From: a virus
Direction: 5' to 3' (one strand)
IMG/VR virus record: IMGVR_UViG_3300021091_000492
Location: 1 to 21,076 of that record
Length of the DNA: 21,076 nucleotides
The notes below the pieces were generated by a model. The model searched no databases. It was not told the origin of the DNA and saw only the letters and a program-made list of their open reading frames with translations. The translations under genes were made by a program, and so were the position numbers. Shown piece by piece: positions 1 through 21,076 of the stretch. The stretch's first letter is position 1. Every line of letters begins with the position of its first letter.

Positions 1-145
1 CTCTGTCTATCATGTTGACATTTATGGTAAGATACATGTTATTTTTAGTATGTTTACCCCAAAGACCAAATGAACCTTCACCTTCAAACAACCCAGCAAG
101 AAATATTAATTTTTCCTTTTTTGATAAGCTATTATAATTTTCCAA
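1..145 (-). CDS. LAGLIDADG homing endonuclease, N-terminal part (cut by window edge)
   Basis: The minus-strand frame running off the left edge encodes about 48 residues. They include FLAGLFEGEGSFGLW and then YLTINVNMIDR. The first block fits the LAGLIDADG helix with its catalytic acidic residue (usual form LAGLIDGEGS), and the second fits the first beta strand of that fold. These enzymes cut a long DNA site and spread their own gene by homing. No ATG is available: an in-frame TAA lies a few codons upstream and the first usable start is TTG at 145. That leaves about 15 residues before the motif, which is normal for the family. The reading starts inside the end of the small gene at 132-248, just downstream of the portal gene. 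The rest of the protein lies outside the window, so whether the gene is intact is unknown. Confidence 0.78.
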   Translation of the reverse strand, partial: MENYNSLSKKEKLIFLAGLFEGEGSFGLWGKHTKNNMYLTINVNMIDR

Positions 146-248
146 TTTTAAATCTTTTTTTTAAATTAAATCCTCTAAAAGCTGGACCTCGAGGAGGAGG
201 TGGTCCAAAACGTTTTCCTAAAATTTTAGGTTTTTTTATTTTGTACAC
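132..248 (-). CDS. small basic proline-rich protein downstream of portal
   Basis: A 38-residue ORF starts with GTG at 248, overlaps the last 23 bases of the portal gene, and ends in a double stop (TAA TAG). The product is very basic and carries GKRFGPPPPRGPAFRGF in the middle and KKRFKIGK near the end. The plus strand here is also open from 70 to 258, but that frame looks like a shadow. The codon choice, the tandem stops and the place between portal and endonuclease favour the minus-strand reading. The start is weak, with only a poor ribosome site (ACAGAG). Function is not recognised; a small virion or DNA-binding role is a guess from its charge. Confidence 0.45.
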   Translation of the reverse strand: MYKIKKPKILGKRFGPPPPRGPAFRGFNLKKRFKIGKL

Positions 249-2595
249 TCTGTTTTAAATTTAATTGTTGTTTTTGTAAGTTTAATTTTTCTTTAGCAAC
301 TTTTAATCTTTCAGCTGATTGTTCCTCTTGATTCTCCATTTTCATTCTTTCTACATCAAATTTTTCTTCTAGTTCAATTTCTTTGCGATCAAGATCTTGT
401 TGAGACTCTTGTGCTTTTCTTTGAATATCCATTGCTTTTAAATCTAATTCTCTTTGTTTAAGAGCAATTAAAGGATCTATTTGTTGAGAACCACCCTCTG
501 CTTGAATAAGTTGCGCTGTTATTTCTGCAACTTTTTTTGCCACCATAGAGTTAAATTGTATTTGAAATCCCTCTGGATCTTTTTCTGACATAATAACCAT
601 TTCTTGCGACTCAGCTATCATAGCTCCTACCTCACCTTGAGCCTTAAAAGAAATATGATCTGATATATGTGCTTGAAGTAAAGCATATACCATTGGATTA
701 ATTTGTATCATTCTACTTTGTATGAATGCACCGTGAGCAGAAATGTGAGCGTCATGATCTTGATCAGGAAAAACTTGTAGTAATTCCATCCTTAAAGCTC
801 TTGAATTTTCTATTGCAGGGTCTTGAGGCATAGGTTGTTGAGGTGGTGGCATTAATAAATCTATTTCTCTTGCGCCAATTGCTTCATAAACACGTCTATA
901 AGCTTCTCTTAGGTCATGCATAGCAGGATTTGATTGAGCAATTTGTAATTGTGTTTGTGCGAGTGTAAATCTTTGAGCCATTGAAAAAATATTTGGGTCT
1001 GCAACCGGTATTACATCGACTTTGTCATCAAAATCTTCTAATTTTACTAGTCTATCTGCTCCTGTAACTGCATAAGGATAAATTGGAGGTAAATAAGTTG
1101 CAAAAACATCAGCTAAAAGGTTAAATTCTTGCTTCATGGTGTAGTAAATTCGCTTATGAATAGCACTCATGACTCTTGAACCACGTTCTAGTAGTGCAAT
1201 TGTAGTTCCAACCGCTCTATTGGTAGCATCTTCACCTAATTGCATGTCAGCAATTGAAGCAAAACGTTGTCCAGCTTGAACACAAAAGCCTAAAAGTGAG
1301 AATAAAGTAGGACTTGGTTCTTTAAATGGTAAAATTTGGAATTGATCTTTGATATTTCCACCAGGTGCATCAACATCTCTAAATTCTCCAGGTTGAAAAG
1401 GTTGATCGTCGTCACGTATTCTTATACCTCTAGACTTAAATCCAGCTGGTAGATTAGCTAAGGTGCCAGCATCAAGTAATTGTCGTAGTGCAGAAGTTGC
1501 TGTTCTTGATAAACCACCAATCATATGTATCAAACCAAATCCATAAAAACCTAATCCTGGTAAAAATTTATAATGAACAAAATATTCTATTCGTTTCATT
1601 AATTCATCATCTGGATTATAGTTTCGATAGATGGATAAAATTTCTTGTGAACCCTCATCAATACTAACAATGTAAGGGACTTTTATATTTTTATCTTTTT
1701 TTGAAAGTTCTGGATTTTTTTCATACTCTTCAAGATCTAAATCAACATGCATCTCTAAAATATTATGTTGATACTCTGTGTCACCTGTTGGTTTAACACC
1801 TTCAATCTCATCAAGCTTTTGTTTAAGGCTGCTTTCTTCTGGTCTTTTTATTAATAACTCAATGTCCCTATAAAAACCGGCTTTTTGTTTTTTTAAAACT
1901 TCATTTTCACTCATCTTAACAATATGAGTAATTCTTTCGCAATCTTGTAAATCTGTTGCATAATAAGGCACAACTAAATCTTGTGCTGGAACAAATTTTG
2001 CAACAGCCCTTTGCATTATTTCATCATAATAAATTTTTTTGAATGCGGATCCTGATATTGGTAAATAAAACAATAACTGGTCAAATTCTGGAGTATATTC
2101 TTGCATTCGATCTACTAACATATAGTTCATAAAATCTTGGACTCTTTGTGCTTGCTCTATTGTCTCTTTAGTAGCTGCTCCAACAACTTGCGTTCTGACT
2201 GGACCTTCTGGAGGTAATAATTCTTTGTAAGCTTGAGCTTGAAATTGAGTCACTGATTCTGCCAATAATGGATGTGTTACACCTGAAGCTCCTTGAAAAG
2301 GTCTGGTTTGATCTGTATATTTAAAACCTAGTAAATCTAAACCTTGAGTATAAGTTTGTTCCCAGTCTTGTCTTGATACTTTATCTCTCTTATAATCTTG
2401 AACCAAACTATTTGCCATGCGTGATAGAACTGTTTCGTCCATATCCTCTGCCAAATTCTTATAAAAATTATCTGTAGTTTCTTCTGTAGTTTCTGTAATT
2501 TCATCATCTTCGGCTGGTGTTTCTATTTCTACATCTACTTCTTTCTCTTCAAGTAGAGGCTCCTCTGTTTGATTATTCTTATCTACTTCAGCCAT
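226..2595 (-). CDS. phage portal protein
   Basis: This 789-residue protein forms the dodecameric ring at the capsid vertex through which DNA is packaged and ejected. The length fits the long portals of podovirus-like marine phages. Visible pieces are an acidic N-terminus (residues 1-45), the early RPFQGASGVTHPLL region, a YLPISGSAFKKIYYD segment typical of portal clip/wing domains, and a central GFGLIHMIGGLSRTATSALR helix. The last hundred or so residues form a highly charged coiled coil (KAQESQQDLDRKEIELEEKF). The assignment rests on overall resemblance and on sharing an operon with the large terminase. The neighbour upstream in transcription is the 788-residue protein, 34 bases away. The ribosome site before ATG 2595 is weak, so expression may depend on readthrough from the genes before it. 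Unlike its six upstream neighbours it lacks the Gly-Gly C-terminal tail. Confidence 0.85.
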   Translation of the reverse strand: MAEVDKNNQTEEPLLEEKEVDVEIETPAEDDEITETTEETTDNFYKNLAEDMDETVLSRMANSLVQDYKRDKVSRQDWEQTYTQGLDLLGFKYTDQTRPFQGASGVTHPLLAESVTQFQAQAYKELLPPEGPVRTQVVGAATKETIEQAQRVQDFMNYMLVDRMQEYTPEFDQLLFYLPISGSAFKKIYYDEIMQRAVAKFVPAQDLVVPYYATDLQDCERITHIVKMSENEVLKKQKAGFYRDIELLIKRPEESSLKQKLDEIEGVKPTGDTEYQHNILEMHVDLDLEEYEKNPELSKKDKNIKVPYIVSIDEGSQEILSIYRNYNPDDELMKRIEYFVHYKFLPGLGFYGFGLIHMIGGLSRTATSALRQLLDAGTLANLPAGFKSRGIRIRDDDQPFQPGEFRDVDAPGGNIKDQFQILPFKEPSPTLFSLLGFCVQAGQRFASIADMQLGEDATNRAVGTTIALLERGSRVMSAIHKRIYYTMKQEFNLLADVFATYLPPIYPYAVTGADRLVKLEDFDDKVDVIPVADPNIFSMAQRFTLAQTQLQIAQSNPAMHDLREAYRRVYEAIGAREIDLLMPPPQQPMPQDPAIENSRALRMELLQVFPDQDHDAHISAHGAFIQSRMIQINPMVYALLQAHISDHISFKAQGEVGAMIAESQEMVIMSEKDPEGFQIQFNSMVAKKVAEITAQLIQAEGGSQQIDPLIALKQRELDLKAMDIQRKAQESQQDLDRKEIELEEKFDVERMKMENQEEQSAERLKVAKEKLNLQKQQLNLKQSVQNKKT

Positions 2596-2629
2596 GGTTT
2601 ATTGATTTGTTATAGCAAGGATTATATTA

Positions 2630-4996
2630 TCACGCAAATATATTGACGACTAGACCGCCTTCTTTTTTGTACAATTTAAATGGTATTCCTTTCATAGTTT
2701 CAGTTACTTTAATTCCAAAAGCAGGATAGTAAAGATTAGGGTCGTTAGCCTCCATTCTAACAATCTCACCTCCTTCTCCTGTTAATCTTTTCCATTCTAT
2801 TGCCTCTGCTTGAGTTTTAAAGGCAGCCCTATGTTGTTTTGATAATTCTTTAGGCACACCTAATGCTTTAGCAGCGTTTTCATCCATGCTTATAGATTTA
2901 ACAATTTTAAATGGTTTGTTTGGATCAGATAAAGACACATTTATTGTCTTTGCTTCCGTATTGTATTGCCTTGCTAAATCCCTCATTCTATCAGGTATTA
3001 CCGCAAATAATTTTGGATCTGTAAGTTTAACTTGACCTCCTTTAGTATCAGATTTAGCGTACACTCCTGGCCTACCAGCTTTACCACTAACACTTCCATA
3101 AAATTCCCAATCACCTAACTTACCATAATAAGGTTTTTCTGCTCCGGGAGCTAAATTTCTTAAAGCATGTAATCTTTCAACAGGATTTACAACAACCCAA
3201 CTAATATTATTTTCAGCAGCTGATTTTAATGTTTGTTTTAAAGCATGATCACCATATGAGTCTCTACTAAAAAAAGGTAGGTAAGGAATTTGATTTTCAT
3301 CTGTGTAACTAAATTTTTCTAAATTTTTTCCTACATTAGAAGCATTAAGTGTTTTTTTTCTAAGTTCATCAAAATTAGATGCTAGAAGTCTAAATTCAAT
3401 TTTATCTTTGTCAGTCATTGCTGCACCTTTATCAGTTAATACTTTCATCTTATTTTTAAGATTGTTTAAAGCAACGTTAGCTTGATTAAATTCTTGTTCG
3501 GTGTTAAAAGGATTAATTACCTTAGATCTTGTTGGATCTGCTGGAAAAGCAACAGCTTGAACATCTGATTGTATTTCATCTATTGCATAAACTTTTTTAT
3601 TTGGATTTCCCTCTAATGATCTTTTACCATATCTATTATGATAAATTTGATTTACAAAATTTTCGCCTTCCACATTCTCATAATGTCTTTGTGCTCCTAA
3701 AACTCCAGGTTTAATATTTTTATCGTATGGTATTTTTTTTATAAAAGCGACATCTTCGAAATAATCTTCAGAGCCTGACATTCTATAACTATATTGGTCA
3801 CCATACCTAGGTGTTAATCCTCGAGCCATGCCTGAATTATCAAAATTTGCCTGTAACGATATATTTCTAGAAATTGCTCTACCTTTATTTGCTAGTTGAG
3901 ATAAATTTTCTTGTGATATAAATTGCTCAGGATCTATATTAAGCTCTCTTTTAATACTATCTCTGACTCTTCCTAAACCAGATAAAGATTTTTCGTTTTT
4001 TTTAATTGAAGTAAAATATTCTTGAGGAAATTGTTTAGCCGGTAAACCTTCCTCTAAAATATTTGCAAATCTAGCTCTTACACCAACAGCACGAGATTTA
4101 GCTTCCATTATATCTTTTTGAACACTTACTATAAGATTTTGAATATTTACTTTTTCTTGCGTTGGCATCTTGGCATAATAATCATCTAATTTTTTGGAAA
4201 CATCATCAAGTAGTCTTAATTCATCATTAACATAATCTGTTGCATTTTCTAGCATTTTTTCTGGTTTAGCATATCTAAATCTTTTAATAACTGTGTTTAC
4301 AGCTGGCGATTTTTCAACCATTTGAATAAGATCTAGTTTTGAAACAGGTAAATTATTTTCTTTTGCTAATCTTAAAAAACCACCTACAAGTTTTCCTTCT
4401 TTATTAAACTGAGCAATGTTGGTGTCAAACAATTCTTCTTTTGTTATTGAGGCTCTAATTTTTGCACCTGGAACAGATAATTCAATAGAACTTAATCTAT
4501 TAAAATTTGAAAATTCTTTAATCCATTGATCAGCGGGTAACGGTTTGTTAGCAGGATGTTGCGCAAGGTAATCATATAATGCAGATCCAAATCTTTCTTT
4601 TTTACCTCCTAAGGTTAATGGTTTTGTTTTACTAACATCTCTTAATTGTTTAAATTGATCTATGAACTGTTGATATTGTGAGGGTGCAACGTTTACAGCT
4701 TGCTGAGCTTTAGTTGGAACAACGTTTAAAATTTCAGCAACTGGATCACCAGGAATATCCGTGTTTCGTGATACGGGAAGCTGCGGTATTTTTTTGGTTG
4801 CAATTTCGTCTATTAATTTTGCACCAGGTAATCGTCTACGTGCTAATGCATAAATACCTAGACCTGTAGCTCCAAGTACTCCTAATCCTCCAGCTAAACC
4901 TAAGCCTGAATCTTCGGATTTTTTTGAATCACTGGGAACAGATGAGGTAGATTCAAAACCTAATTTTTCTTGTAAAAGTTTTTGAATTTCTGACAT
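2630..4996 (-). CDS. large virion-associated protein with phage polyvalent-protein-like domain
   Basis: The product has 788 residues. Residues 31-52 form a glycine-rich hydrophobic stretch (GLGLAGGLGVLGATGLGIYA) followed by RRR, which looks like a membrane-inserting or transmembrane segment. The middle is mostly helical and charged. Residues 470-600 contain VYAIDEIQSDV and then HALKQTLKSAAENNISWVVV. This resembles the DEIQSD...ALK...AA.NG pair that recurs in large phage polyvalent proteins, which are injected with or packaged beside the genome. The protein ends KKEGGLVVNIFA, the shortest version of the Gly-Gly tail shared by this gene cluster. It sits between the small tail-bearing genes and the portal. 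An internal core or ejection protein is the best guess; no catalytic residues were identified. Confidence 0.6.
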   Translation of the reverse strand: MSEIQKLLQEKLGFESTSSVPSDSKKSEDSGLGLAGGLGVLGATGLGIYALARRRLPGAKLIDEIATKKIPQLPVSRNTDIPGDPVAEILNVVPTKAQQAVNVAPSQYQQFIDQFKQLRDVSKTKPLTLGGKKERFGSALYDYLAQHPANKPLPADQWIKEFSNFNRLSSIELSVPGAKIRASITKEELFDTNIAQFNKEGKLVGGFLRLAKENNLPVSKLDLIQMVEKSPAVNTVIKRFRYAKPEKMLENATDYVNDELRLLDDVSKKLDDYYAKMPTQEKVNIQNLIVSVQKDIMEAKSRAVGVRARFANILEEGLPAKQFPQEYFTSIKKNEKSLSGLGRVRDSIKRELNIDPEQFISQENLSQLANKGRAISRNISLQANFDNSGMARGLTPRYGDQYSYRMSGSEDYFEDVAFIKKIPYDKNIKPGVLGAQRHYENVEGENFVNQIYHNRYGKRSLEGNPNKKVYAIDEIQSDVQAVAFPADPTRSKVINPFNTEQEFNQANVALNNLKNKMKVLTDKGAAMTDKDKIEFRLLASNFDELRKKTLNASNVGKNLEKFSYTDENQIPYLPFFSRDSYGDHALKQTLKSAAENNISWVVVNPVERLHALRNLAPGAEKPYYGKLGDWEFYGSVSGKAGRPGVYAKSDTKGGQVKLTDPKLFAVIPDRMRDLARQYNTEAKTINVSLSDPNKPFKIVKSISMDENAAKALGVPKELSKQHRAAFKTQAEAIEWKRLTGEGGEIVRMEANDPNLYYPAFGIKVTETMKGIPFKLYKKEGGLVVNIFA

Positions 4997-5004
4997 CTAT
5001 CATC

Positions 5005-5667
5005 CTATATTAAATCTTTTATATAATCTTGACCTTTACCGATTATAAATCCGCCAGTCGATTTTTTAGATTTTTTAATGGAATCAATATAACTTCTATA
5101 AACACCAGCAGATGAGGCTTTACCCATAACACCTGCTCTTTGCTCCATGGCAATTGCAGCTTGAACTTTATGTGCGTGAGGTTTACCACTTGCTTTAATT
5201 TTTGCGACACTCTTCCTAGCATCAGACTCTGTTGCAAACTTTAAACCATGTATAGTGCCTTTTGGATTTTCATCCGTATATAAATCAGAATGTTTTTTTG
5301 ATCCCGCTGGTTGACCTGGTTTTCTAGGTATTCTAGCCGTGCCACCTTTTTTAATCTCTATAGCTCTTATATCAGCTGGTCTTGGATCATCACTTTTTCT
5401 TATAAAAGGCATGTTAAACATTATGTCTGGCTCTGGAGTTACATTTTGATCTAAGCTGTCAGAAAAATATTCATCGTATGTATCTTGTTTTCGTCCACCA
5501 ACATCAATCTCGCCTCTTGGCTCCGTTTGATTTAATTTTTTATCAGCTATTTTTTTTTTAATTGAGGCGCCATTTTTTGCAACTTTTACACAATTAGGCA
5601 CAAGCTTATCACCTTTTTTCTTCATCCCTTTTTGTTCATATCCTACCCAACAAGTACCACGAGCCAT
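5005..5667 (-). CDS. putative virion structural protein with GG-type C-terminal tail
   Basis: A 220-residue basic protein of unknown exact role. The N-terminus CWVGYEQKGMKKKGDKLVPNC has the C-x-GYE-x-x-GMKKK...PNC pattern seen at the start of several marine phage virion proteins. Around residues 140-200, a segment with SDARKSVAKIKASGKPHAHK followed by AAIAMEQRAGVMGK resembles a helical repeat domain also known from phage structural proteins; I cannot name the family with certainty. The protein ends TGGFIIGKGQDYIKDLI, nearly the tail of the 297-residue protein. Its ATG overlaps the stop of the preceding gene as TAATG, so translation is probably coupled. Confidence 0.6.
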   Translation of the reverse strand: MARGTCWVGYEQKGMKKKGDKLVPNCVKVAKNGASIKKKIADKKLNQTEPRGEIDVGGRKQDTYDEYFSDSLDQNVTPEPDIMFNMPFIRKSDDPRPADIRAIEIKKGGTARIPRKPGQPAGSKKHSDLYTDENPKGTIHGLKFATESDARKSVAKIKASGKPHAHKVQAAIAMEQRAGVMGKASSAGVYRSYIDSIKKSKKSTGGFIIGKGQDYIKDLI

Positions 5668-5717
5668 TACAACATCCCTTTGTAATATTTTTTATCTTTA
5701 GTCATATCAATGAAGCC
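5663..5717. repeat. 55-bp direct repeat, copy 1
   Basis: These 55 bases match 6034-6088 with a single mismatch (C versus A in the AACATnCCTT stretch). They encode the last 17 residues of the 123-residue protein, the TAATG junction and the first Ala codon of the next gene. The spacing between copies is 371 bases, so the pair exactly brackets the 123-residue gene. Confidence 0.95.
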
Positions 5718-6038
5718 CCCTTTTGCTTCATACATAATTTTTTTTGATCCACCCTCTTCTTTTAAAGCTCTTAACACTTCGCGCTTATTATATTGAAAAT
5801 CATCTTTGTCTGGTTTTTCACCAAATAATCTTTTATAATTTGCATTTACAACTTGTTTATCTATTCCACGTGCACGGTCAACATCTCTGGCAAAACCTCC
5901 ACCAGTATCTATATGTTTTGCAGCACCAAATCTGATCTCTCCAAATTTTTCTTTAGCGGCATTATCTCCGAACCTTCTTGCATATCTTAAGATTTTTGGA
6001 ACTATTTTTATTGAATCTAATATAATTCTACCAGCCAT
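5667..6038 (-). CDS. small basic protein with GG-type C-terminal tail, bracketed by direct repeats
   Basis: The product has 123 residues and is rich in Lys and Arg. Nothing in its body matches a family I know; visible features are an amphipathic N-terminus (RIILDSIKIVPKILRYARRF) and a GGGFARDVDRARGID turn. It ends AKGGFIDMTKDKKYYKGML, whose last 17 residues are identical to those of the 215-residue protein before it. Both junctions are TAATG overlaps and both lie in the 55-bp repeat, so the gene looks like a cassette that homologous recombination could gain or lose. A virion or assembly role is inferred from position between terminase and portal. Confidence 0.6.
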   Translation of the reverse strand: MAGRIILDSIKIVPKILRYARRFGDNAAKEKFGEIRFGAAKHIDTGGGFARDVDRARGIDKQVVNANYKRLFGEKPDKDDFQYNKREVLRALKEEGGSKKIMYEAKGGFIDMTKDKKYYKGML

Positions 6039-6088
6039 TACAACATACCTTTGTAATATTTTTTATCTTTAGTCATATCAATGAAGCC
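6034..6088. repeat. 55-bp direct repeat, copy 2
   Basis: Near-identical partner of the copy at 5663-5717. It covers the tail-coding end of the 215-residue gene, its TAATG junction and the first Ala codon of the 123-residue gene. The near-perfect DNA match between two genes whose bodies do not resemble each other points to a recent duplication or tail exchange. Confidence 0.95.
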
Positions 6089-6685
6089 ACCAGATTTTTG
6101 CATGGTTGGTTTAAAAACATCTTTATGTATTACTGATGTAATTTTTTGTACAGTTTGATCTTTATACTCCTTAAGATTTTTTAAATTTTTTATAATTTCA
6201 TTTTTAGCTTCCTGTTTAATTTTTGGACTTTTAATAGCAAGATTAGATAAATTTTCATATAGTTCAGTTTTTTTAATTTTTGCAGCTAAAGGAGAAATTT
6301 GTTCAAAAACTTTATCCTTATTTGATAAATTACTTGTATCAACTTTTTTCCCTGCAAAAGTTACATTAGATTTTTGTACAATATCTCTTGCTTTTTTTAT
6401 ATCTTCAAAAGTTTCAGCTGCAATTTCTGGGGTTTTTTTCATGTTTTTTCGCATAGTAGATTTAACTAGAAGTCGCATTGCTGGATTTATTAAACCTCCT
6501 GGAAGTAATTTTTTTACTTTCACTTTACCTCCTAATTTTTTCTTCTCTCCCATTTTTTTAAATGCATCGACTGATTCTTTTGTTGTTGGCATTTTTAACA
6601 TTTCGACTATAGGTTCAAGTTCTTTCTTTCTTCTTTTATCAACTTCTTCACCTAGTTTACCACGCAGTCTAATACTGTCTGACAT
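6038..6685 (-). CDS. lysine-rich protein with GG-type C-terminal tail
   Basis: A 215-residue, very basic, largely helical protein of unknown function. The first 60 residues are a charged stretch (KLGEEVDKRRKKELEP). A short loop, LLPGGLINPAMRLLV, follows near residue 60, then long Lys/Asn-rich helices. It ends KSGGFIDMTKDKKYYKGML. The start at ATG 6685 has a good ribosome site (AGGAAAG, about 4 bases upstream). The next gene begins on its stop codon through a TAATG overlap. Charge and position would fit a DNA- or scaffold-associated virion component, but the sequence does not show this directly. Confidence 0.6.
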   Translation of the reverse strand: MSDSIRLRGKLGEEVDKRRKKELEPIVEMLKMPTTKESVDAFKKMGEKKKLGGKVKVKKLLPGGLINPAMRLLVKSTMRKNMKKTPEIAAETFEDIKKARDIVQKSNVTFAGKKVDTSNLSNKDKVFEQISPLAAKIKKTELYENLSNLAIKSPKIKQEAKNEIIKNLKNLKEYKDQTVQKITSVIHKDVFKPTMQKSGGFIDMTKDKKYYKGML

Positions 6686-6693
6686 GATCTTTC

Positions 6694-6948
6694 CTAGAAA
6701 ATTTTTTTTTTAACTTGAATTGGTTTCTGTCCTCTTACGGAACCTCCTTCAACCATACCTTCTGCCTCCATAATACCACCTGGAGGCCCTAAGGCTCCTT
6801 CTGCTTCTGGATAAAGTTGATTGTGAATTGTATCTTCTACTTCACGCACTCGTCTATTAGAATCCATTTCTTCTTGAGTTAGGATTCTTATTTTTGGTTT
6901 TGGTCTTCTTATTTTCCCACTCGGTCTTGGTCTTGTTCTTTCAGTCAT
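6694..6948 (-). CDS. small proline-rich protein with GG-type C-terminal tail
   Basis: The product is 84 residues with a basic, proline-rich N-terminus (RTRPRPSGKIRRPKPKIRI). A short acidic helix follows, then a flexible GALGPPGGIMEAEG stretch. It ends VEGGSVRGQKPIQVKKKIF, a Gly-Gly tail of a different subtype from its neighbours, with RGQKP and a basic end. It lies between the EF-hand protein and the 215-residue protein, with gaps of only 8-12 bases, so it is in the same operon. Function unknown; the tail makes a shared role with the neighbouring genes likely. Confidence 0.55.
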   Translation of the reverse strand: MTERTRPRPSGKIRRPKPKIRILTQEEMDSNRRVREVEDTIHNQLYPEAEGALGPPGGIMEAEGMVEGGSVRGQKPIQVKKKIF

Positions 6949-6960
6949 ATTAATTCTTAA

Positions 6961-7854
6961 TTATAGTAAGTCTTTAATATAATCTTTACCTTTACCTACC
7001 TCTATAGCACCACCGCTTTTATAACCCATGGGATCTTCATTCATCATACCACCACCCATTTTTTTTCTTGGATCCAATCTCATGGCAGGTGTTCTTAACT
7101 GGTCTAGAATTTTTTTAGTTGACCTGTCACGTATGATTTGTTGGCGTCTTTCATTTTGAGTTATTGGTTTAGATACTTCAGGTAAATCATTTAGATCAGG
7201 AAGATTTTCAAAATCTTGAGGTAAATCTATCCCTACCATTTCTCCGTCCATTGCTTTAATCATTTTACCTTTTTTAAAAGAACCTTCTGTTGCTGTACGT
7301 TCTTTTGTTTCTTTTTCTTGTCGTGCTTTTTTAAAATCTCTTTCTTCTATCTTAGCACCCGTTATTCCAAGACCTGCTGCCGTTGCTCCTGTTCCATAAA
7401 GAAAACCTCTCGTGCCTGCTTCTTTTACTCTACTTTTTGGAACAAACTCTTCTGCTCGTTTTGCAGTAGAAGGTGTTTTAGTACTAAGTATCATTCGTCT
7501 TCTTACAAATTCAGAAGGCGTTGGTGTTTCAGTACTAAGTTTCATTCCTCTTTCTGCAAATTTAGAAGGTGTTATTGCTGGTAAGTTACCTAGTAATTTA
7601 AAATACTCTTTTGCGCGCTTTCCTTTTGCAAATAATCCAGCAACAGCTTTAACCGGTTTTTTATTTCGCAACATTGCAAAATCTTCTCCAGAAATTTTAC
7701 CATCTTTGTTAGCGTCTAATTTTTTTTGGCCACCTTTTAACGATCCGCCTTTATTTTTTTTGATAACTCCTCTTCCAATTAGAATATCTTTAAAAGTTAC
7801 TTTTCCATCTTTATTTAAATCAGGGAACCCTTTTTTCTTTTTTTTATTTTTCAT
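6961..7854 (-). CDS. EF-hand-containing phage protein with GG-type C-terminal tail
   Basis: A 297-residue protein with two calcium-binding-type loops near the N-terminus: DLNKDGKVTFKD (residues 12-23) and DANKDGKISGED (47-58). Both have Asp/Asn at loop positions 1, 3 and 5, Gly at 6 and Asp at 12, the EF-hand/dockerin pattern. Residues 95-128 are two tandem 17-residue units (TPSKFAERGMKLSTETP and TPSEFVRRRMILSTKTP). A glycine-rich hydrophobic segment lies at about 150-167. The C-terminus is KSGGAIEVGKGKDYIKDLL. The ATG has a good AGGAG site and lies 8 bases after the large terminase stop. Calcium binding is inferred from the loops. A structural or assembly role is likely by position; no enzyme motif is visible. 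Confidence 0.65.
   Translation of the reverse strand: MKNKKKKKGFPDLNKDGKVTFKDILIGRGVIKKNKGGSLKGGQKKLDANKDGKISGEDFAMLRNKKPVKAVAGLFAKGKRAKEYFKLLGNLPAITPSKFAERGMKLSTETPTPSEFVRRRMILSTKTPSTAKRAEEFVPKSRVKEAGTRGFLYGTGATAAGLGITGAKIEERDFKKARQEKETKERTATEGSFKKGKMIKAMDGEMVGIDLPQDFENLPDLNDLPEVSKPITQNERRQQIIRDRSTKKILDQLRTPAMRLDPRKKMGGGMMNEDPMGYKSGGAIEVGKGKDYIKDLL
7471..7572. repeat. two tandem 51-bp units inside the EF-hand gene
   Basis: Units at 7471-7521 and 7522-7572 are similar in DNA and encode the two 17-residue repeats starting TPS and ending TP. On the plus strand, both carry AGTACTAAGT and end near AGAAGGnGTT. A partial third unit follows in the protein. Confidence 0.8.
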
Positions 7855-7862
7855 ATAATCTC

Positions 7863-9338
7863 CTAATAATATTTATATTCTTTGGGTATCCTGTCCATTT
7901 TATCTTTCCAATCAGAAAGAGTTTCAACATAGCTACCTTGGCGATATCTTAACACAGCTTGTGTGGTACTGTCGACATAGTCATCATTTGCACCATTTGG
8001 AAACGCAGCACACTCTTCAATAACCTCTTGTGCATAGTGTTCTCCTTCTGGAATCCATACTGATCCTGATTCAAATATAGGTGCACAAGCGTTTACACGA
8101 ACGTGTTTATCTCTTCCTTTTGTTGGCATAAAATCTACTACAGGTATGCCCATTCTTCTAAATTCTTGGGCTAAAGGTTGTCCAGAAGCTTTAGCTTCTA
8201 TGATAACTGTCTCTGGTTCCCAGTATTTATAGTTTTCTAATGCCACAGCTTTTAATTCTGGAAAATCATATTTACCTTTTAAAGCATCTAATAATATAAT
8301 ATTAGCACCCTTATCTTCATGAGGATAAAATACTCCCCAAGTAGTTATTGCTGAATAGTCTGCAGTCTCTTTTGCACTGAATGCCGTGTCGTAAGATTGT
8401 ATGACGTGTGAAAGATTAGGTATAGATTTTTTCTTCCATATTCTCCACCACTCTCTTTTTATAATTGCCCCTTCATCTGAGGTTGGTTCTTGCATGTATT
8501 GAGCTGCCCAGTTCCTTACAGGTAGCGATGCCTTAACTTTTTCAAGTTCATCTAGATCCCAATACTCAGGCCACACAGGTTTACCGGAACTTAAAATTGC
8601 AGGAAAAGAAATTAATCTCCACTTATCTGCTTTCAATTCTTTTTGAGCCTTTATTAATCTGCCAGTCAAATCATCTTCTGCCCAACGCGTCATAACAACT
8701 AGAATTGATCCACCTGGTTGTAAACGTTGTCTAGGTCCAGAGTTGTACCACTCGTATGCACGGTCCATGGCCATATCAGACATAGCATCTTGTTCCGTGT
8801 GTGGATCATCAATGATCAGTAAATCCGCACCACGGCCCGTGATGGATCCTCCAACACCTGCAGCGTAATATTCTCCACCATGATTTGTTTCCCAACGTCC
8901 TTTTGCTTTTGAGTCTTCTTTTAATTTAACGTTACCAAAAATTTGTTTGTATTCCGATCGCTCCAACAAGTTTCTAATCTTACTACCAAATCTTACAGCA
9001 AGTTCTGCGTTGTGAGACACCTGCATTATTTTCATCTTGGGAAACTTCCCTATCATCCAAGCTGGATAAAGATAGGAAGCAAATTCAGATTTAGTATGTC
9101 GTGGAGGCATATTTATAATGAGCCTTCCTTTTTTTTGACTGGCTATCTTCGTAAATTCATTTGCTATAATTTGATGGTGCCCCCATTTAGTTGGGTCCTT
9201 TTCTTTACGACAAATAAAATCAGGCCAAACTTCCTGAACAAAATATAAAAAATTATCCTGGCACAACCTTATATGATTCAACAATTTTATTTCAACTTCT
9301 GCACGAAGTTTTTCAATTGTATAGAGAGATTTATCCAT
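7863..9338 (-). CDS. terL: terminase large subunit
   Basis: This 491-residue motor protein powers DNA packaging into the prohead and cuts the concatemer. The ATPase half has a Walker A variant MPPRHTKSE (residues 77-85), a Walker B LLIIDDP (173-179) and a VVMTRW coupling motif (214-219). The nuclease half shows the acidic residues of the RNase H-like fold: D317 in SYDTAF, E381 in IIEAKASG, and D453/D456 in NDDYVDST. The order and spacing are as expected for a complete protein. The ATG at 9338 has a GAAGG ribosome site. Unusually for phages, the small subunit is not adjacent but lies about 3.7 kb upstream, with accessory genes between. The 217-bp gap before the gene carries inverted repeats and a possible promoter. 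Confidence 0.95.
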   Translation of the reverse strand: MDKSLYTIEKLRAEVEIKLLNHIRLCQDNFLYFVQEVWPDFICRKEKDPTKWGHHQIIANEFTKIASQKKGRLIINMPPRHTKSEFASYLYPAWMIGKFPKMKIMQVSHNAELAVRFGSKIRNLLERSEYKQIFGNVKLKEDSKAKGRWETNHGGEYYAAGVGGSITGRGADLLIIDDPHTEQDAMSDMAMDRAYEWYNSGPRQRLQPGGSILVVMTRWAEDDLTGRLIKAQKELKADKWRLISFPAILSSGKPVWPEYWDLDELEKVKASLPVRNWAAQYMQEPTSDEGAIIKREWWRIWKKKSIPNLSHVIQSYDTAFSAKETADYSAITTWGVFYPHEDKGANIILLDALKGKYDFPELKAVALENYKYWEPETVIIEAKASGQPLAQEFRRMGIPVVDFMPTKGRDKHVRVNACAPIFESGSVWIPEGEHYAQEVIEECAAFPNGANDDYVDSTTQAVLRYRQGSYVETLSDWKDKMDRIPKEYKYY

Positions 9339-9397
9339 GGGTCCTTCTACTATAAACTATAAGTAATTCTATTTCTATGTATTTACAAATCTGATAT

Positions 9398-9426
9398 TTT
9401 ATACTCTAGCGTGGCTACAATCGTAA
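9398..9426 (-). promoter_or_regulatory. candidate promoter for the terminase/portal operon
   Basis: On the minus strand a TATAAA -10 box (9398-9403) lies 17 bases downstream of TTACGA (9421-9426). The -10 is good and the -35 is weak, which would suit an activated promoter. The perfect inverted repeat at 9428-9444 sits directly upstream of the -35. The gap to the terL start is about 60 bases. Confidence 0.35.
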
Positions 9427-9427
9427 G

Positions 9428-9444
9428 TTGTGTGCGAGACACAA
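9428..9444. promoter_or_regulatory. inverted repeat, possible operator or activator site
   Basis: TTGTGT and ACACAA flank a 5-base spacer (GCGAG on the plus strand). It sits just upstream of the candidate -35 of the terL promoter. It could bind a dimeric regulator or form a small RNA hairpin. Confidence 0.4.
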
Positions 9445-9486
9445 TATTTGGTGTTTAATTTAATATGTTAGACTATTAGTTGAGCC

Positions 9487-9542
9487 TTGGCCAAAGCAGA
9501 ACGCTTCGGTGATGCTTCCTGCTGGTGAAAACCAGCAGGAAG
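9487..9542 (-). other. pair of strong hairpins upstream of terL
   Basis: A perfect 12-bp stem (CTTCCTGCTGGT, 9515-9526, with its partner at 9531-9542) closes a 4-base loop. A second 7-bp stem lies at 9491-9509. In minus-strand RNA its one imperfect pair becomes G-U, whereas plus-strand RNA would have an A-C mismatch, which favours a minus-strand transcript. The palindrome TTGGCCAA (9487-9494) adjoins it. No U-run follows on either strand, so this is not an ordinary intrinsic terminator. A structured leader RNA or a DNA packaging site is possible. Confidence 0.55.
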
Positions 9543-9555
9543 GTTAGGTTAGTAT

Positions 9556-9804
9556 TTATTGATTATCTTTTAATAATTGTAAGATAGGTTGTAAGTTTCT
9601 AATGACTGTAGCCCTTAATTCCCTGACTACCTCATCATTAGGATATTTAATTAATATCTCTTCAACTGCACTTTCAAGTTGCTTGTACATAAATTGATAG
9701 TTCAATTTTTTATGTACAGGGTTTGAGGTTGCCTCTTCTATTTCATTGTTAGAGTTAGTTTCAACTAAACTATTTCTAACTATTTCCATTAGATTGTTTG
9801 GCAT
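9556..9804 (-). CDS. hypothetical small helical protein
   Basis: An 82-residue acidic protein with no recognised family. The second half is two predicted helices: YQFMYKQLESAVEEILIKYP and VVRELRATVIRNLQPILQLL. The ATG has a strong ribosome site in the shared leader CAACAGGAG, and its own sigma70-like promoter lies about 30-55 bases upstream. It is a single-gene unit, with a terminator before it and hairpins after it. It is expected to be a regulator or host-interaction protein only by size and place. Confidence 0.65.
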   Translation of the reverse strand: MPNNLMEIVRNSLVETNSNNEIEEATSNPVHKKLNYQFMYKQLESAVEEILIKYPNDEVVRELRATVIRNLQPILQLLKDNQ

Positions 9805-9832
9805 AATTTACTCCTGTTGTTTGTTAATTAAA

Positions 9833-9860
9833 TTTATAAAGATTTATTTTTTTAATGCAA
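9833..9860 (-). promoter_or_regulatory. sigma70-like promoter for the 82-residue gene
   Basis: On the minus strand TTGCAT (9855-9860), a 16-base spacer and TATAAA (9833-9838) lie upstream of a CAACAGGAG ribosome site. Confidence 0.5.
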
Positions 9861-9909
9861 GAAATAAAAAACCTACACTAAAGACATGACAAGGTTTCTA
9901 GTGTAGGTT
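9861..9909 (-). terminator. intrinsic terminator after the 117-residue gene
   Basis: The 11-bp perfect stem AACCTACACTA/TAGTGTAGGTT (9870-9880 with 9899-9909) is followed on the minus strand by TTTTTATTTC. The loop is long (18 bases). It begins 7 bases after the stop of the gene at 9917. Confidence 0.75.
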
Positions 9910-9916
9910 GTATTAG

Positions 9917-10270
9917 CTATTTTGTTTTTTCAGCTAATTTATATTCTACTTTATATTCAGTTGATTCACTATCAATTAAATATTTTTCATAGAGTTCGGT
10001 GTGTTCTTCTTTGAATTTAGTCACATCAAATCTTTTTAATTTACGATTTATTTTTTGAGCAAAACCCTCAAAGTCGTTATCCATATCCACGAGAACGATT
10101 AGATTAGATTTTACTCTTTCAAATAGTTCGGCGATTTCTGGGGTCATTAACTCCATCTGTTTTTTATAACCCTTAATCGTTTCTTTCATCATACCATAAT
10201 TTAGTAAAAATTTTTTTTCATCTTTACTAACTTTAGTAGTTTTTTTTATTTGTACTACTTTGTTTGTCAT
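9917..10270 (-). CDS. hypothetical phage protein, 117 residues
   Basis: A charged, helical, mostly basic protein. The C-terminal part (KRFDVTKFKEEHTELYEKYL, then EYKVEYKL) resembles short proteins that accompany YqaJ-type recombination nucleases in other phages, but this is weak and no nuclease partner is visible next to it. The ATG follows the CAACAGGAG leader. A promoter-motif copy lies upstream (10305-10321) and a terminator follows directly, so it is its own transcription unit. Confidence 0.65.
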   Translation of the reverse strand: MTNKVVQIKKTTKVSKDEKKFLLNYGMMKETIKGYKKQMELMTPEIAELFERVKSNLIVLVDMDNDFEGFAQKINRKLKRFDVTKFKEEHTELYEKYLIDSESTEYKVEYKLAEKTK

Positions 10271-10304
10271 TGATTACTCCTGTTGTTTGTTTCTAAATAT
10301 ATAA

Positions 10305-10321
10305 TCCCATTAAGATAAGAT
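10305..10321 (-). promoter_or_regulatory. recurrent promoter motif, copy 1 (ATCTTATCTTAATGGGA)
   Basis: The minus strand reads ATCTTATCTTAATGGGA, matching the copies at 11056, 12046 and 16217. Unlike those, no clear TTGACA lies at the expected distance upstream. The start of the 117-residue gene is about 35 bases downstream. Confidence 0.55.
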
Positions 10322-10368
10322 TACAAGAAGTTTAATGTATTATTTTACTTGACACCACCACAGTCTCC

Positions 10369-10417
10369 ACCGCCTCCCGTGGCGGTTTTTTATTTATAAT
10401 TAAATAAAACCACCACG
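10369..10417. terminator. overlapping hairpins: plus-strand terminator and long minus-strand stem
   Basis: On the plus strand ACCGCC-TCCCGT-GGCGGT is followed by TTTTTT, the form of an intrinsic terminator. The same GGCGG also pairs in a longer stem with AAAACCACCACG (10406-10417). That long stem has a G-U pair only in minus-strand RNA. The two folds exclude each other. It lies in the 3' region of the 198-residue gene. Confidence 0.5.
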
Positions 10418-10438
10418 AACGAGAACGAGAACGAGAAC
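10416..10438. repeat. GA-rich hexamer repeat (ACGAGA)n, site 1
   Basis: CGAACGAGAACGAGAACGAG and a further AAC form about three and a half tandem copies of a six-base unit, starting directly at the stop codon of the 198-residue gene. Related blocks recur at 11289, 12175, 12259 and 12341. Confidence 0.85.
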
Positions 10439-11034
10439 TATCCGATAGTAAAACCACCAGAATTCTCGGCGAACTCTATGAACTCAATCACACAATCTTT
10501 TGAGAATGGATAATTAGCTATTGGGTTTCTTTTTTTAAAAATTTTATCCCAAACTTTTTTGTGCTTTTCTGGGTAATCTCTTGGGACAATCTTTTTATCT
10601 TTTGTTTCTTCGATAACTTTTTCACGCAACTGCTGACATAATTTTTCTAATTTTTCATTATGCTTTTCTGCTTGTTTTATTTTTTCTGCGTGAAACTTTT
10701 CATATTCATCAACACGACCAGTTTTTAATAGATGTTTTAATTGTCTTACAATCATTAATGCTGTTGTTTCATTAACCTCGTGATTATCGTTGTAATGCCA
10801 ATTATCTCTATCTTTATCTTCAACGCATTTAGTTTCTTCAATTATGAAATTAGCGAGAGGTCTCCACCACCAAACATTGAGACGAAAATAATAACCTTTA
10901 TTATCATTTTCAAATTTGTCTTTAGCTTCGTAATAATCCTCTTTATCTTTTTCGGTTGCTGTTTCCCAATCTATTGAGGGTTTTACTGAACCCTCTTTAA
11001 TTTTAGGATTAAGTCCGTATAAGTCAAAGCCCAT
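10438..11034 (-). CDS. conserved phage hypothetical protein (GFDLYG...NSGGF type)
   Basis: The 198-residue product begins MGFDLYGLNPK. It has a tryptophan cluster YYFRLNVWWWRPLANFI near residue 50, a long charged helix in the middle, and ends YPFSKDCVIEFIEFAENSGGF. The same order of features (GFDLYG start, YFRxNVWWWRPL, and a C-terminal F...F..NSGGF) occurs in a protein found in many unrelated phages whose function is not known. The start has a very good ribosome site (AAGGAGG), and a strong promoter with a perfect TTGACA lies upstream. GA-rich repeats follow its stop. Confidence 0.75.
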   Translation of the reverse strand: MGFDLYGLNPKIKEGSVKPSIDWETATEKDKEDYYEAKDKFENDNKGYYFRLNVWWWRPLANFIIEETKCVEDKDRDNWHYNDNHEVNETTALMIVRQLKHLLKTGRVDEYEKFHAEKIKQAEKHNEKLEKLCQQLREKVIEETKDKKIVPRDYPEKHKKVWDKIFKKRNPIANYPFSKDCVIEFIEFAENSGGFTIG

Positions 11035-11055
11035 TTTTTCCTCCTTGTTGATTTA

Positions 11056-11091
11056 TCCCATACAGATAAGATATTCGCTAAACTTTGTCAA
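11056..11091 (-). promoter_or_regulatory. promoter, recurrent motif copy 2
   Basis: On the minus strand a perfect TTGACA (11086-11091) is followed 16 bases later by TTATCT within ATCTTATCTGTATGGGA (11056-11072). It drives the 198-residue gene, whose AAGGAGG lies just downstream. Confidence 0.7.
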
Positions 11092-11311
11092 ACGAACTTT
11101 TTCACTATTTAGTTGTAAAAAAGTCTTTCTATAAAGCACAAGGATTTGCAAGTTGAACTTCCAACGACCTACACCCCGTCCAGATTTTCTAGTTATGGTT
11201 GCAAAAAATTCTGCAAACCAACGAGACACCACAGCTGCCTGGATGCCGATGGCTACTTCTTGTTTACTGATCCGAGAACCGAGCCCCAACGAGAACGAGA
11301 ACGAGAGCGAC
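11092..11311. other. GC-richer gap with dispersed repeats, no convincing gene
   Basis: This 220-base stretch is visibly richer in G and C than the genes around it. It contains the hexamer block at 11289-11310, and the word CGACCTACACC at both its ends. Open frames exist on both strands, but they have only TTG starts and no ribosome site; one runs through the promoter at 11056-11091. I see no gene. A small inserted or shuffled element is possible. Confidence 0.5.
11289..11310. repeat. GA-rich hexamer repeat, site 2
   Basis: ACGAGAACGAGAACGAGAGC and the next two bases repeat the ACGAGA unit, about three and a half copies. It follows the stop of the 34-residue membrane peptide on the minus strand, as site 1 follows another stop codon. 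Confidence 0.85.
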
Positions 11312-11416
11312 CTACACCAATTTGGACGCCCCGAGAATCAGGACGATCCAAATGGTGGCTGCTGTCTCAGGATACAAGATTGCAAATAGCGCGAGGATTA
11401 ATATCAGAGTCCACAC
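11312..11416 (-). CDS. 34-residue two-segment membrane peptide
   Basis: The GTG at 11416 follows a strong AAGGAG eight bases upstream, itself overlapping the stop of the gene before. The product is almost wholly hydrophobic: WTLILILALFAILYP, then a short polar ETAAT turn, then IWIVLILGASKLV. This looks like a hairpin of two short membrane segments. It is the last gene of the operon that begins at 12026. The size would suit a membrane-acting toxin, holin helper or host modulator, but the sequence does not decide. An inverted repeat (11317-11328 with 11344-11355) lies inside the coding stretch. Confidence 0.6.
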   Translation of the reverse strand: MWTLILILALFAILYPETAATIWIVLILGASKLV

Positions 11417-11428
11417 GTTACAAACTCC

Positions 11429-11611
11429 TTAATTAAATCTCACAGGTTCGGCCTTCCTGATGTCGTCTTCAAAATAAATAGGCTCACCCATAATTTCATA
11501 TCCAGCTTTTTCTAGAAATATTTTTTTTGCACTAGTTTTATTTTTTGCAAAAATTTTATAACGCATCGTTGCAGGTATATCGTAGACAAATAGTTTATTT
11601 TTATTTTTCAT
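11429..11611 (-). CDS. hypothetical small phage protein, 60 residues
   Basis: A basic N-terminus (KNKNKLFVYDIPATMRYKIF) leads to AKNKTSAKKIFLEKAGYEIM and an acidic IYFEDDIRKAE end. The alternation suggests a small alpha/beta domain. I chose the ATG at 11611; a TTG two codons upstream is less likely. It overlaps nothing but follows the previous stop by 2 bases, so translation is probably coupled. Function unknown. Confidence 0.6.
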   Translation of the reverse strand: MKNKNKLFVYDIPATMRYKIFAKNKTSAKKIFLEKAGYEIMGEPIYFEDDIRKAEPVRFN

Positions 11612-11613
11612 GA

Positions 11614-11874
11614 TCAATCCAAAAGAACCATATACTCAGATGGAAAATTTTCAATAAACCAGTCGAGACCTTCACGATGAGTTTTCCAATCCTCAAATCT
11701 TTCGGCCCCCATAATCATGTCGTACACAGCGACTGCAAACCACGGCAGCTTGCATCTGTCACCTCCGAAACGATTCTGTACTTCTATTATCTGACCTTTA
11801 TCCCATTCTAAATTCACGTCAAAGGGCATTGGATAGTTTTTACCTTGCCAATGCACCGTCTGCATTATTCTCAT
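11614..11874 (-). CDS. hypothetical small phage protein, 86 residues
   Basis: The product has several aromatic and acidic patches: VHWQGKNYPMPFDVNLEWDK, RFGGDRCKLPWFAVAVYD and WFIENFPSEYMVLL. It is acidic and probably a compact soluble domain; no family recognised. The start overlaps the stop of the preceding gene as ATGA. The ribosome site AGGAGG lies just upstream, inside that gene. Confidence 0.65.
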   Translation of the reverse strand: MRIMQTVHWQGKNYPMPFDVNLEWDKGQIIEVQNRFGGDRCKLPWFAVAVYDMIMGAERFEDWKTHREGLDWFIENFPSEYMVLLD

Positions 11875-12026
11875 TTTTCCTCCTGTTCATTTTCTTTTTT
11901 CTTTCTTAATTTAGAAGGATCCATCTCCCACATATGAACTCCATCTTCTGACATGGGTTTTTTCTTAAAACCATATTCACTTAGTTTATCCGTGAAGACT
12001 TGTTCATTAGTTTTTTTCTCTTTCAT
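11871..12026 (-). CDS. 51-residue hypothetical protein, first gene of its operon
   Basis: ATG 12026 has a strong AGGAG site in the shared CAACAGGAG leader, with the recurrent promoter upstream. The peptide contains KLSEYGFKKKPMSEDGVHMW and ends in a Lys/Glu-rich helix. The stop overlaps the next ATG (ATGA). Size, clean start and coupling make this a real gene. Function unknown. Confidence 0.65.
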   Translation of the reverse strand: MKEKKTNEQVFTDKLSEYGFKKKPMSEDGVHMWEMDPSKLRKKKENEQEEK

Positions 12027-12045
12027 TTTTTCTCCTGTTGGTTTC

Positions 12046-12081
12046 TCCCATTTAGATAAGATAGTTTATACCTGAAGTCAA
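12046..12081 (-). promoter_or_regulatory. promoter, recurrent motif copy 3
   Basis: On the minus strand TTGACT (12076-12081) precedes ATCTTATCTAAATGGGA (12046-12062), with the TTATCT box 16 bases after the -35. It drives the operon starting at 12026. Confidence 0.7.
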
Positions 12082-12174
12082 GAGCTTGGTTAGATTATTT
12101 TTATGCAGGAGAGCTGTGGAAGGAGCTGCTCTCAGGCTGGATGCTTCTTCTATTTAAGAAACACGGCGATATCA

Positions 12175-12377
12175 AACGAGAAGCGAGAGACGAGATGCCT
12201 GAATCCAGGCACGGGAGCTAACCGATGGTGCTTTTTAAATCATTATTTGGCGTAATTAAACGAGAAACGAGGAGCGAGAACCACGAGCTCCTGACGCTGC
12301 TGCCTGAAGGAGATGCCTGAGTCCATCTTCATTGTCATTGAAACGAGAAACGAGAACCGGGCAACGAGAAACGAGAT
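12175..12377. repeat. cluster of GA-rich hexamer repeats and a direct repeat
   Basis: Degenerate ACGAGA blocks lie at 12175-12195, 12259-12280 and 12341-12377. Between them the 16-base word GAGATGCCTGARTCCA occurs twice (12192-12207 and 12310-12325, one difference). The first copy is part of the small hairpin GCCTG-AATC-CAGGC (12197-12210). Half of the cluster lies within the 3' end of the nuclease gene and half in the gap after it. The region is GC-richer than its surroundings. Confidence 0.8.
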
Positions 12378-12660
12378 CCACGGTCAAAAGTTTTAAGGCC
12401 CTCGGAACAAGGGCCTGATTCAGAATAAATACATAACCACCAGATTTAATTCTGCTACAGTGCCAATTGATTTGCCACTTTGTTAAACCACAATTCTTGA
12501 GGTCATTTGACTTAAGCTCAAGCCAATAATTTGCACCGGAATCACAAACATTTATATCAGGAATACCATTCATTGTGCTAGATTCTATGCGGGTAAAATG
12601 AGCTTTTAACTTTAGGTTTTTAATACGCAACCAGAGTTTTGCTTCATTAGTTTTTGACAT
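12256..12660 (-). CDS. VRR-NUC/PD-(D/E)XK-like nuclease with repeat-derived tail
   Basis: The product has 134 residues; the first 90 look like a small nuclease of the VRR-NUC type. HFTRIESSTMNGIPDINVC gives the Gly-x-Pro-Asp motif (P34, D35). YWLELK gives the E-x-K pair (E48, K50). KWQINWH supplies the conserved Gln (Q63), and SGGYVFIL the last strand. Such enzymes resolve or trim branched DNA during phage replication. From about residue 95 the chain reads DLVSRCPVLVSRF and ends SRSSFLV, which is the GA-rich repeat translated in frame. The original C-terminus has probably been replaced. It lies downstream of terS in the same operon. Confidence 0.7.
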   Translation of the reverse strand: MSKTNEAKLWLRIKNLKLKAHFTRIESSTMNGIPDINVCDSGANYWLELKSNDLKNCGLTKWQINWHCSRIKSGGYVFILNQALVPRALKLLTVDLVSRCPVLVSRFNDNEDGLRHLLQAAASGARGSRSSFLV

Positions 12661-12666
12661 AATTTA

Positions 12667-12927
12667 TCAAGTCAAGAATTCAATTTTTAATATAACTGAA
12701 GTCGGTAAAATTGTTGTATTGCCAACTTCATCAATATCTTTATGCCCGACACTAAAATCACTAAAAAGCCAAACTAATTTTTTTGTTTTTTTAAATAAAT
12801 AACCTACCGAGACACAAACAGGTAATTTTTCTTTTTCAAATTCAGTAATAGGTTTCCAGTTAGAATCAGAAATTATATCAACCCACAAAATTTTTACTAA
12901 GGGATATTTGTCCTTACCCTTTTTCAT
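12667..12927 (-). CDS. conserved small phage protein, 86 residues
   Basis: The pattern is WVDIISDSNWKPITEFEKEK, then PVCVSVGYLFKKTKKLVWLF, then IDEVGNTTILPTSVILKIE. This order (W-x-D...W, C-x-S-VGYL, and a final I-P-x-x-x-I strand) recurs in small phage proteins of unknown function, and the fold is probably all-beta. Its ATG overlaps the preceding stop as ATGA. Confidence 0.65.
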   Translation of the reverse strand: MKKGKDKYPLVKILWVDIISDSNWKPITEFEKEKLPVCVSVGYLFKKTKKLVWLFSDFSVGHKDIDEVGNTTILPTSVILKIEFLT

Positions 12928-13031
12928 TTTTTTATGGCCACCGTAACTATCCCAACATTTGTTGATAGCTTTGGTGTATTATGTATCTCGTTAAAAACAG
13001 TGATAAAGTCCTTCCAATCAGGACTTTTCAA
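12924..13031 (-). CDS. short ORF bridging terS and the next gene
   Basis: This frame encodes KSPDWKDFITVFNEIHNTPK and a short C-terminal part, ending on ATGA with the next gene. It is +1 relative to terS and runs past the terS stop. A GTG at 13118 would give a 64-residue product overlapping terS by 101 bases. The TTG at 13031 would give 35 residues. Neither has a ribosome site, so re-initiation at the terS stop or a frameshift extension of terS is possible. The ATGA junction supports real translation; the start is uncertain. Confidence 0.4.
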   Translation of the reverse strand: MKSPDWKDFITVFNEIHNTPKLSTNVGIVTVAIKK

Positions 13032-13533
13032 TAACTGCTTCTGACGTGACGTCAATAATATTTCTCGAGGTTTCGATTTTATTTTCAAGCTCTTCAAGCC
13101 TACGCTCAAGTTGTTCACGCGACATCCCTTCTAAACCAAGGTGAGTTATGACTTTGTTATCTACAAAATGACCTGCCATTTGACCCACTCGGAATTCTGC
13201 ATTGATCGCTGCTGCAAATTGATTTTTATCTTCAGCTTTTTTACTTAAATGTTCAAATCTTTTATAACTTCTAAGTTTATCTTTTTCTCTTACCGCTAAC
13301 TCCTGTGCATACCTTTTTTCAAAATATCTTACCACATGTGGATTCAGATCCGGATTCATCAATCTACTAGCCGTTTCAGTTGGACCATATTTGGATTTGC
13401 TTGTATATCCCGCATGTAAAGCTGCCTCAACCTTTGTTGCTTTGCCATAATTTTCAACATAATAATCTACAAATAATCTTTGCTTAGGAGTTAACTCACT
13501 TACTGATTTTAATTGATTAGGTTTTCTAGTCAT
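13018..13533 (-). CDS. terS: terminase small subunit
   Basis: The product has 171 residues from ATG 13533 (a TTG one codon earlier is also possible). The N-terminal helix-turn-helix region has the Terminase_2 pattern: LTPKQRLFVDYYVENYGKAT followed by EAALHAGY, and then RLMNPDLNPHVVRYFEKR. The C-terminal half is a coiled coil (MSREQLERRLEELENKIETS) that would mediate ring assembly. It recognises the viral DNA and hands it to the large subunit for packaging. It is separated from terL by about 3.7 kb. It is the first gene of an operon with the 86-residue protein and the nuclease. Its start lacks a clear ribosome site. Confidence 0.85.
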   Translation of the reverse strand: MTRKPNQLKSVSELTPKQRLFVDYYVENYGKATKVEAALHAGYTSKSKYGPTETASRLMNPDLNPHVVRYFEKRYAQELAVREKDKLRSYKRFEHLSKKAEDKNQFAAAINAEFRVGQMAGHFVDNKVITHLGLEGMSREQLERRLEELENKIETSRNIIDVTSEAVIEKS

Positions 13534-13644
13534 CAAATAATACTACAATGTACAACCTTAGAAATATATATATCAGGTCAATAATTCTATTTTTTAGCAT
13601 CAAGGGATTATAAAATGTAATAATTTCAATTGTTTAATTTTTAT

Positions 13645-13710
13645 ACTGGGAGAACTGGGAGAACTGGGAGTAAATAAGGTGCTATTTTGCTCATTATTCC
13701 CAGTTGTCCC
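13645..13710. repeat. ACTGGGAGA tandem repeats with an inverted partner
   Basis: Three head-to-tail copies of a 9-base unit fill 13645-13670 (the last lacks its final A). About 30 bases further, CCCAGTTGTCCC (13699-13710) gives the unit in inverse orientation. The array lies about 110 bases upstream of the terS start. Such iterons could be a terminase packaging site, a replication origin or a repressor site. Confidence 0.7.
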
Positions 13711-13775
13711 AACATTCCGGGCCTATACAAATTTTTTTATTTAAAATTTTTTTTACTAGGAGGTGCATTGTACGT

Positions 13776-13787
13776 GGCCCGTGGGCC
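13776..13787. repeat. GC-rich palindrome
   Basis: GGCCC-GT-GGGCC is a perfect 5-bp inverted repeat, in a short GC-rich patch inside very AT-rich DNA just before the plus-strand promoter at 13804. It could be an operator for that promoter. Confidence 0.5.
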
Positions 13788-13803
13788 GTGATTCATTATT
13801 TTT

Positions 13804-13832
13804 TTGACATTTCACATGAAACACGGTACAAA
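13804..13832 (+). promoter_or_regulatory. plus-strand sigma70 promoter of the RNA unit
   Basis: TTGACA (13804-13809, perfect), a 17-base spacer and TACAAA (13827-13832). Transcription would start near 13839. No protein gene lies downstream on this strand before the terminator at 13986. Confidence 0.6.
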
Positions 13833-13838
13833 AATAAA

Positions 13839-14019
13839 CCTTCATTTTAAGTAACCTCATAGTTGGTTTAAACTATGCACTAGCTCTACAATTAAACTTG
13901 TGGAGCTAGTCTTAACCAATTGACAATAAAAAATTAAAGATTTATATTTAAGAACTACTTAATTTACGTGTAGTACTCTTGTTGGGATAGCCAGAGTTTT
14001 TCACTCTGGCTATCTTTTT
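13839..14019 (+). ncRNA. candidate structured non-coding RNA on the plus strand
   Basis: Between a good promoter and a strong terminator lie about 180 bases without a gene. They contain a 13-bp stem, ACTAGCTCTACAA (13879-13891) with TTGTGGAGCTAGT (13898-13910), and a 6-base loop. An outer stem extends it: TTGGTTTAA (13863-13871) with TTAACCAA (13912-13919), one base bulged. The single imperfect pair in the inner stem is U-G in plus-strand RNA but would be A-C in minus-strand RNA, so the fold supports plus-strand transcription. It runs opposite to the surrounding genes. A regulatory RNA acting on host or phage transcripts is possible; an RNA family match was not recognised. Confidence 0.6.
13986..14019 (+). 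terminator. strong intrinsic terminator
   Basis: The perfect 12-bp stem GATAGCCAGAGT/ACTCTGGCTATC closes a 5-base loop and is followed by TTTTT on the plus strand only. On the minus strand no U-run follows, so it ends plus-strand transcription. Confidence 0.85.
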
Positions 14020-14023
14020 CTAT

Positions 14024-14164
14024 TTAATCGTCGCTTTCTTCGTCTTCAGAGTCACAACAATCATGATCTTCCATTTCTTCTGCTTTCTCTCTAATAGAAT
14101 TAATATCCTCTTCAATTCTATCTAAGATATCAGAAATGGTTTCATTTTTAGGTTTCTTTGCCAT
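14024..14164 (-). CDS. 46-residue acidic protein
   Basis: ATG 14164 has a clear ribosome site (CAACAAAGGAG). The product starts MAKKPKNETISDILDRIEED, continues as a charged helix, and ends in the acidic run EMEDHDCCDSEDEESDD with a vicinal Cys pair. Its own promoter lies upstream (14188-14216). It ends 5 bases after the plus-strand T-run. Strong acidity suggests a DNA mimic or a host-protein inhibitor, but this is only a guess. Confidence 0.65.
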   Translation of the reverse strand: MAKKPKNETISDILDRIEEDINSIREKAEEMEDHDCCDSEDEESDD

Positions 14165-14187
14165 GATTTCTCCTTTGTTGGCAAACA

Positions 14188-14216
14188 ATTATGTCTGTTC
14201 TAAATAATGGGATCAA
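14188..14216 (-). promoter_or_regulatory. promoter for the 46-residue acidic gene
   Basis: Minus strand: TTGATC (14211-14216), 17-base spacer, CATAAT (14188-14193). The -35 overlaps the stop codon of the preceding gene. Confidence 0.5.
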
Positions 14217-14653
14217 GCCACTGTTGAAACAATTAACATTGAAATAAGGGCCGTAGTTGCTTGTTTTACTTCACTTCTTAACCATTCTAGGCGACCACGG
14301 TGATATTTTTTTGATTGAGGGTCTTTAACTCTTTTGTAAATTAAGTATTGCTGATAATATTTTCCCCAAGCTATCTGTCTTGCATTAAATTTTATATCTC
14401 CCCTTTTTACTGCAGCAACGTATTTTTCACATACGCTATCAGGATCATAACCACCCCAATAACAAACTTTCTCAAAATCATCTTTCTTATTTACAATCCA
14501 GTTATGTGAATCAATTTTAAAAATACTAGATTTACGATCAGACGAATTAAGCATTGTTTCATCTAATGCGTTATACAATACGCCACGCCAAAGTTTTTGT
14601 TCAGGAATAATATGGTCTTTGTTTAAAGTTATCTGTGTAAATTCAATGCCCAT
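14213..14653 (-). CDS. conserved phage hypothetical protein, 146 residues
   Basis: I chose ATG 14653 over a GTG at 14683, because it leaves only an 11-base overlap with the preceding gene. The middle has LWRGVLYNALDETM, a HNWIV strand, and DDFEKVCYWGGYDPDSVCEK. That combination (LWR-x-V-x-x-AL, then W, then DF-x-x-VC-x-x-x-G-x-DP) is seen in small phage proteins that accompany replication genes; their function is not known to me. Next comes a basic region with aromatic residues (YYQQYLIYKRVKDP), and the protein ends hydrophobic. Confidence 0.6.
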   Translation of the reverse strand: MGIEFTQITLNKDHIIPEQKLWRGVLYNALDETMLNSSDRKSSIFKIDSHNWIVNKKDDFEKVCYWGGYDPDSVCEKYVAAVKRGDIKFNARQIAWGKYYQQYLIYKRVKDPQSKKYHRGRLEWLRSEVKQATTALISMLIVSTVA

Positions 14654-14852
14654 AAGTTTTAATAAGGTGAGAGAGTAAGTCACGATAATACAAAACTACT
14701 TCTTTTGGGGCCTGCGTTGCAACATAATGTTCATAATCCTCATGAATGCCAACTAACAGATTAGAAATTTCCTGTCCAGACCAGGTCTTCCTATTAATTG
14801 TAGTTACTCTGTCAATTAAATTCATTGTTATATTGTAATTAGTGTTTGACAT
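14643..14852 (-). CDS. hypothetical small protein, 69 residues
   Basis: ATG 14852 follows GGGGTGGA; a GTG at 14861 is the alternative. Residues include NLIDRVTTINRKTWSGQEIS, then HEDYEHYVATQAPKEVVLYY, ending DLLSHLIKTYGH. It is mostly helical. It overlaps the genes on both sides by 11-14 bases, so it is translated as part of a coupled series. No family recognised. Confidence 0.6.
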   Translation of the reverse strand: MSNTNYNITMNLIDRVTTINRKTWSGQEISNLLVGIHEDYEHYVATQAPKEVVLYYRDLLSHLIKTYGH

Positions 14853-15108
14853 CTTTTCCACCCCTTATCAGTTTTAATTTTAATACTTTAGCTTTGTTTT
14901 CATATGCTTTTTTATGATTTATCTGCCAAATTAAACTTATGTCCGGCAAAAATTGTGGATCAAAAATTTTTTTATACCCAAAAGACATACCTGCATGAAG
15001 TTGAAACATAGTTCCTGCAACTAAGGTATATTCTTCAAAATTTAGTTTTTTAGCTAATAATTGAAGCGATTTATGTAAATCGTTAATTGATTTGTCTTTT
15101 TTGTCCAT
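14839..15108 (-). CDS. hypothetical small protein, 89 residues
   Basis: Basic and helical at the N-terminus (INDLHKSLQLLAKKLNFEEY), with a glycine-containing middle (GTMFQLHAGMSFGYKKIF) and a Lys-rich end. Overlaps the zinc-binding gene by 26 bases upstream and the next gene by 14 downstream. Function unknown. Confidence 0.6.
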   Translation of the reverse strand: MDKKDKSINDLHKSLQLLAKKLNFEEYTLVAGTMFQLHAGMSFGYKKIFDPQFLPDISLIWQINHKKAYENKAKVLKLKLIRGGKDVKH

Positions 15109-15328
15109 ACAAGTAGTCTATTAAATTAAGCATATTGATTGCTGGATCGTTGCTACTTGTAATTGTTGATTTGTTTCTTTTGAAATGGCCTTCGCCTCCA
15201 CACTTGCTACATGTTTTTGTATCAGAATGAATATGTGTTGGGCTTAATTTTACATAACCATTACCTCTACAATGCACACAAACTATATATGGAGAGCCAT
15301 ATGTTGGATCTTTAAGTTTTTTGTTCAT
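15083..15328 (-). CDS. small protein with two CxxC zinc-ribbon-like motifs
   Basis: An 81-residue product from ATG 15328 (a TTG three codons earlier is less likely). It holds CVHCRGNGY and CSKCGGEGHF, about 20 residues apart, like one half of the DnaJ cysteine-rich zinc domain (CxxCxGxG). Four cysteines could bind one zinc ion. There is no J domain, so it is not a full chaperone. It may be a small nucleic-acid or protein-binding factor made early in infection. The start follows the stop of the 32-residue membrane peptide by 9 bases. Confidence 0.65.
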   Translation of the reverse strand: MNKKLKDPTYGSPYIVCVHCRGNGYVKLSPTHIHSDTKTCSKCGGEGHFKRNKSTITSSNDPAINMLNLIDYLYGQKRQIN

Positions 15329-15337
15329 GATTGTCAA

Positions 15338-15436
15338 TTATTTTTTTCTACTGTCAAACCACATTAGTATGAAGCAAACTAGAACAACAACTAATCCAGA
15401 TTGCCACCACCCTAATTCTTGGACTATATCAAGCAT
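15338..15436 (-). CDS. 32-residue single-pass membrane peptide
   Basis: The sequence begins MLDIVQELGWWQS; GLVVVLVCFILMWF then forms one membrane segment, and the end is DSRKK. The basic end suggests that the C-terminus stays in the cytoplasm. The ATG lies inside the end of the 30-residue gene (8-base overlap, TATGCTTGA), so translation is probably coupled. Possible roles include a holin-like or membrane-modifying peptide; nothing is decisive. Confidence 0.5.
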   Translation of the reverse strand: MLDIVQELGWWQSGLVVVLVCFILMWFDSRKK

Positions 15437-15521
15437 AGAAAGCTATAATATTTAAAATGATTAATGCCCAACAAGTAATTACAAAAATTGCCCAAAGTTT
15501 TCTTTCATTGTTAAAATTCAT
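15429..15521 (-). CDS. 30-residue single-pass membrane peptide
   Basis: ATG 15521 has a good GGAG site about 7 bases upstream, within the preceding gene. Short charged start (MNFNNERK), then LWAIFVITCWALIILNIIAF as one membrane segment. Its start overlaps the stop of the 42-residue gene as ATGA. It makes a pair with the next peptide. Confidence 0.5.
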   Translation of the reverse strand: MNFNNERKLWAIFVITCWALIILNIIAFYA

Positions 15522-15646
15522 TTTTTTCTCCGCTTGATAATCTTACCATTTTCGTTTTTAAATAAATCAAATCTATTTTTACCATCAAAAAAATATCCAT
15601 CATAAATTAATTTATTTTTTTTACTTTTTTTCACGATAGTTACCAT
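15518..15646 (-). CDS. 42-residue basic peptide
   Basis: From ATG 15646 (a GTG four codons later also possible) the peptide reads MVTIVKKSKKNKLIYDGYFF, then DGKNRFDLFKNENGKIIKRR. It has the look of a small beta-rich domain with basic ends. It overlaps the ribbon-helix-helix gene by 26 bases and ends ATGA on the next gene. The regular coding pattern and both junctions support it. Confidence 0.5.
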   Translation of the reverse strand: MVTIVKKSKKNKLIYDGYFFDGKNRFDLFKNENGKIIKRRKK

Positions 15647-15830
15647 TCAATAATTTTTTCTTAAAAGCATCAATTGATACGTTTAATTTTTTTGCTTGAA
15701 ATTCGCAATAATCATTTACAAATTTTGAAATCATTGCAGCAGGTGCTCTGTATTTTTTATCACAAATTGCTTTTAACAAATCATAATCTGATTTTTTAAC
15801 AGCAACACTTTTCCATTTAGTTATGTCCAT
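15621..15830 (-). CDS. ribbon-helix-helix DNA-binding protein
   Basis: The 69-residue product has the pattern KWKSVAVKKSDYDLLKAICD, then YRAPAAMISKFVNDY. This matches the short beta strand followed by two helices of Arc/MetJ-type regulators (WKSVAV-x-x-x-x-Y-x-x-LK...R-x-x-x-x-MI-x-x-x-I). These bind operators as dimers through the beta strand. It may control the early genes around it, perhaps at the promoter motifs on the minus strand. The ATG has a GGAG site. Confidence 0.65.
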   Translation of the reverse strand: MDITKWKSVAVKKSDYDLLKAICDKKYRAPAAMISKFVNDYCEFQAKKLNVSIDAFKKKLLNGNYREKK

Positions 15831-15846
15831 ATTTTCTCCAAGTTAT

Positions 15847-15960
15847 TTACCATAAAAACGGTGACAATATTAAAAACAACAAAGCAATTGAAGTTTTTGG
15901 TACTAATAAAACAATTAAAAAAATTAAAATTGGCCAAAATAGTGGATGACCTACGTGCAT
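15847..15960 (-). CDS. 37-residue two-segment membrane peptide
   Basis: ATG 15960 lies within the end of the 84-residue gene, with GGGAG upstream. After MHVGHP comes LFWPILIFLIVLLV, a short PKTS turn, and ALLFLILSPFLW. That is almost certainly a membrane hairpin. It resembles the 34-residue peptide at 11312 in size and layout, though not in sequence. Confidence 0.5.
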   Translation of the reverse strand: MHVGHPLFWPILIFLIVLLVPKTSIALLFLILSPFLW

Positions 15961-16205
15961 TTTTGCTCCCTTGCAAATAGTTCATCGTGAATTAAATCTC
16001 TAGCCATTTCATCAGATAAAAAAGTTTTGTGCTCACCGTTTTGTGTTATATAAAATAATTTTTTCAAATCGCTTTGATAACGACCAAACTCATAAGAGTC
16101 TTCAATAGGTGCACCAGTGTAATCATTAGTTGGCAACCCACTTAAGACTTGATCGACTTTAGAAATTATATCTTTTAGTATTACACTTTTACTTTTTATT
16201 TTCAT
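15951..16205 (-). CDS. hypothetical protein, 84 residues, first gene of its operon
   Basis: Its N-terminus MKIKSKSVILKDIISKVDQV forms a helix, followed by GAPIEDSYEFGRYQSDLKKL and an acidic, helical C-terminus (DEMARDLIHDELFAREQK). No family recognised. It opens the minus-strand small-gene operon, right after the promoter at 16217, so it is probably among the first genes expressed on that strand. Confidence 0.65.
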   Translation of the reverse strand: MKIKSKSVILKDIISKVDQVLSGLPTNDYTGAPIEDSYEFGRYQSDLKKLFYITQNGEHKTFLSDEMARDLIHDELFAREQKCT

Positions 16206-16216
16206 TTTTTACTCTG

Positions 16217-16251
16217 TCCCATTGATATAAGATAAAATAATATAATGTCAA
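16217..16251 (-). promoter_or_regulatory. promoter, recurrent motif copy 4
   Basis: Minus strand: perfect TTGACA (16246-16251), then ATCTTATATCAATGGGA (16217-16233), with TATATC or TTATAT as the -10. It is the fourth case of this design, and it faces away from the plus-strand promoter at 16305. Confidence 0.65.
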
Positions 16252-16304
16252 GCAAATAATAATCATTGATTTTCCTCATTAATTTTTACTTAGATAACAA
16301 ATAC

Positions 16305-16334
16305 TTGATTTACATGATATTTTTATGGTAAGAT
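16305..16334 (+). promoter_or_regulatory. plus-strand promoter with a start codon at the expected transcript start
   Basis: TTGATT (16305-16310), 18-base spacer, TAAGAT (16329-16334). The ATG at 16341 lies where transcription should begin, so the message may be leaderless; no ribosome site precedes it. Confidence 0.5.
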
Positions 16335-16340
16335 AATCTC

Positions 16341-16535
16341 ATGAAGTCTTATCGTTTTTTAATTCGGTATGGTGGCTTCAAAATAGATCACACCTTTCAA
16401 TCCGAAAACGATGAAAAAGCGAGGAAAGACATCGCAACCGAACTATTATCAGGCCGTGGTTCGTGGCACGAGGAGCTTGGCACCACACCTAGTAAAATGT
16501 TCATAACGTTTGAAGAAGTGAATGTCATTAAATAA
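16341..16535 (+). CDS. hypothetical protein, 64 residues, plus strand
   Basis: A compact acidic/basic domain: MKSYRFLIRYGGFKIDHTFQ, then ENDEKARKDIATELLSGRGS, ending with a strand (KMFITFEEVNVIK). A beta-helix-beta shape is likely. It opens a two-gene unit against the direction of the surrounding genes. The start is leaderless or nearly so, which may mean expression under conditions that differ from the rest. Unknown function. Confidence 0.6.
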   Translation: MKSYRFLIRYGGFKIDHTFQSENDEKARKDIATELLSGRGSWHEELGTTPSKMFITFEEVNVIK

Positions 16536-16743
16536 TGAAAGTGAGCTGTTAGCCAAAAAAATAAGTTTGGAATCACAGTGGAACATGTCATTTTTAGAAA
16601 ACGGTATAGAAACTTTTGATATGTATAAAATAGATCAAGAGCTTAAAGAGGTAAAAAGAAAAATTAGAGATTTAAGCTTACTGAAATTAAACATGAACTA
16701 TACTGTAAGTGATGAAGATAGAATAAACGAAAGCGGTTGTTAA
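16522..16743 (+). CDS. hypothetical coiled-coil protein, 73 residues, plus strand
   Basis: It starts inside the end of the previous gene (14-base overlap). The product is largely one charged helix: SELLAKKISLESQWNMSFLE, later KIDQELKEVKRKIRDLSLLK. Its stop overlaps the stop of the convergent ParB-like gene by 4 bases. Function unknown; it may pair with the 64-residue protein. Confidence 0.55.
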   Translation: MSLNNESELLAKKISLESQWNMSFLENGIETFDMYKIDQELKEVKRKIRDLSLLKLNMNYTVSDEDRINESGC

Positions 16744-17189
16744 TTTAATACACCTTCTTTTAGAATATGGAAATTTTTTTCCGTTAATGCATTAATATCG
16801 TCCTCAAATAAAAAATTCCAATCGTTAATTGTTTTTTTATTTTTATGCATATTCCAAATTTTTTCACCAACCTTAATTAAATATTCTAATTCATTATCAT
16901 TATTTATTTTATAAAATAAACTTGCAGCAAATTTTTCTTTCTTTAAAATATTAAATCTATTTCTACCAGAAACTATTTCGTTATCTTTATTAATTATAAT
17001 TGGCACAAGTAATCCGTTTACTTGCATGTCTCGTATAATACTTTTTTTTAAATAATGATAAGGTATGTAATTTGTTTTTACTTCATCAAAGTATCTTACA
17101 ACCAATCTTTGTGGAAAAATTTGATACAGTGGATGTATGATTATACGTGAAGCAAAATCAAAAGTTTTAAGAAGCTTGTCCAAAATCAT
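16740..17189 (-). CDS. ParB-like nuclease/CTPase-fold domain protein
   Basis: A 149-residue product. Residues 46-84 contain YLKKSIIRDMQVNGLLVPII and then KDNEIVSGRNRFNILKKEKF. This fits the ParB/sulfiredoxin core (I-x-x-dm-x-x-x-G-l-x-x-P-i-i, then I-v-x-G-x-x-R-x-x-x). Phages use such proteins in DNA binding or modification. The helix-turn-helix part of a full partition protein is missing, so a segregation role is unlikely. It starts within the last 23 bases of the polymerase gene and looks coupled to it. Confidence 0.6.
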   Translation of the reverse strand: MILDKLLKTFDFASRIIIHPLYQIFPQRLVVRYFDEVKTNYIPYHYLKKSIIRDMQVNGLLVPIIINKDNEIVSGRNRFNILKKEKFAASLFYKINNDNELEYLIKVGEKIWNMHKNKKTINDWNFLFEDDINALTEKNFHILKEGVLN

Positions 17190-19038
17190 TACCTAATTTA
17201 ATATCGACTACACTAGGAACTTTAAATTGCATACATTGTTCCATAGTCTCTTTAATTTTTTTAGTATCATTATCATCTTTAACATTAAAACATAATTCGT
17301 CATGTATTTGTAAGATTGGGGTATGACCTATTTCATTACAACTTACTACAGCCTGCTTCGTTTGATCGGCTGCACTACCTTGTATTAATCTGTTTAAGGC
17401 TTTAAAAGTAAAAGCTCTTTTTATATTTTTTGCTCCGTACTTAGCAGATGCATTTTCAAATGTTTCTGGAGTATGTATTCCAAAATCAATTGGTTCCCAC
17501 ATGTCAAATCTACATTTTCTACCTTTTTTGGTGCGTATAACACCTTCTTCATTTGCCTTGTTCATACACCTGTCTGATAACATTTTTACAAATGGAACTT
17601 TTCTATTATATTTTACAATTAAAGCCGTGGCCTCATCTTTTGTTAAACCTAATGAGTTGGCTAACTTATTTTTACCCATTCCATACATAAGCCCCAGACC
17701 TATTGTTTTGGCTTGTGTCCTTTCAATGCCGACTAAATCGGCAACTGTTTGGTGGAAGTCCGCACTTGCACTATCATAGGCTCTAACTAAATCTTGTGAA
17801 CCCTCATAACCCTCACCTATGGAAGCTGCGTAATGAACAACCATTCTTGGTTCTTGTTGTGAATAATCAAATGAACCCCATTTATAACCCTCCTCTGGTA
17901 AAAATAAACCCCTTATAATTGGACCAAATTCTTTGTTCCTTGCTGGTAACTGTTGTAAATTTGGATTTGACATAGATAATCTACCAGAGACTGTACCTCC
18001 CTCATCTGACTTGAGTTGATTTATTTCAGCATGAATCCTCCCTTTGTGATTAAATTTTAAAATTGAATTCAAAAAGGTACTATGAAATTTATTTATCTCT
18101 CTTGCTCTTACAATAAGTTTTGATATTTTATGTGGAGAATTAGCTAACCAATTTTGAGTGAATGAAGGCTCTCCTGTCTTTTCTGTCCTGGGATAAGTTA
18201 TATGTAATTTATCGAATGCATCGGCGATATTTCTTGCTGCCCAGATATCTACCTCTTTACCTATTAATTTTTTTATTTCTTGTTGTGTTAACTTTTCTTT
18301 GGTTTCAAATTCTTTTATTAATAGCTCTGCTCTACTTACATCCACACGAACCCCCCTCCGACGCATCTTAACTAATATAGGTAACAAACTAGATTCTAAC
18401 TCCCAAATTGTAGTTAAATTTTGTTTATTTATCTCATGTTTAAATCTTTGCCATAATAGATACGTGAGCCGTGCGTCTTGTTCAGCGTAAAATCCTACAT
18501 GTTCGGCAGGTAACTTCCACATTTCAGCTTTAGGATCTACGCCATGATCTTTTGCCGCCTCAACCAAATCTGTTTCAGCTTTTATTTCACCTAAATATTC
18601 TTTAGCTAAATTATTAAGAGCAAATGAATATCTATTTTCATTAATAATGGCTGCAGCAACCATGGTATCTACAACTTTTCCATTTACCTGAATGCCCATC
18701 TCTTGCAACCAACCGATATCGTATTGTGCATTATGAAATATTTTAGTGTTAGGTAATGCGCATACATCTTTCATATATTTTATTACTTGTTCTGCAATCA
18801 TGTTGCCACCGCCCAAATGCTTAAAAGGAAAATATGCTTGCCATCCATCAACAGCTACTGCAAAACCTATTACATAACCTTTACTTGTGGCCCACCCGGC
18901 GCCAAGACCTTCATTAATTCCATCATCTCTTGTTTCTAAATCAATTGCTATTTCTGAGTAGTTTGATAGATTTTTATATTCTATCGGACAAGACCAGATA
19001 TGTTTTTTAAAATTCATTGATAGTTGTAAACTAGTCAT
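17167..19038 (-). CDS. polA: DNA polymerase, family A, with 3'-5' exonuclease
   Basis: The 623-residue replicative polymerase copies the phage genome. Exonuclease residues are present: D33/E35 in IDLETR, N103 and D107 in FHNAQYD, and Y184/D188 in FYAEQDAR. The polymerase part has GRLSMSNPNLQQLP (353-366), motif A DYSQQEPR (391-398), motif B RTQAKTIGLGLMYG (440-453) and motif C HDE (579-581). All catalytic residues are in place. Motif A is Gln-Glu-Pro where many relatives have Ile-Glu-Leu. The residue matching E. coli Phe762 is Leu448. There is no 5'-3' nuclease domain, as usual for phages. The start overlaps the DUF3310 gene by 8 bases. Confidence 0.95.
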   Translation of the reverse strand: MTSLQLSMNFKKHIWSCPIEYKNLSNYSEIAIDLETRDDGINEGLGAGWATSKGYVIGFAVAVDGWQAYFPFKHLGGGNMIAEQVIKYMKDVCALPNTKIFHNAQYDIGWLQEMGIQVNGKVVDTMVAAAIINENRYSFALNNLAKEYLGEIKAETDLVEAAKDHGVDPKAEMWKLPAEHVGFYAEQDARLTYLLWQRFKHEINKQNLTTIWELESSLLPILVKMRRRGVRVDVSRAELLIKEFETKEKLTQQEIKKLIGKEVDIWAARNIADAFDKLHITYPRTEKTGEPSFTQNWLANSPHKISKLIVRAREINKFHSTFLNSILKFNHKGRIHAEINQLKSDEGGTVSGRLSMSNPNLQQLPARNKEFGPIIRGLFLPEEGYKWGSFDYSQQEPRMVVHYAASIGEGYEGSQDLVRAYDSASADFHQTVADLVGIERTQAKTIGLGLMYGMGKNKLANSLGLTKDEATALIVKYNRKVPFVKMLSDRCMNKANEEGVIRTKKGRKCRFDMWEPIDFGIHTPETFENASAKYGAKNIKRAFTFKALNRLIQGSAADQTKQAVVSCNEIGHTPILQIHDELCFNVKDDNDTKKIKETMEQCMQFKVPSVVDIKLGNDFGQAS

Positions 19039-19249
19039 TATAATCCCTTAATAAAATCATTTCTAAATAATGAATTGCTTTTTGAATATCTCTCTTGCCA
19101 CCCTTTTCTTTATGTCTACAAACATATTTAATTACATTGCCCTCGGCAAATAAAATTTTATTATCATTTATGAATTGCGAGGGCTGTATTTTATATTTTT
19201 TGTAATGTGTGCCACCTACTTGTTTTGCAAAAAATAATCTATTGGTCAT
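19031..19249 (-). CDS. DUF3310 (SaV-like) protein
   Basis: A 72-residue protein with AKQVGGTHYKKYKIQPSQFI, then NVIKYVCRHKEKGGKRDIQK and AIHYLEMIL. The VGG-x-HY...Q-P...F-x-x-GN-x-IKY-x-x-R...KA-x-x-YL pattern is the DUF3310 signature. These proteins sit in phage replication gene clusters; an earlier nucleotide-kinase annotation is not well supported. It overlaps the helicase (11 bases) and the polymerase (8 bases). Confidence 0.85.
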   Translation of the reverse strand: MTNRLFFAKQVGGTHYKKYKIQPSQFINDNKILFAEGNVIKYVCRHKEKGGKRDIQKAIHYLEMILLRDYND

Positions 19250-20879
19250 TTTCTTTTAGATAAACTAAGTAATCTTTGCCGATGGGATAGTTATACTTAT
19301 AATCTGTTGATAGCAAGTGTATAGTATTTTTAGCTCTTGTTACTCCAGTGTAATAAACTCTACTTTCATCTGATTTTTCTAATTTGCTTTTGTTATTAAA
19401 ATCTGATAACCAATTAGCTTTAGAATAAATTAATACGTTATTGGCCTCACCCCCTTTTACAGAATGAATAGTATCTATTAAAATATTAGGCTCTTTGTTT
19501 AAAGCTTCTTGTCCATATCTTTTTAACAATCTAATAAAATATATTGTTTGTCTTGGACTAAAATTACGTTTTAATACCCACCACCAAGCTTTTTTTTGAA
19601 ATTCATCAGTCATATCTAAACCTGCCCAATCTCTTAAATCATTAAAGTCAAATTCTTGATAATCTGGTATATTTAACCAAAATTTTTGCGTTCTATAATC
19701 AGAGTCTTTAATTTCCCTGATATATTTGTACAGGTTTTCTGCCGCTTTTTTGCCAATCTTTCTGCCATTATTTATAGAAGTCCATGCTTTTATGGCCTCC
19801 CATTGCCTCTCGTCAAAGGACTTATTACCTTTATTATCCTTGTAATATAGGCCAGCATCCTTCGCAGAGGCCCTTAATTCGTTCACAGTTGCATGAATAC
19901 GACCTAATACATACCAAGTGCCAGTAAGTTGATTAAAAGGCACTTCTTTGAAGTTTAAATAGCGTTTAACATAGTTATTTTGATTATCATTATGCGTATA
20001 TACCTTATCTTCACTATCAACTATGCCTCTTCTTATAATTTGTGCAAAATTATACACGGCTTCACCAAACCTTTGTGTCCTACGTAAAACAACCTTTCGA
20101 CCTGGAAAGTAAGTTGTAAAATATTTTGGATCTGCACCATTCCATCTATAGATTGCTTGATCATCGTCTCCGGCTAAATAAATTTTTTTTACATTATCAC
20201 ACATCTTATAAATTACTGACCACTGTAAGGGAGTAAAATCTTGAGCTTCATCTAATATTAATATGTCCAATGGAGGGAACTCTATCTCATCAATGGCTCT
20301 ACCAATCATATCTGTAAAATCTATAAATGAATTTTCTCCTCCTGATCTCTTGTAATGTTCGTACGTGTCTATTTTTCTTAAATAAACATTTAAAGGTTCC
20401 TTTTTATAGGTTTCTCTTTTATAAATTTTTACTGGATCTTCCATCATGTTACGTGCTTTGTCATAGATAGCAAGTGACCAGTCCTTATATGTAAAATTAT
20501 CATCATCAACTCTACTGTCACTTGTTCTTATTAATTTATTTTGCAGAGCAAAATCGAGCATGCAATCTTTCGTATCAAATATTTCTTCTTGAAAATATCT
20601 TCTGCAGTATGAATGTAATGTTCTAAATCTGTTAAAATCTTTTAATGAATACTGAGGAAAAGCTGATAGTGCTCTATCTCTAGCGGTTCTAACTGCTTTA
20701 TTAGTAAAGGAGATAAAAGCAATATTATTTGGATTAATGTTTCTTCGTAAGGCCCCTTTTAAAACTCTTTCAATTAAATTATGTGTTTTACCTGTTCCAG
20801 GGGGCCCAAATATTTTAATCGTTTTTTTGTGTAGGGCTTTCTGTTTTTGGAGCTCTAAATTTGTTGTGGTACTCATCAT
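19239..20879 (-). CDS. superfamily 1 DNA helicase, UvrD/Dda-like
   Basis: About 546 residues from ATG 20879 (GTG 20888 would add three). Motif I is GPPGTGKT (residue 28 onward in the longer form) and motif Ia is ISFTNKAV. Motif II is DEAQD (213-217) and motif III is GDDDQAIYRWNG (240-251). Motif V is TIHSVKGGEA (473-482) and motif VI is YTGVTRAK (513-520). All helicase motifs are intact and in order. It would unwind DNA ahead of the polymerase or load with recombination proteins. It forms a replication operon with DUF3310 and polA. Confidence 0.9.
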   Translation of the reverse strand: MMSTTTNLELQKQKALHKKTIKIFGPPGTGKTHNLIERVLKGALRRNINPNNIAFISFTNKAVRTARDRALSAFPQYSLKDFNRFRTLHSYCRRYFQEEIFDTKDCMLDFALQNKLIRTSDSRVDDDNFTYKDWSLAIYDKARNMMEDPVKIYKRETYKKEPLNVYLRKIDTYEHYKRSGGENSFIDFTDMIGRAIDEIEFPPLDILILDEAQDFTPLQWSVIYKMCDNVKKIYLAGDDDQAIYRWNGADPKYFTTYFPGRKVVLRRTQRFGEAVYNFAQIIRRGIVDSEDKVYTHNDNQNNYVKRYLNFKEVPFNQLTGTWYVLGRIHATVNELRASAKDAGLYYKDNKGNKSFDERQWEAIKAWTSINNGRKIGKKAAENLYKYIREIKDSDYRTQKFWLNIPDYQEFDFNDLRDWAGLDMTDEFQKKAWWWVLKRNFSPRQTIYFIRLLKRYGQEALNKEPNILIDTIHSVKGGEANNVLIYSKANWLSDFNNKSKLEKSDESRVYYTGVTRAKNTIHLLSTDYKYNYPIGKDYLVYLKENDQ

Positions 20880-21076
20880 CCATCTCACTTGTTGTTTTTT
20901 TATTTATTCCATTAGTTTTCTTTTCTTTCGCTTTTTCAAAATCTGGCATATCTACATACCATACATTTTTGACACCCTGAAAAAAATCATGTCTTTTACA
21001 ACCTAAAAAATTTAAAGCTTCTACAGTGGAACTAAACAAGTGTGAAGCATTTCTTTTTATCCAAGAATCTAATGTC
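20815..21076 (-). CDS. unknown protein, C-terminal part (cut by window edge)
   Basis: The frame is open from the right edge to the stop at 20815, giving about 86 residues. It begins LDSWIKRNASHLFSSTVEAL, then CKRHDFFQGVKNVWYVDMPD, and ends in a highly charged tail (FEKAKEKKTNGINKKTTSEM and onward). The last 65 bases overlap the helicase gene, an unusually long overlap. No family recognised from this fragment. An upstream replication gene is likely by position. Confidence 0.5.
   Translation of the reverse strand, partial: TLDSWIKRNASHLFSSTVEALNFLGCKRHDFFQGVKNVWYVDMPDFEKAKEKKTNGINKKTTSEMDDEYHNKFRAPKTESPTQKND

Follow-up and report, generated by a model that had tools for sequence, protein, structure and literature searches.

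In family 1 encapsulins, a short C-terminal targeting (cargo-loading) peptide on otherwise unrelated cargo is read as a shell-docking signal (PMC8346489). In phages T4 and P1, a short N-terminal signal takes internal, host-acting proteins (IPIII and DarB, respectively) into the head; for a reporter, the 30 N-terminal residues of DarB suffice, and the Dar proteins showed no common sequence (PMC9024508). T4 Alt is known to be packaged and injected. The scaffolding protein of P22 docks inside the capsid by a basic C-terminal segment, the loss of 11 C-terminal residues abolishes binding, and the coat-binding region, found on that one protein, folds as a helix-loop-helix some 30 residues long (PMC9965877). 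Polyvalent proteins of phages and conjugative elements, ART-PolyVal included, are described in the cited part of PMC5512222 as host-modifying, encoded near portal and terminase genes, and predicted to be packaged and injected. Known selection signals for internal phage-head proteins are few, mostly N-terminal, and confined to single proteins. Among the literature searched, no account was found of internal phage proteins with a conserved C-terminal tag or motif, and the main paper on HTVC023P-type phages contains no discussion of C-termini, portal, or proteomics.

Here we describe, in uncultured water phages, a few interchangeable classes of C-terminal tags, 9 to 20 residues long and opening with Gly-Gly, on unrelated small proteins encoded beside DNA-packaging genes. 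Most likely they serve as address labels by which the proteins reach the inside of the phage head, a packaging role that we infer.

Six tagged genes between terL and portal

The window, by which we mean the whole 21,076-nucleotide stretch of DNA analyzed, carries as a whole the features of an HTVC023P-type podovirus (related TerL, portal, DNA polymerase, and helicase). Its TerL is 72.8% identical to that of HTVC023P, a cultured Pelagibacter phage; the portal, a DNA polymerase, and a UvrD helicase were found by profile matches; and the same gene order was recovered with window proteins in L171 to L176. All genes between terL and portal, six minus-strand ORFs at positions 2630 to 7854, encode a C-terminus of GG plus 7 to 15 residues (Table 1), exactly as an earlier sequence-only reading had quoted them. 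That reading had also called the bodies unrelated, which is borne out, as the tail-less bodies gave no mutual blastp match below E = 0.44. Its further claim of one shared end stands for the common GG and for a likeness beyond compositional chance: the six tails had a summed pairwise score of 422 against a shuffle mean of 242, a value reached by 0 of 2,000 shuffles, which rules out random composition, and without the identical 123-/215-aa pair the score was 234 against a shuffle maximum of 204. The claim needs refining in that three kinds of tail, not one, stand behind the GG: the mutually recognizable classes A (297 and 220 aa) and D (215 and 123 aa), class B (84 aa), and class C (788 aa).

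Table 1. Tagged genes, their tails, and the bordering genes in the window
Feature	Positions	Strand	Matches and remarks
terL, large terminase subunit, 491 aa	7863..9338	-	phrog_38, E 1.5e-113; Terminase_6C/6N; one border of tagged island
297-aa protein, dockerin/EF-hand-like N-terminal part, class A tail GGAIEVGKGKDYIKDLL	6961..7854	-	Dockerin_1, E 4.4e-8
Class A tail of 297-aa protein, including stop codon	6961..7014	-	
84-aa protein, class B tail GGSVRGQKPIQVKKKIF	6694..6948	-	compare GGFARGQKPIQVKKVPFRGVF in L013/L014
Class B tail of 84-aa protein, including stop codon	6694..6747	-	
215-aa protein, class D tail GGFIDMTKDKKYYKGML	6038..6685	-	
Class D tail of 215-aa protein (repeat D1)	6038..6091	-	
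123-aa protein, class D tail GGFIDMTKDKKYYKGML	5667..6038	-	
Class D tail of 123-aa protein	5667..5720	-	
220-aa protein, recurrent modules (CWVGYEQKGMKKKG..VPNC; KASGKPHAHKVQAAIAMEQRAG), class A tail GGFIIGKGQDYIKDLI	5005..5667	-	phrog_727, E 5e-11, residues 5-38
Class A tail of 220-aa protein	5005..5055	-	
788-aa polyvalent-like protein, class C tail GGLVVNIFA	2630..4996	-	fold matches (BFVD)
Class C tail of 788-aa protein	2630..2659	-	relatives: GGLVVDLFKW
Portal protein, 789 aa, without GG tail	226..2595	-	phrog_1216, E 3.3e-46; other island border

The 123- and 215-aa genes share at their tails a 62-nt repeat with 95% DNA identity, and this tail pair is, to judge from its DNA, a recent copy. 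Matches of the 123-aa protein elsewhere were essentially limited to its tail. A 154-aa protein of L146 and L155 has a KKLLPGG segment similar to that of the 215-aa protein together with the class D tail GGFIDMTKDKKYWKGIL, and the 220-aa protein has a module in common with L120 and L139.

Tail classes across phages

Among 80 loci selected on terL alone, GG occurred within the last 24 residues in 19 of 26 protein families of the terL-portal interval; for families encoded upstream of terL the count was 6 of 120 (Fisher p = 2.6e-13). Counted as distinct genes, 68 of 97 in the interval had such a GG; unbiased controls gave 43/457 for upstream genes, 8/170 for genes on the opposite strand, 0/36 for TerL, and 3/36 for portals, and within the interval proteins themselves 11.6% of internal 24-residue windows contained GG. 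All 109 instances of the class A motif, GG..xGKGKDYIKDL[LI], finish 1 to 2 residues before the stop. Information content was near zero before the GG (0.1 to 0.5 bits at positions -12 to -4) and rose at the best tail positions to about 3 bits in class A and 2 to 2.6 bits in class B; class A was collected by a DNA pattern spanning GKG.DYIKD, so that conservation of those residues is partly due to the way of collection, an effect from which the GG, the C-terminal position, and the diversity of bodies are free. An alignment of 110 tagged proteins retained only a C-terminal GGxVxxxKGxxxIK, and there were 29 non-homologous junctions with class A tails and 33 with class B tails; the tail is kept while the bodies and junctions vary. 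The two largest tagged contigs had their class A and B tails only in the terL-portal island and directly after portal. One contig, L146, had class D genes about 5.5 kb upstream of terL.

Class A had no match in 85,000 prokaryote genomes. In tblastn searches of INPHARED phages, where queries of 22 to 27 residues have little power, the class A tail found none and the class B tail found one match in HTVC023P and one, at chance level, in a Burkholderia phage. A PDB sequence search with the tail peptides, the major capsid protein (MCP), and one modular body gave no useful match. In HTVC023P, the proteins gp30, gp32, and gp51 end in class B tails. An MCP 76 to 89% identical to that of HTVC023P is common to the tagged contigs, and a stable putative receptor is therefore available for the tails.

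Tail exchange and the level of selection

Homologous bodies differ in their tails from phage to phage. A probable ADP-ribosyltransferase (ART) occurs with either GGLVKKGFPKLAKKGWK or GGFIDMTKDKTYYRGIL; between its versions in L160 (tail E) and L007 (tail D), body DNA was 75% identical and tail DNA 51%. Further exchanges on homologous bodies involved classes A/E, A/B, and D/E. The 73 class A tails were encoded by 46 DNA versions, whose codon diversity was for the most part close to the background of the same proteins, and since tail codons vary normally, selection acts on the peptide. Tail DNA was slightly more alike within contigs (0.834 versus 0.811; 22 of 1,000 permutations), a weak sign of concerted evolution within a genome.

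Nature of the tagged bodies

An AF2 model of the 788-aa protein (pLDDT 75) gave Foldseek matches in BFVD that included large polyvalent, LPD, and ART-PolyVal proteins (E 1.7e-5 to 3.5e-3). The sequence scored below the cut-off against LPD22 (E 0.064); the model had no PDB match at E 0.001, and a second look at PDB yielded chiefly helical-bundle matches. Its gene lies between terL and portal in the window and in relatives, which is the portal/terminase late-operon setting of polyvalent proteins, and in its modeled fold the protein resembles them. Across 25 homologues of this family, G780, G781, L782, and F787 were invariant, and the model has pLDDT <50 there; a tail that is invariant and yet predicted to be unstructured would be typical of a linear docking motif. 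The bodies of L160, L007, L060, L058, and L164 are probably ADP-ribosyltransferase-like, as suggested by a sub-threshold score against ART-PolyVal (E 0.0089) and a low-confidence model (pLDDT 59) for which nearly all VIA-align matches were ART-fold proteins, at Z scores of only 4.2 to 6.0. None of the large tagged or interval proteins scored above cut-off against Pfam, and in PADLOC 1 of 110 tagged proteins matched a nicking endonuclease family (E 1e-4). The recognized ejection-protein homologue, of the HTVC023P gp81 family, is without a class A-E tail, and the tag therefore does not mark all head cargo. The likely scaffold, HTVC023P gp37, is without such a tail as well.

Proposed docking tags and alternative readings

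We give about an even chance to the reading in which the GG tails serve as modular docking peptides at the C-terminus and load cargo into or onto the head, with a receptor and a packaging step that we infer. As the sequences show, each of several short tail classes opens with a flexible GG and recurs on many unrelated bodies of the terL-portal island. In a conserved component of the head (MCP, scaffold, or portal), a groove would bind the tail during prohead assembly, and whatever body precedes the GG would thereby be brought into or onto the head. Effector-type bodies, such as the 788-aa polyvalent-like and the ADP-ribosyltransferase-like proteins, would be delivered with the DNA, and new cargo would be recruited when a body gains a tail by recombination at the GG junction. 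T4 Alt and IPIII, P1 DarB, the encapsulin peptides, and the P22 scaffold C-terminus are precedents for it. Against it stand the untagged gp81-family homologue, the class D genes of L146 upstream of terL, the sub-threshold score and low-confidence model behind the ART assignment, and the several tail classes per genome, which need several receptors or one tolerant groove. The docking or packaging tag proposed in the sequence-only reading gains in part from the constant tail on varied bodies, tail exchange, peptide-level selection, head-module restriction, and cargo-like bodies, with packaging itself still putative.

The tails could instead dock proteins to the packaging machinery (TerL, or the complex of portal and terminase) or to a platform that exists transiently during assembly, making their bearers packaging accessories rather than internal cargo. 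Most loci do have their tagged genes between terL and portal, and a class B tail is usual for the gene directly upstream of portal. We nevertheless consider this unlikely: the bodies vary far more than core packaging factors should, with 0 to 8 genes in the interval, effector-like bodies suit cargo better, and two roseophages of greater distance, CRP-901 and CRP-810, package DNA without such genes beside terL.

It is improbable that the GG is a maturation site at which a phage or host protease removes the tail, activating the body or releasing it after loading, a cleavage that the earlier reading had also suggested. The constant GG ahead of tails of different classes would fit, and some T4 and P1 head proteins undergo proteolytic processing, but the positions before the GG are barely conserved, the strongly conserved part is the one that would be discarded, and no separate prohead protease was recognized among the HTVC023P proteins tested. 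The HTVC023P MCP itself has weak matches to MCP-plus-protease families. Docking may be followed by cleavage at the GG.

Very improbable, in our estimate, is a nucleic-acid feature, with tail DNA serving as a recombination joint or as the ribosome-binding site of the next gene (TAATG stop/start overlap) and the peptide as its by-product. In most class A genes, 1 nt is shared with the start of the following gene, AAG, the Lys codon needed for an AAGGA, is in excess (45% versus 14%), and the 62-nt repeat and the slight within-contig likeness of tail DNA point the same way. However, AAG was no commoner with the overlap (23/50) than without it (10/23), which together with the 46 DNA versions rules out a Shine-Dalgarno by-product as sole cause; tails are also kept ahead of gaps of 64 to 92 nt, and DNA joints may account for the spread of tails but not for their conservation. 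About as improbable is a degron, chaperone-recruiting, or host-targeting signal that works within the cell instead of during assembly. HTVC023P-type phages have GroES among their core genes, the mobile loop of the phage GroES (KTKGGLILGQE, with GG plus three hydrophobic residues) resembles KSTGGFIIGKGQ, and tails finish in hydrophobic residues, but a polar residue follows GG in most class A and B tails (GGSVEVGKG), the resemblance to the loop is limited to some tails, and the conserved GKGKDYIKDLL part is left without explanation.

Implications and comparison with known systems

If the docking reading is true, cargo would be predictable from sequence: the putative injected proteins of a phage could be read off from the final 20 residues, among them effectors of first contact in phages that abound in marine and fresh waters. 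Encapsulins would gain a link from the phage side, and a short handle would be at hand with which to load proteins into phage heads. With three class B-tailed proteins in HTVC023P, part of the idea is testable in a cultured relative.

Unlike the coat-binding region of the P22 scaffold, the GG tags are short and occur on many proteins, and the likely scaffold of HTVC023P lacks one. Unlike the T4 and P1 capsid-targeting sequences, of which we do not count them as members, they are C-terminal, recur on dozens of bodies, and have been exchanged. The fold of the 788-aa protein and the ART-like bodies are like polyvalent proteins, with Pfam scores here below curated cut-offs; a shared C-terminal tag goes unmentioned in the part of PMC5512222 cited here. 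The consensus of family 1 encapsulin peptides, SDGSLGIGSLKRS, is absent from classes A-E, and the tails are not filed with that family; they also differ in forming several classes per genome, in belonging to a phage head operon, and in a putative docking known from sequence. Like those peptides, class A and B tails are short, stand at the extreme C-terminus, and follow non-homologous bodies, here of putative cargo. We propose, tentatively and with somewhat less than even confidence, a plug-and-play cargo system in which a few exchangeable C-terminal address peptides would be read by capsid or scaffold, any body that gains one would be loaded, and the island, with its small modular proteins and effectors as cargo, would evolve by swaps of bodies and tails at the GG hinge, making it a phage counterpart, and possibly an evolutionary forerunner, of encapsulin cargo loading.

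Tail-bearing genes of the window

The 21,076-base window is a piece of an uncultured HTVC023P-type podovirus; its TerL shares 73% identity with the TerL of HTVC023P, a Pelagibacter phage, and 59-62% with those of phages HTVC027P, 023Pt_psg01, and DSL-LC04, and its late genes lie on the minus strand. The sequence-only reading had claimed that all six ORFs between terL and portal end in GG plus a short tail on unrelated bodies; both points were confirmed, as the tail-less bodies gave no mutual matches. The likeness of the tails exceeds composition, their summed similarity being greater than in all 2000 composition-preserving shuffles. Among the recurrent tail classes (A to E, 9-20 residues starting at GG), the window carries class A on the 297- and 220-aa proteins, class D on the 215- and 123-aa proteins, class B on the 84-aa protein, and class C on the 788-aa protein. 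Classes A and D resemble each other without gaps (GGAIEVGKGKDYIKDLL / GGFIDMTKDKKYYKGML), and the two class D tails, 95% identical over 62 nt of DNA, represent a recent DNA copy.

Coordinates of features in the window and in other viral loci (L handles)
Feature	Location	Strand	Remark
Portal	226-2595	-	
Six late genes between terL and portal	2630-7854	-	
Gly-rich hydrophobic stretch, 788-aa protein	4840-4996	-	GLGLAGGLGVLGATGLGIYALARRR
51-nt tandem duplication, 297-aa gene	7472-7573		copies 84% alike
Two calcium-loop motifs, start of 297-aa protein	7660-7830	-	DLNKDGKVTFKD, LDANKDGKISGED; Dockerin_1 E 4.4e-8
terL	7863-9338	-	
AACGAGA/AAACGAG repeat clusters	10417-12376		in/around short intergenic stretches on the upstream side of terL
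198-aa protein upstream of terL	10438-11034	-	C-terminus SGGFTIG
Two class D genes	L146:2052-2731		~5.5 kb upstream of terL, outside the terL-portal interval
HTVC023P gp83, 868-aa late protein	L152:10992-13598		ends RGGIADVRRK
Four consecutive HTVC023P fibre-like genes	L003:36241-41937		end GGSG[IV]V[IV]IRYKFQ
A-tailed ~130-aa family	L011:3343-3732; L136:1196-1711		and relatives

The repeat region, where ACGAGAAACGAG matched 4 times against 0.06 expected, may serve in packaging or regulation. The ending of the 198-aa protein recurs as SGGF.I[CG] in every member of its family (HTVC023P gp23 and relatives), and in that one family only.

Distribution of GG tails

Eighty viral loci were gathered by TerL alone, and C-termini between terL and portal were read from genes called by a simple longest-ORF rule, which influences starts, not C-termini. 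GG fell within the last 24 residues in 68 of 97 distinct interval genes, 43 of 457 genes upstream of terL, 8 of 170 opposite-strand genes, 0/36 TerL, and 3/36 portal proteins. These gene counts are not independent, because they come from fragmentary contigs that are related among themselves. Inside the interval proteins, 11.6% of 24-residue windows held GG. Counted by homologous family, which corrects partly for this relatedness, GG tails marked 19/26 interval versus 6/120 upstream families (p = 2.6e-13). Interval genes numbered 0 to 8 per locus, and the interval is therefore a variable island inside a conserved frame. The tail of gp83 lies outside the defined classes, and the large late proteins at its position in HTVC027P and 023Pt_psg01 are without such a tail; the near-terminal GG of the HTVC023P fibre-like genes has a different, family-specific meaning.

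A degenerate DNA pattern for GKGxDYIKD (class A) matched 60 IMG/VR stretches, and in called ORFs all 109 instances finished 1 or 2 residues before the stop codon. Carriers were proteins of up to 297 aa, encoded in runs of as many as four adjacent genes on one contig. The tail had no match in 84,980 prokaryote genomes and no tblastn match in INPHARED, a weak test with so short a query. On the longest two tagged contigs, of 57 and 49 kb, A/B tails were restricted to the terL-portal island and the region directly behind portal.

Modularity, exchange, and selection

Grouped by body, the tagged proteins form 43 clusters. When each non-homologous junction was represented by one protein (class A, n=29; class B, n=33), both classes were strongly conserved after GG with almost no information upstream, bearing out the expectation of tails kept while bodies vary, although the search pattern had partly preselected the core residues of class A, and class B, free of DNA-pattern preselection, was recognised by regular expression. 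When 110 tagged proteins were aligned, only GGxVxxxKGxxxIK was retained. Homologous bodies in two viral loci (L160 and L007) share 75% DNA identity up to GG, then continue as GGLVKKGFPKLAKKGWK or GGFIDMTKDKTYYRGIL; other tail-class exchanges between homologous bodies were seen among the clusters. Class A tails had 46 DNA versions among 73, with codon diversity mostly equal to that of the bodies. At the Lys position that could build a ribosome-binding site, AAG was enriched, to no greater degree in genes overlapping the next one. We conclude that the peptide is what selection acts on.

Tagged bodies

Across 25 homologues of the 788-aa protein (32% mean column identity), tail residues G780, G781, L782, and F787 are among the invariant columns, yet the tail is unstructured in the predicted model. 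The fold matches viral proteins annotated large polyvalent or ART-PolyVal (ART, ADP-ribosyltransferase; E 1.7e-5 to 3.5e-3), and Pfam LPD22 reached only E 0.064. Gly-rich hydrophobic stretches, near its N-terminus and in small B-tailed proteins adjoining portal, might insert into a membrane after ejection.

A 128-172 aa family with tail D or E matched ART-PolyVal below the cut-off (E 0.0089), and the structural neighbours of its low-confidence model were nearly only ADP-ribosyltransferase folds (Z 4.2-6.0). DUF6496 occurred in 15 of the 110 tagged proteins, a PADLOC REase_II nicking endonuclease match (E 1e-4) in one; EF-hand/dockerin-like loops and a CPRGKAAAKRKFKVYPSAYAN module also recur. 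Some of these modules occur by themselves and without a tag in cyanophage P-SCSP2, in the stretch from scaffold to capsid genes, which supports tags having been joined onto bodies that existed before. The second calcium-loop motif of the 297-aa protein, LDANKDGKISGED, is found in P-SCSP2 as a stand-alone 41-aa protein. The widespread ~130-aa family seems beta-strand-rich, its Gly and aromatic residues alternating; another protein of similar appearance matched an OMP beta-barrel weakly (E 0.096).

A candidate head-docking tag

The computed distribution, modularity, exchange, and peptide-level selection of the tails, together with a tail conserved yet unstructured, led us to favour cargo tags docking to the head, a reading to which we give an even chance. 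The tail would dock on a head component, with major capsid protein (MCP), scaffold, and portal as candidate receptors, and we infer that the tagged protein would be bound and loaded through it, then delivered. MCP identity to the HTVC023P protein was 76-89% in 9 of 10 contigs searched. Two observations limit the docking reading: the recognised family of ejection proteins (HTVC023P gp81) bears no tag, and the class D genes of L146 lie far upstream of terL. Our literature search found no earlier description of such tails, which is not proof that none exists.

For polyvalent proteins encoded close to portal/terminase genes, packaging and injection are predicted; for the ART Alt of T4 they are known (PMC5512222). 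Terminal peptides are established as loading such proteins in T4 and P1 DarB (PMC9024508), as proposed here, but both are N-terminal, whereas ours are C-terminal. Encapsulin cargo is loaded by peptides that, like these tails, are short and C-terminal (PMC8346489), and the P22 scaffold uses its C-terminus for docking to coat (PMC9965877), much as the tails are proposed to dock to a head component. The tails described here unite features of these systems, being C-terminal, GG-hinged, shared, and exchanged.
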